Assembly: GCA_017416425.1 (NCBI GenBank)
Contig: JAFQCL010000015.1
Span: forward strand, 1 to 64,000
Origin: Clostridia bacterium
GTDB lineage: Bacteria; Bacillota; Clostridia; Christensenellales; CAG-138
Length of the DNA stretch: 64,000 nucleotides
Direction of reading: 5' to 3'
Shown here: positions 1 to 64,000 of the stretch, one piece after another
Layout of the letters: the number at the start of each line of letters is the position of its first letter
Position numbering within the stretch: position 1 is the first letter of the stretch
Made by a program: the position numbers and the translations under genes
The notes under the pieces: model-generated
What the model was told of the DNA's origin: nothing
The model's database searches: none
The model's input: only the letters and a program-made list of their open reading frames with translations

Positions 1-118
1 TACCAGCTAAAATATCTACACCCCATCCGCCATCCAACCAGTATGTAATTCCAGTATTTTCGAATAATTCTATTACTTTCATTAAATCTTCTTTTGTTGT
101 TATTTCTTTTCTACCCAT
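1..118 (-). CDS. Lincosamide nucleotidyltransferase family protein, N-terminal fragment (cut by window edge)
   Basis: Only the first 39 codons lie in the window; the gene continues past base 1. The start ATG at 118 is preceded by AAGGAGAC at a good distance. The peptide contains TYWLDGGWGVD, the nucleotide-binding start of Lnu-type nucleotidyltransferases, which inactivate lincosamides by adding an AMP group; related aminoglycoside enzymes share this fold. It is divergent from the NlpC/P60 gene at 296 and so looks like cargo placed inside the mobile element. Resistance is inferred from family only; the substrate cannot be decided from this fragment. Confidence 0.7.
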   Translation of the reverse strand, partial: MGRKEITTKEDLMKVIELFENTGITYWLDGGWGVDILAG

Positions 119-295
119 ACAAAGTCTCCTTTACAACTTCTTATTTATCGGTCAGTTTACTTAAATTCTATTACGTAAGGATAAAAGATGCAAGGAACAT
201 CACAGGAAGCTTAGTTATTGCGCCAATAAACAGTCTAGCTCAGAACAAACCATTGCGGTCGCTTTTTACATAGCTTAGAGGAAAGGAGAAGCGAT

Positions 296-2110
296 TTGAA
301 GGAAGTTAAAACAAGAGAACATAATAATGCGCCCCGTGTATTGTCTGATGCCGCCAGAGCACCGAAAGAACTTGCCAAACGCTCGATCATTCAGGCAAAA
401 GCAAAAGCGCGAGAAGCAACGCAGCGCCCTGAAACACAGCAGGATGAAACACCTGAACAGTATGCAGAAAACCGTGTTGAGCGCACTACAGAAATGGCTG
501 TTCATAAAGCCGGTGAACATGGCAAGGACGCTGTTCGCAGCGTTAATGACACACGAAAACGGGTAAACGAAATCAGAAAAGAAGTCAATCATCGTAAAAC
601 CTCGCAAACACGGCAGCAAACGAATTCTTACCGTGCAGGACGAGAGCGTGTTGTTAAGAACGCAAGACATTCAACTGGAAAAACCATAAAGCAGAGCGCA
701 CGGACAACCGCAAAGAAAACTGTTAAGACCGCAAAACATAGCGTGAAAGCAGCTGAAAAGACTGTAAAGACCACAAGCAAAGCAGCAAAGACAGCAGCAA
801 AGGCAACGGAAAAGACGGCTCAGGCAGCAGCAAAGGCCGCACAAGCGGCAGTCAAGGCGGCTCAGGCAGCGGCGAAAGCGGCAGCAGCGGCAGCGAAAGC
901 AGCGGCAAAAGCGATTGCAGCCGTTATTAAGTGGATCATAGCAGCAGTAAAGGCATTGATTGCGGCAATAGCAGCCGGTGGCTGGGTTGCCGTGGTAATC
1001 ATTGTCGTTGTTGTTTTGGTCGTTGCGTTGCTAGCTGTGTTCGGTGTGTTTTCGTCTAATGAAGCTCCTGATGGTAGCAAGCCGTTGACGAAAGCAATCG
1101 AAACTATCGACAGCCAATACCAGGAAGAAATGCAGGGCAAAATAGCAGAGCTGACCACACAGTCCAATGCTGATGTCGTGGAGCTTATATTTGAAGGTGA
1201 TATGGAGAGCTTGGATAGTTCTGCTCCGAATTGGGCTGATGTTGTAGGTGTGTACGCGACAAAACTGAGTTTGGACACAGAAAATCCTTCGGATATTACC
1301 GTAGTGACCGAAGAAAACATTACAGAGCTTGAAACGATTTTCTATGACATGAACTCTGTATCATACCGAACCGAAACCGAGACAGTAACCACTACTGTTG
1401 TGGATGAGTTTGGAGCCATCGTCTACGATGAAGAAGGTGAACCCCAAACTGAAAGTACGACTACTTTATATATCTACATTGACTCCCGAAGCTTAGATTA
1501 CAGAGAGGGATCTGACTTATATCGCTTCAATGCCGAACAGGATGAAATGCTGACCGAGCTGATGCGTCCTGATTATTATCCGCTGTTTGCAGAACTGCTT
1601 GGCGATACTGTTGGTGATGGTGGTGAATATGGCTTTGGCTTTACCATCAATCCCGATCTTCCTGCAAGTGAACTTGGCGCACAAATCGTTGAAGCTGCAA
1701 AGAAGTATATCGGTAGAAGCTATTCTTCTATGGACTGCTCGAAACTTGCACGAACAGCGTATAGTGATTGTGGGCTTTCTTCCATGAATGGCTTGTCATC
1801 CGTGTATATGGCGAAAAAGTGCGAAGAAATGGGAGTTCTGTTCACCGATCCATCTCAGCTGCAAGCAGGTGATTTAATCTTCTTCTCCCGCTTTGACCCA
1901 AGTAAAGGTTCTGACTATTGTGGTGACGTAAACAGATGTGGTACGGGAAAATGCAAACGCTGGATGCACATTCATCATGTAGCAATCTATATCAACGATG
2001 AATTCCTTATTGACAGTACGGGCGGCAAAAATAGCGTTCAGATTCGTAAGCATTGGGGCATGGATACCGCAAAATGGAAATGGGTTTGCTTTGGCAGACC
2101 CACAAGTTGA
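296..2110 (+). CDS. CD1108-type mobile-element protein with NlpC/P60 peptidase domain
   Basis: A 604-aa cell-wall hydrolase of the kind found in conjugative transposons. It probably opens peptidoglycan for the transfer apparatus. Residues 1-200 are Lys/Ala-rich and low complexity (many AAKAA runs). A transmembrane helix lies at about 228-250. A linker follows, then an NlpC/P60 domain at about 455-604. The catalytic Cys is C481 (in SSMDCSK) and the likely His is H561 (in HHVAIYI). The start is TTG with AAGGAG seven bases upstream; no better ATG exists. It opens a three-gene run with the membrane protein and sortase. The family assignment rests on architecture, and the DNA-translocation partners would lie outside the window. 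Confidence 0.85.
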   Translation: MKEVKTREHNNAPRVLSDAARAPKELAKRSIIQAKAKAREATQRPETQQDETPEQYAENRVERTTEMAVHKAGEHGKDAVRSVNDTRKRVNEIRKEVNHRKTSQTRQQTNSYRAGRERVVKNARHSTGKTIKQSARTTAKKTVKTAKHSVKAAEKTVKTTSKAAKTAAKATEKTAQAAAKAAQAAVKAAQAAAKAAAAAAKAAAKAIAAVIKWIIAAVKALIAAIAAGGWVAVVIIVVVVLVVALLAVFGVFSSNEAPDGSKPLTKAIETIDSQYQEEMQGKIAELTTQSNADVVELIFEGDMESLDSSAPNWADVVGVYATKLSLDTENPSDITVVTEENITELETIFYDMNSVSYRTETETVTTTVVDEFGAIVYDEEGEPQTESTTTLYIYIDSRSLDYREGSDLYRFNAEQDEMLTELMRPDYYPLFAELLGDTVGDGGEYGFGFTINPDLPASELGAQIVEAAKKYIGRSYSSMDCSKLARTAYSDCGLSSMNGLSSVYMAKKCEEMGVLFTDPSQLQAGDLIFFSRFDPSKGSDYCGDVNRCGTGKCKRWMHIHHVAIYINDEFLIDSTGGKNSVQIRKHWGMDTAKWKWVCFGRPTS

Positions 2111-2118
2111 GGTAGCTT

Positions 2119-2616
2119 ATGGCAATCGAAATTATCATCGAACTTGCCGTACTGTTTTTATTAAAAGCCGTCGATAATCTGCTGTCCACTGGAAAGCAGA
2201 TACTAATTCAAAGACACCGACCAATATTGGCATCTTTGTCTGTGGTCATTTCACAAATCATTTTCTATCGGCTTATTAACAAGGTCTCTGCTTCCGGCGG
2301 CGACCTTGCTCTTTATATCGTATCCATAGCAAGCGGAGTTGGTACCCTGATAGCCGTAAAACTATCGGACAAATTTTCTAAAGAACGAACTTTTGTGAAC
2401 GTCATTTTATCCGATGATATGCAGGCAATGATCGACCTTAGAGAATTTTTGATGGCTCATAAAATAACCAACCTGACCACAGATGGATACACAAAGGATT
2501 GGAACAAGAGTATCGCAATTACGGCTTATGCCGATACACGCGAACAGAGCAGGCTGATCGACAACTACCTGAACAACAGCAAATCAAAATTCAAAAGAAT
2601 CATTCAAAACAAGTAA
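2119..2616 (+). CDS. Small membrane protein, DUF5698/UPF0316-like
   Basis: A 165-aa protein with about three hydrophobic helices in residues 1-85 and a soluble C-terminal part (about 90-165) that could form the ferredoxin-like DUF2179 fold. It starts eight bases after the NlpC/P60 gene and ends ten bases before the sortase, so the three are probably cotranscribed. The resemblance to UPF0316 proteins is in layout (KAVDNLLSTGKQ near the N-terminus and regular helix spacing) rather than in a diagnostic motif. Its role in the element is unknown. Confidence 0.55.
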   Translation: MAIEIIIELAVLFLLKAVDNLLSTGKQILIQRHRPILASLSVVISQIIFYRLINKVSASGGDLALYIVSIASGVGTLIAVKLSDKFSKERTFVNVILSDDMQAMIDLREFLMAHKITNLTTDGYTKDWNKSIAITAYADTREQSRLIDNYLNNSKSKFKRIIQNK

Positions 2617-2626
2617 GGAGGAAAGC

Positions 2627-3286
2627 ATGAATAAGAAAAACAAAATCAGAGTGGCGATTGTAGCCACTCTTTCCGTTGTTGCCATTGTACTGGGCGTTAT
2701 TGCATTTCAACCGCAGAATGAAACTCAGGGAGCAACCGATATAACACCCGTGAGAACACCTGACGTAGTTACCTTTGAGCTTGTCGTCACTCCTTCACCG
2801 ACACCCCCGCCCATGCCTACGAAATCCCCGGTACAATCAGATGAGGGGTCTTCCGTGGAAGTAGCTATTCCAAAGCAATCTTCAGAGCCTATTGTGATTG
2901 ATAACAACGCATGGTTTACCCTTATTGTGGAAGATGCTTCTGTTAATATCGCCTACGGTGTAGATGAGGATACTTTAGAAGATACTCCGGGATGGCTTGA
3001 GACATCGGCACTCCCTGGGGAGGAGGGTACTTGTGTGATATTTGGACACAGAAACAGAAAACACTTAAAGATCCTGAAAGATGTCAAATTGGGAGAGACG
3101 ATTACAATTAAATACGAGGGTGTGGATTACTCTTATCTCATTGAGTCGATAAGCATCCTTGAGAATGAGGAGCAGCTAACTATTCCTGCGACAACGGGCA
3201 AACACATCATGATCTCCACTTGTTACCCGTTCCATTATTCTGGAAGCGCACCGCAAAAGTATGTGCTGTGGGGAACGATGCTATAA
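2627..3286 (+). CDS. Class D-type sortase
   Basis: A 219-aa sortase that would attach or process LPxTG-type surface proteins. There is an N-terminal membrane anchor at about 8-27 and a Pro/Thr-rich spacer to about residue 90. The sortase barrel follows with catalytic H141 (IFGHRN) and C199 (ISTCYPF). The GSAP motif after the Cys is typical of class D. The position normally held by the catalytic Arg reads Lys (K211, in SAPQKYVLWG). The SD is AGGAGGAAAGC before ATG. It is the third gene of the run starting at 296, and its likely substrate lies upstream outside the window. Confidence 0.85.
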   Translation: MNKKNKIRVAIVATLSVVAIVLGVIAFQPQNETQGATDITPVRTPDVVTFELVVTPSPTPPPMPTKSPVQSDEGSSVEVAIPKQSSEPIVIDNNAWFTLIVEDASVNIAYGVDEDTLEDTPGWLETSALPGEEGTCVIFGHRNRKHLKILKDVKLGETITIKYEGVDYSYLIESISILENEEQLTIPATTGKHIMISTCYPFHYSGSAPQKYVLWGTML

Positions 3287-3290
3287 AAAT

Positions 3291-3318
3291 AGGAGCCCAC
3301 AAGAGCTCCTTATTTCTT
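3291..3318. terminator. Bidirectional hairpin between sortase and XRE gene
   Basis: AGGAGC (3291-3296) pairs with GCTCCT (3305-3310). On the minus strand a run of T follows (ATTTTTATAG). It lies exactly where the two convergent genes meet and overlaps the XRE stop codon. Confidence 0.6.
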
Positions 3319-3624
3319 CTCACTATTGAATGCTCGCATAATTTGTAGCGCGGCTTGCTTTTGTTCTGTTGTCAAGTTCACCCAATTATCAAACAACTCC
3401 TTAAGTTCTGGAGATAATTCAACCATCTCGCTCTCGCAAAAGAACTGTGAAAGTGTAATTCCGAATCCATTACAAATAGCCTCCAAAGTTGAAATGGAGG
3501 GCATAGTATTTCTTCTGAAGATGTTGGCTAACGTTGATTCTGAGAGACCACATTCTTTAGAAAGACGATATTCTGTCCAATTATGCTCAGCAAGTAGTTC
3601 TCTGAGCCTAGCATGTATATCCAA
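3310..3624 (-). CDS. XRE-family helix-turn-helix repressor
   Basis: A 104-aa DNA-binding protein. The HTH spans about residues 6-62 (YRLSKECGLSESTLANIFRR), followed by a short acidic C-terminal tail. It is divergent from the SLOG gene at 3739 and shares a 105-base promoter region with it, so it may repress itself and that gene. It is convergent with the sortase. No partner toxin was recognised next to it. Confidence 0.8.
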   Translation of the reverse strand: MDIHARLRELLAEHNWTEYRLSKECGLSESTLANIFRRNTMPSISTLEAICNGFGITLSQFFCESEMVELSPELKELFDNWVNLTTEQKQAALQIMRAFNSEKK

Positions 3625-3682
3625 AGCACACCTCTTTTTGTATTCAGTTTACCCTTAACTTGAATGGCTTTATACCCAAGAC

Positions 3683-3711
3683 TTGTACTTAATATACCGT
3701 TATGCTAAACT
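3683..3711 (+). promoter_or_regulatory. Likely sigma-A promoter of the SLOG gene
   Basis: TTGTAC (3683-3688), a 17-base spacer, and TAAACT (3706-3711), about 27 bases before the start codon. Recognised by eye as a match to the consensus with four of six bases in each box. Confidence 0.45.
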
Positions 3712-3738
3712 GTAAATTGGAGTTAGAGGGTGATAATT

Positions 3739-4236
3739 ATGGCTAGTGAGCGAGAAATAGAACTAAGAAAAGGACGATGCTGTTTTACTGGGCATCGACC
3801 TGAAAAGTTAAGACAAAGCGAACATTCTCTACGCAGCATGTTAGAAGCAGAAATCATGCAGGCGATAAATGATGGCTTTACAGTATTTATTTCTGGTATG
3901 GCAAGAGGAATAGATATCTGGGCTGCTGAGATAGTATTAGAGCTTAAACGAGAGGGGCATCCATTGCGCTTAATCTGCGCCCTTCCGTATGATGGGTTCG
4001 GAGATAGATGGAGTATTCAATGGCGTGAAAAGTACCATCGAATACTGAACGAAGCAGATTTAGTCAGAGTTATTTGCAAAGGGTATCACAAAGGTTGTTT
4101 TCAGATCCGAAATGAATGGATGGTCGATCATTCTGCAAGAGTAATCGCATTATATACAGGAGAACCGGGCGGAACAAGAAACACCATAAACTATGCTGAA
4201 AAATGTGGTGTTGAGGTACGCAACGCAATCAATTAA
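3739..4236 (+). CDS. SLOG-family protein, YpsA/DUF1273-like
   Basis: A 165-aa Rossmann-like protein. The family signature FTGHRPEK is at the N-terminus, ISGMARGID (nucleotide-binding loop) in the middle, and GTRNTINYA near the end. SLOG proteins bind nucleotides or nucleotide-derived ligands, and several act in bacterial immunity; the role of this one is unknown. ATG 3739 has AGAGGG eight bases upstream. A GTG at 3730 with GGAG upstream would add three residues and cannot be excluded. Divergent from the XRE repressor. Confidence 0.8.
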   Translation: MASEREIELRKGRCCFTGHRPEKLRQSEHSLRSMLEAEIMQAINDGFTVFISGMARGIDIWAAEIVLELKREGHPLRLICALPYDGFGDRWSIQWREKYHRILNEADLVRVICKGYHKGCFQIRNEWMVDHSARVIALYTGEPGGTRNTINYAEKCGVEVRNAIN

Positions 4237-4380
4237 GCATTCTATATCGGCGGCTGCATAAAGTAATTTCTTCTAGGTAGACCGGTGGTAAGTAGATAAA
4301 GTAGGGCTATTGCTTCGAAATTGCCTTATCATCGCTAATCGCCATCATCAAATCTTTCCAGCTCAGCCGATTAGAGAACT

Positions 4381-4414
4381 AAGGGCTATTATTTGAGAAT
4401 AATAGCCCTTTTTT
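4381..4414 (+). terminator. Rho-independent terminator after SLOG gene
   Basis: AAGGGCTATTATT (4381-4393), a TGAG loop and AATAATAGCCCTT (4398-4410), followed by T residues. It is a perfect 13-bp stem and would also work on the minus strand. Confidence 0.85.
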
Positions 4415-4438
4415 ATTATATGATTCAAGTCATACAAT

Positions 4439-4473
4439 AAAGAACCAACAGATATTAACCGTTGGTTCTTTTT
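4439..4473. terminator. Second bidirectional terminator
   Basis: AAAGAACCAAC (4439-4449) pairs with GTTGGTTCTTT (4461-4471), with T-rich tails on both strands. It would stop read-through from the minus-strand defence unit as well as from the SLOG gene. Confidence 0.8.
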
Positions 4474-4541
4474 GCAGAGAACAGTTCTCTGTGACAGTTA
4501 CCCTAATGGTCTCCTATGTGTTGGCATAGTGTAGGGACCAT

Positions 4542-6977
4542 TTACAGTTGGTGGTAGGCATCAACAATTATCTTTACACATGCTTCAATATCGTCAGTAG
4601 GCTTTACAACTATCTTATAATTTTTAGTCCATGTATAAGTATCGGGCAGCTTTTCTCCTATAATGCTTTCAGTGTGGATCGGCGGCAACGTATACACGAC
4701 GAGTTGTTTTGCGTGAATGTGTGCCTCGTAAAGAACAGAGCCATTTATATGCCTAATGGCTATGTAGTTCTTTGTTGCTGTTTCATAAATATCTAAGGAT
4801 TTCTTACGCAGCGAATCAAGGATGGAATCATGGAGAGCTATTATTTCGTAGTTCCGTCCATCTAAATATTCCGAAACTCTAATAGCTCCTTTTTCACTTT
4901 GGGAAAAGTGAGCATCTCTTTTTGTGTAATCTTCAGGCTGTAATTCGGGTAGAGACTCCCGCTCATCCAGCATAAAGCGCAATCCAAGAATATCAATCTT
5001 TTGTTCTTCACTTTTGAAATGGAAGCACCATCTTTGTTCCATCCATGAAAGTAGCTTTAACCCACGATCCAAGACAGCTTGTGGCGTCCAATCATCCAAT
5101 TCTGCGACCTGCATTTCAGAATATGAGCCGTTGCTATATCCGCATCTGCTTTTATTCTTAGGATGCTTTTTTAGTGCAAACTCATCATTTTGCAGCGATG
5201 AATTGACGCTTTGAGAAAGAGCAAGCAAATTTCCCAATGAATTGGTAAGATAGTACCGTTCAGATACATCTGCATAGTTTCTGAATTGATTTCTCCAATA
5301 CCAATGAACGGGTTTTTGCGGGAAAATATGCTCGATTGAAACCTTATCTTTCTCGGATTTTGTAAAGTAAGACCAATCGTTCATCTTTTCGATGGCTTTA
5401 CCTTTCGCTAATTCGGCTTCATATTCAAAGAACACATACTTCAATTCGCTCCAACTATAAAAGCCTTCATAGTTCTTAAAATATCGGGCGATATTGTTTT
5501 CAAAGTTACCTGTAGCTTCAGAAATGTTGCTCTGAAATTTGCTTTCAAAATAGTCGGTAACTTCAGCAATGGTGGTTGTTCCCTTGAGTAAAGCTCGAGA
5601 ATACTTGTAAGCATCTTGGCTAAGATATGTAGACTGGTATCTCGCCATTCTGAAGCACAAGAAAATAAACCGTTCAATCGTCTTGAATAATGCAACTCGT
5701 TCTTCAGGGGAAACATCAGTTCTAATAAGAGCGGCAACTACCAAAGGACGGAAATAGCTTATCCCGACTCGGTTAAGTTTATTGATCCATGTCTTTTCTT
5801 CTCGAGTGAAATCACTATCTTCAGGGTTAAAGGAATAATACCAATAAGGAGCTACTTTTTGGAGGTTTTTAACATAGTCTGTAATCTCAATAGGGTTGAG
5901 AATTCCGTCATCCGCATCAATAACGGTTATCATGTCGGAAGGAATATACTCCTGATCCTCTGCAAGACTGTTTAGTTTGAGCTCGACAGTTTCTCCATAG
6001 ACTGCCTTTGGTGTAAACACCTTGTTCAGCAAATGGATAATATAATCGTCACCAGTAACACGTGAATACTTAAAATACAAATACCAATGATTTCTCAAAA
6101 AATCATCGTCATTAAGAGGGTTCTTTTTGTTACGTCCCAGCTCATAATATATTTCTTTCCATGCTTCGTTTATGTCGCGGCGCATTTGCTCGCGTTCACT
6201 TTGCCCAAGTCTGTCATCTGGGAAAATGGTAGTTAAATATATCAGCCGATTTTTAAGAATCTCGAGATTTGAGAGCCGTTTGCCGCGATTGTTCATTGTT
6301 TCAAAAGCGACAAACACATCAAAATCGCTGTCTATATCATGGATGTTGAATTGCAGTTTTGTTGTTAGCTTCATAAAGATCGCTTCAACTGCTTCAAACC
6401 CTTTTTTATCAAACAGCTCTTGCAGTTTTATGTCAAAAAAATCCTTCGCTTGTTGTAGGTTCAAAGTATAGAATGTTTCCTGCAATGCACCTGATGCATC
6501 TTCGCCTAAGATTTTATGCCGAAGATACTTAAACGAAGGATTATCTACCTCGTACCCAAATTTATACGCTTTCAGAATCCTTTCGGGTTTTTTATACTCG
6601 ACGATGTATTGCGCCTTTATATCTTCAATATCATCGCCATTTATACAATCATAGCCGTTGTTTTGCGCTAAGCCAATAATACAGTTCAGCATGATTATGA
6701 AGGTTGTGAGACGCTGCTGTCCGTCTACAACATGATAGGCTTCAAATCCTTTTGTTTCGATTATCCACTTGTCTTCCAGCCAATCTTTGTATACTTCCTT
6801 CGTAAGCTTTTTAAGCGAAAGCATACCTGTGTAATGGTATCTGTCCAAACTGAGATTATTCAGATCATCCCAAAAATCCACAAGTTGCGGTTCTGTCCAT
6901 GCATAACCACGCTGATAATCGGGAATCCGAAATATCTTTTTATTGAATAAATTTGCTAATGAAATCAGTTCGTTCAT
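4542..6977 (-). CDS. DUF262-DUF1524 nuclease with C-terminal DUF5655 domain
   Basis: An 811-aa protein related to GmrSD/SspE-type restriction nucleases. DUF262 is N-terminal, with the ParB-like signature IPDYQRGYAW (18-27) and DGQQR (85-89). The DUF1524 HNH nuclease lies around residues 535-620 (IEHIFPQKP). The last 110 residues resemble DUF5655. In known relatives DUF262 binds nucleotide and drives cutting of modified phage DNA by the HNH part. It is the last gene of the minus-strand unit, 29 bases after HIRAN. Start ATG has GGAG upstream. Target preference cannot be read from sequence. Confidence 0.85.
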   Translation of the reverse strand: MNELISLANLFNKKIFRIPDYQRGYAWTEPQLVDFWDDLNNLSLDRYHYTGMLSLKKLTKEVYKDWLEDKWIIETKGFEAYHVVDGQQRLTTFIIMLNCIIGLAQNNGYDCINGDDIEDIKAQYIVEYKKPERILKAYKFGYEVDNPSFKYLRHKILGEDASGALQETFYTLNLQQAKDFFDIKLQELFDKKGFEAVEAIFMKLTTKLQFNIHDIDSDFDVFVAFETMNNRGKRLSNLEILKNRLIYLTTIFPDDRLGQSEREQMRRDINEAWKEIYYELGRNKKNPLNDDDFLRNHWYLYFKYSRVTGDDYIIHLLNKVFTPKAVYGETVELKLNSLAEDQEYIPSDMITVIDADDGILNPIEITDYVKNLQKVAPYWYYSFNPEDSDFTREEKTWINKLNRVGISYFRPLVVAALIRTDVSPEERVALFKTIERFIFLCFRMARYQSTYLSQDAYKYSRALLKGTTTIAEVTDYFESKFQSNISEATGNFENNIARYFKNYEGFYSWSELKYVFFEYEAELAKGKAIEKMNDWSYFTKSEKDKVSIEHIFPQKPVHWYWRNQFRNYADVSERYYLTNSLGNLLALSQSVNSSLQNDEFALKKHPKNKSRCGYSNGSYSEMQVAELDDWTPQAVLDRGLKLLSWMEQRWCFHFKSEEQKIDILGLRFMLDERESLPELQPEDYTKRDAHFSQSEKGAIRVSEYLDGRNYEIIALHDSILDSLRKKSLDIYETATKNYIAIRHINGSVLYEAHIHAKQLVVYTLPPIHTESIIGEKLPDTYTWTKNYKIVVKPTDDIEACVKIIVDAYHQL

Positions 6978-7006
6978 AATGACTCCTTTAAGCTCCCTAA
7001 GATCCG

Positions 7007-7408
7007 CTACTCATGCAAAAATACTTTTATATTAATCTTTACCCATTTACCTTTTTTATCTTTCTTAGATATGCGACCAAATAGAAGCTTGCCTGCATCC
7101 ATCAAACGAGCAAAGATAATGTTATCCGCCTGTGGGACGTAGCCAATCTTAACGCCATGCTCTGTCTTGATGACAATGGCCTGCTTATCATAGGGGTTGT
7201 CAGGTTCTCGAAAGAAACTAAGTTTTTCATCGATCTTAAGCTGCGGCTCTAATTCTTCTATACCCTCAATATGCGTCGTCCCTGCAACATGAGTATCAAA
7301 CAGGAAAATATCTTTTTCGAATGGCTGAGGAATAGTAAGTCCTCCGTGTGAGCTATGGAGAAGTCCTATTAAACCACCTTGCCCTTCACTTTTAACAATA
7401 TCACTCAT
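7007..7408 (-). CDS. HIRAN-domain protein
   Basis: A 133-aa protein. The HIRAN domain covers about residues 35-131: hydrophobic start (DTHVAGTTH), central FFREPDNPYDKQAI and IGYVPQ. HIRAN domains bind free 3' ends or damaged DNA and occur in SWI2/SNF2 helicases. Here the domain stands alone with a 35-residue Gly-rich lead. It sits 27 bases after DUF5063 and 29 before the DUF262 nuclease. This suggests a DNA-end sensor feeding the nuclease, which is an inference from context only. Confidence 0.85.
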   Translation of the reverse strand: MSDIVKSEGQGGLIGLLHSSHGGLTIPQPFEKDIFLFDTHVAGTTHIEGIEELEPQLKIDEKLSFFREPDNPYDKQAIVIKTEHGVKIGYVPQADNIIFARLMDAGKLLFGRISKKDKKGKWVKINIKVFLHE

Positions 7409-7435
7409 GTCTTTTCCTCCGTTTTAGCTAAATTA

Positions 7436-7876
7436 TTACGATTTGGAAACGAGAGAATTTAATGCTCGAATAGCATCAACGGCATGATACTTCCAATGAG
7501 TTTCAAAACTAAATTTCCATCTCCAATTTGCTTCGGAACGGTATCCATTATCAAAAAGTTGAATCCCTTCTCGAACATCGTTGTAAATTGAATTTATGTC
7601 ATCTTTTAAGCTTCCGCATACAGGATCATCTTCCTCATTTGAATAAGGATCAAATACTTCCCAATACGCATCATAATATGGAACGTTGAAAGGCAGTACA
7701 GAATACTCATACGTGGAATCCATTTCTTCGCATCGCTCTGGATATACAAGATGAGTTGATAATTCGTACATCCTCATTAGTTGTATAATTACTGTTTCTG
7801 CATTATAGGGGGTAATGGCATCAATTGTCTCTGCCCACGAACAGAATTCCCGTGCAGCATCATAATATGAGCACAT
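7436..7876 (-). CDS. DUF5063-family protein
   Basis: A 146-aa, all-helical looking protein. Features matching DUF5063 are FDPYSNEEDDPVCGSLKDD in the middle, a spaced aromatic pattern WRWKFSFETHWKYH and AIRALN at the end. The family has no settled function and is usually found next to ribonuclease or housekeeping genes. In this locus it is an internal member of the minus-strand unit, 19 bases after the J-domain gene. Its function here is unknown. Confidence 0.65.
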   Translation of the reverse strand: MCSYYDAAREFCSWAETIDAITPYNAETVIIQLMRMYELSTHLVYPERCEEMDSTYEYSVLPFNVPYYDAYWEVFDPYSNEEDDPVCGSLKDDINSIYNDVREGIQLFDNGYRSEANWRWKFSFETHWKYHAVDAIRALNSLVSKS

Positions 7877-7895
7877 AAATCTCTCCTTACAAGCC

Positions 7896-8711
7896 CTAGT
7901 CTTTCTTCACCATATCATGTAGTTTTTTTGTGTAGAATTCAATTAAATCATCATACTGAGATTTAATGCCTTGCAGTTCTTTTTTCCTTTCAGATAACTT
8001 TTGCGGATCATCCAATATGTCTAAAACGGTAAATGGATACTGCGATTTAATTTTTGCAATGCTTTCCCGAATGGCTGCTATGAGTTTGACTAAATCTTCG
8101 TGCTTTTCCCGAAGCAAGCTCATTGTATCTAGCTCCACGTCATTTGGAAGTTTTTGATCAGCAACCATCTCATGGATGATTCTTAATGTACCAAGGTCTC
8201 CATTTTTATATGCCTGCACTGCATTTTCAAATAGCTTTATCTGTGCCTCGGAAACCTTAGGATTGAGATCCGGATGCAATGTTTTGACTACTTCGCGATA
8301 GATTTTTTTGAGTTCTTTGTTTTCTTCGTCAGTGAGTACTTCACACTGGCTTCTCTCGAGAGCTTCATTCATTCGCTCGATTTGTTCGTTGAGCTTTTGT
8401 TGATACTCGGCAAACTCTGCATCCAGAGTATCCTCGATAGCAGACATTACTACCGTTTCTTGCCGGTTCTTAAGTGCTTGGATAAGCTCGATTTTGCGTT
8501 TGAGCCGCAGTGCAGCACATTGTGCTTCATATGCTTTATATTCCAATCCACCAAGCGCAAGCATGTATCGAGTATCAATATTCTTGGAAACAACAAACTG
8601 GAGCTCATCTCTTTCTAGCAAAAGCATGGAGAGCTCGGTTTTCATTCTTTCAATCTCTTCTTTTAGTCTCTGAAAATCAGGGAATAGTATTATGTTGTTT
8701 GCAGTTTCCAT
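7896..8711 (-). CDS. J-domain protein with long coiled coils
   Basis: A 271-aa protein. A charged coiled coil lies at about residues 10-115, followed by a DnaJ-like J domain with the HPD motif (TLHPDLNP) and then a second coiled coil in the last 90 residues. The J domain should recruit Hsp70 (DnaK) or serve as an assembly platform. ATG 8711 is chosen because GAGG lies about seven bases upstream; a TTG at 8726 would add five residues and overlap the preceding gene. J-domain/coiled-coil proteins recur in phage-defence operons, but the role here is inferred. Confidence 0.75.
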   Translation of the reverse strand: METANNIILFPDFQRLKEEIERMKTELSMLLLERDELQFVVSKNIDTRYMLALGGLEYKAYEAQCAALRLKRKIELIQALKNRQETVVMSAIEDTLDAEFAEYQQKLNEQIERMNEALERSQCEVLTDEENKELKKIYREVVKTLHPDLNPKVSEAQIKLFENAVQAYKNGDLGTLRIIHEMVADQKLPNDVELDTMSLLREKHEDLVKLIAAIRESIAKIKSQYPFTVLDILDDPQKLSERKKELQGIKSQYDDLIEFYTKKLHDMVKKD

Positions 8712-8722
8712 TAGATACCTCA

Positions 8723-8926
8723 TCAATGCCAGGTTTCCAAATGTGCGATTAGCTGTAACAAGTGTTGTCGCGGAGTGGATTTATTGGGACTACTACGCAG
8801 GTATGGAAGATCTGTATCTTTCACACTTGTGATATAATCGACAGCCTCATCGTCATCCTTATACTTTTTCAGAAGATACTCTAATATCTCATCTTCTGTC
8901 ATGCTATCATAATTTGATTTCATCAT
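8723..8926 (-). CDS. 67-aa protein of unknown function
   Basis: A small ORF that begins inside the end of the ASCH gene (20-base overlap, different frame) and stops 11 bases before the J-domain start. The tight overlap argues for a real, translationally coupled gene. The N-terminal half is acidic (MTEDEILEYLL, KYKDDDEAVDYI) and the C-terminal half is basic and polar. No family was recognised. Two adjacent ATG codons (8926 and 8923) are possible starts. Confidence 0.55.
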   Translation of the reverse strand: MMKSNYDSMTEDEILEYLLKKYKDDDEAVDYITSVKDTDLPYLRSSPNKSTPRQHLLQLIAHLETWH

Positions 8927-9587
8927 CTTCGCCATAGGGACTTGCAACGCCCCAATCATCAAGAATTTTATGGGCTTTTTTATCTGTAATTTGTTCGAGT
9001 TCGCAATTTCCTTCACCATCGTAGAATGCTTTCTCATATTCTGAGGTGGGTTCAGTTAACTTCCATTCTGCTGTACCCTTACTCATGTATTCTAAAGAAG
9101 CTTGTCCTACACGCCAACGGATCAAATCACCAGATGTTTTTTCCAAGTAATAGCATCCAATTTTTCCGTATTTGTACGAGACAGGAGCAATATACTTCAT
9201 AAACACGTCGTCTGCTTCTTCAGGAGAAAGATTACCATCATCAATGACTTCAATAAGTTCATCATCAACATAGTAGAAATTCAATTTACCTTTTACGGGA
9301 AAAGGCTTAACTATGCGAACATTAGACAAATGCCATGCAAAACTACCAGATTCGGGCATTTCATCCATGCAGGCTGCTTCTAGATGTGTTTTTCTAAATT
9401 GTGTTACTTTATCAAGCGATACAATACATAATGCATGACCTGAAATCATGGCAGGAATTTTGGGTGCAGCACTGCTACAAATAAGCAGATCTCCACGATG
9501 TTCTGTATTCCAAGAACGAACTTCAATGGTTTTCTCTCCGGTCATAATCCAGTGAGCAAAAGGATTTTGAATAGATATAGCTTTCAT
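8907..9587 (-). CDS. ASCH-domain protein with C-terminal extension
   Basis: A 226-aa protein. The ASCH domain occupies about residues 1-100, with the typical start ISIQNPFAHWIMTGEKTIEVR. This fold binds RNA or modified nucleosides and includes nucleases and readers of methylated cytidine. A second part (about 125-226) has no recognised family. It follows the WYL regulator by 71 bases and overlaps the 67-aa gene. In a cluster with HIRAN and DUF262 it could read RNA or base modification, but that is inference. Confidence 0.8.
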   Translation of the reverse strand: MKAISIQNPFAHWIMTGEKTIEVRSWNTEHRGDLLICSSAAPKIPAMISGHALCIVSLDKVTQFRKTHLEAACMDEMPESGSFAWHLSNVRIVKPFPVKGKLNFYYVDDELIEVIDDGNLSPEEADDVFMKYIAPVSYKYGKIGCYYLEKTSGDLIRWRVGQASLEYMSKGTAEWKLTEPTSEYEKAFYDGEGNCELEQITDKKAHKILDDWGVASPYGEDDEIKL

Positions 9588-9657
9588 ATTGGTACCTGCT
9601 TTCGTCTTTTTTATTATGGGTGATATAGTGAAACTATCGACACCATATTGTAGTTAC

Positions 9658-10638
9658 TTATAAACTTTCAGCCGCGCTTTTTAATAGTTTTGTATACTCG
9701 CCTTTGATTTCTTCAGGACCTCGTATTCTAACTTTACCCCCAAATCCAAAAACCCAACTATAGAAAATATGGGTTGTTGCAACATGAACGATAGCTCTAA
9801 ATGAAACCATATCGTTTGCGTAGGTGGTTACTGCTTCTCCAAAGCGATCAATAATCGCATCCATAACGTCGTTATCACAAATCAGTTCAACTTGTTTATA
9901 GCCACCACCAAACATATGGAAAGTAGTATTGATGTATTGATCTATATCGAAGTCCTTTGGTGCAGCGTGGCAATCTTCATCAAGGATTTGTGGGCAACTC
10001 GCTATACGGTCAACGCGGAAACATACTATCTCCTTCTGATTTTCATTTCTCACGCCAACTATATAGTAGCGATCACCATTCCAAACAAGATGAAGAGGGG
10101 AGATAATATATTGCTGTCCATCGTGACGCAACTGCTTTTCTTTACGGACATTATACTTAAAGTACTGAAAAGTAATTTTTTTGTTTTTATTGATTGCTTC
10201 GTTGACAGCATCGATTATAAGCAATATTTTTTCATTGCCGCTTCTAATACGTCCCTCACATCGAATATTACGGCGAAGAGCAGTGGCACCGTGTATACCT
10301 GCTAAGGAACCAAGTTTATTGACCAAGTCATGGCTTTTGTTCGCAGGAATCACTTTTGCAGATTGAACCGCATCGATTAGTAGCTTTAGTTCCGCAATAT
10401 CAAATAGTCTGTTTACGAGATTATAACGATTTTGGGTGGATTTTATCTCTTGAATGTCCATCCCGAATCGCTTTAATAGTTCAATATCTCCCTTGATTGT
10501 TTGACGATGAGATGTAATACCATATTCGTTCTCAAGAATATGTAATAATTGCGTAGTCGTCAGATAATTCATCTCATCAGTCTGTTCATATAGTATTTTA
10601 GCAAGACACAGAGGTCTTATCTTAGCATCGTTATCCAT
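9658..10638 (-). CDS. WYL-domain transcriptional regulator
   Basis: A 326-aa regulator. The N-terminal winged helix (about 1-75, with HRQTIKGDIELL) is followed by a WYL/Sm-like ligand domain (about 140-225, LVWNGDRYYIVG) and a C-terminal extension. Such proteins (CapW/BrxR type) repress defence genes until they sense a nucleic-acid ligand. ATG 10638 is preferred because GAGGTG is five bases upstream; a longer start at 10665 lacks one. It lies 37 bases after hsdR and heads the seven-gene tail, so it may mark an independently controlled module. Confidence 0.85.
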   Translation of the reverse strand: MDNDAKIRPLCLAKILYEQTDEMNYLTTTQLLHILENEYGITSHRQTIKGDIELLKRFGMDIQEIKSTQNRYNLVNRLFDIAELKLLIDAVQSAKVIPANKSHDLVNKLGSLAGIHGATALRRNIRCEGRIRSGNEKILLIIDAVNEAINKNKKITFQYFKYNVRKEKQLRHDGQQYIISPLHLVWNGDRYYIVGVRNENQKEIVCFRVDRIASCPQILDEDCHAAPKDFDIDQYINTTFHMFGGGYKQVELICDNDVMDAIIDRFGEAVTTYANDMVSFRAIVHVATTHIFYSWVFGFGGKVRIRGPEEIKGEYTKLLKSAAESL

Positions 10639-10674
10639 AGAGCACCTCACTATCGGATGTTGCAATATGTATCA

Positions 10675-13600
10675 TCAAGCAACAATAATGGTGGCATTAT
10701 CCTTTACTTTATTTATGGCAGCCATAATAGCTGTCTGTGTTTTTCTATCAAACAATTTGGTGAAACTCAACGGTTTATCAAATGGCGGCTTAGTTAGCAT
10801 AGTAACATTCTCCATATAACCGTTTTGTTCTATATGATTGATAATCTTATGCACAAAAGCAATCTGCTTTTGGTTCAGTGATTGATCGTTAATAAACTGA
10901 GAGAATGCAGACATCGCTGCATCGTGATCCAACTTTGCGATCTTTCGCACCAGCAATCCAAACGGCGTATCACCAAATTCACGTATATAGTCTTCCTTGC
11001 TACCAAGTTCACTTGTAAGCACTCGCTCCAATTCTTGATAATCTCCAGATGCCAAAGGAATATTGTGTGTCAGCTTATAAATGGCCAGCGTGTTACCATT
11101 CTCATTTACATAACGATTGACTTTGGCGCGATAATCTTCGAAGTCGTATGCAGCATCCAATTGAACACCTTCTTGTTGGTCAATTACCGGATCAGTCAGA
11201 TGAGTGATAATGGTTTTTTTGCCGGGTGTCTGTTCCACAATGAACTTAATTAGCTCACGCAATTCTTTTCGTACCTTTTCAAACTGGAGAATATCATTTG
11301 CTTCCCAGAACGTATCAGTGTTGACTTCTTTGATGACCGGCAACTTTGCCTTGATCTGTGGAATGCTGACTTTACGTTCTAGCAGTGTTCCCATATCACG
11401 TAGCTGCTTTTGAGCATGAATGAAAGACGGCATTTGCTCCATGGATGCAATCATAAGGCCGTACATAAAGTTGTCAAAACGCTTTGCATACTCATCGTTG
11501 TCATCCATTTGAACGATAGGGGCAATCTGCTGCAGGAGTTCGCCCTTATCGCCCTCACTAATGTAGTTGAATGCACCGGGCTTTTTGTATTTTTCAACAC
11601 TCTGCATGCGTAAACGTACTGCAATTAAATCTGTATTCAATGCTTGCACCTGTGTGAAACATTCGCCAACCAACTCAGAACGCCATGTTTGGAAGTCATC
11701 GCTAGCAAATGCACTTTCCTGCAACATAACTGCCAATCTGACTTTCTTACCGAAAATGTTTTCGGTAAGCGATTTGGTATCTCTGGATTCAAAGCCTTCC
11801 TTATGGGTGCGGAAGTATTCGAAGTTTCCACAGTAATCAAAAATAAGGAAACGTTTCTTATCGGTATATTCTCCTTCAATTTGGTCTGTGCAGGTCAGTC
11901 CCTTGCACAGACGCGTGCCACGTCCAATCATCTGCCAGAACTTCGCCTTGGAGCGCACCTTCTTAAAGAATACGAGATTGACACACTGCGGCACATCGAT
12001 GCCGGTGTCCATCATATCAACTGATACAGCGATGATCGGATCTTTATCGGGGATCTTAAAGTCATCAATAATAGTCTGTGCATATGTATCATCACAAATA
12101 ACGCGCTGTGCGAAAGTGCCGTGATACTTGGGGTACAACTTATTGAACCGTTCTAAAATGAATTCTGCGTGTCGCTTGTTCTGCGCAAATATGATGGTTT
12201 TACCCAATCGGTCACCACCAGCCACACGAATACCGCGCTCCATTAAATCTTGCAGCACCATATCCACGGTCGTTTCATTAAACACAAACTTGTTCAACTG
12301 CGCAGACGGAATGAATTCAGGCATAAGACCGTCTTCAATGAAGTCATCCTCAAAGCGTTCTTTATCTTCATCGGAGAGATCATCGTATGTGATGCCTTCT
12401 TCCAAGAACTTGGTTTTTACTTCGTAGTTATAATACGGGACGAGCACATGGTCTTGATATACTGCCGTCTCATAGTCGTATGCATAAGTAGGAATACCAT
12501 GCTCCATTTCGAAGAAATCATAGGTATTACGATCCACATCCGTTTTCGGTGTTGCAGTCAAACCTACCATGATTGCGTCGAAGTATTCGAATATAGCACG
12601 GTATTTTTTGAAAATGCTGCGGTGACTTTCGTCAATGATGATAAGATCGAAATGCGCCGGTGTAAACAAACGCTGACCATTCTTCGTCTTTGTATCATCA
12701 ATGGCGTTCAACATTGTCGGATATGTAGAGAAAATGATTCTGGCACTGCGATCGTCCTTATTGGAACAAAGGTTGCACAACGACATATCAGGCAAATAAT
12801 TCTTAAAGTCATCCTTTGCCTGTTTTACAAGCGCAGTACGGTCTGCCAAGAACAGAATATTAGTGACATGCTTACCGCGACTCAGCACATCAGTTAAACT
12901 GGATGCCGTTCTGGTTTTGCCGGTGCCCGTGGCCATAACAAGCAAATGCTTTCTGAACCCCATGCCGATCTGTTCACATACCGCGCGGATTGCTTCCTTC
13001 TGGTAGTATCTGTCAGTGATGTGGTCGTCAATCGGAATGGTCATAAGATCCATGCGCTCTGTTCTGCGGTTCATAAGTTTCTGCAAATCATCTTTGCTGA
13101 ATATTCCGCTGACTCTGCGCTGGGGGCTGCTCTTGTCATCCCAAAAATATGTCTCGAAGCCGTTGGTAGTGAACATCATAGGACGGCGACCGAATTTGCG
13201 CTCTAAACAGTCAGCATACAATACAGCTTGTTTGCGTCCTATGTTGGGGTCCTTACTGGAGCGCTTAGCTTCAACAACTGCTAAAGGTAAACCATCTTTC
13301 CCAAACAACACATAGTCTACATAGCCTGCTTGTCCTATCACGCCAGCCATACCATCAACCGGATATTCTTCCTGTACATCTGCGTCAGCACCGGTAAATT
13401 TCCAGCCCATCTGCTTCATGTCCACATCGATATAAATCTTACGGGTTTTGAACTCAGAAAGGTCTGCCGCAACAAAGGTACGCTCTTGTTGGTTCTGTTC
13501 CTTAGCTGCAGTAATCTGGGCAGACATCTGCTCAATCTGCTGACGCAATGCCTCAATTTCTGCATCTTTTTCACCGAGCAGACTTTCTTGTTCTTTGATT

Positions 13601-14049
13601 TTCTTTGTATCTACTATTACACGCTCTGTTGGAAGCTTCGCTTCTTCAAATTGACGTTCTTCATAATTGGTACCATAACAATAGTCAACCCACTGAATGA
13701 ACTCAAATAATCCCTGCAAGGAAGCCAGGGCATCGCTAGCTTGTACACTCCGTTCTGTATGAACAGCTAAATTACCCAGTTTAATAACAAAAGGTAACTT
13801 GCCCCATGTGTTATAGTCCACAGCAAAACGGAACGTTGGCTCATGTATTAGTGACTGCAAATTGTCTTTGTAAGGCATTTGCATGGTAGTATCTGCAGAA
13901 TAGACCCATTTCACTGCCAGCTCCAGTGCTTTTCTGCATCCGACTGCGCACATCGCAGGTGCAGACACATACACCTTTTCTGCTTCAATTGCTGCCGAAG
14001 CAAACAAAGCGTATTCTTTTTTCTCTTTTAGGAATTCGAAGTTTGACAT
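10675..14049 (-). CDS. hsdR: Type I restriction enzyme, R (motor/nuclease) subunit
   Basis: A 1124-aa HsdR. An N-terminal DUF4145-like helical part (1-150) is followed by a coiled coil and then the PD-(D/E)xK nuclease (about 245-270, VDYVLFG then VVEAKRS). The SF2 translocase has ATGTGKT at about 373 and a DESH box at about 470, plus a C-terminal subunit-interaction domain. ATG 14049 follows AGGAG by eight bases; a GTG at 14058 is possible. It overlaps hsdS2 by 22 bases. With HsdM and HsdS it would translocate and cut unmodified DNA. Confidence 0.95.
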   Translation of the reverse strand: MSNFEFLKEKKEYALFASAAIEAEKVYVSAPAMCAVGCRKALELAVKWVYSADTTMQMPYKDNLQSLIHEPTFRFAVDYNTWGKLPFVIKLGNLAVHTERSVQASDALASLQGLFEFIQWVDYCYGTNYEERQFEEAKLPTERVIVDTKKIKEQESLLGEKDAEIEALRQQIEQMSAQITAAKEQNQQERTFVAADLSEFKTRKIYIDVDMKQMGWKFTGADADVQEEYPVDGMAGVIGQAGYVDYVLFGKDGLPLAVVEAKRSSKDPNIGRKQAVLYADCLERKFGRRPMMFTTNGFETYFWDDKSSPQRRVSGIFSKDDLQKLMNRRTERMDLMTIPIDDHITDRYYQKEAIRAVCEQIGMGFRKHLLVMATGTGKTRTASSLTDVLSRGKHVTNILFLADRTALVKQAKDDFKNYLPDMSLCNLCSNKDDRSARIIFSTYPTMLNAIDDTKTKNGQRLFTPAHFDLIIIDESHRSIFKKYRAIFEYFDAIMVGLTATPKTDVDRNTYDFFEMEHGIPTYAYDYETAVYQDHVLVPYYNYEVKTKFLEEGITYDDLSDEDKERFEDDFIEDGLMPEFIPSAQLNKFVFNETTVDMVLQDLMERGIRVAGGDRLGKTIIFAQNKRHAEFILERFNKLYPKYHGTFAQRVICDDTYAQTIIDDFKIPDKDPIIAVSVDMMDTGIDVPQCVNLVFFKKVRSKAKFWQMIGRGTRLCKGLTCTDQIEGEYTDKKRFLIFDYCGNFEYFRTHKEGFESRDTKSLTENIFGKKVRLAVMLQESAFASDDFQTWRSELVGECFTQVQALNTDLIAVRLRMQSVEKYKKPGAFNYISEGDKGELLQQIAPIVQMDDNDEYAKRFDNFMYGLMIASMEQMPSFIHAQKQLRDMGTLLERKVSIPQIKAKLPVIKEVNTDTFWEANDILQFEKVRKELRELIKFIVEQTPGKKTIITHLTDPVIDQQEGVQLDAAYDFEDYRAKVNRYVNENGNTLAIYKLTHNIPLASGDYQELERVLTSELGSKEDYIREFGDTPFGLLVRKIAKLDHDAAMSAFSQFINDQSLNQKQIAFVHKIINHIEQNGYMENVTMLTKPPFDKPLSFTKLFDRKTQTAIMAAINKVKDNATIIVA

Positions 14050-15149
14050 ATCATCCACTCCTGTCTAAAGTTACTTGCTGCATGCTGGCAGCTACGATAG
14101 CTCATCGAGCTGTAATATTTTGATTTGTCGGTCTGTTCGACAAAGGCTGCAAACTGCTTCTGTTGCTCCATCGATGGTACTGGCAACCGTAGCTTTCGGA
14201 TTTCCGAAAGGTTTAGTGTCTTTTGCGCTATGCCTTTAACTCGAGCATCTATCTGTCTCTGTACATCTGCTGAAAGGATTGCGCCGTGCAAGTACTCGCT
14301 ATTTACCATGTCTGCGTTTGGTTTTAGATACGCAATATGCCTTTGAAAACAAAACGGCTTATTTGACTTTACCACTGCTGGGTGACCATATGAACCAACA
14401 GTAGATAAGAGAATATCTCCTATTGCTATAGGGGTACGCTTGATCAACTCTGCATAGGTTTCCTCCGAAATAAATTTTTCGGCATCGTAACTAATCTCGT
14501 TGGTAACGATATTTGAAACAAACAGGAACGGTATTCCTGTCGCAGCAAACTTAGGTGGCTGATGCGTTCCGTCCGTAATAATCTTGCAGATATCAACCAT
14601 CATCTTTTTATCTTTGTCAGGCGTATCACCAAACAGTTCGACAAATCGGGACTTGACGAGCTGATCGAGAAGGAGCAGTTCCTCCTTGCGTTTGTCTATC
14701 AACCTTACAACTTGACTGATTTCGTCAACAATTTGCTCTTGTTCAGTCTTATCACGGTATGGAATCACCATTTGTCGCATTGCGGCCTGCGTTAATTTTT
14801 GTCGTGTCGCACCATTTACTAACCCTTCTGTGTCGTAATACATAAGTGCGTAGCAAAGATAATCCACATTTACGATCGGCTTAGCCTTCAAAACATGTGC
14901 GTGGTTGTTTACCCAGCACTTTCCGGATACGCGATACGCTATCGGACGATCTTTAGATCCAAAATTGCCACCATCTTCTGCAAGAAGTACTAATTCATCG
15001 TCAAATATGTATTCTGCCACATAATCCTGCAAGCCATTTGCTCCATAATACGGGTACACGCCTGCTTTTCGGTCTTTCGCTGTAATCGGAACGCGACGCG
15101 AATCAAGGATTTCACACACTTCTTCCAGCTTTTTATATGCTATGCTCAT
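14028..15149 (-). CDS. hsdS: Type I specificity subunit (second copy, hsdS2)
   Basis: A 373-aa HsdS with two target-recognition domains (about 1-130 and 180-330). They are separated by the conserved helix with LDQLVKSRFVELFGD (about 160-175) and closed by a second helix (FAAFVEQTDKSK). Each TRD reads half of the split recognition site. The C-terminus runs on for 25 unusual residues that overlap hsdR. Its last conserved 39 bases (14118-14156) are identical to those of the neighbouring half cassette (15176-15214), evidence of recent exchange. ATG 15149 overlaps the cassette stop as ATGA. Confidence 0.9.
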   Translation of the reverse strand: MSIAYKKLEEVCEILDSRRVPITAKDRKAGVYPYYGANGLQDYVAEYIFDDELVLLAEDGGNFGSKDRPIAYRVSGKCWVNNHAHVLKAKPIVNVDYLCYALMYYDTEGLVNGATRQKLTQAAMRQMVIPYRDKTEQEQIVDEISQVVRLIDKRKEELLLLDQLVKSRFVELFGDTPDKDKKMMVDICKIITDGTHQPPKFAATGIPFLFVSNIVTNEISYDAEKFISEETYAELIKRTPIAIGDILLSTVGSYGHPAVVKSNKPFCFQRHIAYLKPNADMVNSEYLHGAILSADVQRQIDARVKGIAQKTLNLSEIRKLRLPVPSMEQQKQFAAFVEQTDKSKYYSSMSYRSCQHAASNFRQEWMICQTSNS

Positions 15150-15736
15150 GCTGCCGCCTCCATCTCACCGCAAAGTTTTGATTTGTCGGTCTGTTCGACA
15201 AAGGCTGCAAACTGGTTTTGTAGTGTGATAGGCACATCAAAAACTCGGCATTTTTTTAGTGCAAATATCTTTAGCTCCGCAAATGTTGTTCCAGATGCAA
15301 TACTGCTATAGTCGGTCATAATCCTATCCTTCAAAGTATAGAGCAGAAAAACGGGATTATAGCTGGCATCAATTGCGTGAACCCACAGGACACGACCATC
15401 TTTGAAGTAGAATGGTTTATCAGTATTAACCACCCAAATTCGTCCATCCGGACAAATAGAGGGCATCAACAAATCGCCAACCTGGGGTGCTCCTGTGGCT
15501 TCACAAAGCTCTACATAGTGTTGCTCTGTTATAAATAACTCAGGAATAATTTGTTTTCCTTCAGCCAAAGCACCAACCTCTGTTCCGCGATAAAAAGGAA
15601 TACCTCCTTCCTGTAACTCTTCAGCAAATACTCGCTTACTGGAACCAACCTCAGCAATGTCCTCGAGGCACTTTGTTTTCCAGCCTTTAGGATTGGTTAA
15701 GCAATCCCCAAACAGTTCGATAAATCGGGATTGGCA
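15146..15736 (-). pseudogene. Silent hsdS half cassette (C-terminal TRD, no start codon)
   Basis: The frame reads SRFIELFGDCL, then a single TRD, then QFAAFVEQTDKSK and a stop, exactly the C-terminal half of an HsdS. The frame is open from about 15766, but no ATG or GTG precedes the TRD; the first possible start is a TTG at 15568 inside it. It begins directly at the 3' end of the recombinase gene, within the direct repeat CCAAACAGTTCGATAAATCG (15708-15732). It is therefore a donor of recognition sequence rather than a working gene. Confidence 0.8.
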
Positions 15737-15737
15737 A

Positions 15738-16730
15738 TCAGCTAATAAATTTCCGATGGGAAATTTTCACGTTGTTCTGATTGACCATAGCGTACTGCAT
15801 GGTAGTGTCTATTTTGGCATGTCCGAGAAGCAGCTGAACCTGTTCAATGGGCATTCCCTTGTCAATAGCACGCGTTGCCAGTGTTCTTCGGAATTTATGC
15901 GGATGCACCTTGGTGATGCCCAGTCTCCGCCCGAGCTTCCTTAATCGTACTTCTACACCACTAATTTCAAGTCTGTTATAAGGGCTAAGTAGCGAAACGA
16001 ATAAGGCGGGGTTATCATCCGTTCTGCTCTCCAGATAATTCTTCAGATGTATCTTGGTTCGAGCATCGAAGTAAACCGGTCGTTCTTTGCTGCCTTTTCC
16101 AAACACTACACATTCCCTGTTTTCAAAATCAATATCATCTCTGTTCAGATGCACTAGCTCTCCGACGCGCATTCCTGTCGAAGCAAGCAGGTCAATCATA
16201 GCGAGATCCCGCAAGCATCCACATTGGTCACGCATGGTTTCTAACGCTTCATCCGTATAGGTTTCCTTCACAGTTTTGTTGGAGCGAATTTTGTGGATCC
16301 TGCGTACAGGACTTTTCAAAATATAGTTTTCATCTTCCAACCAAGTAAAAAAACTGGACATAATCCTACGGATATTATCAATATTACCTTTGCTGCATTG
16401 CGTCTGCTGTTGATAATCTGATAAGTATGTTCTCAGATTATCTGTCTGCATTTGCGTCACATGACAGTCCACCTCCACAAATAGCCTGCGGATTGATGTT
16501 TCATAGTATCGCAGTGTTTTTTCACTACAACCTTCAACTCGCTTGGCTGACAGAAACATATCTAACAATTCAGTATTTGTTTCTCTGTCAAGCTGCTGAA
16601 CCCCTTCGTTGGCAGTAATCTGGACACCCCAGAGAGCATGCTGCAATACATTTTGCAACTGTTCCATTTGAGCGTTGTCCAAGTAGGGGATCATCTGTCT
16701 TGTGATTTCGGAAATGAGTTGGTTTTTCAT
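15738..16730 (-). CDS. Tyrosine recombinase of the hsdS locus
   Basis: A 330-aa XerC/D-like integrase. A SAM-like core-binding domain (about 50-135) precedes the catalytic domain. The catalytic set is present: Arg in TGMRVGEL, Lys in FGKGSKERP, HKFRRT, LLGHAKID and the nucleophile Tyr in MQYA. Such recombinases are typical of phase-variable type I loci, where they exchange TRDs between hsdS copies. Here all hsdS copies lie in the same direction, so deletion or cassette capture is more likely than inversion. Its stop lies four bases before the half cassette homology starts. Confidence 0.85.
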   Translation of the reverse strand: MKNQLISEITRQMIPYLDNAQMEQLQNVLQHALWGVQITANEGVQQLDRETNTELLDMFLSAKRVEGCSEKTLRYYETSIRRLFVEVDCHVTQMQTDNLRTYLSDYQQQTQCSKGNIDNIRRIMSSFFTWLEDENYILKSPVRRIHKIRSNKTVKETYTDEALETMRDQCGCLRDLAMIDLLASTGMRVGELVHLNRDDIDFENRECVVFGKGSKERPVYFDARTKIHLKNYLESRTDDNPALFVSLLSPYNRLEISGVEVRLRKLGRRLGITKVHPHKFRRTLATRAIDKGMPIEQVQLLLGHAKIDTTMQYAMVNQNNVKISHRKFIS

Positions 16731-16781
16731 GTTAGTACACCTCTAAAAATATGATGTGTACCAACATCCTGCACCGGCTCA

Positions 16782-17924
16782 TTAGCCAAAATACTGTTGC
16801 ATGAGAGATTTCTTCAAAATCTCCAGTTCCTGCAGTCCTTGCTGCACTGCCAATTTTGATTTGTCGGTCTGTTTGACGAAGGCAATAAAGTCTTTCTGCT
16901 GCTCTTGATTTGGTACAACCACACTCAAATCAGAAAGAATTTTAAGATTTATGTTTTTCTGTGCGACCTGTGGTGCCTGTTCTTCCAATATTTTTTGGAA
17001 GAAGCCAAACCAATAGTGCATATAAATCGCACTTATCGAATCTCCGGGAATAAATCCAACTACGCTATCCGGGAAGCAAGCATCAAAAGTTAAAATTGAT
17101 GTTTGCGCAATATTCGCCGCAATGGTTATGCAAAGCGTTCCAGCCTTCCACATCTTGCTTTGCTTGAGGCCAAGCTCCGAATATGTGTTGCTATACCCTG
17201 TAATATATAGCCCTGCATTTGCCACCTCGCCAGTCTGAATTAGCGGATAGGGGCCGCCGAGCAGTTCGGGGGCATTTCGAGGACGATGTTGAGACCTCCC
17301 TCTATCCAGCGATCCCAATTCTGCCAATCGCTTCGTTGGAAGATTCTTCGTATTATAAACAGGATCACCAAACAGTTCGATAAATCGGGATTTCACGAGC
17401 TGATCTAAATATTCCAACTGCAACTGTCTGTCAGCGATAACTGTGTCCAACCGGTCTAACTTTGCTGCAACTTCCATTTGCTCTGAAATATCTGGTAAAT
17501 CAATTTCAATCTCCGATATTGTTGCTTTGTTAAGCGTAAGTCCCATTACCGCTTTATTTGTTCCGTCTGTCCAGTTCTTACCACAGCAAAGGTGATAAAA
17601 ATAGGTGGGATCAATCGCATAGATGCCTTTGTCAATAAACGCCATAATTGCCTCATTCGTATAAAGCTCTTCGGCAGTAATTGCGGTTTTTCCGATAGAC
17701 AGTTTGAAACTCATAATAACAGTTTCTTTAGGAACTACCTTTATGCCACTCTCTCGGATACCTTTATCAGTAATGCATTCCTTGGTGTCAGAGATATACT
17801 TGCCAGATTTACCGATATCCGCTATTGACACCCATTTTTTGTCACCATTCCAGTATGCAGCGTTATTTCTAGAAGGTGTCTTTCCCATTTGTAAATCAAA
17901 TGCTTGTGACAGTTTGACTTTCAC
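16782..17924 (-). CDS. hsdS: Type I specificity subunit (first copy, hsdS1)
   Basis: A 380-aa HsdS with two TRDs, the central LDQLVKSRFIELFGD helix and the closing FVKQTDKSK helix. GTG 17924 is chosen because AAGGAGGTG sits seven bases before it; an in-frame ATG at 17948 lacks an SD. The TRDs differ from those of hsdS2 and the cassette. The central repeat (17368-17392) matches the cassette repeat base for base. The gene follows the HEPN gene closely and is cotranscribed with hsdM, so it is probably the specificity subunit in use. Confidence 0.9.
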   Translation of the reverse strand: MKVKLSQAFDLQMGKTPSRNNAAYWNGDKKWVSIADIGKSGKYISDTKECITDKGIRESGIKVVPKETVIMSFKLSIGKTAITAEELYTNEAIMAFIDKGIYAIDPTYFYHLCCGKNWTDGTNKAVMGLTLNKATISEIEIDLPDISEQMEVAAKLDRLDTVIADRQLQLEYLDQLVKSRFIELFGDPVYNTKNLPTKRLAELGSLDRGRSQHRPRNAPELLGGPYPLIQTGEVANAGLYITGYSNTYSELGLKQSKMWKAGTLCITIAANIAQTSILTFDACFPDSVVGFIPGDSISAIYMHYWFGFFQKILEEQAPQVAQKNINLKILSDLSVVVPNQEQQKDFIAFVKQTDKSKLAVQQGLQELEILKKSLMQQYFG

Positions 17925-17937
17925 TTCGGACACCTCC

Positions 17938-18444
17938 TTACTCTTCATTTCGTGTGAGATAGTCAGACCATTTCATCTGATAAAAAGTTTCACAACATAC
18001 TTCTCGGAGTATTTCTCTGAAAATACGCAGGAAATTTACGTTGATTCTTCCTCTATGTTTTTCATAAATATATCGCCAATACTCAAAGGCATCAGAGATA
18101 TTATCCAACAACTCATTAAACATGTTTTCATTTTGGGAGTTGAAGATTTCCTTCATTTTTCTTTCCACGCACACTGCGTTGGCATTGTCTTTTTCTCTGT
18201 ATTTGCCCCACAGGTTTTTAAGTTTATGTCCCTTTATGTCGCTTATTTCCATCCCGTGATAAACCAAGAGTGCTTTAATGAATACTTCACAGGCAAAAGA
18301 CGAGTTTACAATATCAGCGACCATATGATTCATAACGCCAACTTGTATATTTTTAGGTTCTATTTCGCAGAAAGTGGCACAATCTACAAATGAACAGGCG
18401 TGCTTAAACATCCGTCGGGCATCAAACAAGCTATTTCCAGTCAC
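17938..18444 (-). CDS. HEPN-like protein inside the hsd locus
   Basis: A 168-aa helical protein. The segment SFACEVFIKALL followed by GHKLKNLW matches the first helices of HEPN proteins. R124-x5-H130 (RYIYEKH) fits the RX4-6H ribonuclease motif. The start is GTG, overlapping the hsdM stop as GTGA, so translation is coupled to hsdM. Known parallels such as PrrC place an anticodon nuclease within a type I locus. A role as an RNA-cutting guard of the restriction enzyme is inferred. Confidence 0.65.
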   Translation of the reverse strand: MTGNSLFDARRMFKHACSFVDCATFCEIEPKNIQVGVMNHMVADIVNSSFACEVFIKALLVYHGMEISDIKGHKLKNLWGKYREKDNANAVCVERKMKEIFNSQNENMFNELLDNISDAFEYWRYIYEKHRGRINVNFLRIFREILREVCCETFYQMKWSDYLTRNEE

Positions 18445-19973
18445 AGCATATTCCTCAATTCTTTCAACTCTGCCGCAATCGTGTCTTCCAATGCATCAAG
18501 TTTATCCATAATTTCTGCGGTAGATGGATATTCGACAGCTACGTACTCTGTCTTTTTGTACTTGTTGATAGAAAGGTCATAGCCATTATCAACGATTTCC
18601 TGTTTGGGCACCAAGAAACTCTGTTCAGTACGCTCCCGATCAGCTTCTTGCTCCAGATGGTGAAAGCGCTGAATGATATCAGGTATATCATTGTCAGAGA
18701 TTTCGGAACGCTTATCGTCAAGACTGAAACCGTCAGCCTTCATATCATAGAACCATACCTTGTCGGTACCGCCTGCACCGGTTTTTGTGAATACCAGCAC
18801 GGCAGTGGAAACTCCAGCGTAAGGCTTAAAAACACCTGAAGGCATGGAAATTACGGCTCGAAGCTGATGGTTATCTACCAATTCTTTGCGAATAGCTTTG
18901 TGCGCCGACGACGAGCCGAACAGCACGCCATCAGGAACGATACAAGCACACTGACCGCCCTTTTTCAACATTCGTAGGAACAATGCGAGAAACAGAAGCT
19001 CTGTCTTCTTGGTATTTGTAATCGCCTTCAGATTATCGTGAATGCTTTCTGCATCAATCGTTCCCTTGAAAGGAGGATTAGCCAAGCACATAGTAAACTG
19101 TTCTATGATTTGATTTTGTTTTGAAACGCTATCTTTATAATCAATCTCAGGGTTGCTAATTGAATGCAGCATAAGGTTCATTGCAGAAATGCGAAGCATT
19201 GTAAAGTCTGTATCATAACCTGAAAATGCAGGACCGGCAAAATGCTCCCACTGCTCGGATGTCATTTCATCCTCGTAATTGCGCCGAATATATTCGGATG
19301 CAGAAACCAAAAAACCTGCTGTACCACATGCGGGATCACAGATGGTATCGTCAGGGGTCGGCTGCAGTAATTCGACCATCATTTCACGGATGTGCTTGGG
19401 TGTACGGAATTGTCCGTTACGACCAGCGGTTGCCAGTTTCCCAAGCATATACTCGTATAAATCACCCTGCATATCCAGCTCTGCAATATCATGCTCATAG
19501 AGATCATCCAATCCTGTGATGATCTTCTGGAGAAGCTGCGGAGTAGGAATAAGAAACATAGCATTACTCATGTACCGAGCAAATGCGGTTGTGCTTTCGT
19601 CAGGCTTGCCGGGTTCATCTGCTATTTCTATCAGTTCACCATTTTCGCTGAAATCAGGCAGTCTACCGTATTTCATGTTTTTAATTGCAGGGAATACCCG
19701 CTGGGACATTACATCAAAAATTCGACGAGGATCGTCATTTTTGAACTTGCTCCACCGCATTGACTGACCTGCTGCTGAATGCGGAAAAATCTTCGGCATC
19801 TTTTCGCCAGTCATATTCTCGAATTCCTCATTCTCTAATTCTTTTTCATCGAGAGAGCGGATGAACATGAGATATGTAAGCTGTTCAATAACGGTCAGTG
19901 GGTTAGCAATACCGCCTGCAAATATATCCAACCAAATTTTATCGACTTTATTTTTGATTGTGCCTGTAATCAT
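18441..19973 (-). CDS. hsdM: Type I methyltransferase, M subunit
   Basis: A 510-aa N6-adenine methyltransferase. The N-terminal helical domain is followed by the SAM motif DPACGTAGF (about 212-220) and the catalytic NPPF (about 296-299). The C-terminal helices contact HsdS. ATG 19973 has GGAGG eight bases upstream. It is the second gene of the unit, 38 bases after the XRE regulator. Confidence 0.95.
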   Translation of the reverse strand: MITGTIKNKVDKIWLDIFAGGIANPLTVIEQLTYLMFIRSLDEKELENEEFENMTGEKMPKIFPHSAAGQSMRWSKFKNDDPRRIFDVMSQRVFPAIKNMKYGRLPDFSENGELIEIADEPGKPDESTTAFARYMSNAMFLIPTPQLLQKIITGLDDLYEHDIAELDMQGDLYEYMLGKLATAGRNGQFRTPKHIREMMVELLQPTPDDTICDPACGTAGFLVSASEYIRRNYEDEMTSEQWEHFAGPAFSGYDTDFTMLRISAMNLMLHSISNPEIDYKDSVSKQNQIIEQFTMCLANPPFKGTIDAESIHDNLKAITNTKKTELLFLALFLRMLKKGGQCACIVPDGVLFGSSSAHKAIRKELVDNHQLRAVISMPSGVFKPYAGVSTAVLVFTKTGAGGTDKVWFYDMKADGFSLDDKRSEISDNDIPDIIQRFHHLEQEADRERTEQSFLVPKQEIVDNGYDLSINKYKKTEYVAVEYPSTAEIMDKLDALEDTIAAELKELRNML

Positions 19974-20011
19974 ATCAGCTATCCTCCAATATTCTACGCA
20001 CTGGCATGCCT

Positions 20012-20221
20012 TTAATCTATTTCAATAACTTCCATTACATCACCAATATCGCAATGAAAGATTCTGCAAAAGCGCAACATTACTTCCATTGATACTGGAC
20101 GTGATTGGTTTAGCTTTGTCATCATATATGGAGAAAGGCCTGCAGCTTTTGCAAGATCCTTTCTTGTCATCTTATTTGACTGCATCAAAGACCACAACTT
20201 ATCGTACCTTACAGACATCAT
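20012..20221 (-). CDS. XRE-family regulator of the hsd unit
   Basis: A 69-aa Cro/C1-type HTH (RKDLAKAAGLSPYMMTKLNQ) of the YozG type. Two adjacent ATG codons (20221 and 20218) follow GGAG. It is the first gene after the unit's promoter and lies 38 bases before hsdM, so it probably controls expression of the restriction system, like the C proteins of other RM loci. Confidence 0.8.
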   Translation of the reverse strand: MMSVRYDKLWSLMQSNKMTRKDLAKAAGLSPYMMTKLNQSRPVSMEVMLRFCRIFHCDIGDVMEVIEID

Positions 20222-20279
20222 AACTCTCCGTATCACAATAAATCTTGACAATACCTAAATGCTTATAACTCTACACTTT

Positions 20280-20308
20280 AGTCTATCATGTACTCTAAAA
20301 TTTCTCAA
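20280..20308 (-). promoter_or_regulatory. Likely promoter of the 15-kb minus-strand unit
   Basis: On the minus strand: TTGAGA (20308-20303), a 17-base spacer and TAGACT (20285-20280). It lies about 60 bases before the XRE start. It is the only convincing promoter seen upstream of the unit. Confidence 0.5.
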
Positions 20309-20458
20309 CAAAAACAACCATTTTTTGGCATTGAAAACGGTATGGTGATTGATAAAAACGTCACCTAATTGCCACTTGTACTGTTTTCATTTCAAGGAAA
20401 GTCCGAGGACGTGTTGACGGTTATGATCATCACCTCAATAATTAACAGAAATCCCATA

Positions 20459-20487
20459 TTGACGAACAAGTGTTCGAACGCTATACT
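20459..20487 (+). promoter_or_regulatory. SOS promoter with LexA box in the spacer
   Basis: TTGACG (20459-20464), a 17-base spacer and TATACT (20482-20487). The spacer carries CGAACAAGTGTTCG (20463-20476), which matches the Bacillus-type LexA operator consensus CGAACRNRYGTTYG at every defined base. LexA bound here would block RNA polymerase until DNA damage. Confidence 0.85.
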
Positions 20488-20525
20488 TTGATTATAACGG
20501 AACTTAATTTCCACTTAGAAAAGAG

Positions 20526-21155
20526 GTGCTTACCATAAGAACGCTGAAGACTGAGTATTTTAGCAAACTGGAAAAATACATCAATGAGTATCAACAAAAA
20601 TGTGGTTACTCTCCCTCTATCAATGATATGGTGGGTGATCTCGGAATACCTAAGACAACCGTCCACAGATATTTGACCCATATGAAAGAAAATGGAATGT
20701 TGGACATCAATGGGCGTGGAAAGATTGCTACAAAAGATATGGCAAAAACAAAACGCGCCACTATCAGACTGCCTGTTCTCGGCGCTGTTTCCTGCGGTAT
20801 TCCAAAGTATGCAGAAGAAAACATCGAAGAATACGTTCAGGTTCCCGCGTCTTGGTTCGGGGGCGGCGACTTTTTCGCACTAAGAGCCGATGGTGAGTCC
20901 ATGATAAAGGCTGGCATTGATAATGGAGATTTAGTTATCATCCGCAAACAGGAATATGCAGAGCCCGGACAAATTGTAGTTGCACTCATCGAAAACGAGG
21001 ATGCAACATTAAAAAGATACCGTCCGAAAGAAGACGGACAGCACATTGATCTTGTACCAGAGAACGATAGTTTTAAGGTGCGGACAGTTGACCTTAGTTG
21101 TGAAACCATGATTATTCAGGGTGTAGCAGTGAAGGTATTAAAAGATTTGGAGTGA
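20526..21155 (+). CDS. LexA/UmuD-like S24 repressor-protease
   Basis: A protein of about 207-210 aa. A winged HTH (about 5-60) is followed by an S24 peptidase domain with cleavage site C90-G91 (AVSCGIP), Ser125 (DGESM) and Lys163 (ATLKRY). It should self-cleave with RecA and either relieve repression or act as a UmuD-like partner of the polymerase behind it. The start is uncertain: GTG 20526 overlaps the SD-like AAGAGGTG. That SD is spaced six bases from an ATA codon at 20535, so a rare ATA start is possible. Confidence 0.85.
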   Translation: MLTIRTLKTEYFSKLEKYINEYQQKCGYSPSINDMVGDLGIPKTTVHRYLTHMKENGMLDINGRGKIATKDMAKTKRATIRLPVLGAVSCGIPKYAEENIEEYVQVPASWFGGGDFFALRADGESMIKAGIDNGDLVIIRKQEYAEPGQIVVALIENEDATLKRYRPKEDGQHIDLVPENDSFKVRTVDLSCETMIIQGVAVKVLKDLE

Positions 21156-21161
21156 TTGAAA

Positions 21162-22451
21162 ATGAGCGCAAGGGAACACACATTCTTCTGTATAGACATG
21201 AAGACATTCTATGCATCTGTAGAATGTGCCGAGCGCGGACTCAATCCTTTTGAAACAAATTTGGTAGTTGCAGACCTGACCCGCGGTAAAAACGCTCTTT
21301 GTCTCGCAATCAGCCCGAAGATGAAAGCGCAAGGAGTAAAGAACCGTTGTCGGTTATCAGATATCCCTAAAAGTATTAAATACGACGTAGCACCGCCCCG
21401 GATGCAGTTGTATATAGACTATACGGCAGATATTTATGGTCTGTATCTTAAATACTTCGCTGATGAGGACATACATGTGTACTCTATTGATGAGTCGTTC
21501 ATTGATGTTACGGGCTACCTTAATACTTATAGAAAGTCGCCCAAAGAACTTGCTAAATTTATCATGAACGAAATCGCTGATGAGTTGCATATTCCCTCAA
21601 CTGTTGGTATCGGAACAAACCTGTATCTCGCAAAAATCGCACTAGATATTACTGCGAAACATGCAAAAGACCATATAGGCTATCTCACAGAGGAACTCTA
21701 CAGAGAAACCTTATGGGATCACAAGCCTATTACGGATTTCTGGCAGATAGCAGGAGGAACTGCAAGACGTCTTGAAAAGTATGGCATTAACACTATGCGT
21801 GGGATTGCTCATTGCCCCGAAGATCTGTTGTATAGAGTGTTTGGGATAAATGCAGAGTTGTTGATAGATCATGCTTGGGGACGAGAAAGCTGCCAAATTT
21901 CGGACATCAAAAAATATAAGCCGAAGAGCAAATCAGTCTCTTTCTCACAGATCCTTCCTAGGGACTACGCCTATGAGGAAGCAAAGACTGTAATGATTGA
22001 AATGGCTTATCATGGCTGTCAGGAGTTGCTGAAACGCAAGGTAATTACCAAGAAGATTTGGGTAGGTATAGGTTATTCGAGAGAACAGCATGAATCCACT
22101 GGCGCGTCAGTTAAACTATTTAACGCAACCTCTCTGCCATCAAAGATAAGGCCGGCAGTTGAAAAGGCTTTCATCGAAGCTGCCATACGCAACATCCCTA
22201 TTCGCAGGCTCGCTATCAGCTTTGGCGACGTATGTGATGAGGGTTGTGAGGGCTATGACCTTTTTACGGATTGGAACAGCGTCGAGAAGGAAAAATCTCG
22301 TGAAAAGGCTGTTTTGGAGATTAAGGAGCGGTTTGGGAAAAATGCTGTGCTGAGGGGCGTTAACTTCTCTGAAGGAGCCACTCAGCGAGAAAGAAACGAA
22401 ATGATTGGAGGACATAGAGCCGGATATGATGACACAAGAGCAACGCGCTAA
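21162..22451 (+). CDS. Y-family translesion DNA polymerase
   Basis: A 429-aa UmuC/DinB-type polymerase. Metal ligands are D12 (FFCIDMKTFYASVE) and D110-E111 (SIDESF). The palm, thumb and little-finger order is normal, and the C-terminal part is of the kind seen in mobile-element copies (UvrX-like). ATG 21162 has GGAG nine bases upstream; a TTG at 21156 is too close. It begins six bases after the LexA/UmuD-like gene and overlaps the YolD-like gene. It would copy across damage during SOS. Confidence 0.95.
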   Translation: MSAREHTFFCIDMKTFYASVECAERGLNPFETNLVVADLTRGKNALCLAISPKMKAQGVKNRCRLSDIPKSIKYDVAPPRMQLYIDYTADIYGLYLKYFADEDIHVYSIDESFIDVTGYLNTYRKSPKELAKFIMNEIADELHIPSTVGIGTNLYLAKIALDITAKHAKDHIGYLTEELYRETLWDHKPITDFWQIAGGTARRLEKYGINTMRGIAHCPEDLLYRVFGINAELLIDHAWGRESCQISDIKKYKPKSKSVSFSQILPRDYAYEEAKTVMIEMAYHGCQELLKRKVITKKIWVGIGYSREQHESTGASVKLFNATSLPSKIRPAVEKAFIEAAIRNIPIRRLAISFGDVCDEGCEGYDLFTDWNSVEKEKSREKAVLEIKERFGKNAVLRGVNFSEGATQRERNEMIGGHRAGYDDTRATR

Positions 22452-22746
22452 ACAATTTATGCCCTTCGATGCTATGAAAGGCTTACAGGAAGCTCTTCGG
22501 GATCGTGAAGAACGGCATTCAAGAGTAGAACGTCACGATATATCGGAAGAAGAGCAGGAGCAAAACTCCAAAGTTCTTTGCCAAATCAAAAATGGTTCTC
22601 GAGTTGAAGTGAATTACTACTGTCATTTTCATGACGTAGTTCGTTCAGGAACCATTACAGCAATTAACATCCCTTATCACTTTCTAATATTAGATGATGA
22701 GAAAATATTCTTTGAGGACATTTATAAAATTGTCATAGTAGACTAG
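22405..22746 (+). CDS. YolD-like protein
   Basis: A protein of up to 113 aa with RAKQFMPFDAMKGLQEAL near the start and a C-terminal beta-rich part (IPYHFLILDDEKIFFEDI), as in YolD-like proteins that accompany Y-family polymerases in Firmicutes. TTG 22405 and ATG 22426 are both possible starts; GGAGGA at 22407-22412 is rather far from the ATG. It overlaps the polymerase gene in another frame, so translation is coupled. Confidence 0.75.
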   Translation: MEDIEPDMMTQEQRAKQFMPFDAMKGLQEALRDREERHSRVERHDISEEEQEQNSKVLCQIKNGSRVEVNYYCHFHDVVRSGTITAINIPYHFLILDDEKIFFEDIYKIVIVD

Positions 22747-22826
22747 CCGTCATGAGGCAAAGTGCAAATCCCCCAATTATGCTACTGCTCATGCGAGTTT
22801 GCCAAGAAGGAGAAGAATATACGAAA

Positions 22827-23042
22827 ATGGCAAAACATGATGAATGGACACCTTTCTCATGGCATTGTGCAAACTGTGGCACTATTGTTGTCGGATATAG
22901 AAATGCACAAGGTGCTATCAAAGTTCAATGCAACAGATGCCGTGTTGTAATGGTGAGGAAAATAAAAAGTCGGAGACACAGTACAATAGATGTCTATGCT
23001 CCAGAAGGACAGGAAGAATTAGAGTATGTAAACGCATACTAA
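22827..23042 (+). CDS. Small zinc-ribbon protein
   Basis: A protein of about 71 aa with CANCG and CNRC pairs spaced as a zinc ribbon (HCANCGTIVVGY, VQCNRCRVV), followed by a basic stretch KIKSRRHS. ATG 22827 is 15 bases after AAGGAG, which is wide; in-frame upstream starts at 22752 and 22791 lack an SD. It follows the YolD-like gene and precedes a strong terminator, so it probably closes the SOS operon. Function unknown. Confidence 0.6.
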   Translation: MAKHDEWTPFSWHCANCGTIVVGYRNAQGAIKVQCNRCRVVMVRKIKSRRHSTIDVYAPEGQEELEYVNAY

Positions 23043-23162
23043 GCTACAACAAAATAAGCGGTATAACGACGGAATGGTTGAGGTGAAATAGACTACATAA
23101 ATCCATAGCCAGGTCATATACCCGATATTCCGATTGGTTTATCCAGAAATATTACATGAGAG

Positions 23163-23220
23163 GCCATCGGTGATATGAGGTTCGTAAATGAACCCTGTAT
23201 TACCGATGGTCTTTTCTTTT
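23163..23220 (+). terminator. Terminator of the SOS operon
   Basis: A long imperfect stem joins 23163-23183 (GCCATCGGTGATATGAGGTTC) to 23190-23211 (with ACCGATGGTC at its end), followed by TTTTCTTTT. It lies 120 bases after the zinc-ribbon gene. Confidence 0.75.
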
Positions 23221-23236
23221 ACAACAAAATATCTAA

Positions 23237-23342
23237 AGCCTGAATGCGCATAAGGCAAAGGATACGATATATGGTCACTGTTCATACAAAGTGAACAGAT
23301 CAATAATCGATACCCTTTATTTCCTGTACGCTTTTTCAGGCT
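23237..23342 (+). ncRNA. Candidate structured leader RNA before the sigma-like gene
   Basis: Nested helices are visible: an outer helix AGCCTGAA (23237-23244) with TTCAGGCT (23335-23342), extended by GCG/CGC; a middle partial pairing of AAAGGATACGAT with ATCGATACCCTTT; and an inner helix CTGTTCA (23278-23284) with TGAACAG (23292-23298). It stands between a terminator and the next gene, as a regulatory leader would. No known class was recognised. Confidence 0.4.
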
Positions 23343-23476
23343 AATCAGGGTCGACGCCGTATATCTATCCTTTCCTAACTACCTTTCAGGCGGAAAGGAA
23401 AAGTATGGTACGGGCACCTCCGCTTTCTTGTTTTTGCAAATCCACTTAATCAACAGCAAAAACAAGGAGGCAACAA

Positions 23477-23947
23477 ATGAAATATAACTACAGCGCAATG
23501 AAGCAGAAGTTTGACAATGAACAAAAAAAGCTTGCTGCACAATACCATGCAGCAGGCATGTCAGAAGAAACAATTAAAGAAATGCACGAATTCGACCTTA
23601 AAGCATTCAGATTGCAGCGAAACGATATCATCCATAAAGCCGAAATTGAAGAGATGACTTCTTATGACCGAGTCACTGGAGAAGCGCATTACAAGGATAT
23701 GGATGAATTTCCAGCTACAGAATATCAGAGACACTATGAAGGCTTAAGCCCCCTATGGATTGAGCAGATTGAAGATCGCTCTTTATCAGAAGCAATACAG
23801 GCAATGCCGCAAGACTACATCGATATTATATCAAAGCTTATTGAAGGACATAGTCATAAGTCAATTGCAGCGATGAGAGGTGTAACAGCAGACTCGATAA
23901 ATAAGAAAATTGCTCGCATTAGAAAAAAGTTAAAACTTTTTTTGTAA
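23477..23947 (+). CDS. Sigma-70-like regulator of the element
   Basis: A 156-aa protein. The C-terminal third (about 105-156, ALSEAIQAM to ARIRKKLKLF) resembles sigma region 4: LIEGHSHKSIAAMRGVTADS forms the HTH. The N-terminal part is helical and charged. Small sigma-like proteins of this kind stand near the int end of Tn916/Tn1549-type elements and are thought to control element genes. ATG follows AAGGAGG. It is the last gene before the folded intergenic stretch. Confidence 0.7.
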   Translation: MKYNYSAMKQKFDNEQKKLAAQYHAAGMSEETIKEMHEFDLKAFRLQRNDIIHKAEIEEMTSYDRVTGEAHYKDMDEFPATEYQRHYEGLSPLWIEQIEDRSLSEAIQAMPQDYIDIISKLIEGHSHKSIAAMRGVTADSINKKIARIRKKLKLFL

Positions 23948-23964
23948 CAGACGGCTTGTTTTGG

Positions 23965-24412
23965 GGGTTCTCACTGACTAGTAAGTGAGGGGGTTCTTCC
24001 CGGGGGCCGACAACAGAGTACAGAGACCCACCGAGGGGAAGCAATCCCCCTCACAGGACTTTGAAAACCGAATAAATCGATCATCAAATACTTTTCCCAT
24101 TCTGCCGGTAACGGAAAGCCGAAACAGCGGTTGCGCCAAGACCACCGAAAGGTGTGAGCGAGAACCTTCCGCTGTGAGCGTAGAGCAGCTCTCTATGTGG
24201 CGATGAACCAGAATGGGCAGATACTTCTGTCCAGCCACAGTTCGAGCGTGAAAAGACCGTCGCAAGCAATGGGGGCAGCTCCAAGAGATCCTTGGAGGGG
24301 ATAACCTCCCATGAGGCTGAGAAGCTGTCAGCCGTTTGATGATCGCCCTGCGTGTCGGAGAATTGATAGACACGCACTGATATCGAGGGTGTAAGCCGTC
24401 GCTTCACCCTCT
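23965..24412 (+). ncRNA. Candidate large structured noncoding RNA
   Basis: About 450 bases with no credible gene and dense pairing. A long-range helix joins CGATCATCAAA (24078-24088) to TTTGATGATCG (24335-24345). Nested inside it is CCCATTCTG (24096-24104) with CAGAATGGG (24209-24217). Inside that is ACAGCGG (24124-24130) with CCGCTGT (24169-24175), capping a CACC-GAAA-GGTG hairpin (24143-24154). Further hairpins are CTCCAAG/CTTGGAG (24279-24297), GGCTGA/TCAGCC (24315-24333), GCGTGTC/GACACGC (24350-24375) and GAGGGTG/CACCCTC (24385-24411). Two more precede the core (23970-23989 and 24033-24052). No known class was recognised. Confidence 0.6.
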
Positions 24413-24443
24413 CATACATATCTTAATTTAAGGAGGACACCTA

Positions 24444-24809
24444 ATGGAAAACGTACTTCGTGGAGAAATCTATCTCGCAAAGTTTGGCAAGAGGGTAAAA
24501 ACCGAGGATGGCAAGGATACTTCAGTACAGTATGGATTTAGACCCGTGCTGATCGTTCAGAACAACAAAGGCAATGCAAGCAGCACCACTGTCATTGTTG
24601 CACCTATGACAAGTAAGTTGGACAAGCCTTCGCTGCCCACTCATGTTTTTGCCAAGACTGATTGTGGCTTGCGTAGGAATTCTATCATCCTTATGGAGCA
24701 GCTCTCCACTATTGACCAATTCAGGCTTACTCAGCGAATTGGTGCTCTTGATGAAAATACCATGAAGGAGGTAAACAATGCACTTGCTGTAAGTGTAGGT
24801 ATTGCATGA
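24444..24809 (+). CDS. PemK/MazF-family toxin, no protein antitoxin seen
   Basis: A 121-aa protein of the MazF/PemK fold: it starts with RGEIYLAKF, then FRPVLIVQNN, APMTSK, and ends with LMEQLSTIDQFRL. Such proteins are mRNA endonucleases. No MazE-like gene stands upstream; instead the folded RNA candidate lies directly before it. SD AAGGAGG. The next gene overlaps its stop (ATGA). Some element-borne PemK proteins act as regulators rather than toxins, so activity is not assured. Confidence 0.8.
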   Translation: MENVLRGEIYLAKFGKRVKTEDGKDTSVQYGFRPVLIVQNNKGNASSTTVIVAPMTSKLDKPSLPTHVFAKTDCGLRRNSIILMEQLSTIDQFRLTQRIGALDENTMKEVNNALAVSVGIA

Positions 24810-24976
24810 TGAAGAAGAATATTAAACAAGATGTAAGAACGCTTTGTCCTAAGTGTGCAGCGCTCTATGAAGAAAGCGGATATAAGCTGAAGCAAGTAAA
24901 TCCTGAACAAAGCTACGAACGCTGCATGATCTGCAACAAACCCAAGGGCAAAGACTACGTTGTAAGCCAAACCTGA
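24806..24976 (+). CDS. Small zinc-binding protein (56 aa)
   Basis: It overlaps the PemK/MazF stop as ATGA and has two Cys pairs, LCPKC and RCMICNKP, which would bind one zinc. The rest is basic and polar. It is too small for most gene callers but its coupling to the toxin gene and the motif support it. Function unknown; it could modulate the toxin or bind nucleic acid. A second ATG at 24809 is an alternative start. Confidence 0.65.
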   Translation: MMKKNIKQDVRTLCPKCAALYEESGYKLKQVNPEQSYERCMICNKPKGKDYVVSQT

Positions 24977-25037
24977 TAGATAAGAATACTGCCTGCATCC
25001 CGCAGGCAATTACATAAAGCCAACGAAAGGAGCCGCT

Positions 25038-25277
25038 ATGAAAAAAACTGAGCTTTCGGAACACTATAAACTCATGTTTTCAGACTATCCAGAGATCATC
25101 AAATGCAATGAGCTTCAGTCAATGCTTGGAGTAAGTAAGCATGCGGTTTATCGTCTACTGAATAATGGTCACATTGGACATATCAGAATAGGTCGAAGTA
25201 TTAGAATACCTAAAATCAATGTAATTCGCTATCTCATTCAAACTAACAACGACACTTCTACCAACACAGCAATATAG
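25038..25277 (+). CDS. xis: Excisionase (Xis-like HTH protein)
   Basis: A 79-aa MerR/Xis-type winged-helix protein: LQSMLGVSKHAVYRLLNNGHIGHIRIGRSIRIPK. It stands directly before the integrase, the usual place of xis in Tn916-type elements, and would bend the attachment site to favour excision. ATG follows AAAGGAG. Confidence 0.85.
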   Translation: MKKTELSEHYKLMFSDYPEIIKCNELQSMLGVSKHAVYRLLNNGHIGHIRIGRSIRIPKINVIRYLIQTNNDTSTNTAI

Positions 25278-25403
25278 GTGCTTTTTGCATTCGAAATACG
25301 AAAATAGTTCGGTGGCACATTAGACAGATGCTTTCTCATTGAAGTATGCTTAGTATATCGACAATGGACCTGTCCGTGCTACTACATGAAGGAGGTATTA
25401 GAA

Positions 25404-26618
25404 ATGGTAGCAGGACACTTAGAAGTAAAAAGAGGAATTTATCAGTGTGTATTAAACTACACAGACGAAACTGGAAAAAGAAAGCGCCAGTCCATTTCCA
25501 CGGGATTGTCTGAAAAAGGAAATAAGAAAAGAGCAGAAAAGATATTGATGGATCTGCGAAGAACCTTTCAGCCCCCAGTGGATCAAACTGCAAGGATCAT
25601 CTCTGGTCTTAGTTCTGAAATGATGTTTTCAGATTATATGCTGCAATGGTTGGAAATCGTCAAGACGAGAATTAAACCGGCAACGTATTCTTCCTACTGT
25701 CTGATGGTGAAAAAGACGATTGCACCGTACTTTGCTGAAAAGAGCATTCGTCTTGGGGAACTGGAACCTCGGCACATTCAGCAGTTCTATTCCGAACAAC
25801 TGAAACGAGTTAAGGCAAACACCGTCATCCACTATCATGCCAATATCCACAGCGCTCTCAAATATGCTATGAAGATTGATCTGATTGACGTAAATGTTGC
25901 TGATAAAGTGGATCGTCCCAAGAAGAATGATTTTATGCCGGGTTTCTACGATGCAGATGAAATGCAGGAGCTGTTTGCAGCTCTTAAAGGACATAAGCTT
26001 GAACTCGTTGTGCTCGTTGCAGCATTTTACGGTTTGCGTCGCGGAGAGGTCTTGGGGTTGAAATGGGATGCCATTGACTTTGAGCGGAACACTATCACAA
26101 TCAAAAGGACTGTAACAAGTGTAAACATCGATGGCAAGGTCACAATCATTGAGCAAGACTCAGCTAAGACGAAATCCAGTTTGCGCACGCTTCCTCTTGT
26201 CAGTCAATTCAGAGAGTATTTTCTTTCTGTTAAGGAAGCGCAAAAGGAAAACAAAAAAGTATGCGGAAACAGTTATGACTATAGTCACGATGGATATGTG
26301 TTCGTAGATGCTTTAGGCAGAAGAATGAAGCCTGATTATATCAGCAGCACTTTCTCAGTTCTGTTGGAGAAGAAAGGATTAAAGCGCATCCGTTTTCATG
26401 ATCTTCGTCACAGTTGCGCATCGTTGCTTCTCGCCAATGGCGTACCGATGAAGCAAATCCAAGAATGGCTAGGACACAGCGATTTCAATACTACCGCAAA
26501 CATTTATGCCCACTTAGACTATTCCTCGAAAGTAACTTCCGCACAAGCTATGGAGAAAGGGCTGCCACTTCCGGCGGGATTTAACACCAATGGTTGGAAT
26601 GGAGTTGTATCGGTATAA
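25404..26618 (+). CDS. int: Tn916-type tyrosine integrase
   Basis: A 404-aa integrase. The N-terminal arm-binding domain (about 1-60) is followed by a SAM-like core-binding domain (about 70-160) and the catalytic domain. Visible catalytic residues are R212 (YGLRRGE), H332-D-L-R335 (HDLRH), WLGH and the nucleophile Y368 (NIYAHL). ATG 25404 has AAGGAGG nine bases upstream. Its gene ends 90 bases from the tRNA-Ser gene that contains the core site, so it is the enzyme that placed the element. Confidence 0.95.
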   Translation: MVAGHLEVKRGIYQCVLNYTDETGKRKRQSISTGLSEKGNKKRAEKILMDLRRTFQPPVDQTARIISGLSSEMMFSDYMLQWLEIVKTRIKPATYSSYCLMVKKTIAPYFAEKSIRLGELEPRHIQQFYSEQLKRVKANTVIHYHANIHSALKYAMKIDLIDVNVADKVDRPKKNDFMPGFYDADEMQELFAALKGHKLELVVLVAAFYGLRRGEVLGLKWDAIDFERNTITIKRTVTSVNIDGKVTIIEQDSAKTKSSLRTLPLVSQFREYFLSVKEAQKENKKVCGNSYDYSHDGYVFVDALGRRMKPDYISSTFSVLLEKKGLKRIRFHDLRHSCASLLLANGVPMKQIQEWLGHSDFNTTANIYAHLDYSSKVTSAQAMEKGLPLPAGFNTNGWNGVVSV

Positions 26619-26666
26619 TGTCTGCCCTAAAATCACATGGGCAATAAAGCGTTGATGAGATTTTGG

Positions 26667-26707
26667 AAAAGAAAAAAGCCAGCAAACCCGCATGTTTACT
26701 GGCTTTT
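26667..26707 (-). terminator. Terminator of tRNA-Ser and int
   Basis: AAAAGCCAG pairs with CTGGCTTTT, with an inner AAAC/GTTT. On the minus strand it is followed by TTTTTTCTTTT, directly after the tRNA CCA end. It can also stop int transcripts. Confidence 0.75.
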
Positions 26708-26708
26708 C

Positions 26709-26797
26709 TGGCGGAGCGGGTGGGATTCGAACCCACGTGCCGTTTCCGACAAACTGATTTCGAGTCAGCCCCGTTATGACCTCTTCGATACCGCTCC
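26709..26797 (-). tRNA. tRNA-Ser(CGA), complete, CCA encoded
   Basis: Read on the minus strand: acceptor GGAGCGG pairs with CCGCTCC. The anticodon loop CTCGAAA gives CGA, and a long variable arm (TTTGTCGGAAACGGCACG region) is typical of serine tRNA. T arm GTGGGTTCGAATCCCAC, discriminator G and CCA are present. The element core (26756-26791) covers its 5' half to anticodon. It decodes UCG. Confidence 0.95.
26756..26791 (-). repeat. Attachment core copy 1 (inside intact tRNA-Ser)
   Basis: 36 bases that include the anticodon and D arm of tRNA-Ser. The first 26 bases (26756-26781) are identical to the other two copies; one later base differs (T instead of A at 26782). Arm-type repeats lie on both sides, the layout of an attP or a tandem-element junction. 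Confidence 0.8.
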
Positions 26798-26935
26798 ATG
26801 ATTATCTTCACTGAATGCCGCTTAGAAAAAGGGCAGACATTCAGGGCAGACACTAAATGATTATGAAATTTTCAAAGGCTGAAAACCCGCATAACTACTG
26901 GGTTTTCAACGGACACCTCGTCCGAATACATAGCG

Positions 26936-26971
26936 GATTTCGAGTCAGCCCCGTTATGACCACTTCGATAC
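26936..26971 (-). repeat. Attachment core copy 2 (tRNA 5' half only)
   Basis: The same core followed by an acceptor-like GGAGACG on the minus strand, but there is no matching tRNA 3' half on its left. It is a truncated tRNA-Ser 5' half, probably the end of an earlier, now lost element. Confidence 0.8.
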
Positions 26972-27128
26972 GTCTCCGTATATGTTAACTCGCATAAGGC
27001 GAGAGTAACGCAAATATTCAGTTGTATTAGAATTCTTGTTAGAACTCAAGGCAGTGCGGAAATAGGCAGATGCCCGAAAACCGCACAGTTAAAGGCTTTT
27101 TGGAAGATTGACTTCCGTTGACGAAGAA

Positions 27129-27164
27129 GATTTCGAGTCAGCCCCGTTATGACCACTTCGATAC
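27129..27164 (-). repeat. Attachment core copy 3 (tRNA 5' half only, outermost)
   Basis: It matches copy 2 over 36 bases, with acceptor GGCGAGG on the minus strand. No 3' half is attached. As the copy nearest to gpsA it is probably the remnant of the original chromosomal tRNA-Ser, and marks the outer border of the integrated DNA. Confidence 0.75.
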
Positions 27165-27432
27165 CTCGCCGTATTTAAAATGCTGTACAAATGCGACCGG
27201 GAAAAGCTTAATGTCAAAGCGCTATAATAACGCTACATACAATCTGACATTTTCTATTAGCTAATTTACTACCATTTCAAAAGCATCCAAGCCACTTATT
27301 TAGTATAACAGCTATTCAAAAATAATGCAAGAATCATTTTTAAATTTTCTAAGACCTATATGGCCGTTGTATTACACCTTTAAGTGTGTTAATATGAATA
27401 CGATTAAACTTATTTTAATATGGAGGGCAATA

Positions 27433-28419
27433 ATGAATATTGCGGTAGTTGGCAGCGGAAGCTGGGGTACAGCCATTGCTGTGCTTTTAAATAATAACGG
27501 CCATGCTGTTACACTTTGGTCTTACACAGAGGAAGAAAGTGCCGTTATAAGAGAAAATCGCGAAAATCCAAGGCTTCTTGGCATTAAGATACCAATGTCG
27601 ATAAATTGCACATCCGATTGTGAGCGCATTTCCAATAATAAAGTCGTGGTTTTAGTGCCGCCATCATATGCCATGCGGTCCGTTGCGCATACGGTCGCGC
27701 CTTACATAGATGATGACAGTATTATCGTTTCACTGACAAAAGGTATAGAGTCCGATACAGGTCTTAGAATGTCGCAGATAGCGCAGAGTGAAATAAATAG
27801 ACCGATTGTTGCTTTATCGGGTCCTTCGCATGCTGAAGAGGTGGGGCGCGGTATTCCCACAGGTGTCGTTGCTGCCTGCGTAGATAAAGAAATAGCCAAA
27901 TTCATACAAGAAGTATTCAGCAGCGACAGCTTTAGGGTATACACAGGAAGCGATGTCATCGGTGTAGAGCTTGGTGCCGCTTTGAAAAATGTAATAGCGG
28001 TATGCGCAGGAATAAGCGATGGTTTAGGCTGTGGAGATAATACCAAGGCTCTTCTTATTACACGCGGACTGGAGGAGATAGCAAGGCTTGGTATAGCAAT
28101 GGGTGCCAGGCGTGAAACACTCTCCGGACTTGCCGGGATGGGTGATCTGATCGTTACATGTACTTCTATGCATTCAAGGAACAGAAGAGCAGGAATACTA
28201 ATAGGCGAAGGAAATACTGCCAAAAAAGCTATGGATGTGGTAGGCGCTGTTGTAGAAGGCTATTATGCCGCAAAGTCGGCAATAATGCTCGCGGATAAGC
28301 TTAATATCGAAATGCCTATAGCGGAAGCTGCGTACCGCATCATGTATGAAAATGCGGATCCTGCTGCTATAATAGTGGACTTGATGAGAAGAAAGCATAT
28401 ACCCGAACATGTTCTTTAA
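27433..28419 (+). CDS. gpsA: Glycerol-3-phosphate dehydrogenase [NAD(P)+]
   Basis: A 328-aa cytosolic enzyme that reduces dihydroxyacetone phosphate to sn-glycerol-3-phosphate for phospholipids. The N-terminal Rossmann motif is GSGSWGTA, and the catalytic Lys lies in the LGAALKNVIA segment. ATG 27433 has GGAGGG upstream; longer reading to 27325 has no SD and no family match. It is the first chromosomal gene beyond the element. Confidence 0.97.
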   Translation: MNIAVVGSGSWGTAIAVLLNNNGHAVTLWSYTEEESAVIRENRENPRLLGIKIPMSINCTSDCERISNNKVVVLVPPSYAMRSVAHTVAPYIDDDSIIVSLTKGIESDTGLRMSQIAQSEINRPIVALSGPSHAEEVGRGIPTGVVAACVDKEIAKFIQEVFSSDSFRVYTGSDVIGVELGAALKNVIAVCAGISDGLGCGDNTKALLITRGLEEIARLGIAMGARRETLSGLAGMGDLIVTCTSMHSRNRRAGILIGEGNTAKKAMDVVGAVVEGYYAAKSAIMLADKLNIEMPIAEAAYRIMYENADPAAIIVDLMRRKHIPEHVL

Positions 28420-28428
28420 AAAGGCTTA

Positions 28429-28473
28429 AAAGTGCCTTGCCCATGTTTTTACGCATGAGCAAGGTGCTTTTTT
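28429..28473 (+). terminator. Terminator of gpsA
   Basis: GTGCCTTGC (28432-28440) pairs with GCAAGGTGC (28459-28467) with wobble pairs, and CATG/CATG extends the stem inward; TTTTTT follows. Confidence 0.8.
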
Positions 28474-28510
28474 ATGCATATACTTATACTGCCAAATATT
28501 TAAATTTCCT

Positions 28511-29296
28511 TCAGAAGATAACGTACAGCCTGGGATCGGTAACTTCGCCGTTTACATAATATTCAAAGTGAAGATGGCTCTGCATGCCGCATTCGGCAAC
28601 AGCGGTCTCTCCGACCTGACCTATTACTTCGCCCGCATCTACCTTGTCGCCTACCTGAACCGGTGTTTCGATCTTAAGGTTTGAATAAACGGTTGTATGG
28701 CCATTTTGATGACTTATGACTACAGTGACACCAAACTCATCATCCGTATATACTTCGGCAACCTCGCCTGCGTCTATGGCTTTGACCTCTGTACCGACAG
28801 GAGCTGCTATATCAACCCCATGATGCGTAGTCCAGTGATTTAGCGTTTCAGAGTAGATAAGTTCATCTGCTGCAAATCCCCATATTATTTCACCATCGCA
28901 TGGCGCTGAAAGCTTTGGCGTAATCGGCGCCAAGGTAGAAGGCGAATGTGTACCGTTCGGCGTTACAGACGGTGTATGCTGCGGTGAGCCGGTAGGAGAA
29001 TGGGGTATAGCGCCGGTACCAAACGGAGTAGGCATTATTATATCATCAAGTCTCTGGCTAAGATCTGATGAAACATCCTGTGGAGATGGTGAAAGCATGG
29101 GTGTTGGATCGCCGTTTCCTCCGTCTTCTTCTGTAAACAAAAACGCAGCTGCAACGCCTACGATAATCAGGCATGAAACAAGCATAATATACAGGCCATT
29201 TGCCTTAAAAAATTGAGATAACTTGAAAGAACCGTCTTTTTTTGCAGTTTTGTTCTTATCCTTTTTGTCATTGATTTCAAAATCATCGTAATTCAT
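28511..29296 (-). CDS. M23 peptidase-like membrane protein (SpoIIQ-like)
   Basis: A 261-aa protein. The transmembrane helix is at about 34-54, followed by a Pro/Ser/Thr linker (55-130) and a LytM/M23 domain (about 135-255). HHGVDIAAP and SHLHFE supply the zinc ligands (HxxxD and HxH), so it may be active. SpoIIQ proteins bridge mother cell and forespore during sporulation; other M23 proteins trim peptidoglycan at division. Start ATG has AAAGGGGA upstream. Convergent with gpsA. Confidence 0.85.
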   Translation of the reverse strand: MNYDDFEINDKKDKNKTAKKDGSFKLSQFFKANGLYIMLVSCLIIVGVAAAFLFTEEDGGNGDPTPMLSPSPQDVSSDLSQRLDDIIMPTPFGTGAIPHSPTGSPQHTPSVTPNGTHSPSTLAPITPKLSAPCDGEIIWGFAADELIYSETLNHWTTHHGVDIAAPVGTEVKAIDAGEVAEVYTDDEFGVTVVISHQNGHTTVYSNLKIETPVQVGDKVDAGEVIGQVGETAVAECGMQSHLHFEYYVNGEVTDPRLYVIF

Positions 29297-29393
29297 GAAA
29301 AATCCCCTTTCGGTAAACTGGTTTTACATTGGCTATTATTGACAAGCTACCTTTTGTTTATACAGCGTAAAAATACGTTTATCTACACAAGCT

Positions 29394-29762
29394 ATGGATA
29401 TGAAGAAGAAAGAGAATCTAAAAGGTATTTTAATAGGAGGCTTGATCGGCCTTATAAATGGAATTTTCGGTGCAGGTGGAGGCATGATAGCCGTACCCGC
29501 GCTCGAAAGGGTATATGGGTTTACGCCCGATAAAGCGCATGCAAGCGCCATAAGCGTAATACTCCCCATATCGGTAGTCAGTATGCTTGTATATCTGATT
29601 AATGGGGTTGGGGATATGCATTCGCTTATATATGTTGCTCCGGCGTTTCTTATTGGAGGATTCTTTGGAGCAAAACTCCTTGGAAAGCTAAGCTTTAATG
29701 TTATAAATAAACTCTTTGCCGGCCTTATGCTTGTGGCCGGAGGGTTTATGCTTTTTATGTAA
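29394..29762 (+). CDS. TauE/SafE-type permease, first half
   Basis: A 122-aa membrane protein with about four helices and the family signature GLINGIFGAGGGMIAVPAL. Proteins of this family (sulfite/organosulfur anion exporters) are usually single chains of about 250 aa with two such halves. Here the first half stops at 29762 and the second starts two bases later. The two products would have to pair in the membrane. The substrate is unknown. Confidence 0.8.
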   Translation: MDMKKKENLKGILIGGLIGLINGIFGAGGGMIAVPALERVYGFTPDKAHASAISVILPISVVSMLVYLINGVGDMHSLIYVAPAFLIGGFFGAKLLGKLSFNVINKLFAGLMLVAGGFMLFM

Positions 29763-29764
29763 GT

Positions 29765-30127
29765 ATGTGGGTGGTTTATATCATTTGCGCTCTTATTTCT
29801 GGGGTGCTGGCAGGCATGGGGATGGGCGGAGGAACCTTACTAATACCCGCGCTTACCCTCATATGCGCATTACCACAGCATAGCGCTCAATTTATAAATA
29901 TGGTTGTGTTTATACCTACAGCCATTGCTGCGCTTATAGTACACAAAAAGGAGGGGCGCATTGAGCTAAAGAGAACCCTGTTTTTAATGCTGTGCGGCCT
30001 TGTGGGGGGTGCTATAGGAGCTATCATAGCCTATATATTGGACGCGGATTTTTTAAGACATGGATTTGGCGCTTTTTTATGCGTACTGGCGGTGATAAGA
30101 TTTTTTAAAAAGCAGCCTGATCAATGA
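29765..30127 (+). CDS. TauE/SafE-type permease, second half
   Basis: A 120-aa protein with the same fold and signature (GVLAGMGMGGGTLLIPALTL). It ends with a basic tail FFKKQPDQ. It starts with ATG at 29765, directly after the stop of the first half, so the two are certainly cotranscribed. Neither half shows decay, so this looks like a stable two-gene form rather than a broken gene. Confidence 0.8.
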   Translation: MWVVYIICALISGVLAGMGMGGGTLLIPALTLICALPQHSAQFINMVVFIPTAIAALIVHKKEGRIELKRTLFLMLCGLVGGAIGAIIAYILDADFLRHGFGAFLCVLAVIRFFKKQPDQ

Positions 30128-30284
30128 TTACGACCACAACCTTTTGGGAGCCAAAATTTCCTTCACCGTGAACTTTGCGCTCGAGAAAATCGCTGCTAAT
30201 AGACTGTGACACTTTCATTTCTCATATACATATAGCAAAATATGCACAATTCTGTAAAAATGGGGAAAAAGTGACTTCATGAGT

Positions 30285-30313
30285 TTGACATTGCATCGGT
30301 GCTTGAGTATAAT
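30285..30313 (+). promoter_or_regulatory. Consensus sigma-A promoter of degV
   Basis: TTGACA (30285-30290), exactly 17 bases, then TATAAT (30308-30313). Both boxes match the consensus perfectly. The start codon is 35 bases downstream. Confidence 0.9.
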
Positions 30314-30347
30314 ACAGAATAAAAATGCGGTTATGAGGAGGAAAAGT

Positions 30348-31196
30348 ATGGTAAAGGTCAGCGCGGACAGCACCTGCGATCTATCCGAGGAGCTAATTGA
30401 AAAGTATAATATTATAATTCAACCGCTGCACATTTTAAAAGGCTCAGAGGAATTCTTAGACGGTATTGATATAATGCCGACTGATATATTTGCTTATTTT
30501 AATGAAACCGGAAATCTCTGCAAGACTGCGGCTGTAAGCGTTGCCGATTATGTGGAACTCTTTTCCAGACTAACGAGTGATGGTTCTGAGCTTGTTCATG
30601 TGACTATCAGCTCAGAAATGTCTGCATGCTATCAAAATGCGTGTATTGCCGCTAAGGATTTTAATGGGGTCTATGTTGTGGATTCACGAAATCTTTCTAC
30701 CGGGATCGGACACATAGTTATAGAAAGCGCAAAGCTTGCCATGTCAGGTATGAGCGCAGCTATGATCCATGAACGGATGCAGGAGCTTACAAAATATGTT
30801 GAAGCGAGCTTTATAATAGATAAGCTTGATTATCTAAAAAAAGGTGGTAGATGTTCAGCGGTGGCTGCGCTTGGAGCAAACCTTTTAAAGCTTAAACCTT
30901 GTATTGAGGTAAAAAATGGCGTAATGGCAGTTGGCAAAAAGTATCGCGGGAGCTTTGAAAAGGTGCTTAGCGAGTATGTAGCAGATAAGCTTGCCCGAAG
31001 AGATGACCTTTTGGAGGATAGGATATTTGTTACCTATGCTTCAGGAACCTCAAAGGAGGCCGTTCAAATGGCATATGACGCTGTTTTGAGGAACGCGAAC
31101 TTTAAGCAGGTGGAGAAGACCTATGCGGGCTGTAGCATATCAAGCCATTGCGGTCCCGTGTGCCTCGGTGTGCTTTATATCAGAAAACCTGAGTAA
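30348..31196 (+). CDS. DegV-family fatty-acid-binding protein
   Basis: A 282-aa DegV protein. The N-terminal VSADSTCDLSEEL and a second motif (LDYLKKGGR) are diagnostic. Relatives (FakB) hold a fatty acid for the kinase FakA. ATG 30348 has GAGGAGG upstream and fits the promoter at 30285-30313. It is a single-gene unit with its own terminator. Confidence 0.9.
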   Translation: MVKVSADSTCDLSEELIEKYNIIIQPLHILKGSEEFLDGIDIMPTDIFAYFNETGNLCKTAAVSVADYVELFSRLTSDGSELVHVTISSEMSACYQNACIAAKDFNGVYVVDSRNLSTGIGHIVIESAKLAMSGMSAAMIHERMQELTKYVEASFIIDKLDYLKKGGRCSAVAALGANLLKLKPCIEVKNGVMAVGKKYRGSFEKVLSEYVADKLARRDDLLEDRIFVTYASGTSKEAVQMAYDAVLRNANFKQVEKTYAGCSISSHCGPVCLGVLYIRKPE

Positions 31197-31231
31197 CGGC
31201 TTTATATGTCCTTTTAGGAGAAAAACCCAAA

Positions 31232-31277
31232 AAGCACTTATGATGCACAAAATGTGTGCCATGAGTGCTTTGTGTTT
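31232..31277 (+). terminator. Terminator of degV
   Basis: AAGCACTTATG pairs with CATGAGTGCTT around an inner GCACA/TGTGC stem, then TTTGTGTTTT. Confidence 0.7.
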
Positions 31278-31329
31278 TAAATTTTTACTATTGGGAATGA
31301 TGCGCGAGCACTCTAATTTGGAATAAAGC

Positions 31330-31423
31330 CATATTTTGTGACTTTCGCAGTCTACCAGCCAAGATACAGTCCAAATCTTACAAGAAAGGAAATTTTCGCC
31401 ATGCGAAAGCTGTGATCATATTT
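31330..31423 (+). repeat. Leader repeat, copy A
   Basis: A partial copy of the six-copy leader. It has TTTTGTGACTTTCGCA at its 5' part and ACAAGAAAGGAAATTTTCGC then ATGCGAAAGC near the end. It lacks the TTTGAAAAT palindrome. It ends at ATG 31424 of the transglutaminase-like gene. A four-codon reading frame MRKL-stop starts at 31401. Confidence 0.7.
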
Positions 31424-32299
31424 ATGGAATATATCCACCCAAATGATAAAGTCATACTTGATTTTGCCGGTAATATTTCTCAAGGCAGTACCGATATTAG
31501 ATCGATTTGCAGAAATTTATTAGCCTGGTTTGATGATAATGTTGCATATAGCCGCTTAAATGCTCCATTTTTTCCATTGCAACGCGGCGATTTAGATGTA
31601 CTTTCAATGAAGGCCGGAACATGTGGTGATTATTCCAATCTGGTGGTTTCGGTGCTGTCAGCATTGAATTTTGATGCTCGATATGCATATGTCCACAAGG
31701 ACTGTTATGGTGACGCGCAAGACCACATCTGCGCTGCGGTGAAGGAGAAAGACGGATATATTCTGGTAGACGCTACACAGCCTTATAGAAAGTGGCATGG
31801 CTTTAACTGCCCACATCAGGAGTATGACCTGCTATTTCCACACGAATTTGAGCAGAAAATGAAAGAAGAAGAGGCCTACTGGAAGCTTGTTGCCAAAAAG
31901 CATAACAATGATCTGCTTGCCGGCTTGCTGTATGCGCCGTGGATATACTCGGAATGCGTCAAAAATTCAAGTGAGCGGTTTGATAATGTATTTTTTCTGC
32001 TGTCGTTTAATAGCCAAGTTCATCCAACTCTATATGCATACTATCAGAAGTATACGGAGAAGGAGAGCCACATTCCAATTATGGCAATAGTAAGTAAATC
32101 AGAAACCTCATTTTATTTTTCTATTTATGCGCATAATGGATTGTGGGATAATGCGCAATGGGGTCAGCCCTATGGCGAAAATGATATCCCTGATAAATAC
32201 TTATCAGAGGAATTGCAACGGCTAAAATTACTTATTACCAAGGTTAAAAATCAGGTGAATCTGATCCTTGAGCAGATCGGCTGCTGCAGCCTGATGTAA
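31424..32299 (+). CDS. Transglutaminase-like protein
   Basis: A 291-aa cytosolic protein with the Cys-His-Asp set of the transglutaminase/protease fold: GTCGDYSNL (Cys), DHICAAV (His) and LVDATQP (Asp). The C-terminal 130 residues have no recognised family. No signal peptide is seen. A GTG at 31412 could add four residues. The gene is preceded by leader repeat copy A. Whether it acts as protease, amidase or cross-linker is not known. Confidence 0.75.
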   Translation: MEYIHPNDKVILDFAGNISQGSTDIRSICRNLLAWFDDNVAYSRLNAPFFPLQRGDLDVLSMKAGTCGDYSNLVVSVLSALNFDARYAYVHKDCYGDAQDHICAAVKEKDGYILVDATQPYRKWHGFNCPHQEYDLLFPHEFEQKMKEEEAYWKLVAKKHNNDLLAGLLYAPWIYSECVKNSSERFDNVFFLLSFNSQVHPTLYAYYQKYTEKESHIPIMAIVSKSETSFYFSIYAHNGLWDNAQWGQPYGENDIPDKYLSEELQRLKLLITKVKNQVNLILEQIGCCSLM

Positions 32300-32436
32300 G
32301 AACGAAAAAACATCTTGACGGATCGCCTGCCGGATCGCAAGGCTGCAAGGTCACGAGCGTGATAAAGCCACAGAGAGCGGGTAATCGGCAAGGCTGTGAC
32401 GGAAGTGACTGCTTGTGGTTTTTTGTCAAATTATAC

Positions 32437-32465
32437 TTGTGATAGTTTGATAATAGGCATATAAT
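32437..32465 (+). promoter_or_regulatory. Likely promoter of the nucleotidyltransferase gene
   Basis: TTGTGA (32437-32442), 17 bases, then TATAAT (32460-32465). The start codon is 50 bases downstream. Confidence 0.6.
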
Positions 32466-32514
32466 ATCCTTATGAGCCACATGGCGTAGTCTTTTTGGAG
32501 ATAGGAGTAATTTT

Positions 32515-33420
32515 ATGAAGCCAACTTTAGTTATACTTGCAGCAGGCATGGGAAGTCGCTACGGTGGACTTAAGCAAATGGATCCCATGGATCAATTTGG
32601 AAGTGCGATACTGGATTTTTCAGTGTTTGACGCAATAAAAGCCGGTTTTGAAGATGTGATATTCATTATTAAGAAGGAAATAGAGGAGGATTTTAAAAAC
32701 CTTGTAGGCAAACGCATTGAAAAGGCGATACGTGTGCGTTATGCGTATCAGGAGCTATATAAGCTTCCGGCGGAAATAGAGATACCAAAGGATAGAGTAA
32801 AGCCCTGGGGAACGGCTCATGCGGTGATGTGTGCTGCGGATATGATAGAGGATCAGTTCGTGGTATTAAACTGCGATGATTTTTATTGCGATACCGCGTT
32901 TAAGCTTGCGTTCGATTTTCTAAGCACCCATCATGGAGCGAATGAGCATGCTATAATCGGTTACAAACTTATGGAGACATTGACCGACAATGGCAGCGTG
33001 AATCGCGGCGTATGCCAAGTAAAGGATGGCAAACTCATAACGATACATGAGCGTCTAGGGATAGTGAAGACCCAAGGGGGCGCTGCATATCCTGACGCAT
33101 CCGGGGAGCTTATAGAGCTTCCGCCTGAATCTACAGTGTCGATGAACTTCTGGGCATTCAACCACGGAATACTCGATGAAATAATAAGGGAAACGCCTAA
33201 ATTCTTAAATGAGAATATAGTCAAAAATCCGCTTAAATGCGAGGATCATCTGCCTGAGGCGGTAAGAAGGGCGCTTGAAGCGGGAAGGCTTACGGTGGAT
33301 GTGCTTATATCGCCTGACAAGTGGATAGGAGTAACCCACAAGGATGATAAGCCGGGTGTCGTTAAGGCAATATGCGATATGAGGGAAAAGGGGCTTTATC
33401 CGTCACCCCTTTGGAAATAA
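32515..33420 (+). CDS. Sugar-phosphate nucleotidyltransferase
   Basis: A 301-aa member of the NTP-transferase superfamily. It has the signature LAAGMGSRYGGLKQMDPM at the N-terminus, PWGTAHAV and the metal-binding NCDDFY. It would couple a sugar phosphate to a nucleotide. The sequence does not follow GalU or RmlA closely enough to name the sugar. SD TAGGAG before ATG. Single gene with its own promoter and terminator. Confidence 0.85.
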   Translation: MKPTLVILAAGMGSRYGGLKQMDPMDQFGSAILDFSVFDAIKAGFEDVIFIIKKEIEEDFKNLVGKRIEKAIRVRYAYQELYKLPAEIEIPKDRVKPWGTAHAVMCAADMIEDQFVVLNCDDFYCDTAFKLAFDFLSTHHGANEHAIIGYKLMETLTDNGSVNRGVCQVKDGKLITIHERLGIVKTQGGAAYPDASGELIELPPESTVSMNFWAFNHGILDEIIRETPKFLNENIVKNPLKCEDHLPEAVRRALEAGRLTVDVLISPDKWIGVTHKDDKPGVVKAICDMREKGLYPSPLWK

Positions 33421-33432
33421 GCGAAAATAAGA

Positions 33433-33470
33433 AAAGAGCTTCACAGCCCTGTGCTAAGAAGCTCTTTTTT
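33433..33470. terminator. Bidirectional terminator between nucleotidyltransferase gene and rpmF
   Basis: AAAGAGCTTC (33433-33442) pairs with GAAGCTCTTTTTT (33458-33470); A and T runs flank both sides, suiting the convergent genes. Confidence 0.85.
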
Positions 33471-33487
33471 CTGGGAATGACAGAAAA

Positions 33488-33673
33488 TTACTTTTCTTCA
33501 ACATTCATGACCATGGTATTGCCATAGTAACCGCAACGCTTACACATTCTGTGGGCCAGCTTGGGCTCGTGGCATTTCGGGCACTCTACGATACCCGGAG
33601 CGGACAACTTCCAATTCGCAGAGCGACGGGAATCACGTCTCGCTTTTGAAGTTTTTCTTTTCGGGACTGCCAT
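33488..33673 (-). CDS. rpmF: 50S ribosomal protein L32
   Basis: A 61-aa bL32: MAVPKRKTSKARRDSRR start, zinc pairs CPKC and CKRC. It forms the usual pair with the DUF177 gene two bases upstream. The intact cysteines mark the zinc-binding (C+) form. Confidence 0.97.
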   Translation of the reverse strand: MAVPKRKTSKARRDSRRSANWKLSAPGIVECPKCHEPKLAHRMCKRCGYYGNTMVMNVEEK

Positions 33674-33675
33674 AA

Positions 33676-34215
33676 TTACACCTCCTCCTCATTGTCGGTA
33701 AGCAAGTCCATGAGTCCCGCAAACGGATAATATGTATCGCCATCCGTTTTAGGCGCTTCCTCTTGCGGGGCGCATGAACACTGCGTATTATTAAGGTTAC
33801 ACCCACATTGTGGGCATTTGCCCAGGCAGTTTTCCTGACATATACTGCTTATGGGCAGATTGAGCAGGATATTATCATGGAGCATGGCATCGATATCTAT
33901 CGTATCGCCTGAATAGGGATATAGCTCACCAAGCTCATCTTCACTGACTTCACGCTTAAACTGCTCATGAAATTCAAAGCTAAGCGGCTCATTAAATGTT
34001 TCAGAACAGCGCGCGCACTCGGATATAAGCTCTGCGGCAAATTTTCCATGCACCGAAAGTAAATTTCCATCATAGACATATGAAACATCTACCAATGAAG
34101 GGCTTGCGAACCTGATGATCCGTCCGCCGTACTCAAAGTCGGGCAGCTTCTGGGATATAGTGGAGTGTCCAACGTTTCCCGGGACTTTTAGCTGTAATGA
34201 AACATTAAGCCTCAT
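33676..34215 (-). CDS. DUF177/YceD-family protein
   Basis: A 179-aa protein of the YceD family, almost always next to rpmF; plant and bacterial relatives take part in 23S rRNA/large-subunit maturation. Four Cys (CARC, then CQENCLGKCPQCG) suggest a metal site. ATG 34215 follows GAGG; a longer frame to 34266 has no SD. Confidence 0.9.
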   Translation of the reverse strand: MRLNVSLQLKVPGNVGHSTISQKLPDFEYGGRIIRFASPSLVDVSYVYDGNLLSVHGKFAAELISECARCSETFNEPLSFEFHEQFKREVSEDELGELYPYSGDTIDIDAMLHDNILLNLPISSICQENCLGKCPQCGCNLNNTQCSCAPQEEAPKTDGDTYYPFAGLMDLLTDNEEEV

Positions 34216-34362
34216 AATAATACCTCGCAACTTACTAATTTTATCTGTATGTAAAGATTTTGTCAACAGCTTTACATCATATAATTTGATATAGGAGGCC
34301 TTTTAAATAAAATCAATGATAAAAGACCTCAATACTTTATATTATGACGCTGTTTTTGCAAA

Positions 34363-35562
34363 TTATTTTACAAGGCGCGCGGTATCATGAGCTATCATCA
34401 TCTCCTCATCGGTTGGGATGACGAATACCTTTACTTTGCTGTCGGGCTTACTTATTACGACCTCTTCACCGCGCGGGCAGCTCATATTGTAGTCAAAATC
34501 AACGTCAACGCCAAGATAATCAAGACCCTTTAGTATGGTTTCACGCATTGTTCGGTCGTTTTCGCCAATGCCTGCCGTGAATACTATCGCATCGACACCA
34601 TTCATGGCAGCGGCATAGGAACCGATATATTTCTTAACATTGTAAGCAAATGTGCTGAGTGCCGCAGCTGCACGCTTATTACCGGCCTTGGCTGCATCAC
34701 CAAGGTCACGGAAGTCGCTCGAAACTCCGGAGATACCAAGCACGCCGCTCTTTTTGTTCATATAGGCGTTTACACCGGCGGTGTCAAGCCCAAGTTTATC
34801 CATAAGGTATGTTACGATAGCGGGATCCATATCGCCGCAGCGAGTTCCCATGGGTACGCCTTCAAGGGGAGTAAAGCCCATGGATGTGTCTATGGACTGT
34901 CCGCCCTTAACAGCCGTTATGCTGGAGCCGTTTCCAAGATGGCAGGTGATTATACGTGTATCGGCAGCATCCATGTTAAGCATTTCGATAGCGCGGCCGG
35001 TTACATACTTATGGGAGGTACCGTGGAAGCCATATCTTCTTATCATAAGCTCGGTATAAGCTTCATAGGGAAGACCATAAAGGTATGCTTCTTCAGGCAT
35101 AGTCTGATGGAAAGCGGTATCGAATACAGCTACCATGGGTACATTTGGCATGATCGCCTTGCAAGCGTGGATGCCCATGAGGTTTGCGGGATTGTGTAGG
35201 GGCGCAAGCTCGGTGAGCTCCTCAACAACGCGAAGCATTTCATCGGTAATGACAACGGACTGGCTGAACTTTTCACCGCCGTGAACGATGCGATGGCCTA
35301 CTGCATCTATCTCATCCATGGAGGAGATGGCGCCGGTATCCTTATCCACGAGCGCCGCAAGCACCATGCGGATAGCATAGGTATGATCCTTCATGTATTC
35401 CTTATATTCGACGGAACCCTTATCGGGGGTTTTGTGGGTGAGCATGGAGCCATCGATGCCAATGCGCTCACAGAGACCCTTTGCAAGAACATTCTTTGTA
35501 TCTATATCTATCAGCTGATATTTGAGCGACGAGCTGCCGCAGTTAACTACCAAAACTTTCAT
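34363..35562 (-). CDS. ackA: Acetate kinase
   Basis: A 399-aa enzyme that turns acetyl phosphate and ADP into acetate and [18 protein letters not shown] at the N-terminus, GFHGTSH and the HLGNGSS motif are diagnostic. ATG 35562 follows GAGG. It is 10 bases after pta on the same strand, forming the classic acetate operon. Confidence 0.98.
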
Positions 35563-35572
35563 TGATAATACC

Positions 35573-36571
35573 TCACATATTCTGCGCCTGAACGGCGGTT
35601 ATCGCTACTACTGAAACTATATCCTCTACGCTGCAGCCACGGGAAAGGTCGTTGATGGGCTTTGCAAAACCCTGACATATCGGGCCTATCGCTTCGGCGC
35701 CGGCTAGCCTTTGAACGAGTTTATAACCTATATTGCCCGCCTGAAGATCGGGGAATACGAGCACGTTTGCTTTGCCTGCAACGGGGCTTCCGGGGGATTT
35801 GAGCTGTCCGACTTTTTCAACAAGAGCGGCATCGGCCTGAAGCTCTCCATCGACCATAAGCTCGGGTGCAAGCTGATGTACAAGCTCGGTTGCAGTGCGG
35901 ACTTTATCTACGTTTTCATGTTTTGCGCTGCCCTTGGTGGAGAATGAGAGCATAGCGACTCTTGGATCCATGCCGCAAAGCGCTTTTCCGGTTTCGGCGG
36001 AGGATATGGCTATAGCTGCAAGCTGCTCTGCGGTGGGATTGGGATTTACAGCGCAGTCGGCAAATATCATAATACCATCATCGCCAAAGGATTTATTGGG
36101 CAGCTCCATTATAAAGCAGCTTGATACAACGGATATACCCTTTGCCATTTTGATTATCTGAAGTCCCGGACGAAGTGTGTTGCCTGTTGTGTTGATAGCG
36201 CCGGCTACCATACCATCGGCTTTGCCGTTTTTGATCATCATGGCGGCATAGAAAAGGGTATCGTGCATCATCGCTTCTGCTTTTTCAAGCGTCACGCCCT
36301 TTTCCTTTCGCATTTCATAGAACATGGACACATATTCCTGAAAATCGGACTGAAGGATCGGATCGATGATATCGATGCCGCATAGGCATACGTTGAACTT
36401 TTCGGCTACGGCTTTGATCTCTGCTTCATTTCCAAGAAGGGCAACCTTAGCTATTCCCTGCTTGGTTATAATTTCAGCAGCCTGAACGGTACGCTCTTCG
36501 CTGCCTTCTGGCAGGAGGATGTACTTTTTATCTGCCTTTGCTTTCTCCTTGATAGTATTGATAATTGACAT
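35573..36571 (-). CDS. pta: Phosphate acetyltransferase
   Basis: A 332-aa enzyme of the short Pta type, making acetyl phosphate from acetyl-CoA. [15 protein letters not shown] at the start, then [16 protein letters not shown] and [15 protein letters not shown] has GGAGG six bases upstream. First gene of the pta-ackA operon. Confidence 0.97.
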
Positions 36572-36741
36572 AACTAACCTCCGTTAGGTTTATTTTCATA
36601 CGGATGATACCATACCAAATCACATTATAACACAGAAGTACGGAAAAAATGCCCATATTTCAATAATATATCGTGCTTATAGCGGCTTTTGACAAATAAA
36701 ATAGCTATGCCTGAAAAGCTTAGGCATGGTATAATCAATAT

Positions 36742-37914
36742 ATGAGAACTATCGGTATAATTGCGGAATACAATCCGTTTCATAATGGACATGCGTATCA
36801 TGTAAAGGAGGCTATGCGTCAGACGGGAAGCCGTTTTTGTATTGCGGCGATGAGCGGAAGCTTTGTGCAAAGGGGCGAGCCGGCTTTTTTTGATAAGTTT
36901 CTTCGCGCGCGGCTTGCGCTTGAAAGCGGTATTAGTCTTGTTTTGGAGCTGCCTACAGTATTTGTACTTTCCAGCGCGGAGCAGTTTGCCTGCGGCGGTG
37001 TTAAGCTGCTTTCAGGTTTTATCGATACGCTTGCATTTGGTACGGAAGCAGCAGATATGGCAGAGCTTACAGCGGCGGGATGCTGTGATGGGAATATTAA
37101 AGAAGCGCTGCATGAGGGGCTTTCCTGCGGTAAATCATATCCTAGGGCGATGGGTGATGCGCTTTTAAAAATGGGAATGGATAAAAGCATGCTTTCACGT
37201 CCCAATAACATACTGGCAGTTGAGTATATAAAGGCGGTGAAGCGATTTTCACCGAGCATGGATGTGCTTGCGATAGACCGCATAGGTTCAGGACACGATA
37301 GCGTAAGTCCGGTCGATGATATAGCCTCCGCCTCCTTTATAAGACAGCTTATTTTAAGGGAGGGTGCGTCTGCCGCCTCACCTTATCTGCCCTACGATAT
37401 GAACGGATTGAATGTAAAGCCGTGGAATTCTCAAAGCTTGCTTTTGCTTTTAAAATATAGACTTCTTATGCAGGATGGCAAACCGCTGTTTGATATGGGG
37501 GAGGTAAGCGAGGGCTTTGAGAATGTGCTAATGCGGGAGATACGAAGCGCAGAGAGTTACGAGGACTTTCTTACATCAATCAAAACAAAGCGTTTTACCT
37601 TGGCAAGGCTTCGCAGAATGTGCATGTGTGTCTTATTGGGCATAGATAAGGAGCTTCAATCATCAGCTTATGCTTTTGATAAGCCTCCCTATCTGCGTGT
37701 GCTTGGAGTGAGAAGGGATACTTTGGAATTGCTTTTAAGGCTTAAAAATAGCGGTATACCCATTATCACCTCTCGGGCTGATGTAAAAAAAATTACGGAT
37801 GAAACCGCAAAAAAACTCTGGGCACTGGATGAATATGCCTATATGCTGAGAAATATGCTATGCGGCGGGGCATGCGGCGGGGATGAATTCGCGCGAAAGT
37901 TTTTGATCGTATGA
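36742..37914 (+). CDS. tmcAL: tRNA(Met) cytidine acetate ligase
   Basis: A 390-aa TmcAL (YlbM) protein. It uses acetate and ATP to acetylate C34 of elongator tRNA-Met. The nucleotidyltransferase start IAEYNPFHNGH and SGSFVQRGEPA are diagnostic. It stands divergent to pta-ackA, whose product is its substrate. A hairpin ATGCCT/AGGCAT (36707-36727) lies just before the gene. Confidence 0.93.
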   Translation: MRTIGIIAEYNPFHNGHAYHVKEAMRQTGSRFCIAAMSGSFVQRGEPAFFDKFLRARLALESGISLVLELPTVFVLSSAEQFACGGVKLLSGFIDTLAFGTEAADMAELTAAGCCDGNIKEALHEGLSCGKSYPRAMGDALLKMGMDKSMLSRPNNILAVEYIKAVKRFSPSMDVLAIDRIGSGHDSVSPVDDIASASFIRQLILREGASAASPYLPYDMNGLNVKPWNSQSLLLLLKYRLLMQDGKPLFDMGEVSEGFENVLMREIRSAESYEDFLTSIKTKRFTLARLRRMCMCVLLGIDKELQSSAYAFDKPPYLRVLGVRRDTLELLLRLKNSGIPIITSRADVKKITDETAKKLWALDEYAYMLRNMLCGGACGGDEFARKFLIV

Positions 37915-37967
37915 TCGATATTAAAAAAGCGCACAAATGGAGGATCGTGCGCTAAAGTATAAGATTT

Positions 37968-39872
37968 TTATTTACGCCGGGAATTTTGTGAGCCTTTCTT
38001 TTGTTTTGCTCTTTTTTGAGGCTCAAAATCACCTTTATTTCGCCTGTGATCGGCATTCTTATTGCCTGTGACAGGCGGAGGCACAAGACAATTTTTATCA
38101 AAGCCTATGAGGTCATCTCTGCCGGCTTTTTTTAGAGCGTTTCTGATGATTGGATAGTTCCTCTTATCATAAAACTGAAGGAGAGCCCGCTGCATTGCCT
38201 TTTCATCCATGCTTTTTGGTACATAGACGGGCTTCATGCTGCGGGGGTCAAGACCTGTATAATACATCGTTGTGGAAAGCGTACCGGGTGTGGGATAAAA
38301 ATCCTGAACCTGTTCCACGTGCTGCTTTGTACGCTTAAGATATAGAGCAAGCTCGATCGCGGCATGTATATCGCTTCCCGGATGTGAGGACATAAGGTAG
38401 GGGATAACATATTGCTTCATGTTAAGCTTAGCGTTCATATCCGAGTACCTTTTTAGGAACCTGTCATACAGTGAGGAAGCAGGCTTATTCATAAGCTCAA
38501 GTACACGATCCGATATATGCTCGGGCGCCACCTTAAGCTGGCCGCTGACATGGTGCAGTATCAGTTCACGAAGGAATGTGTCGTTTTTATCGTACATCAC
38601 ATAGTCATAGCGTATTCCCGAGCGTATGAATACCTTTTTTACACCGGGCACCTGCCGAAGCTTTTTTAAGAGTGAAACGTAGTCGCTGTGATCTACCTTA
38701 AGATTTTTGCACGCAAAGTAGCCAAGACATTGCTTTTCGGCGCAAAGCCCCGACTTTTTTTGTTTATCGCACGCAGGCTGCCTGAAATTGGCAGTGGGCC
38801 CACCAATATCGTGGATGTAGCCTTTAAAATCGGGCAGCTTTGTAAGAAGTACGGCTTCATTTAAAAGCGATCCATGGCTTCTTGAGGATATAAAACGACC
38901 CTGATGCATGGTGAGAGCGCAAAAGGAGCAGCCTCCAAAGCAGCCACGACAGGATGTAAGCGAAAATTTGACCTCGGATAAGGCCGGTATAGGTTCCTTA
39001 TATGAAGGATGGGGAAGGCGGGTATAGGGAAGCTCGTATACTCTGTCAAGCTCCGCCTCAGTTAGAGGCTTTGCCGGGGGATTTTGTATCAAGTACATCT
39101 TTCCCTGATTTTGCACAAGTACTTTACCGCGTATTGCGTCCTGCTCACGTTGCTGCATCATAAAAGCCTTTGCATATGCATGCTTATCGGAGGATACCTC
39201 ATTATGCGAAGGAATGAGCACATAGTCCTTCATGCCCGATATATCGCTTTTTGCAACACATGTTCCGGGTATGGAATCTATGTCGCTTATATCCATTCCC
39301 GAATTTAGCGCACTTGCGATCTCAAGCATGGAGCGTTCGCCCATTCCAAATGAGAGTATGTTCGCGCCCGAATCTATGAGTATGCTGTGCCTTACCGCGT
39401 CATCCCAATAGTCATAGTGTGAAAAACGCCTGAGACTTGCTTCAATACCGCCAATGATAATGGGAACCTTTGGGAATGCCTCTCTTATACGATTGCAGTA
39501 CACTATTGTAGCTCTGTCGGGGCGCATGCCGGCCTTTCCCCCGGGTGAATATAAATCCTCGCTGCGTCTTTTTTTTGCAGCTGTATAGTGATTTACCATG
39601 GAATCGATGTTTCCCGCGCCCACCAAAAACGCAAGCCTCGGACGAGAAAATTTTTTGAAGTCTTCTGTGTCTTTCCAGTTCGGCTGCGATATGATAGCGA
39701 TGCTGTAGCCTGCGTCTTCAAGGGTACGGCAAATTATAGCGCAGGCGAAGGATGGGTGATCTACATATGCATCGCCTGAAACGTACACAAAATCAGGCTG
39801 AGAGATACCTTTTTTCTTCAGCTCAGCAGGCGTAAGAGGTATAAAGTTATGGCTTAAATTCAGATCCTTCAT
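37968..39872 (-). CDS. YgiQ-family radical SAM protein
   Basis: A 634-aa protein. The N-terminal part carries [10 protein letters not shown] and the radical SAM cluster motif is CFGGCSFC (CxxxCxxC) at about residues 314-321. A basic C-terminal tail ([15 protein letters not shown]) follows. The family is widespread in anaerobes; its reaction is not established. Convergent with tmcAL. Confidence 0.92.
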
Positions 39873-40015
39873 AAATTACACTTTACATCACTTTACGTTT
39901 TTTTTCAATCGCATCTTAATTAATATAACCTGCTATTGCTATATATTTCGCTGCATTTATTGTCAAAAGCGTGTTGATACCTTATAATCATTTATTAGAT
40001 GCAAACGAGGTAAGT

Positions 40016-40145
40016 TTGATAATAAATTTTAAAACCGTGTTTTATGCTTTTGGCGCCTACCGGCTGCGATTTTGCATCTGCACAAAATCAGTCCTAATTC
40101 CATAAGAAAGGAAACTTTTGCCATGCGAAAGTTATGGTTATTACT
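40016..40145 (+). repeat. Leader repeat, copy B
   Basis: A copy with AAAACCGTGTTTTATG near the 5' end and CATAAGAAAGGAAACTTTTG (40101-40120) followed by GCGAAAGTTATGGTTAT. A reading frame of eight codons (MRKLWLLL) at 40123-40149 ends in a TGA that overlaps the panT-like ATG at 40146 as ATGA. Confidence 0.75.
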
Positions 40146-40790
40146 ATGAAGTCAAACTCGATTAAAAAGCTGGTGATATATGCTATGTTTACTGCGATCG
40201 TACTGCTTTTAGGGCTAACATCGCTTGGGTATATATATCTTCCTATGGCTGCTATCGTTACCGTGCATATCCCTGTAATACTCGGTGGATTTATACTGGG
40301 CATAAAGGGTGGCGCATACCTTGGTTTTATATTCGGCCTTACGAGTCTTATACAATGCTTTATGGCTCCGGATGCCATTGCGGCTATAGTGCTTGGAACG
40401 GATAGCGGCTTTGGAGTGTACAATGTGCTGCTTATAATCTGCGTGCTGTTTTTGCCAAGGGTGCTCACCGGCCTATTCTCATCTATGGTCTATCGTGGTT
40501 TATCAAAGCTGGACAAGTCAAGGCTTTTTGCAATGCCGGTGGCTGCGGTAACGGGTGCACTCACAAATACGGTATTTTTGCTTGGCGCACTTGCTCTTTT
40601 GGCATTCGACCAGGCATGTGTAGCGTTTGGGGCAGAGAATGCGGAGGGGCTGTTTGCGGTAATCATAGGCCTTGTAACTTCGAATGGACTCATAGAAGCG
40701 GGCGTTGCTGCCGTTATCTGCACCGCTGTTGGAAAAGCATTGTTTGAGTATACAAAAAGGCATCCTTTGGGAATAGAGGGAGGCATGTGA
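40146..40790 (+). CDS. ECF transporter S component, putative pantothenate transporter
   Basis: A 214-aa, six-helix membrane protein with the S-component pattern YIYLPMAAIVTVHIPVILGG. It stands directly before coaX, and both are preceded by the same leader repeat, which supports pantothenate (PanT) as substrate; another vitamin is possible. It needs a shared EcfA/EcfT module, which is not in this operon. An in-frame ATG at 40134 could add four residues. Confidence 0.75.
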   Translation: MKSNSIKKLVIYAMFTAIVLLLGLTSLGYIYLPMAAIVTVHIPVILGGFILGIKGGAYLGFIFGLTSLIQCFMAPDAIAAIVLGTDSGFGVYNVLLIICVLFLPRVLTGLFSSMVYRGLSKLDKSRLFAMPVAAVTGALTNTVFLLGALALLAFDQACVAFGAENAEGLFAVIIGLVTSNGLIEAGVAAVICTAVGKALFEYTKRHPLGIEGGM

Positions 40791-40793
40791 TTA

Positions 40794-40931
40794 GTTTGAA
40801 ACTAACTTTTCAAACCGTGTTTTACGACTTTCGCACAAAATCGGTCTCAACTCCACAAGAAAGGATACTTTTGCACAGCGAAGCCGTCTTTTGAGGCTTT
40901 CGCTATATGAAAGTTATGGTTATAAGTATAG
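40794..40931 (+). repeat. Leader repeat, copy C
   Basis: A full-length copy with TTTTCAAACCGTGTTTTACG, CCACAAGAAAGGATACTTTT and an extra hairpin AGCGAAGCC/GGCTTTCGCT (40878-40904), then ATGAAAGTTATGGTTATA. It fills the whole gap between panT-like gene and coaX and ends at ATG 40932. Confidence 0.75.
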
Positions 40932-41699
40932 ATGCTGCTTGCTCTTGATGTAGGAAATACAAATATTAAGGTAGGTATATATAGGGAAGGTCTGCTTTGC
41001 CATTCCTGGAGACTTGCTACAGACGTACACAGGACTTCCGATGAATATGGCGTACAAATGGAGGCTTTTTTCGGTCATCTTGGACTTTCCATGAGCTCTA
41101 TAGACGGTATAATAATGTCATCCGTTGTGCCTTCCATCAATTATACGATCGAGCATATGTGCAGGCTCTATTTCAGCGGTCTAAAGCCAATGATAGTGGG
41201 AGCGGGGCTTACTACCGGGCTGATAAACCGATACGATAACCCTGAGGCTTTGGGCTCGGACAGACTGTGCAACGCTGCTTTTGCCTATTATAAGTATGGA
41301 GGGCCATGTGTTGCCATCGATTTCGGAACAGCTACAAATTTTAGCGTCGTATCTGAAAAAGGCGAATTTTTAGGCGGTGTGATATGCCCGGGCATGCGCG
41401 TATCCACGGATGCGCTTATTGAAAACGCCGCAATGCTTCCAAAGATAGATTTTATAAAGCCGGATCGCATTATATGCAGCAATCCTGAGGATGCTATCCG
41501 AGCAGGCATAATAAACGGCTATGTGGGTCAGGTAGAGCATATAATAGGGCTCATATTTGAAGAGCTTGGGATGAAGGCGACTGTTATTGCAACCGGCGGT
41601 ATGTCTACGCTTATCGCGCAGCAATCAAGCGCCATAAATATACTGGATCCTTTGCTCACCCTTGATGGGCTTGCGTATATATACAGGTTAAACGCATAA
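40932..41699 (+). CDS. coaX: Type III pantothenate kinase
   Basis: A 255-aa ASKHA kinase that starts CoA synthesis by phosphorylating pantothenate. LLALDVGNTNIKVG at the N-terminus, LGSDRLCNA and the DFGTATN motif are diagnostic. No ordinary SD precedes the ATG; the upstream AAGAAAGGA in the leader repeat is separated from it by hairpins. Confidence 0.97.
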   Translation: MLLALDVGNTNIKVGIYREGLLCHSWRLATDVHRTSDEYGVQMEAFFGHLGLSMSSIDGIIMSSVVPSINYTIEHMCRLYFSGLKPMIVGAGLTTGLINRYDNPEALGSDRLCNAAFAYYKYGGPCVAIDFGTATNFSVVSEKGEFLGGVICPGMRVSTDALIENAAMLPKIDFIKPDRIICSNPEDAIRAGIINGYVGQVEHIIGLIFEELGMKATVIATGGMSTLIAQQSSAINILDPLLTLDGLAYIYRLNA

Positions 41700-41750
41700 A
41701 AAGCTTGCTGATCACTCTTGCGTTATATAAAAAAACCGGGACATAGAACA

Positions 41751-42538
41751 GTGTTCGTAAAACAGTATAAAGTGCGCCTGGAGAAGGATGAACTTCTCTA
41801 GGCGTTTTTCTGCGGAAGTGATAGAATTCTTTGCATCTTTCTGATATACAGGATCCAGCGAAAGAACGAGATATATTTGAAGTTAGCGAGGTAACAACAT
41901 GGATGGTAAAACAACTATAAAATATTTGCAGAATTTCATAAAAGAAAAGGACTATCACCCCGAACTGGTAAAGGATTATTTTTGAAGGTATCAGAAGAAG
42001 TGGGCTAACTTTCTTCTGAAATGAGAAAGGGGTTGAAAGACCAAAACAGTAATGAAATTAGAGGCACAATAGGCGAAAAAATATGGGATGTTATTTATTA
42101 CGCTTTAGCTATTGCAAACATATATGATGTTGATATGGAACAAGTGATTAAGGTCAAATCAGAGATGAATGAAAGTAGATATCTTTCAAAGGTCAAGTTT
42201 GAAGCAGGCAGATAGAACCAAATTTATCGGGCTGTCGCAAAACCCTTTCTGAACTAAAGGGCGAACTTCTACACTCTCCTATCGGAAGTATCGTGCGTTC
42301 TGCGAAGCTTCGTTTTCCGTTAGCAGAAGAAAAGTGCTTGACCGAGAATGTTGCATCACGAGCTTCCGTCAAGGTGGCTACACCCCTTGCGCCGCTAAAG
42401 CGGCTATCCCCTGTGGACTTGCTGTTCGCAAACAGTCTTAACAAACCGTTCACTTCTAGCAAGTTTGAAGAAAAGGCATAAAATAATCCTCCATATGATC
42501 TTAACCATACGGAGGATTAACTGTTTTACGGACAACAC
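41751..42538. mobile_element. Decayed insertion bounded by inverted repeats
   Basis: Left end GTGTTCGTAAAACAGT (41751-41766); right end ACTGTTTTACGGACAACAC (42520-42538), whose complement differs only by three extra bases. Inside are a broken MazG-like gene, about 270 bases without a credible gene, and a hairpin AATCCTCCATATG/CATACGGAGGATT (42485-42518). No transposase is present, so it would be a MITE-like or deleted insertion. Confidence 0.5.
41899..42215 (+). pseudogene. Broken MazG-like nucleotide pyrophosphohydrolase
   Basis: ATG 41899 with GAGG upstream reads MDGKTTIKYLQNFIKEKDYH, then a one-base loss in a T run near 41981 breaks the frame. A stop (TAA) replaces the expected Glu of the EEVGEL motif near 42006; the frame then continues to 42215 (IGEKIWDVIYYALAIAN). 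Two separate lesions show it is not working. Intact relatives hydrolyse NTPs using EExxE metal ligands. Confidence 0.75.
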
Positions 42539-42564
42539 CCTATCTCTGGGTCTATTATTTATTA

Positions 42565-43650
42565 TTAGTTGATAGAGAATTCGGTCGCCATTTCCTGCTT
42601 ACGCATTACGCGCAGCGCACCTTCGGCTAAAGCCTCCATCTCAAATTCACCTGCCATTATCTCAACGGGAGCTATGAATTCCACCCGCTTTTTGATCCAT
42701 CCTGTCAGCATGTTAGAGTGGGAAAGACCGCCGGTAAGTATGATACGGTCAACCTTTCCGCAAACTGCTGTTGCAAGGTCTCCTATACCCTTTGCAACGC
42801 CATACGCAAGCGCTTCGTATACGAGCTTGGCGTGTTCGTTGCCGCTCTCTATCATTTTTTCAACTTCAACGGCATTGCTTGTACCGAGATGAGCTCTAAG
42901 ACCAGCATTGCCGCGCACTTTTTTGGTTATTTCGGATAATGTGTATTTACCGCTATAGCAAAGCTTGATAAGATTCATGGCCTGAAGCTTGCCACAGCGC
43001 TCCGGCGCAAATCCCGCGTCATCATCCGAGTACATGTCTATAGCTCTGCCGCCCTTAAACAGCCATACGCTGCATCCGCCGCCCAGATGCTGCACTATGA
43101 AGGTACACTCAGAAAGGGGCTTATGCATTATATCCCTTGCACAACGATGCGCCATTGCATGCGAGTTGAGCGCATGACCGCGGCTGACCTTTGGAAGCTC
43201 CGGAAGACCGGTTATACGGGCGATGGGGTCAAGCTCATCCACCGTTACGGGGTCATATATGTATGAAGGAATACCAAGCGCCTTTTCAAAACGATACGCA
43301 ACGGCACACCCTACGTTGGAGATATGGGTATCGATCTTGCTTCCCATCATGTACTGTATCATCGCGTCATTGACACGATACGCTCCGGAAGCGCATGGCG
43401 GGATCATGCCTCCCCTTGAAACCACGCATGTAAGGCTTGAAAGCTCAACGCCTTCATCAAAAAGTGTATTTATGATACAATCATAGCGGTAGTCAAGCTG
43501 CTCCATTACCCACGAAAATTGCTTCAGCTCATCTTCGCTATGTACGATTGATCTGGTAAATACGTTTTTTATTGCTTCACCTTCTTTTGCCTCATAAAGA
43601 GCGATCTTGGTTGAGGTGGAGCCGGGATTTATGACAAGAATTCTTTGCAT
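42565..43650 (-). CDS. buk: Butyrate kinase
   Basis: A 361-aa ASKHA kinase making butyrate and ATP from butyryl phosphate. ILVINPGSTSTKIA, SRGGMIPP and VQHLGGGCSV are diagnostic. ATG 43650 is used; the frame is open 34 codons further into leader repeat copy D but that part has no family match. With ptb upstream it forms the terminal butyrate pathway. Confidence 0.95.
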   Translation of the reverse strand: MQRILVINPGSTSTKIALYEAKEGEAIKNVFTRSIVHSEDELKQFSWVMEQLDYRYDCIINTLFDEGVELSSLTCVVSRGGMIPPCASGAYRVNDAMIQYMMGSKIDTHISNVGCAVAYRFEKALGIPSYIYDPVTVDELDPIARITGLPELPKVSRGHALNSHAMAHRCARDIMHKPLSECTFIVQHLGGGCSVWLFKGGRAIDMYSDDDAGFAPERCGKLQAMNLIKLCYSGKYTLSEITKKVRGNAGLRAHLGTSNAVEVEKMIESGNEHAKLVYEALAYGVAKGIGDLATAVCGKVDRIILTGGLSHSNMLTGWIKKRVEFIAPVEIMAGEFEMEALAEGALRVMRKQEMATEFSIN

Positions 43651-43795
43651 TTTATTATAATAACTTCCGCGCAGCGAAAGTTTCCTTTCTTGTGGAATTG
43701 GAACTGGTTTTGCACTTGCACAAAATAGCGGCCGATAGGGCATAAAAGTCACAAAACACGGTTTGAAAAATTATTTTCAAACTCATTTCTCAAAC
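43651..43795 (-). repeat. Leader repeat, copy D
   Basis: A full copy on the minus strand: TTTGAAAATAATTTTTCAAA palindrome, CCGTGTTTTGTGACTTTT, then CCACAAGAAAGGAAACTTTC and a degenerate CGCGGAAGTTATTATA before ATG 43650. It fills the ptb-buk gap. Confidence 0.75.
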
Positions 43796-43799
43796 AAAC

Positions 43800-44696
43800 T
43801 TAGTTCATAACACCGGCGCCAAGTGCGAGGGAGTTATACTTTTCTTCCGCGGATGAGCCACGTGAGGTGAGTACGATGGGTACCTTGCAGCCAAGAACAA
43901 GACCCGCCATTTTTCCGTTGCAGGTGTAGGTGAGGCACTTTCCAAGTACGTTCCCGACAACTATCTCAGGTACGAGCAATATGTCAAAATCACCCACACA
44001 GGGGCACTCATAGCCCTTTACAGCGCTGAGCTCAGGCATCATTGCAAGATCATAGGATATAGGACCTTCAACATAACAGTCGCCAAGTTCACCTTTAAGG
44101 CTCATTTGCTTAAGCTCCGCAGCATGTACGGTTTCCGGCATCTTGGGGTTTACGGTTTCTATAGCACAAAGAGCAGCTACATTTACGGTGCCATATCCAA
44201 GCCCCTTGAAGAAGCCGACTGCGTTCTTTACTATGTCAACTTTCTTTTCAAGATCGGGATATGTACACATTCCTCCATCGGTAACGCATAAAAGCTTATG
44301 ATATGCTGGAACTTCGGTGATTATGATATGGCTCATAAGGCCGCCGGTGCGAAGACCTGCCTCGGGTGAAAGTACGCCCCTCAGCAGATCGCCTGTCATG
44401 ATCTTTCCCTTCATAAGGAAGTCGGCTCTACCGTCATTTATAAGATTAGCGGCGCATACGCTTGGGTGCATTCCTTCGGGAACGGAAACTATTTCAAAAA
44501 GGTCGGGGCTTTGGCCAAGGGCGGAAAGTTCCGCGCGGATTTTTTCAGGATCGCCAACTAAAATAGCGTTTACTATATCTTGAGCTTCTATTACCGCTTC
44601 AAGGGCATGAGCGTCATTTGCCTGTACGAGTGCAACGGTTTTTTTGGGGCCGCCCTTTACGGATGCGATAAGCTCTTCAAAATTCTTAATTGCCAT
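43800..44696 (-). CDS. ptb: Phosphate butyryltransferase
   Basis: A 298-aa enzyme that turns butyryl-CoA into butyryl phosphate. NDGRADFLMKGKIMTGD and HIIITEVPAYHKLL are typical. SD AAGGAG ten bases before ATG. First gene of the ptb-buk pair, separated from buk by leader repeat copy D. Confidence 0.93.
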   Translation of the reverse strand: MAIKNFEELIASVKGGPKKTVALVQANDAHALEAVIEAQDIVNAILVGDPEKIRAELSALGQSPDLFEIVSVPEGMHPSVCAANLINDGRADFLMKGKIMTGDLLRGVLSPEAGLRTGGLMSHIIITEVPAYHKLLCVTDGGMCTYPDLEKKVDIVKNAVGFFKGLGYGTVNVAALCAIETVNPKMPETVHAAELKQMSLKGELGDCYVEGPISYDLAMMPELSAVKGYECPCVGDFDILLVPEIVVGNVLGKCLTYTCNGKMAGLVLGCKVPIVLTSRGSSAEEKYNSLALGAGVMN

Positions 44697-44836
44697 GTGA
44701 TACGTTCTCCTTGCATTACACGAATTTTACAACTATAGCATACTCAAAAAACGGAATTTCTTCAAGGGGTAAATGGGACGGGTGGCGGATATATTAATGA
44801 AATGCGCACAAATTAAAATATATTGAAAAAATCCCC

Positions 44837-44865
44837 TTGTAATGGTGCGGAGCATGAGGTAAAAT
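44837..44865 (+). promoter_or_regulatory. Likely promoter of rpmE
   Basis: TTGTAA (44837-44842), 17 bases, TAAAAT (44860-44865). Confidence 0.55.
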
Positions 44866-44879
44866 ACTTAAGTTGAGTG

Positions 44880-44970
44880 TAGCTTTCTCAGCAAGTGTGA
44901 TTCCCCTCACACTTATGCAGCAGGAGGGCGGCTAATCGCTCTGCGCCAAGCAATAAATAATAGGAGAGTT
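44880..44970 (+). ncRNA. Putative L31 autoregulatory leader
   Basis: Between promoter and rpmE lies AAGTGTGA/TCACACTT (44896-44917), a perfect 8-bp hairpin, followed by GCAGCAGGAGGGCGGC with a partner GCTCTGCGCC. Leaders that bind their own protein are known for L31 in Firmicutes; the class was not verified against a model. Confidence 0.4.
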
Positions 44971-44975
44971 TTATC

Positions 44976-45176
44976 ATGAAGAAGGAAATCCATCCCAGCT
45001 ATGGTGAGTCAATCGTACGCTGCGCATGTGGTGAAACATTCGTATCCGGTTCTGTTAAGGGTGAGCTTAAGGTTGAAATTTGCTCCAAGTGCCATCCCTT
45101 TTACACCGGACGTCAGAAGCTTGTTGACACCGGCGGACGTGTTGATCGTTTCAAGAAGCGCTACGGCATGAAATAA
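44976..45176 (+). CDS. rpmE: 50S ribosomal protein L31
   Basis: A 66-aa bL31: [19 protein letters not shown], then [13 protein letters not shown]. Cys pairs mark the zinc form. SD GGAG before ATG. Single gene with leader and terminator. Confidence 0.97.
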
Positions 45177-45190
45177 TGTCATATGCGGAT

Positions 45191-45218
45191 AAAAACCGGC
45201 AGCTTTTGCCGGTTTTTT
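45191..45218 (+). terminator. Terminator of rpmE
   Basis: AAAAACCGGCA, a short loop and TTGCCGGTTTTTT. It is symmetrical and also serves the convergent trmK. Confidence 0.9.
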
Positions 45219-45223
45219 CATGT

Positions 45224-45922
45224 TTACATTTTCGATACAATAGATTTTGCCGCCTTTAAATTTTCATAATCGGTTAGCAGTTTTTCGGGTATAAAACCCC
45301 CATGTGCTGCATCATCTATGCGCTTATTAAAGGCTTTAATAAGAAAATCAAGGTATTCGGGAAGATATTTCTCCTCATCTGTAAAGGAGACATACCCAAG
45401 AAGAAACAGGTCAGGCGGAAAACCCTGTGGTATGGGTAGGGGAGTTCCGTGTTCCACGCAAATAAGCTGATACCAATGGCGCCCCTCTTTTATAATTTTA
45501 TCCTTTATTATACGGTAATCGTTATTATAGAGATAACGTCTTAGTTTTTCAATGCCCCGCATTGGCTGAAAGGCAAATCTTTTTATATGTTTTGCTGTGT
45601 TTTTGGAATTTTCGAGTATATTAGAAATAAGCTCACCTCCCATGCCGGCAATTATGACCGCATCAGCTTCTTCTGCGCAAAGTACAGAAAGGCCATCCCC
45701 ACATCTTATATCAATTCTACTCAAAAGTCCGCACTTTTCAGCCAATTTGCGAGCTTTTTGCAGGCATGTCTCACTTATGTCGGCGGCGATCACACGCTTT
45801 ATATCAAAGCTTTGAAGGAGTGCGCAGGAAAGTCGCCCATGGTCGCACCCGATATCGGCAACACAGCTATATCCCCGTACCATATCGCAAAGCTCAAAAA
45901 GACGAGGTTCAAGCTTTATCAT
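45224..45922 (-). CDS. trmK: tRNA (adenine-22-N1) methyltransferase
   Basis: A 232-aa SAM enzyme: ADIGCDHGRLSCAL SAM-binding motif and IIAGMGGELI are diagnostic of TrmK. The rmuC gene overlaps its start by 14 bases, so translation is coupled. In many Firmicutes trmK is joined to a nif3-like gene; here the latter is 1.6 kb away on the other strand. Confidence 0.9.
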   Translation of the reverse strand: MIKLEPRLFELCDMVRGYSCVADIGCDHGRLSCALLQSFDIKRVIAADISETCLQKARKLAEKCGLLSRIDIRCGDGLSVLCAEEADAVIIAGMGGELISNILENSKNTAKHIKRFAFQPMRGIEKLRRYLYNNDYRIIKDKIIKEGRHWYQLICVEHGTPLPIPQGFPPDLFLLGYVSFTDEEKYLPEYLDFLIKAFNKRIDDAAHGGFIPEKLLTDYENLKAAKSIVSKM

Positions 45923-47285
45923 TGGCGGAAACGCTCCCTTCTATGAATTTTACGTCATCACCAGCATCGCTTATGGCACGAAGCTTACGCTTCATGGCTC
46001 GTGTCCTTGTGCCAACAAGCTTGTCAAGGTCATCGCTTGCTCTGCTTAGCTTATCTTGAGTGGCTTCAAGCGCATCCGCAAATGTAGAAAATTCTTTCTT
46101 AACATCCTGAAGAACATTCCATACTTCGCCGCTGCGCTTATGAACGATATAGCTTCTAAAGCCGATCTGAAGGCTGTTTAAAAGCGCACCCATGGTGCTG
46201 GGGCCTGTAAGCGTGACATTGTAATCACGGCGAAGCGTATCTAAAAGTCCAAGGCGCACCGCTTCGGCATATAATCCTTCAGAGGGGAGGAATATTATAG
46301 CAAAATCGGTTGTCTTTGGGGGCAATATGTATTTTGTGGATATATCTTTAGCAAAGCTCTTTATGCGGTCAAAAAGCTCCTTTGATGCGGATAGCATAGC
46401 GGCTTTATCCCCGGCATCGCTTGCGATAAGAAGTCGCTCGTAGGGCTCCATGGAAAATTTTGAATCCACAGGCAAATAAACGGCTTCATCATCGCCCGGG
46501 AGCTTTATGGCAAACTCTACACGATTATTTGGCCTTACGGTAAAATTGCGTTCAAACTGCTCAGGGGAGAGCATATCCTCGATTATCGCGCCAAGCTGCA
46601 CTTCTCCAAGATTGCCCCTTGTCTTAACGCCCGTCATCACACGTTTTAAACTGCCTACATCCGCCGCAAGACTCTGCATTTCTCCTATACCCCTGTTTAC
46701 CTGCTCAAGCCTTTCTGAAACAAGCCCGAATGACTTGGTAAGACGTTCATCAAGGGTAGTTTGCAGCTTTTCATCTACCGTTTTACGCATCTGTTCAAGC
46801 TGCTTTGCGTTATCGTTTCTTATATCAAGCAACTGACCCGCTACGGTTTTTCGTATTTGCTCAAGGCGTTGTTCTGTTTCAAGCGTCATGGTGGCTATCT
46901 GATTTTGAAGTTGTAAAAGTCTTGCGTCTATTGATCTGTTGCTTGCGTTTATACTTTCGCTTGTGCTTTTGACCTGATGCGAGAGCATTTCACGCAGGGC
47001 ATCGCTGCTTGACCTGTATAGACGTTCCGTGGATTCGATTCGTTCAAGCATGCTTTGTTTGCCGGATTCAAGTCTTTCTGCGGTGATGTTAAGGCTATGT
47101 ATGGAACTGTTTAAAAGCTCATTATGCAAAAGCTTTAATTCGTCAAAAATCCTTCTGTCAAGCTCGCTCATCATGTTTACTATGCCTAATAGCCTATCAG
47201 AGCTATCCTGATTCTTCTGTTTTATAAAAATTATGGCTATCATGCCTATAATGATTATAAGCAGAGCGAGTATTATATAATCCAT
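45909..47285 (-). CDS. rmuC: DNA recombination protein RmuC
   Basis: A 458-aa protein. The N-terminal transmembrane helix (about 3-23) is followed by a long coiled coil to about residue 190 and a nuclease-like core (GNLGEVQLG, LPVDSKFSMEPYERL). RmuC limits DNA inversions by an unsettled mechanism. It overlaps trmK. Confidence 0.93.
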   Translation of the reverse strand: MDYIILALLIIIIGMIAIIFIKQKNQDSSDRLLGIVNMMSELDRRIFDELKLLHNELLNSSIHSLNITAERLESGKQSMLERIESTERLYRSSSDALREMLSHQVKSTSESINASNRSIDARLLQLQNQIATMTLETEQRLEQIRKTVAGQLLDIRNDNAKQLEQMRKTVDEKLQTTLDERLTKSFGLVSERLEQVNRGIGEMQSLAADVGSLKRVMTGVKTRGNLGEVQLGAIIEDMLSPEQFERNFTVRPNNRVEFAIKLPGDDEAVYLPVDSKFSMEPYERLLIASDAGDKAAMLSASKELFDRIKSFAKDISTKYILPPKTTDFAIIFLPSEGLYAEAVRLGLLDTLRRDYNVTLTGPSTMGALLNSLQIGFRSYIVHKRSGEVWNVLQDVKKEFSTFADALEATQDKLSRASDDLDKLVGTRTRAMKRKLRAISDAGDDVKFIEGSVSANDKA

Positions 47286-47411
47286 AGCAGGCCTCCAAAT
47301 TTTTTTAGAGCATTATACCACAAACCGCAAGCCATATACATACATATTCAGCACTTGTATCCATTTGAGTTTAGCTTGAGATATGGTATAATTAAGCATT
47401 ATTTCAGGATA

Positions 47412-47516
47412 AGGTTTGAAAATAAATCTTCAAACCGATTTTCATTCCACAAGAAAGGAAACTTTCGCCCAGCAAAAGCATAGGCTTTCGCTGCATGAAA
47501 GTTATGGTCATAACTT
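47412..47516 (+). repeat. Leader repeat, copy E
   Basis: GGTTTGAAAATAAATCTTCA palindrome, then directly CCACAAGAAAGGAAACTTTC. The central 40 bases present in other copies are missing. A hairpin CAGCAAAAGC/GCTTTCGCTG follows, then ATGAAAGTTATGGTCAT and ATG 47517. Confidence 0.75.
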
Positions 47517-48281
47517 ATGAAGCTTTGTGATATTCTTATCGTTTGCGAAAATATTGCGCCAAAGGCACTTGCGTATGATTATGATAATGTGGGACTTATA
47601 GTCGGCACATTAAAAGACGATATAAATAAAGTGCTTGTCGCTCTTGACTGTACGCTTCCCGTTATAGAGGAGGCAATCGAGTTTGGTGCAGATATGATTA
47701 TTACTCACCATCCGCTGCTTACTTCACCTGTGAAGCGCATATTGCCCGATATGCCGGAGACAATGGCTGTATTCAGGCTTATAAAGAATAACATAGGCCA
47801 CATTGCTATGCATACCAACCTTGATTGCGCTTGCTATGGCGTAAACGACTGTATTGCGGAAAGCTTAGAGCTTGTAAATACTGAAGCGGTAGGCGTAGAT
47901 GGCCTTGCGCGCATTGGCGAGCTTGAAAGCCCTATGACGCTTTATGAGCTTTCGATACATGTTGAAGAAAAATTATCTACAAAGGTGCGTGTATGCGGAG
48001 AAGCGGGGCGTATTATTAAAAGCGTAGCCGTGATAGGTGGAAGCGGCGGAAGCTGTGTAAGCCAAATGCAGGCGCTCGGTGCAGATGTGCTGATTACAGG
48101 GGAGATGAAGCATTCTCAGGCGATAGATGCGATGCATTTAGGCCTGTGCGCTATAGTTGCAGGACATTTTGAGACTGAAACTATAGTGTTAAAATCTCTT
48201 GTTAGGCGTTTACAAAACCAAACAAATGGTGTACAATATAAGTTAGCAGTTTCAAATCGTACTCCGCTGTGGTCTATTTAA
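47517..48281 (+). CDS. Nif3-like dinuclear metal protein
   Basis: A 254-aa Nif3/YbgI protein, putative GTP cyclohydrolase type 1-like. IITHHPLL, AMHTNLDCA and TGEMKHSQA carry the metal ligands. It lacks the extra central domain of longer homologues. No ordinary SD; leader repeat copy E ends at its ATG. Confidence 0.9.
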   Translation: MKLCDILIVCENIAPKALAYDYDNVGLIVGTLKDDINKVLVALDCTLPVIEEAIEFGADMIITHHPLLTSPVKRILPDMPETMAVFRLIKNNIGHIAMHTNLDCACYGVNDCIAESLELVNTEAVGVDGLARIGELESPMTLYELSIHVEEKLSTKVRVCGEAGRIIKSVAVIGGSGGSCVSQMQALGADVLITGEMKHSQAIDAMHLGLCAIVAGHFETETIVLKSLVRRLQNQTNGVQYKLAVSNRTPLWSI

Positions 48282-48383
48282 TTTATCTTAATGGGAAGTT
48301 AGGCGGTGTATGGTTTAAAACAAAGCCGCTTACCGCCGAGAGCGTCTTCAGGTTTAATCTTCGGCGGAGAAATGGGGCTACTC

Positions 48384-49112
48384 ATGAGTAATTTAGATGC
48401 GCTTGTAGCTTATCACAACGCTTATCAGGCATATTGTGATGTTAAAAGTGAGCTTGATTCCACCGAAGCAAGCGTTAAAAAGAAAAGATTAGAAGCGGCT
48501 ATTACCGCTACTAAAGGACAAATCAATACGATACAGCTTCGTATTGATGCCTCTATGGCAAGAATAGGCGAGCTTCGCGGCTCTATGGCGGAGATCGAAT
48601 ACAAGTATGACCTTGAGGTTTCGGAGTTTGAGCTTATAAAAAATGACTCGCAGGTAACAGCTGATGAGGTTACCGAAGCGCGTAAGTCCATGGAAAAGCT
48701 GCTTTCAAGCATAAGAAATCTCTATAGGACGCTTATAGGTGTTATAGAAGATGTTGAAAAAGCCAAAAATGAGATAGCGGCGCTCACAAAAAAAGGGCGC
48801 AACCTCACAAAAGAACGCAGTGATTGTGTAGCAATATGCGAAAAAGAGCGTGAGGAGGCAAAAGCAAGGTTGGCGGCAGCAAAAGCCGCTGCAGAGAATT
48901 TGCAGAAGGAGCTTCCTGAGACGCTTGTTCGAAAATATGTGGGGGTGGTAAAAAGGCATACGCCGCCTATTGTATCGCTTACGTTAAATAATCAATGCGG
49001 CGGATGCAATATGTCGCTGCCTACAACGCTTATCTCCAGGCTTAATCTTGGAAATGATATTGTAACATGCGAAAACTGTGGTAGAATAATAATACCTCAG
49101 CAGTTGGGATAA
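48384..49112 (+). CDS. C4 zinc-ribbon coiled-coil protein
   Basis: A 242-aa protein. Coiled coil over about residues 15-190, then a zinc ribbon with CGGC and CENCG at the C-terminus (NQCGGCNMSLP, VTCENCGRI). This DUF164-like family usually accompanies nif3-like genes, as here. Start unsure: ATG 48384 with GGGG upstream, or ATG 48372 close behind GGAG. Function unknown. Confidence 0.85.
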   Translation: MSNLDALVAYHNAYQAYCDVKSELDSTEASVKKKRLEAAITATKGQINTIQLRIDASMARIGELRGSMAEIEYKYDLEVSEFELIKNDSQVTADEVTEARKSMEKLLSSIRNLYRTLIGVIEDVEKAKNEIAALTKKGRNLTKERSDCVAICEKEREEAKARLAAAKAAAENLQKELPETLVRKYVGVVKRHTPPIVSLTLNNQCGGCNMSLPTTLISRLNLGNDIVTCENCGRIIIPQQLG

Positions 49113-49125
49113 TAATGTTTTTGTA

Positions 49126-49461
49126 GTGAGTAAGCCATGCGGTCGCCCGTGATATAAAGCGCGGGAGGAAAGTCCGAGCTCCACAGAGCAGGGTGCCGGA
49201 TAACATCCGGTGAAGGCGACTTCAAGGAAAGTGCAACAGAAATAAACCGCCGCAGTTTGCGGTAAGGATGGAAAGGCGAGGTAAGAGCTCACCGGCGGCC
49301 TGGCGACTTGTCCGCCCTGTAAACCCCACCCGGTGCAAGATTGAATTGGGAGCATTTAATGGTTGCTCGTCAAGCTCCCTGTAATCGCTTGAAGCCATAG
49401 GCGACTATGGTTCCAGATAGATGACCGCACTTAGACAGAACTCGGCTTATTGCTTGCTCGC
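49126..49461 (+). ncRNA. rnpB: RNase P RNA
   Basis: The catalytic RNA of RNase P, which matures tRNA 5' ends. GAGGAAAGTCCGAGCTCC near the 5' end is the conserved CR-I; ACAGAACTCGGCTTA near the 3' end is the conserved partner. P1 is formed by GTGAGTAAGC (49126-49135) with GCTTGCTCGC (49452-49461). It follows the zinc-ribbon gene and ends in a terminator. Confidence 0.95.
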
Positions 49462-49468
49462 ATAAAAA

Positions 49469-49500
49469 ACCCGGCATTTTATTGTGCCGGGTCATTTTTT
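49469..49500 (+). terminator. Terminator of rnpB
   Basis: ACCCGGCA (49469-49476) pairs with TGCCGGGT (49485-49492), followed by TTTTTT. Confidence 0.9.
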
Positions 49501-50263
49501 ATTTATCATCCTTTGCTATTATGCCGTATTTAATCTTTATGCGGCACAGCTTTTTTAACATAGGTCTTGCAAGTATGACGAGAAAGAATATTGTCGCTGC
49601 CGCATGTATGAGATTAAAGGTAATACCCGATATATATGTTGCAAGCAGCATTTCAAATGTTACCTTGCTTGCGGTCATAAACACGGAAGCGGTATCAAGC
49701 AAAGCGCCATATATTACAAATGTTGATAACGCACCGTAAATACAGAGGCATAAAAGTGAAAGCTTTGTTTTGATCTCATTTTTAAATAGAAGACCCGCAA
49801 TGAAGCCGATCATACCGAAAGCAAACATCTGCCATGGAGTCCATGGTCCCTGACCGAATAGCAGGTTTGAAGTGAAAGCGGATAATGCTCCCGTTATAAA
49901 GCCCGCTTCAGCTCCAAAGGCAACGCCGGTTATTATCACGATTGCTGCTACCGGTTTAAACTGTGGCACCATATAAAAGGCAGCTCTTCCTACTACAGCT
50001 ATCGTGACCATTACGGCGATCACGACAAGCTCACGAGTTTTCGGTTTTCTGCGTTCAAATCGCATGAAAAATGGAAGCATGGAGCAGATAAGTATCAATA
50101 TGGATACCAAAAAATACTGCCTGTCATCCCATACAAAAAGCCCAATGGCCATTATCGCCGGGATCACTATCACCATCAATATAGCGGATATTACTCGGCG
50201 AAGCTTGCCTTCGGTTCTAAGTATGCGGCTTTTTCTGATCTCAGTTACATCAAACCTTTCCAT
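49499..50263 (-). CDS. ECF transporter S component
   Basis: A 254-aa membrane protein with about six to seven helices and the pattern FKPVAAIVIITGVAFGAEAG and GQGPWTPWQM, typical of S components paired with a fused ATPase. ATG 50263 follows GGAG and overlaps the ATPase stop. The substrate is unknown; cobalamin- or precursor-type ligands are seen in relatives. No EcfT gene follows. Confidence 0.8.
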   Translation of the reverse strand: MERFDVTEIRKSRILRTEGKLRRVISAILMVIVIPAIMAIGLFVWDDRQYFLVSILILICSMLPFFMRFERRKPKTRELVVIAVMVTIAVVGRAAFYMVPQFKPVAAIVIITGVAFGAEAGFITGALSAFTSNLLFGQGPWTPWQMFAFGMIGFIAGLLFKNEIKTKLSLLCLCIYGALSTFVIYGALLDTASVFMTASKVTFEMLLATYISGITFNLIHAAATIFFLVILARPMLKKLCRIKIKYGIIAKDDK

Positions 50264-51908
50264 TTTGTTGCTCCAGACATGCCGCAATAACATCTTCTGC
50301 CGTTATGGCATTGTCTATATAGTCTCTTGATATCCTGTTTGCCATCGTGGTATAGAAGGTATTGCCGGAAAACAGCTCCTGAGGCGTACCGTATGAAACA
50401 AGCCTCCCATCAAAGCACATGGCGCAATAGTCCCCATGTTTCGCGCAAAATTCAAGATCGTGGGAAATAAGGACTATGCCAATGCCTTTTTGTGTAAGCT
50501 TTTTAAGTATTTTTGCAAAATGATCCTTAAATTCCGCATCCATGCCTTTGGTCGGTTCATCCAGAAGCATGAGCTTTGGCTCTGTAAGCAAAACCTTTGC
50601 TATGGCAGCACGCTGCTGCTCGCCTCCGCTGAGATCATAAGGGTGCGATCTCATAAGATGTGCTATATCCATCAGCTCTGCCACCTCCCAGGCTTTGCTA
50701 TTGACCTCATCCTTTTTAAGACCGCTCAGCATCATGGCAAGATCCTCCGCTACCGTTTGCTCCACAAAAAGACACTGCGGATCTTGCATGAGAGCGCTTA
50801 TCCCTTTATTATATAGCTCCCTTGGATTCGTTTTGGCTATATCTTTGCCCATGAACCTGACCTGCCCCCGATAGGGCTTTTTTAGACCGCACGCTACGGC
50901 AAGCGCGGTGCTTTTTCCGGCTCCGTTGCCGCCGAAAACGCAGAGTATCTCTCCGGGATAGGCGTAAAGATCGAATCCCTTAAGTATATCCGGTTCGTTT
51001 TTTTCGTATTTAAACCATACATTCTTCATGGAAAGCAGAGGCTCTTTTTCGGAATGCTTTGCTTTTATCATGGGAAGTACAGCTTTTTTTGTGACCAACT
51101 TTGATATAAATTTTCTGCCGTCACGAACCGTAAGCGGCACATTTTCATTTAAATCGCCGCAGAGACTTGCATATATGCGCACAGATGCGGGCATGAAGCC
51201 CAGCCTATCTCTGCCAAGGCGCTTTACTGAATCCTTTGGGCTGCAATCCGATAGGATATTTCCTTTATCCATAACTATGAGTCTGTCACATATCGGAAAA
51301 AGCGTTTCCAGCCTGTGTTCTGAGAGTATTATAGTTATACCAAGCTCATGGTTTAGTTTTTTTACTGTATTTATGAACTCATCGGCGGCTATGGGATCAA
51401 GCTGCGCCGTTGGTTCATCAAGTATGATGACCTTCGGATGCATAGCCATGACCGAAGCCAGCGAAAGGAGCTGCTTTTGTCCGCCGGATAGCTCGCTTGT
51501 TTTTTTATGAAACCAAGAGTTTATGCCAAAAAAACTTGACATTTCCGCTACGCGAAGCCTGATGGATTCATTGTCAAGCCCCATATTCTCAAGGCCAAAG
51601 GCAAGCTCATGCCACACCTTGTCGGTGACTATCTGCTTTTCAGGATCCTGCATCACAAAGCCTATCTCGGTTTGATCGAGCTCGGCGCTGTTTATGAGAA
51701 TCCCATTATAGCGTATTGAGCCGCTAAGCTTGCCATGAGGCGCAAGGCAGGGTTTAAGCTGGCGTAAAAGCGTACTCTTGCCGCAGCCGGAAGCGCCGCA
51801 GAGCACTATGAATTCGCCCGCGTCTATATCAAGGCTTATATCGCAAAGCGCAGGCTTTTCAGCGTCCGGATATGTAAAGGTTATATTTTGAAGCTCAAAC
51901 TGTTTCAA
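50250..51908 (-). CDS. ECF-type ABC transporter, fused double ATPase
   Basis: A 552-aa protein with two ABC domains in one chain: Walker A GASGCGKST (about 36-44) and GGNGAGKST (about 323-331), each followed by an LSGGQ-like signature (ELSGGQKQ, DLSGGEQQ). It would drive the S component encoded 3' of it. The operon has no transmembrane T component. Confidence 0.92.
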   Translation of the reverse strand: MKQFELQNITFTYPDAEKPALCDISLDIDAGEFIVLCGASGCGKSTLLRQLKPCLAPHGKLSGSIRYNGILINSAELDQTEIGFVMQDPEKQIVTDKVWHELAFGLENMGLDNESIRLRVAEMSSFFGINSWFHKKTSELSGGQKQLLSLASVMAMHPKVIILDEPTAQLDPIAADEFINTVKKLNHELGITIILSEHRLETLFPICDRLIVMDKGNILSDCSPKDSVKRLGRDRLGFMPASVRIYASLCGDLNENVPLTVRDGRKFISKLVTKKAVLPMIKAKHSEKEPLLSMKNVWFKYEKNEPDILKGFDLYAYPGEILCVFGGNGAGKSTALAVACGLKKPYRGQVRFMGKDIAKTNPRELYNKGISALMQDPQCLFVEQTVAEDLAMMLSGLKKDEVNSKAWEVAELMDIAHLMRSHPYDLSGGEQQRAAIAKVLLTEPKLMLLDEPTKGMDAEFKDHFAKILKKLTQKGIGIVLISHDLEFCAKHGDYCAMCFDGRLVSYGTPQELFSGNTFYTTMANRISRDYIDNAITAEDVIAACLEQQNGKV

Positions 51909-51934
51909 TTAAAAAGATACCTTTCAAGCGTTTG

Positions 51935-52687
51935 TTAAAGCTCTATGATGAGCTCTACCGGGCAGTGATCGCTTCCCATTATTTCGGGGAGTATTTTACA
52001 ATCGGTAAGATTGCCGCTTATGCGATCGCTTACGACAAAATAATCGATACGCCAACCAATATTCTTAGCCCTGGCATTGGCCATATAGCTCCACCAGGTG
52101 TATTCGATCTTATCGGGGTAGAGATGGCGAAACGCATCTGTGAATCCATTGTCAAGAAGTCTTGAAAAACAGTTGCGCTCTTCATCCGTAAAGCCTGCGT
52201 TGCGTCTGTTGGACTTTGGATTTTTAAGGTCTATTTCATTATGGGCTACATTCATATCACCGCATATTATCACAGGCTTTTTCTCATCGAGCTTTTTAAG
52301 GTATTCAAGGAACGCTTCCTCCCACTCCATGCGATAAGGAAGGCGCATGAGCTCACGCTGAGAATTCGGAGTATAGACGGTTACAAAGAAAAAGTTATCG
52401 TATTCAAGCGTTATGACCCTGCCTTCGGTATCATGATAGGGTTTATTTATTCCGTAGCTTACGGATAAGGGCGTGTTTTTTGTAAAAACGGCCGTTCCAG
52501 AATAACCTTTTTTTTCCGCGCTGTTCCAATATTGTTCATAGCCGGCGGGGTCTATGGATATCTGTTCCGGTTGAAGTTTTGTTTCCTGTACGGCAAATAT
52601 ATCAGCGTTCACGCTCTCAAAGAACTCAAAAAAGCCCTTTGTTATGCAGGCCCTTAGGCCATTTACGTTCCATGTAACAAGTTTCAT
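51935..52687 (-). CDS. xth: Exodeoxyribonuclease III
   Basis: A 250-aa AP endonuclease/3' exonuclease of base excision repair. LVTWNVNGLRA, QETKLQ, CGDMNVAHNEIDL and GSDHCPVEL give the active site. ATG 52687 has AAAGG ten bases upstream; a TTG at 52705 is less likely. Confidence 0.95.
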   Translation of the reverse strand: MKLVTWNVNGLRACITKGFFEFFESVNADIFAVQETKLQPEQISIDPAGYEQYWNSAEKKGYSGTAVFTKNTPLSVSYGINKPYHDTEGRVITLEYDNFFFVTVYTPNSQRELMRLPYRMEWEEAFLEYLKKLDEKKPVIICGDMNVAHNEIDLKNPKSNRRNAGFTDEERNCFSRLLDNGFTDAFRHLYPDKIEYTWWSYMANARAKNIGWRIDYFVVSDRISGNLTDCKILPEIMGSDHCPVELIIEL

Positions 52688-52779
52688 CGGTAGGGTACCT
52701 TTCAATTTATTTATAAGGTCTATGGATAATAGATATTTTAACCTGTAAGCCTCATAAATTCAAGTATGAGTGATGCTGA

Positions 52780-52812
52780 TTGAAATTTATGCAAAAAGAC
52801 AGTATATACTGT
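52780..52812 (+). promoter_or_regulatory. hflK promoter with overlapping palindrome
   Basis: TTGAAA (52780-52785), 17 bases, TATATA (52803-52808). The perfect 14-base palindrome ACAGTATATACTGT (52799-52812) covers the -10 box and is placed like an operator. Confidence 0.6.
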
Positions 52813-52865
52813 AAAACTATAAAGAAACATGTTAAAATTAATATATAAAAGAAGGAGGAAAACAA

Positions 52866-53864
52866 GTGAACATCAATATGAACAAAGAAAATGGAACCTA
52901 TAGATCAGGTCCTAACGCAAAAAATGTAAGATCTGGAAAAAAGTTTTTTAAGATTGCACTTGGGTGTGTACTTGGTATAATAGCTATCATCGCTGTTACC
53001 ACATGCTGGTTTACGGTCGATGAGAAACAGCAGGCTGTTGTAACTACATTTGGAGAAGTCACGGAGGTGGTAGGAGCGGGAATCCACTTTAAGGCTCCAT
53101 TTGGCATACAAAAGGCAAGGACTGTGGATGTAAATGTGTATCAGACCCTTGAGCTTGGCTATCGCACCGCAAATAATGATGCAGGATATGAGGTGGTTGA
53201 AAGCGAAAGCATGATGATAACCGGAGACTACAACATCGTTAACGTCGAATTCTTTGTGGAGTACAAGATTTCAGACCCGGTAAAGTATCTCTATAGCTCT
53301 TATGAACCTGAATCGATATTGAGAAATCTGGTGCAGAGCCAGGTCAGAAATGTAGTAGGTTCAACACCCGTGGATTCTGTGCTTACGGATGGCAAAGAGG
53401 CGGTGCAGATGCAGGTGAAGGAGCTGATAACCCAGACCCTTGATAAATACGACATAGGTCTTATGCTTGTTGACGTAAAAATACAGGATAGCGAACCGCC
53501 AACAGAGGAGGTAACGTCAGCATTTAAGGAGGTCGAAACTTCAAAACAGAATGCGGAAACCGTTGTTAATGAGGCACGTGCTTATCAAAATGCGGAGATC
53601 CCCGCGGCGCAGGCCAGGGTGGATGCTTTGATACAGAATGCGGAATATTTGAGGCAGAGCAGAATAAACGAGGCAAACCAGACAGTTGCCATGTTTGAAG
53701 CTATGTTTAGAGAATATGAGCTTAATCCGGAAATTACAAGGAAACGCATGTATTACGAGGCGATAAGCGAAATATTGCCCAATGTCAGGGTGTATCTCTT
53801 GCTGACCGAAAATGGGGTGGATACGCTCCTTCCCCTTGACACGCTTATGGGAGGTGAAAACTGA
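52866..53864 (+). CDS. hflK: HflK-like SPFH/band 7 membrane protein
   Basis: A 332-aa protein with one N-terminal membrane helix (about 30-50), an SPFH domain and a coiled coil (about 225-285). With HflC it forms a membrane cage around FtsH in other bacteria. The start is GTG with AGAAGGAGG upstream. It overlaps hflC by one base. Confidence 0.9.
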   Translation: MNINMNKENGTYRSGPNAKNVRSGKKFFKIALGCVLGIIAIIAVTTCWFTVDEKQQAVVTTFGEVTEVVGAGIHFKAPFGIQKARTVDVNVYQTLELGYRTANNDAGYEVVESESMMITGDYNIVNVEFFVEYKISDPVKYLYSSYEPESILRNLVQSQVRNVVGSTPVDSVLTDGKEAVQMQVKELITQTLDKYDIGLMLVDVKIQDSEPPTEEVTSAFKEVETSKQNAETVVNEARAYQNAEIPAAQARVDALIQNAEYLRQSRINEANQTVAMFEAMFREYELNPEITRKRMYYEAISEILPNVRVYLLLTENGVDTLLPLDTLMGGEN

Positions 53865-54742
53865 TGAAGATAGCTATTAAGATTTCTTTGGGAGTATTGC
53901 TCGTTGTTGTAATAATAGCGCTTATGTCCAGCTTTTATACGGTTGAGGAAAATGAATTCGCATGCGTAAAGCGTTTTTCAAAGATAATCGATACGACCGA
54001 TGAGCCGGGGTTACATCTTATGATACCATTCGTAGATTCAGTCGATAAATTTCCCAAGGGTATAATGATCTATGACATCTCGCCTTCGGAGGTGCTTACA
54101 TCGGATAAGCAGAGTATGACCGTAGACAGCTATGTGCTTTGGCGGATACAGGATCCTCTGCTCTTCTACCAATCGCTTGGTTCAAGCCTTGTTGCTGAGC
54201 AAAAGCTCGATGCGCTTACATATAACGCGCTCAAAAACGTAATGGGTACGCTTGCGCAGAGCGACATAATAAATCAGGATGACCCCACGGAGCGAAATGA
54301 TATCTATGAGGGTATAACTCAAAATGTATCGGAGCTTGCCGTAAGCTACGGAATAGAGGTTGTTGATGTAAAAATAAAGCGGCTTGATCTTCCCGAGGCA
54401 AATGAGCAGGCGGTCTATTCCAGAATGATCTCCGAGCGTATGCAGATAGCCGAAAAGTATATGGCAGATGGCGAGTATGAGGCCTCCATTATAAGAAACC
54501 AGGTGGATAAGGAGGTCAACATAATGATCTCGAATGCCGAGGTTCAGGCGGAGCTCCTTGTGGCTGAGGGTGAAGCGGAATACATGCGCATACTGGCTGA
54601 AGCATACAATAGCGACAGCAGACGTGAGTTCTATGAATTTATACTTGCACTTGACGCGCTTAAGGCATCGCTGAACGGGGATGAAAATATGGTAGTGCTT
54701 GATGCGGATTCACCGCTGGGGCGTATACTATTAAATCCATAA
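53864..54742 (+). CDS. hflC: HflC-like SPFH/band 7 membrane protein
   Basis: A 292-aa partner of HflK: N-terminal helix, SPFH domain (VEENEFACVKRF) and coiled coil (MISERMQIAEKYMADGE). Start ATG overlaps the hflK stop. The last gene of the pair, before a strong terminator. Confidence 0.92.
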   Translation: MKIAIKISLGVLLVVVIIALMSSFYTVEENEFACVKRFSKIIDTTDEPGLHLMIPFVDSVDKFPKGIMIYDISPSEVLTSDKQSMTVDSYVLWRIQDPLLFYQSLGSSLVAEQKLDALTYNALKNVMGTLAQSDIINQDDPTERNDIYEGITQNVSELAVSYGIEVVDVKIKRLDLPEANEQAVYSRMISERMQIAEKYMADGEYEASIIRNQVDKEVNIMISNAEVQAELLVAEGEAEYMRILAEAYNSDSRREFYEFILALDALKASLNGDENMVVLDADSPLGRILLNP

Positions 54743-54782
54743 TTTATGCGTTTTACGAAAGCTTCGGTAAATAACTAAAAAC

Positions 54783-54817
54783 TAAGCAGAGTTGATCTTG
54801 GATCAACTCTGCTTTTT
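54783..54817. terminator. Bidirectional terminator between hflC and Nudix gene
   Basis: AAGCAGAGTTGATC, a TTG loop, GATCAACTCTGCTT: a perfect 14-bp stem with T run after it and A run before it. Confidence 0.9.
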
Positions 54818-54818
54818 G

Positions 54819-55346
54819 TTACCTTTTTTCAAGTGATCTTATAATACCAAGGAGCTTATCGGAAAGTACCGGAATGCGATCATTTAGCGGCTCGGCGAGC
54901 TTTCCTTCATCTCTAAGCGTTAAAAGCTCATCGAATGTCACAAGCCTTGCGTCAATGGTCTCGCCTTGTTGGAGCTGAAGTTTATCCAATGATATATTGA
55001 GGATGACGGCATAATTGTCAACATGCGCACGGCCTGGATATGTAAAGCTGCAAAGGTGCAACAGGTCTTTGGACGAAACCACGAGCCCCGTTTCCTCAAA
55101 CAGCTCTCTTATGGCAGCTTCAGCGGAGGTCTCGCCGCATAGAGCGCTTCCGCCGGTGTTTTCCCATTTAAGTGGCCAAAGCTCCTTTTTCGCATCGCGA
55201 AGCGTGAGCAGTATGCGTCCGTCCGTATTTATGACCCAAACTCCGATTACCAGATGATAAGTTCCCTTTGGGAGATCATTGCCTCTTGTCCAAGTAATGC
55301 CAAGAGGAAGTCTATTTTCATCGTAAAGATCCCATAGCTCATCCAT
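54819..55346 (-). CDS. Nudix hydrolase
   Basis: A 175-aa protein with the Nudix box GGSALCGETSAEAAIRELF followed by EETGL. The N-terminal MDELWDLYDENR resembles isopentenyl-diphosphate isomerase-like/YfcD Nudix proteins. ATG 55346 sits directly after the lgt stop at 55351, so it is cotranscribed with lgt. Substrate unknown. Confidence 0.9.
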   Translation of the reverse strand: MDELWDLYDENRLPLGITWTRGNDLPKGTYHLVIGVWVINTDGRILLTLRDAKKELWPLKWENTGGSALCGETSAEAAIRELFEETGLVVSSKDLLHLCSFTYPGRAHVDNYAVILNISLDKLQLQQGETIDARLVTFDELLTLRDEGKLAEPLNDRIPVLSDKLLGIIRSLEKR

Positions 55347-55350
55347 GGCG

Positions 55351-56175
55351 TTATTCCGCTCTATCGCTTTCGGGCGATGTGTCGTCCTCAACGGATGATG
55401 TCTCGGGCTTAGCTATTACAGCTTTATACTTTGAGGGAAAAAGTTTATCACGGAAGGAATAGAGTATCAGCGCGATCCCTATTGGGAAAAGCACAAGGCT
55501 TATAAGCTGTGATGTGCTAAGCGCACCTACATTTCCTCTGTCGTCCGCGCGGAAGAACTCGATTATGAAGCGCCATACGGAGTACAATACAAGATAAAGT
55601 CCTGCCGTAAAGCCCGACCTTTTGACCTTTTTTAGCACCACGATGAGTACTATGGTCATTATAAACAGCGCGCCTGCTTCCATGAGCTGAACGGGCATTC
55701 TATAAAAACCATGGATATCGCACATGGCGAGCGGGTGCGACTTATCTACTATGCAGCCATAGCAGCAGCCCGCAAAGTAACAGCCTATTCGACCAAATGC
55801 CTGACCTAATACAAGGGGAGCCGCAACAGTATCCGCCACATCGAGCGTATTGAACTTTTTGATCCTACAGGCAATAATTCCGGTTATAATGCCGCCAATG
55901 AGACCGCCATAGAATACAAATCCGCCTGTAATAGCATATAAAAGCTGAGAAGGATCCTTTATAAACGTATCAAGCTCTACTATTATATAGAGAAGCTTTG
56001 CGCCTAAAAAGCCGCCTAGCAGGCAAATAAGAGACATGTAAAATAAACTGTCGCTTTTTAAATTCCTATACTTGCTTGTCAGCATTAAAACAATAAATGC
56101 CGCTACCATGCCTATGGCTGCGCAAAGCCCATATGTTGGGATGGTGATGAAACCAAGATCGATTGTAGGATACAT
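55351..56175 (-). CDS. lgt: Prolipoprotein diacylglyceryl transferase
   Basis: A 274-aa membrane enzyme that attaches diacylglycerol to lipobox cysteines. The Lgt signature GRIGCYFAGCCYG is present, with seven hydrophobic helices. It serves lipoproteins such as the one at 59396. Acidic C-terminal tail SVEDDTSPESDRAE. Confidence 0.95.
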   Translation of the reverse strand: MYPTIDLGFITIPTYGLCAAIGMVAAFIVLMLTSKYRNLKSDSLFYMSLICLLGGFLGAKLLYIIVELDTFIKDPSQLLYAITGGFVFYGGLIGGIITGIIACRIKKFNTLDVADTVAAPLVLGQAFGRIGCYFAGCCYGCIVDKSHPLAMCDIHGFYRMPVQLMEAGALFIMTIVLIVVLKKVKRSGFTAGLYLVLYSVWRFIIEFFRADDRGNVGALSTSQLISLVLFPIGIALILYSFRDKLFPSKYKAVIAKPETSSVEDDTSPESDRAE

Positions 56176-56202
56176 TATTATTTATAAACTCCTTTCAATA
56201 CT

Positions 56203-57153
56203 TTAAATAATTTTAAGCATCATATTGGATGCTATGCCAAGTATTATAGCAGAAATATAGACAATAAGCAGTATTAGAAGATTATTTTTAAGCTTTTTAT
56301 TCGATTTGAATAACACTGCAATGCCTAATCCTGATGCAGCGCACAAGCCCGATAGTAATGCTCCGGTGCTCAGTAAGCCACTTGCAAAAAGATTTGCCAG
56401 TATGATGGAAGCCGCGCAATTTGGAATGAGGCCAATTAAAGCCGTAACTACAGGCTGAAGGAATGCGTTGTTTTTTAGTAATATCTCCTCTAAGGCATGC
56501 GCTCCTATAAGAGTCATTGCTGTACTAAGAACCAGATTTACTATAAATATAAATAGGAGTATCTTAAGCGTATTTATAACGGCTCTTAAAAAAATACTAC
56601 CTTGAGGATGTTTTTTGCAGCCGCAGCCTTCATGACAATGACTGCTATACTCTATAATGTCTGCTCTATTGTGCGCAAGCGGTTTTGACTGCTTTTTGAA
56701 TACTGCATCTGCCGTATAGCCTATTAATATAGCATAAACCAGCTTGATAAGTATGAGTATAATAGCCTCAGGTACAAGCTCGGGATGCGATAATAATATA
56801 ATAAAAGCTTCATCGGAGGTCGAGATGTATACGGCAAGCAGTGTACCTATCGTTATAAGGCGATTTGAGTAGAAGCCGGAGGCAAGCACCGAAAATCCGC
56901 ATTGAGGCAATACACCAAAGCACGCGCCGACAAGAGGCCCAAGCTTTGATGAGCGGCCTAAGAGTTTTAGCGCCTTATCCGTTGCTTTATGCTCAAAATA
57001 TTCTATTATACAGAACATTATGAACAAAAACGGCAGTAAGATCACGGTATCGCGCAGCGCTTCAAGAGATATATTTAGCGCCGTATCAAAGAGCGAAGCG
57101 GATGCATCGTGCTCATGAGCGTGGTTTAAAATAGCTGTGTATGAGGAAAGCAT
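56203..57153 (-). CDS. Putative heavy-metal exporter (ArsP_2/10TM type)
   Basis: A 316-aa membrane protein with about ten helices, a His/Cys-rich loop (SSHCHEGCGCKKH) in the middle, and GVLPQCGFSVLAS / GLIPNCAASIILA repeats typical of the family. Annotated elsewhere as arsenic or manganese exporter; the metal is not known. Start uncertain: ATG 57153, or TTG 57177 overlapping the AAAGGA SD. Confidence 0.75.
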   Translation of the reverse strand: MLSSYTAILNHAHEHDASASLFDTALNISLEALRDTVILLPFLFIMFCIIEYFEHKATDKALKLLGRSSKLGPLVGACFGVLPQCGFSVLASGFYSNRLITIGTLLAVYISTSDEAFIILLSHPELVPEAIILILIKLVYAILIGYTADAVFKKQSKPLAHNRADIIEYSSHCHEGCGCKKHPQGSIFLRAVINTLKILLFIFIVNLVLSTAMTLIGAHALEEILLKNNAFLQPVVTALIGLIPNCAASIILANLFASGLLSTGALLSGLCAASGLGIAVLFKSNKKLKNNLLILLIVYISAIILGIASNMMLKII

Positions 57154-57297
57154 GACAGGTGCTAATGTTCCTTTCAAAAATTATATTTCATGATAACATA
57201 CAAGCGCATTTTTGCAAGCATTGTGAGTGTAATATACAACAAAATACAATATTCTTGACCTGATCATAGTGAAAATGGCGTGAATGTTTTATAAAAT

Positions 57298-57326
57298 AAA
57301 AAAGCATGGGTAACCATGCTTCTTTT
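57298..57326 (-). terminator. Terminator of rpmB
   Basis: On the minus strand AAGCATGG, a short loop and CCATGCTTTTTTATTTT. Confidence 0.8.
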
Positions 57327-57356
57327 TGATGAAAAAACATCAAAATACGTTCGCCA

Positions 57357-57548
57357 TTAGATATAGCGCTGAACCTTGCCGGAACGAAGGCAACGTGTGC
57401 AAACACACATCCTCTTGGGAGTTCCGTTAACGATAACACGTACGCGCTGAACATTAGGAGCCCATATACGGCGAGTTTTGATATTCGAATGGCTGACTCT
57501 ATTGCCGGACATTGTGCCGCGATGACAAACTTCGCAATATCTACTCAT
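57357..57548 (-). CDS. rpmB: 50S ribosomal protein L28
   Basis: A 63-aa bL28: MSRYCEVCHRG, NVQRVRVIVNG and CTRCLRSGKV, with two Cys pairs for zinc. ATG 57548 follows AAGGAGG; the frame beyond is not part of the protein. Confidence 0.96.
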   Translation of the reverse strand: MSRYCEVCHRGTMSGNRVSHSNIKTRRIWAPNVQRVRVIVNGTPKRMCVCTRCLRSGKVQRYI

Positions 57549-57821
57549 ATCATTACACCTCCTTATAAAAGATACAAACATGAAAATTGTAGCATGTAAA
57601 ACGCAAGTATGCAATAGCCTCAAAACATATATTTTGCTTTATCGCCATAAAATCCTGTTTGCAGAGCGCGTTTGTTGCTGTATAATTACATTGACGGGCT
57701 GCGGTTTAGCTTTTGACTGACGTTTAATGTAATCTAAGTATCGTGCTTTCTTTATTATAGCGGCTTTGTTGAAAATGAAAGATAGGCGTGGCCTTTAAAC
57801 CGATGATGATCTTAGGATTAA
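57549..57821. other. Gene-free gap upstream of pncB
   Basis: No coding sequence. It holds the rpmB promoter side and a possible pncB promoter (TTGCAG 57659-57664, 16 bases, TATAAT 57681-57686). It then runs into leader repeat copy F. Confidence 0.4.
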
Positions 57822-57956
57822 AGCTTGAAAATCAATTTTCAAACCGCGTTTTGTGACTTTCGCAGTCAGCGGACTGTTGATTTTGCGCAAGCACTAAACC
57901 AGGTTCAATTCCACAAGAAAGGAAACTTTTGTTGCACGAAAGTTAAGGTTATATTA
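57822..57956 (+). repeat. Leader repeat, copy F
   Basis: The most complete copy: CTTGAAAATCAATTTTCAA palindrome, CCGCGTTTTGTGACTTTCGC, a central part, then CCACAAGAAAGGAAACTTTT (57911-57930) and CGAAAGTTAAGGTTATATTA before ATG 57957. The frame is open throughout in phase with pncB, but that is not protein-like. Confidence 0.75.
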
Positions 57957-59390
57957 ATGAGAAACCTCTCCATGATGACGGATCTTTATCAGCTTACTAT
58001 GGCTTATGGCTACTATAAGCATGGAATGGGCGAAAATATAGCAGTATTTGATCTATTTTATAGGCAAAACAGACCGAATTCCGCGTTTTGTGTTGTGGCG
58101 GGATTAGAGCAAGCTATAGAGTATGTAAGGGATATGCATTTTTCATCTGAGGATATAGGGTATCTGCGGTCGCTTAGGCTTTTTGATGAGGAGTTTCTTG
58201 CATATCTTGCAAATTTGCGTTTTTCAGGCGATATATATGCCATTCCGGAAGGCACCGTAGTATTTCCACGCGAGCCTCTTCTAAGAGTAAAAGCTCCAAT
58301 AATACAGGCTCAAATATTGGAGACAACACTATTGAATATAATAAACCATCAGACTCTTATAGCAACAAAGGCAAATCGAGTATGCTATGCTGCGAATCAC
58401 GATGCAGTTCTTGAATTTGGTCTTAGGAGGGCTCAGGGGCCTGATGCCGGGATCTACGGCGCCAGAGCAGCCATGATCGGTGGATGCAGTGCTACTAGCA
58501 ATGTGCTGACAGGGCAGCTTTATGATGTACCGGTGAAGGGCACCCACGCGCATAGCTGGGTGATGAGCTTTCCCTCAGAGCTTGAGGCCTTCAGAGCATA
58601 CGCCTCGGTATTTCCGGATTCGTGCATGCTTCTGGTTGACACATACGATACACTTGGAAGCGGTGTGCCAAATGCGATAAGAGTATTTGATGAGCTTCGT
58701 GAGAAAGGATATGAACCTGTCGGCATACGCCTTGACTCGGGCGATCTTGCGTATCTTTCGATAAAAGCAAGAGAGATGCTTGATGAAGCCGGATATGAAA
58801 ACGCAAAAATATTTGTTTCCGGAGATTTGGATGAAACGGTAATATATAACCTCAAATCCCAAGGTGCACGAATAGACGTGTATGGCGTGGGCACAAAGCT
58901 TATAACATCATCCGACTGGCCGGCGCTTGGAGGGGTGTATAAACTCTCCGCTGAGATGGTTAATGGCGCTATATACCCAAAGATGAAGCTAAGTGACAAC
59001 CCGGAAAAGAGCACTTTGCCAGGTTATAAGAAGATATTCAGGTTATATAGTAAAAAATCGGGCAAGGCCATTGCTGATTTAATAGCGCTTGAGCATGAGC
59101 AGATTGATAGCAGCCAGCCGCTGAAACTATACCATCCGGAGCATACCTATCGCAGCATGATAGTGCGTGATTTCTTTGTACGCGAGCTTCTGATACCCAT
59201 ATTTGTAGACGGAGAACAGGTATACCAGAGTCCTACGCTTTCTGAGATAAGCGAATACGCAAGGCGCGAGCTTGATACTTTGTGGCCTGAGAGCAAAAGG
59301 TTGCTCAATCCCCATGAATATAAGGTAGATATTTCTGACGAGCTTTATGACCTGCGTAAACAGCTGACTTGGGAGCTGGCAAGGAGATGA
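57957..59390 (+). CDS. pncB: Nicotinate phosphoribosyltransferase
   Basis: A 477-aa enzyme of NAD salvage making nicotinate mononucleotide. MMTDLYQLTMAYGYY, GLRRAQGPDAG and the SGDLDE region are diagnostic. ATG 57957 is used. Leader repeat copy F precedes it. nadE, which completes the pathway, lies 2 kb downstream. Confidence 0.95.
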   Translation: MRNLSMMTDLYQLTMAYGYYKHGMGENIAVFDLFYRQNRPNSAFCVVAGLEQAIEYVRDMHFSSEDIGYLRSLRLFDEEFLAYLANLRFSGDIYAIPEGTVVFPREPLLRVKAPIIQAQILETTLLNIINHQTLIATKANRVCYAANHDAVLEFGLRRAQGPDAGIYGARAAMIGGCSATSNVLTGQLYDVPVKGTHAHSWVMSFPSELEAFRAYASVFPDSCMLLVDTYDTLGSGVPNAIRVFDELREKGYEPVGIRLDSGDLAYLSIKAREMLDEAGYENAKIFVSGDLDETVIYNLKSQGARIDVYGVGTKLITSSDWPALGGVYKLSAEMVNGAIYPKMKLSDNPEKSTLPGYKKIFRLYSKKSGKAIADLIALEHEQIDSSQPLKLYHPEHTYRSMIVRDFFVRELLIPIFVDGEQVYQSPTLSEISEYARRELDTLWPESKRLLNPHEYKVDISDELYDLRKQLTWELARR

Positions 59391-59395
59391 CTGTA

Positions 59396-59944
59396 ATGGA
59401 TAATACTATGAGGAAGATCGCTCTAATGCTTTTTATTGCGGTGGGCACTCTCTTTCTTAGCGGGTGCCTTGTGGCTGCGCCAAAGCTTAACCCCTCATAT
59501 ACCCCCATACCTACCGTTTCTGCGGAAGTGCCCGAGGAGACCTTGGGTGATGCTGAGGAAACGCCCGATCTTACGCCCACCTCCGCGCCGATCGCGGAGT
59601 ATGACGCGCTTGGGAGGCTTATTTCCGGCAATCAGCATTATATGCAGTATCTACTATTTCATGACATACAGGTTTATGAGCAGGCTGACGATACGTTTAT
59701 GGATATCGTAGTTAAAAATGAGTATACAGAGCCGATAATTTGCGCGATAGCGGTACGTTTTTTTGATGAATACGGTGAGGAGGTCGCAACTTCGAATCTC
59801 CGCATGCAAAATGGTCAGTATATATTAACTCTCGAACCGGGAGAGAATTATATCTATGCTCAGATAGATACGGATATGACACTTTTAAGCCTTGAATTTA
59901 CTCTTGAATATGATATGACTATAGGTGTACTGCCAAGCAGCTGA
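59396..59944 (+). CDS. Putative lipoprotein
   Basis: A 182-aa secreted protein. Signal peptide with lipobox LFLSGC, then a Pro/Thr-rich spacer and a compact beta-rich domain (about 75-182). ATG 59396 has AAGGAG nine bases upstream; ATG 59387 overlaps that SD. It is cotranscribed with pncB. The domain has no recognised family; it may be an FxLYD-like surface domain. Confidence 0.75.
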   Translation: MDNTMRKIALMLFIAVGTLFLSGCLVAAPKLNPSYTPIPTVSAEVPEETLGDAEETPDLTPTSAPIAEYDALGRLISGNQHYMQYLLFHDIQVYEQADDTFMDIVVKNEYTEPIICAIAVRFFDEYGEEVATSNLRMQNGQYILTLEPGENYIYAQIDTDMTLLSLEFTLEYDMTIGVLPSS

Positions 59945-60003
59945 GATGCTTGTGCTATGAGCGTAGTTTATTCAGCAAAAATCTATACTTAATTTACTTT
60001 AAT

Positions 60004-60036
60004 AAAAAACAGGCCGCATAGCTACGCAGCCTGTAA
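60004..60036 (-). terminator. Terminator of the rpsF-ssb-rpsR operon
   Basis: On the minus strand ACAGGCTGC, GTAGCTAT loop, GCGGCCTGT, then TTTTTTATT. Confidence 0.85.
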
Positions 60037-60051
60037 TTTCTTATATATGGA

Positions 60052-60300
60052 TCAGTCGGAAATGTAGGGCATCAAAGCAACCTGACGAGCGGTCTTTATA
60101 GCCTTTGCAAGATCGCGCTGGTGCTTTGCGCAAACACCTGACATACGGCGAGGCATTATCTTACCGCGCTCAGAGGTATGCTTGCGAAGCCTTGAAACAT
60201 CTTTATAGTCGATGTGGTCGATCTTATCAACACAGAAGCTGCAAACCTTGCGCCTGGGCTTGCGCTGACGCGGCTTCATCTTATTATTGCGTTCATCCAT
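60052..60300 (-). CDS. rpsR: 30S ribosomal protein S18
   Basis: An 82-aa bS18 with [26 protein letters not shown] and the tail [14 protein letters not shown] 60300 follows AAAGGAG. Third gene of the conserved rpsF-ssb-rpsR operon. Confidence 0.97.
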
Positions 60301-60345
60301 TTGTCGTACTCCTTTCAAATATTGGGTAAAGTTAAGGTCGTGAGG

Positions 60346-60789
60346 TTAGAAGGGCAGATCGCTGTCCTCGATATCCGTAAATCCATCATCGGAATCCATA
60401 GGCATGGCTGGCACAGAATCGTTTCTTGAGCTAAAGCCACCATCGTAGCCTGCGCCCTGACCGCCAAACTGCTGGTCGCGAGGCGAAAGGAACTCAACAT
60501 CAGAGGCATTTATTTCGGTTACGGTACGCTTCTGGCCATCTTTTTCATAGGTACGCGTCTGAAGCTCGCCGATTATCGCGACCTTGCGGCCCTTTGCAAG
60601 ATATTTGGCGCAGTTTTCACCCTGCTTGCCCCAGACTATTATGTTGAAAAAGTCGGTTATACGCTCACCCATCTGATTTGCGAATGTTCTGTTTACAGCG
60701 ATGGAAAAGGAGCATACGGATCTTCCTGTAGTCGTTGAACGAAGCTCGGGATCCCTTGTAAGATTACCGATCAAAAATACCTTATTCAT
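60346..60789 (-). CDS. ssb: Single-stranded DNA-binding protein
   Basis: A 147-aa SSB. OB fold in residues 1-105 (MNKVFLIGNLTRDPELR), flexible Gly/Asp tail and terminal DSDLPF, the partner-binding tip. Between rpsF and rpsR, as in most Firmicutes. Confidence 0.97.
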   Translation of the reverse strand: MNKVFLIGNLTRDPELRSTTTGRSVCSFSIAVNRTFANQMGERITDFFNIIVWGKQGENCAKYLAKGRKVAIIGELQTRTYEKDGQKRTVTEINASDVEFLSPRDQQFGGQGAGYDGGFSSRNDSVPAMPMDSDDGFTDIEDSDLPF

Positions 60790-60851
60790 GAGTTCATCCT
60801 TTCGTTAGTCTACATGCTTAAGCGTCTGCTTTTTAATTAGATAAAGCTTCA

Positions 60852-61139
60852 TTAAGCTTCTCTACGAACAACTACAAAGCGCATGATACGCTCATCGTTC
60901 TTAAAGTTGCGCTCAAGCTCTGCGGGAAGCTCGCCCGGAGCCTGGAACAGCATAAGAACATAGTAGCCTTCGGTCTTATAATCGATCTCATAAGCCAGCC
61001 TGCGCTTGCCCCACTGATCGATCTTTTCAACCTCACCCTTGTTTGCGGTAATGATGCCGGCAAACTTCTCGATTACAGCCTGAAAATCAGCATCTTCGAG
61101 CTCAGGAGTGATTACATATAAAGACTCGTACTTATTCAT
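60852..61139 (-). CDS. rpsF: 30S ribosomal protein S6
   Basis: A 95-aa bS6 with MNKYESLYVITPEL and RRLAYEIDYKTEGYYV. ATG 61139 has GAGGAGG upstream; the frame beyond is not protein. First gene of the operon. Confidence 0.97.
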   Translation of the reverse strand: MNKYESLYVITPELEDADFQAVIEKFAGIITANKGEVEKIDQWGKRRLAYEIDYKTEGYYVLMLFQAPGELPAELERNFKNDERIMRFVVVRREA

Positions 61140-61396
61140 TATTTTTACCTCCTCGTGGTCTCTGGCACTGTAAAAAATACAGCGCAAGGAAGCTTATTAT
61201 TCAACTGTGAATTTATAAGCAATAAATTATAACACGCAGGCGGGTATGAGACAAGAGGGATTTTTATATATTTTTATGTATATCTTAAATATTTTTAAGA
61301 TATGTTTACAGCGTTTGACTTGGGTCAAGCTTATAATTGTATTTTTTAAAATTTATGCTATAATAATGAAAATCAGAGTACTGATCGGAGGTTAAA

Positions 61397-63091
61397 ATGG
61401 CTATAAAGATTGCTGCAGCGTCACCGAAAACGCATGTTGGAAATATAACTAAGAATGCGGATGCTATAATCCATGCTATCAAACGAGCAGAGGAGGATGC
61501 TGCCGATTATCTGGTATTGCCTGAGCTTTCGCTTACAGGTGTTACTCTGGGTTCACTTTTGAGCTTTGAGCACATAGCGGATGAATGCAAGTATGAACTG
61601 GAGCGTATTCTTGATGCTACGAGGAATGTATCTGTAAGAACTGTAGTTGGACTGCCTGATATAAGCGATGGAGTGTCAAGATCTAAGGCTTTATTAATTG
61701 AAAAGGGTGCGGTAGTCGCAAGGGAATATTCTAACGCCACAAAAGCGCCTTTTGGATTTTTGCCTAACATATCCCATAAGCCTATGGACGTGAACATTAT
61801 CAGTAATTCAGATGTATCGATCATGTTTGGAAATGATATATTTGAGGACTTTATGCCAATTCCAATGGGAAGCATAGTGCTTTTGCCGTCGCCTTTAAAT
61901 GCTACAGCGCACAGCGATAGAATAACACTTGAGGCTTTAAAGCGCTTTTCGGCTATAAATGGCTGTATTGCGGCTTATGCTGCTCCCGGGAACGGGGAAT
62001 CTATGTCAAAATATCTATTCGATGGAATTTGTGCTATCACCTATAATGGCAATATACTGGCATGTTCGGATGTGATCCACGGTGAGGGATATGTTTGCGT
62101 AGAGGTCGAGCCTGACTATGATGCGTCCATAGTGGATGCTGATGATCCTAAGTATCCTGATAGCTATCTTTCAAAAGATAGCGAGCTTTTGAGGCATGAA
62201 TGTGAGCGCATATATGATCTTCAGGCGTATGCTCTTATAAGGCGACTTACTCATATAGGCGGTAGGGGATTCATAGTGGGTGTATCGGGCGGACTTGACA
62301 GTGCGCTTGCGTTTATGGCTGCCGTCCATGCCGCTGATATGATGGGCATATCCCGAAAGCGTGTTGTAGGCGTCTCAATGCCGGGCTTTGGCTCATCCAC
62401 ACGAACCAGGAATAATGCAATGCTTCTTGTTGAGGCTATGGGTTGTGATTATCGTGAAATAAGCATAAAAGATGCGTGTATGCAGGTGTTTTCCGACATC
62501 GGTCATTCACATGAGGAATATAATGTTGTATTTGAGAACACACAGGCCAGAATGAGAACCCTTATGCTGCTTGGCATTTCGAATAAAGAGGGCCTTTTAG
62601 ACATTGGCACAGGAGATCTTTCCGAGCTTGCGCTTGGTTGGACTACATTTGGCGGAGACCATCTTGCGCAATATGGCGTAAACTCGACAATACCAAAGAC
62701 CGTCATACGCAAGATAGTGGAATTTGTTGCGGATACTACACCCGAGGCACACGGGGTACTGATGGATATATTGAATACTCCTATAAGCCCGGAGCTTTTG
62801 CCTTTGTCAAATGATGGTGAGATAGCGCAAAAAACTGAGCAAACCGTAGGAAACTATGAGCTGCATGATTTCTTTATATACCAATATGTGGTAAATAGAC
62901 TGAATAAGGAGGATATAATAAAGAAAGCTTTTTTTGAACTTGACTTTCCTGAGGATGAGATAAGGCGGGTATATGGAATATTTGAACACAGATTCAGACA
63001 GCATCAGTTTAAAAGGCTGTGTGCGCCTGAGAGCGCAAATATTTTGATCTCATTAGCTTCACACGACTGGGATATGGGGTCTGATATGTGA
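61397..63091 (+). CDS. nadE: NAD+ synthase with degenerate glutaminase domain
   Basis: A 564-aa NadE of the long type (usual length about 640). The nitrilase-like domain keeps the glutamate (LPELSLTG, E43), but the site of the catalytic Cys reads FGNDIFEDF, with Phe149 where ICED is expected. The synthetase domain is normal: VGVSGGLDSALAF ATP loop and GTGDLSELALGW. It probably uses free ammonia to turn nicotinate adenine dinucleotide into NAD+. SD GGAGG before ATG. Confidence 0.9.
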   Translation: MAIKIAAASPKTHVGNITKNADAIIHAIKRAEEDAADYLVLPELSLTGVTLGSLLSFEHIADECKYELERILDATRNVSVRTVVGLPDISDGVSRSKALLIEKGAVVAREYSNATKAPFGFLPNISHKPMDVNIISNSDVSIMFGNDIFEDFMPIPMGSIVLLPSPLNATAHSDRITLEALKRFSAINGCIAAYAAPGNGESMSKYLFDGICAITYNGNILACSDVIHGEGYVCVEVEPDYDASIVDADDPKYPDSYLSKDSELLRHECERIYDLQAYALIRRLTHIGGRGFIVGVSGGLDSALAFMAAVHAADMMGISRKRVVGVSMPGFGSSTRTRNNAMLLVEAMGCDYREISIKDACMQVFSDIGHSHEEYNVVFENTQARMRTLMLLGISNKEGLLDIGTGDLSELALGWTTFGGDHLAQYGVNSTIPKTVIRKIVEFVADTTPEAHGVLMDILNTPISPELLPLSNDGEIAQKTEQTVGNYELHDFFIYQYVVNRLNKEDIIKKAFFELDFPEDEIRRVYGIFEHRFRQHQFKRLCAPESANILISLASHDWDMGSDM

Positions 63092-63284
63092 ATGATTTTA
63101 TCGTTGATATACCACATTTAAAATCATAAAATACAAAATGAAAGTATAGCAAACGATGGCAACCGCATATACGTTTGATATAAAAAGCTCATGCTTATAA
63201 ATCATATTGCAATGAATAAAAAATGTGGTATAATTAATAACATTTTATCGGTAATCGGTAATTTTAACAGAAAGGTGAACTATT

Positions 63285-64000
63285 ATGGCAGATATGGCAG
63301 AATCAAATAATATGAAGGGAAAAAAAAGGGGGGTTATAGAAAGGCTCAAGGGGATGAAACTGATATGGAAGATAATAATAGTTGCGGCTATCGTTTTAGC
63401 ACTTACAGCTTTGGTGTTAGTGTGGCAATTTTACTGGATACCGAAGAACCATGGCCAGCATTTATTCCCTTTGGATACGATATCTCCGATATATACTCCC
63501 AAGCCGACTGAGCCCGTTTGGCAGGGCGGAACGGAACCAAGTTATACGCCGGAAACACCGGCGCCTACTACTCTGGAGGATTATAGGCAGAGTTTATACG
63601 CTCAAGCTGATCTATCAATGATGAAGAATATTGTAAATGTGCTCATAATCGGTGTTGACTATTCTGAGGAGCGTGTGGGCGAAGATTGGACCGGTAAGGA
63701 GGATTTTCATTCCGATGTAATGATGCTTGTGGCCATAAACTTTGATGAAAAGACGGTCGATCTTATATCTTTACCCCGCGATACATACGCAAGCATACCG
63801 GGCGTACAGGGTATCTACAAGCTTAATGCATCTATTAACTGTGGCGGAGGCTATAACGAAGCAGGCTTTGAAAAGGTATGTGAAGCTGCCGAGTGGATGC
63901 TTGGCGGTATACCCGTTGATTACTATTATGCGGTAAATATGCCCACCGTCAAGGCTCTTGCGGATGCTATAGGCGGCGTTGACTATGATGTTGAAGTAGC
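63285..64000 (+). CDS. LytR-CpsA-Psr family protein, cut by window end
   Basis: The first 238 codons of an LCP protein, which would move glycopolymers from lipid carriers to peptidoglycan. Basic cytosolic start, membrane helix (about 30-50), Pro/Thr linker, then LCP motifs NVLIIGVDYSEE, DVMMLVAINFDEKT and LISLPRDTYASIPG. ATG 63285 has AAAGGTG upstream. The 3' end lies outside the window. Confidence 0.92.
   Translation, partial: MADMAESNNMKGKKRGVIERLKGMKLIWKIIIVAAIVLALTALVLVWQFYWIPKNHGQHLFPLDTISPIYTPKPTEPVWQGGTEPSYTPETPAPTTLEDYRQSLYAQADLSMMKNIVNVLIIGVDYSEERVGEDWTGKEDFHSDVMMLVAINFDEKTVDLISLPRDTYASIPGVQGIYKLNASINCGGGYNEAGFEKVCEAAEWMLGGIPVDYYYAVNMPTVKALADAIGGVDYDVEV

Follow-up and report, generated by a model that had tools for sequence, protein, structure and literature searches.

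GmrSD enzymes that carry DUF262 and DUF1524 in one protein are known to stand next to type I restriction-modification (RM) genes, as RloF does between hsdS and hsdR, and type I RM operons are their commonest defence context (PMC4619093). WYL-domain regulators such as BrxR and CapW (PMC9122601, PMC9122588) co-localise with type I and type IV systems in defence islands (PMC9122601). The HIRAN domain of human HLTF binds DNA ends (PMC8262856, PMC4666394) and serves fork remodelling (PMC4666394), and bacterial HIRAN domains have been found in putative HipA-family antitoxins and are encoded in a gene pair in HipN/HipL (PMC8262856). Type IV restriction, coiled coils and an Hsp70 theme come together in CoCoNuT and other McrBC systems, in which an Hsp70-like domain is fused to McrB or McrC (PMC11090510).

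Here we describe a restriction island from the window, the whole stretch of 64,000 nucleotides of DNA that was analysed. As in RloF, DUF262 and DUF1524 lie in one protein of a type I RM operon, but the GmrSD gene stands at the far end of the run, after WYL and accessory genes, and its product has an extra C-terminal region with weak similarity to DUF5655. The island shares a WYL-domain regulator and the company of type I and type IV restriction with BrxR/CapW, whereas its WYL-WCX gene lies mid-operon and a small HTH gene stands at the operon head. Its HIRAN domain is encoded in a gene pair, but the partner is a J-domain protein, and unlike HipN/HipL it has neither a HipS-like domain nor a kinase. 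The J co-chaperone is a separate protein that goes with HIRAN, in contrast to the fused Hsp70-like domain of CoCoNuT. Type I RM, a linked GmrSD and WYL regulators are already known; the new element of the island is the pair of J and HIRAN genes. That the locus as a whole is an island of known kind (type I RM, RloF-like GmrSD, HTH and WYL) carrying an undescribed J-HIRAN accessory pair is our preferred reading, held at about an even chance.

Layout of the restriction island

The first-pass annotation had set apart seven genes, from WYL to the DUF262 nuclease, as a candidate undescribed defence system that sits beside a type I RM locus on a mobile element. According to the ORF listing all seven are intact and lie on the minus strand between 4542 and 10638. 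They encode a WYL-WCX regulator (9658..10638; PF13280 2e-11, WCX 5e-6), an ASCH-domain protein of 226 aa (8907..9587; PF04266 4e-10), a 67-aa protein (8723..8926; DUF6887 5e-4, below cut-off), a J-domain coiled-coil protein (7896..8726; PF00226 3e-5, just below cut-off), a DUF5063 protein (7436..7876; PF16702 1e-20), a HIRAN protein of 133 aa (7007..7408; Pfam HIRAN 8e-19) and a RloF-like GmrSD nuclease (4542..6977; GmrSD_N 1e-30, GmrSD_C 9e-16; DGQQR and EHIFP motifs). The gaps from WYL to GmrSD are 70, -20, -4, 19, 27 and 29 nt, the 67-aa gene sharing 20 nt with ASCH and 4 nt with J, so that the tight packing described earlier stands (gaps of -20 to +70 nt). Pfam agrees with the earlier calls of WYL, ASCH, DUF5063, HIRAN and DUF262/DUF1524, and detects WYL and WCX as the only domains of the regulator, BrxR proteins being marked by a wHTH-WYL-WCX arrangement and by operator binding; DUF5655 at the C-terminus of the DUF262 protein is seen at a sub-threshold value only (0.007).

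The ATG of the WYL gene is at 10638 and the stop of hsdR lies 36 nt upstream, where a contiguous hsd operon continues the run as far as an HTH gene at 20251. The genes of this upstream part, all on the minus strand, are in order the small Cro/C1 HTH gene, first of the run (20012..20251; PF13443 5e-16), the type I methyltransferase gene hsdM (18441..19973; PF02384 1.7e-64, HsdM_N 1e-12), a HEPN-like small protein in the interval between hsdM and hsdS (17938..18444; PF05168 E=0.05, weak), the specificity subunit gene hsdS (16782..17948; PF01420 2e-29), a tyrosine recombinase (Xer) in the hsdS region (15738..16730; PF00589 5e-34), an hsdS fragment (15146..15568; no Pfam match, with the hsdS direct repeats), a second hsdS (14028..15149; PF01420 3e-32) and hsdR of EcoAI/EcoEI type (10675..14058; ResIII 5e-40, EcoEI_R_C 1e-21, HSDR_N 3e-9; PADLOC REase_I 2e-156). 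The co-directional restriction island measures 15.7 kb, and the seven genes are its downstream half. Because WYL is only 36 nt from hsdR, the seven-gene block has no natural start, and its boundary from WYL to DUF262 is arbitrary. The earlier placement beside a type I RM locus was understated: all seven belong to that RM operon, as its downstream part, and stand at the end of a larger operon for DNA restriction (anti-phage). A role in defence, as first proposed, is supported by this co-directional arrangement and by the GmrSD nuclease at its end.

No convincing minus-strand terminator was found between 4542 and 20251. Just past the DUF262 stop, an inverted repeat read from the sequence at 4445..4475 is flanked by T-runs on both sides; it is likely the end of the transcript, and the whole run is likely transcribed as one mRNA.

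The type I system has hsdM, hsdS and hsdR, all present and intact. The hsdS repeats run direct and not inverted; phase inversion of hsdS was therefore rejected, and the direct repeats suggest exchange or deletion instead. GmrSD_N (PF03235, 107.5 bits) and GmrSD_C (PF07510, 58.5 bits) both exceed their curated cut-offs in one protein, which has DGQQR and HNH-type motifs (read from the sequence); we infer that this enzyme would cut modified phage DNA.

Conservation of the seven genes

No second locus with all seven genes was found in anything searchable. DUF5063 has no relatives besides that of the window in 291 genomes of the class and none in viral contigs; five relatives were found in plasmids (31-40% identity), and three of these plasmid regions were read and hold none of the other families. 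ASCH has three relatives in 398 genomes, each matching at the N-terminus only and none of them in a genome with a strong J match; plasmids and viral contigs yielded none. WYL and DUF262 relatives were likewise absent from viral contigs, these viral scans, like those for DUF5063 and ASCH, reaching close relatives only, and no J protein was found in plasmids. The 67-aa protein is not linked to J or HIRAN in the other genomes seen (loci found via other families). Close relatives of the DUF262 protein, 48-50% identical, are solitary, both in a Clostridia MAG and in prophages of S. suis.

None of ASCH, the 67-aa protein and DUF5063 is a conserved partner, and the idea of a seven-gene defence system finds no support in these results. 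That all seven genes act jointly as one undescribed system could appeal to their common direction, tight and overlapping packing and intactness; with no second locus, with ASCH, the 67-aa protein and DUF5063 unlinked to J and HIRAN in other genomes seen, with solitary close DUF262 relatives and with no natural start 36 nt from hsdR, we regard it as very improbable. The co-occurrence that had been proposed as a check breaks down for ASCH, the 67-aa protein, DUF5063 and the close DUF262 relatives, and holds for J and HIRAN.

The J-HIRAN pair

The J protein of the window has an HPD motif at residues 151-153, which is kept in 27 of 28 aligned sequences. In the AlphaFold model (pLDDT 91) an N-terminal helix of 72 residues is followed by further helices towards the C-terminus, and helices 133-150 and 160-174 flank the HPD motif; a conventional helix I of the J domain is not apparent. 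The Pfam DnaJ score of 24.4 bits does not reach the gathering threshold of 27.8, and the family profile finds DnaJ structures in the PDB at 1.5e-6. The earlier J-domain call is thus upheld by the motif, the PDB matches and the confident model, with a Pfam score just below the cut-off. A fold search with the whole protein returned generic helical bundles and coiled coils only, and no global structural relative.

The HIRAN protein meets the Pfam cut-off with 67.7 bits and has a PDNPYD motif at residues 69-74. Foldseek matches its model to Lactobacillus lp_0118 (3k2y, E 1e-8) and to human HLTF HIRAN bound to DNA (E about 1e-6 to 3e-6). N71 and D74, which correspond to the N and D of the DNA-binding loop of HLTF, are invariant in 20 of 20 rows, and N71 aligns with HLTF N91, which is among the two asparagines that functional studies changed by mutation (PMC4666394). 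By this resemblance the HIRAN protein of the window probably binds DNA ends.

In 31 of 32 other loci read, all found by profiles, the J gene directly adjoins HIRAN, usually with an overlap or a gap of up to about 40 nt; some members of one family (L097-L100) show the opposite order and keep the two genes adjacent. A search of 399 genomes of the phylum, a convenience sample in which some genomes are related, gave six true J relatives, each with HIRAN next door (6/6). In the reciprocal search of the 399 genomes, strong HIRAN matches (over 180 bits) fell in the same seven genomes as J, that of the window included. One further HIRAN (123 bits, in genome G087) is N-terminally truncated and has no J seen adjacent. 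The window is the sole case among the loci read in which a gene, DUF5063, lies between J and HIRAN, and is an interrupted member of the pair. J and HIRAN are a conserved two-gene unit, almost inseparable in many bacteria, and very probably a functional one. Searches of the literature, with subscription papers outside their reach, returned nothing relevant that joins a J domain to HIRAN or to defence islands. No PADLOC model covers the J family either, and the pair is apparently undescribed.

The occurrence of HIRAN domains in putative HipA-family antitoxins (PMC8262856), together with a match of PADLOC PDC-M03B to the HIRAN half, would suit a HipN-type antitoxin whose neighbour is the toxin. 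The PDC-M03B match begins only at about position 118 of the profile, the protein of 133 aa consists of HIRAN only, no HipS-like domain is present, no kinase is found among the window's neighbours and the partner is a J protein; we rejected this assignment as scarcely credible.

Restriction neighbours and possible roles of the pair

In the tree the window's J protein falls in a clade of 10 sequences (support 99/98), of which six, the window included, lie beside restriction genes of several types: type I with GmrSD (two), McrBC (two), Mrr with type I, and McrB-like/LlaJI. The gene orders are hsdM-like, HsdR, DUF262, J, HIRAN (L095); McrB, McrC, J, HIRAN (L038); part of McrC, J, HIRAN (L101); and HTH, J, HIRAN, M78 peptidase, Mrr, HsdR, HsdM, HsdS (L077). 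At L079 a McrB-like AAA protein and a LlaJI endonuclease lie upstream of the pair; read by eye, a Dcm-like protein precedes them. Two loci with a more distant J (L098 and L100) have HsdR, HsdS and HsdM as neighbours. A second J clade (n=12) is mostly of the arrangement Sel1-J-HIRAN and mostly free of RM genes; a WYL gene is often close by (L042, L091, L105, L110-L112), and at L110 DUF262 comes after WYL.

Enrichment was assessed from the genome-wide positions of N6_Mtase, GmrSD_N, McrBC and WYL in 30 J-bearing genomes, within 10 kb of J and with the window excluded (n=29) and IMG/VR loci left out. Of the 29 genomes, 6 have RM genes at this distance, where 0.64 would be expected (P about 2e-5), and 8 have WYL genes, where 0.37 would be expected (P about 1e-9), both values being uncorrected for kinship. 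Taken alone, DUF262 gave 2 against 0.12 expected and McrC 2 against 0.08, in the same 29 genomes and distance. As families, WYL and DUF262 recur near J-HIRAN above chance. Because many J-HIRAN pairs, including most of the Sel1 clade, have no RM gene nearby, restriction cannot be the sole function of the pair. For the clade of the window an accessory role in restriction is a proposition we consider evenly balanced.

How such a role might work can be outlined tentatively from the domain content. The type I enzyme would cut unmodified DNA and GmrSD modified phage DNA, with HTH and WYL setting expression. HIRAN would bind 3' or single-stranded DNA ends exposed by restriction or by phage replication, and the J protein, on its long coiled coil, would bring host DnaK/Hsp70 to these ends; recruitment of DnaK to the HIRAN-bound site is probably the part of J. 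DnaK might then remodel or clear protein complexes on the DNA, whether restriction enzymes that have stalled or replication proteins of the phage, and restriction could become more effective or less self-damaging. This specific mechanism of HIRAN end-binding and J delivery of DnaK is possible, though we would not call it probable. The same guarded standing is given to the wider proposal that J-HIRAN is a mobile chaperone-coupled sensor of DNA ends, able to plug into type I, GmrSD, McrBC, Mrr and LlaJI-type systems.

J-HIRAN could instead be a stress or DNA-repair unit outside defence that reaches defence islands via shared mobile elements. The solitary and Sel1-linked copies of the pair are common and HLTF HIRAN serves fork remodelling (PMC4666394), as this explanation would have it, but pairs of the window's clade immediately adjoin restriction genes of several kinds and run co-directionally with them (McrB-McrC-J-HIRAN, DUF262-J-HIRAN), which is more than sharing an element, and the enrichment of RM genes near J (P 2e-5) also speaks against it; we consider it unlikely, while taking it seriously. 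Why the pair so repeatedly adjoins restriction enzymes would find no explanation if J were an Hsp70 decoy or activator that blocks DnaK/DnaJ-dependent phage replication, with HIRAN targeting forks and the restriction genes mere neighbours. Co-chaperones do matter in phage sensing, as reported for DnaJ with bNACHT25 (PMC12169576), and HIRAN recognises DNA ends (PMC8262856), yet this explanation appears improbable to us.

No bacterial defence has been studied better than restriction enzymes, yet a conserved pair of co-chaperone and putative DNA-end binder that stands repeatedly beside unrelated enzymes of this kind is undescribed in the literature searched. If an accessory pair of this kind is indeed at work, it would link Hsp70 remodelling to DNA restriction across many systems, and offer a direct genetic handle on what Hsp70 machines do to restriction complexes or to broken DNA when phages attack. 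The part of the block worth cloning is these two genes with a restriction partner, not all seven.

The regulators of the island recur with other cargo. On a Subdoligranulum plasmid (L044) an HTH gene whose product is 62% identical to that of the window directly precedes an equally similar WYL gene (62%), followed by an island of GHKL-ATPase/Dcm/Vsr type (names from reading the sequence); the plasmid also has genes distantly related to NlpC/P60 and SLOG genes of the window. HTH and WYL therefore appear to serve as a control pair that can be reused while the restriction cargo is exchanged.

Type I specificity region

Within positions 14028-17948 of the window, a tyrosine recombinase gene is accompanied by two hsdS genes and one hsdS fragment. 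Two sets of direct repeats of 42-61 nt occur here, one at 14103, 15161 and 16839 and the other at 14625, 15704 and 17364. Because these repeats are direct, type I specificity is probably shuffled by exchange and not by inversion. A HEPN-like gene (17938-18444; 168 aa) overlaps both hsdM and hsdS, its identity being uncertain from a weak match (E=0.05).

Regulators and nuclease relatives in other replicons

HTH and WYL regulators like those of the window (62% identity) head an island on a Subdoligranulum plasmid (L044, 11719-22319), followed, in a by-eye reading, by a GHKL-ATPase, a possible Z1-type nuclease, Dcm and Vsr. The restriction cargo of the two islands looks exchangeable behind a single HTH-WYL control pair. 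A SLOG (YpsA) gene (3730-4236) adjoins the window island, and a distant relative of it also adjoins the plasmid pair. In Streptococcus suis prophages (L003, 5406-10814) a solitary relative of the DUF262 nuclease (48%) directly follows two recombinase genes, annotated as integrase and site-specific recombinase.

Order of the J-domain and HIRAN genes

Some loci of one family (L097-L100) carry the pair reversed, with HIRAN upstream of J and adjacency kept. In another comparison locus (L110, 8359-19500) the order is Sel1, J, HIRAN, Sel1, WYL, DUF262, a 1065 aa protein with no Pfam match and a DEAD helicase, possibly a larger undescribed defence operon.
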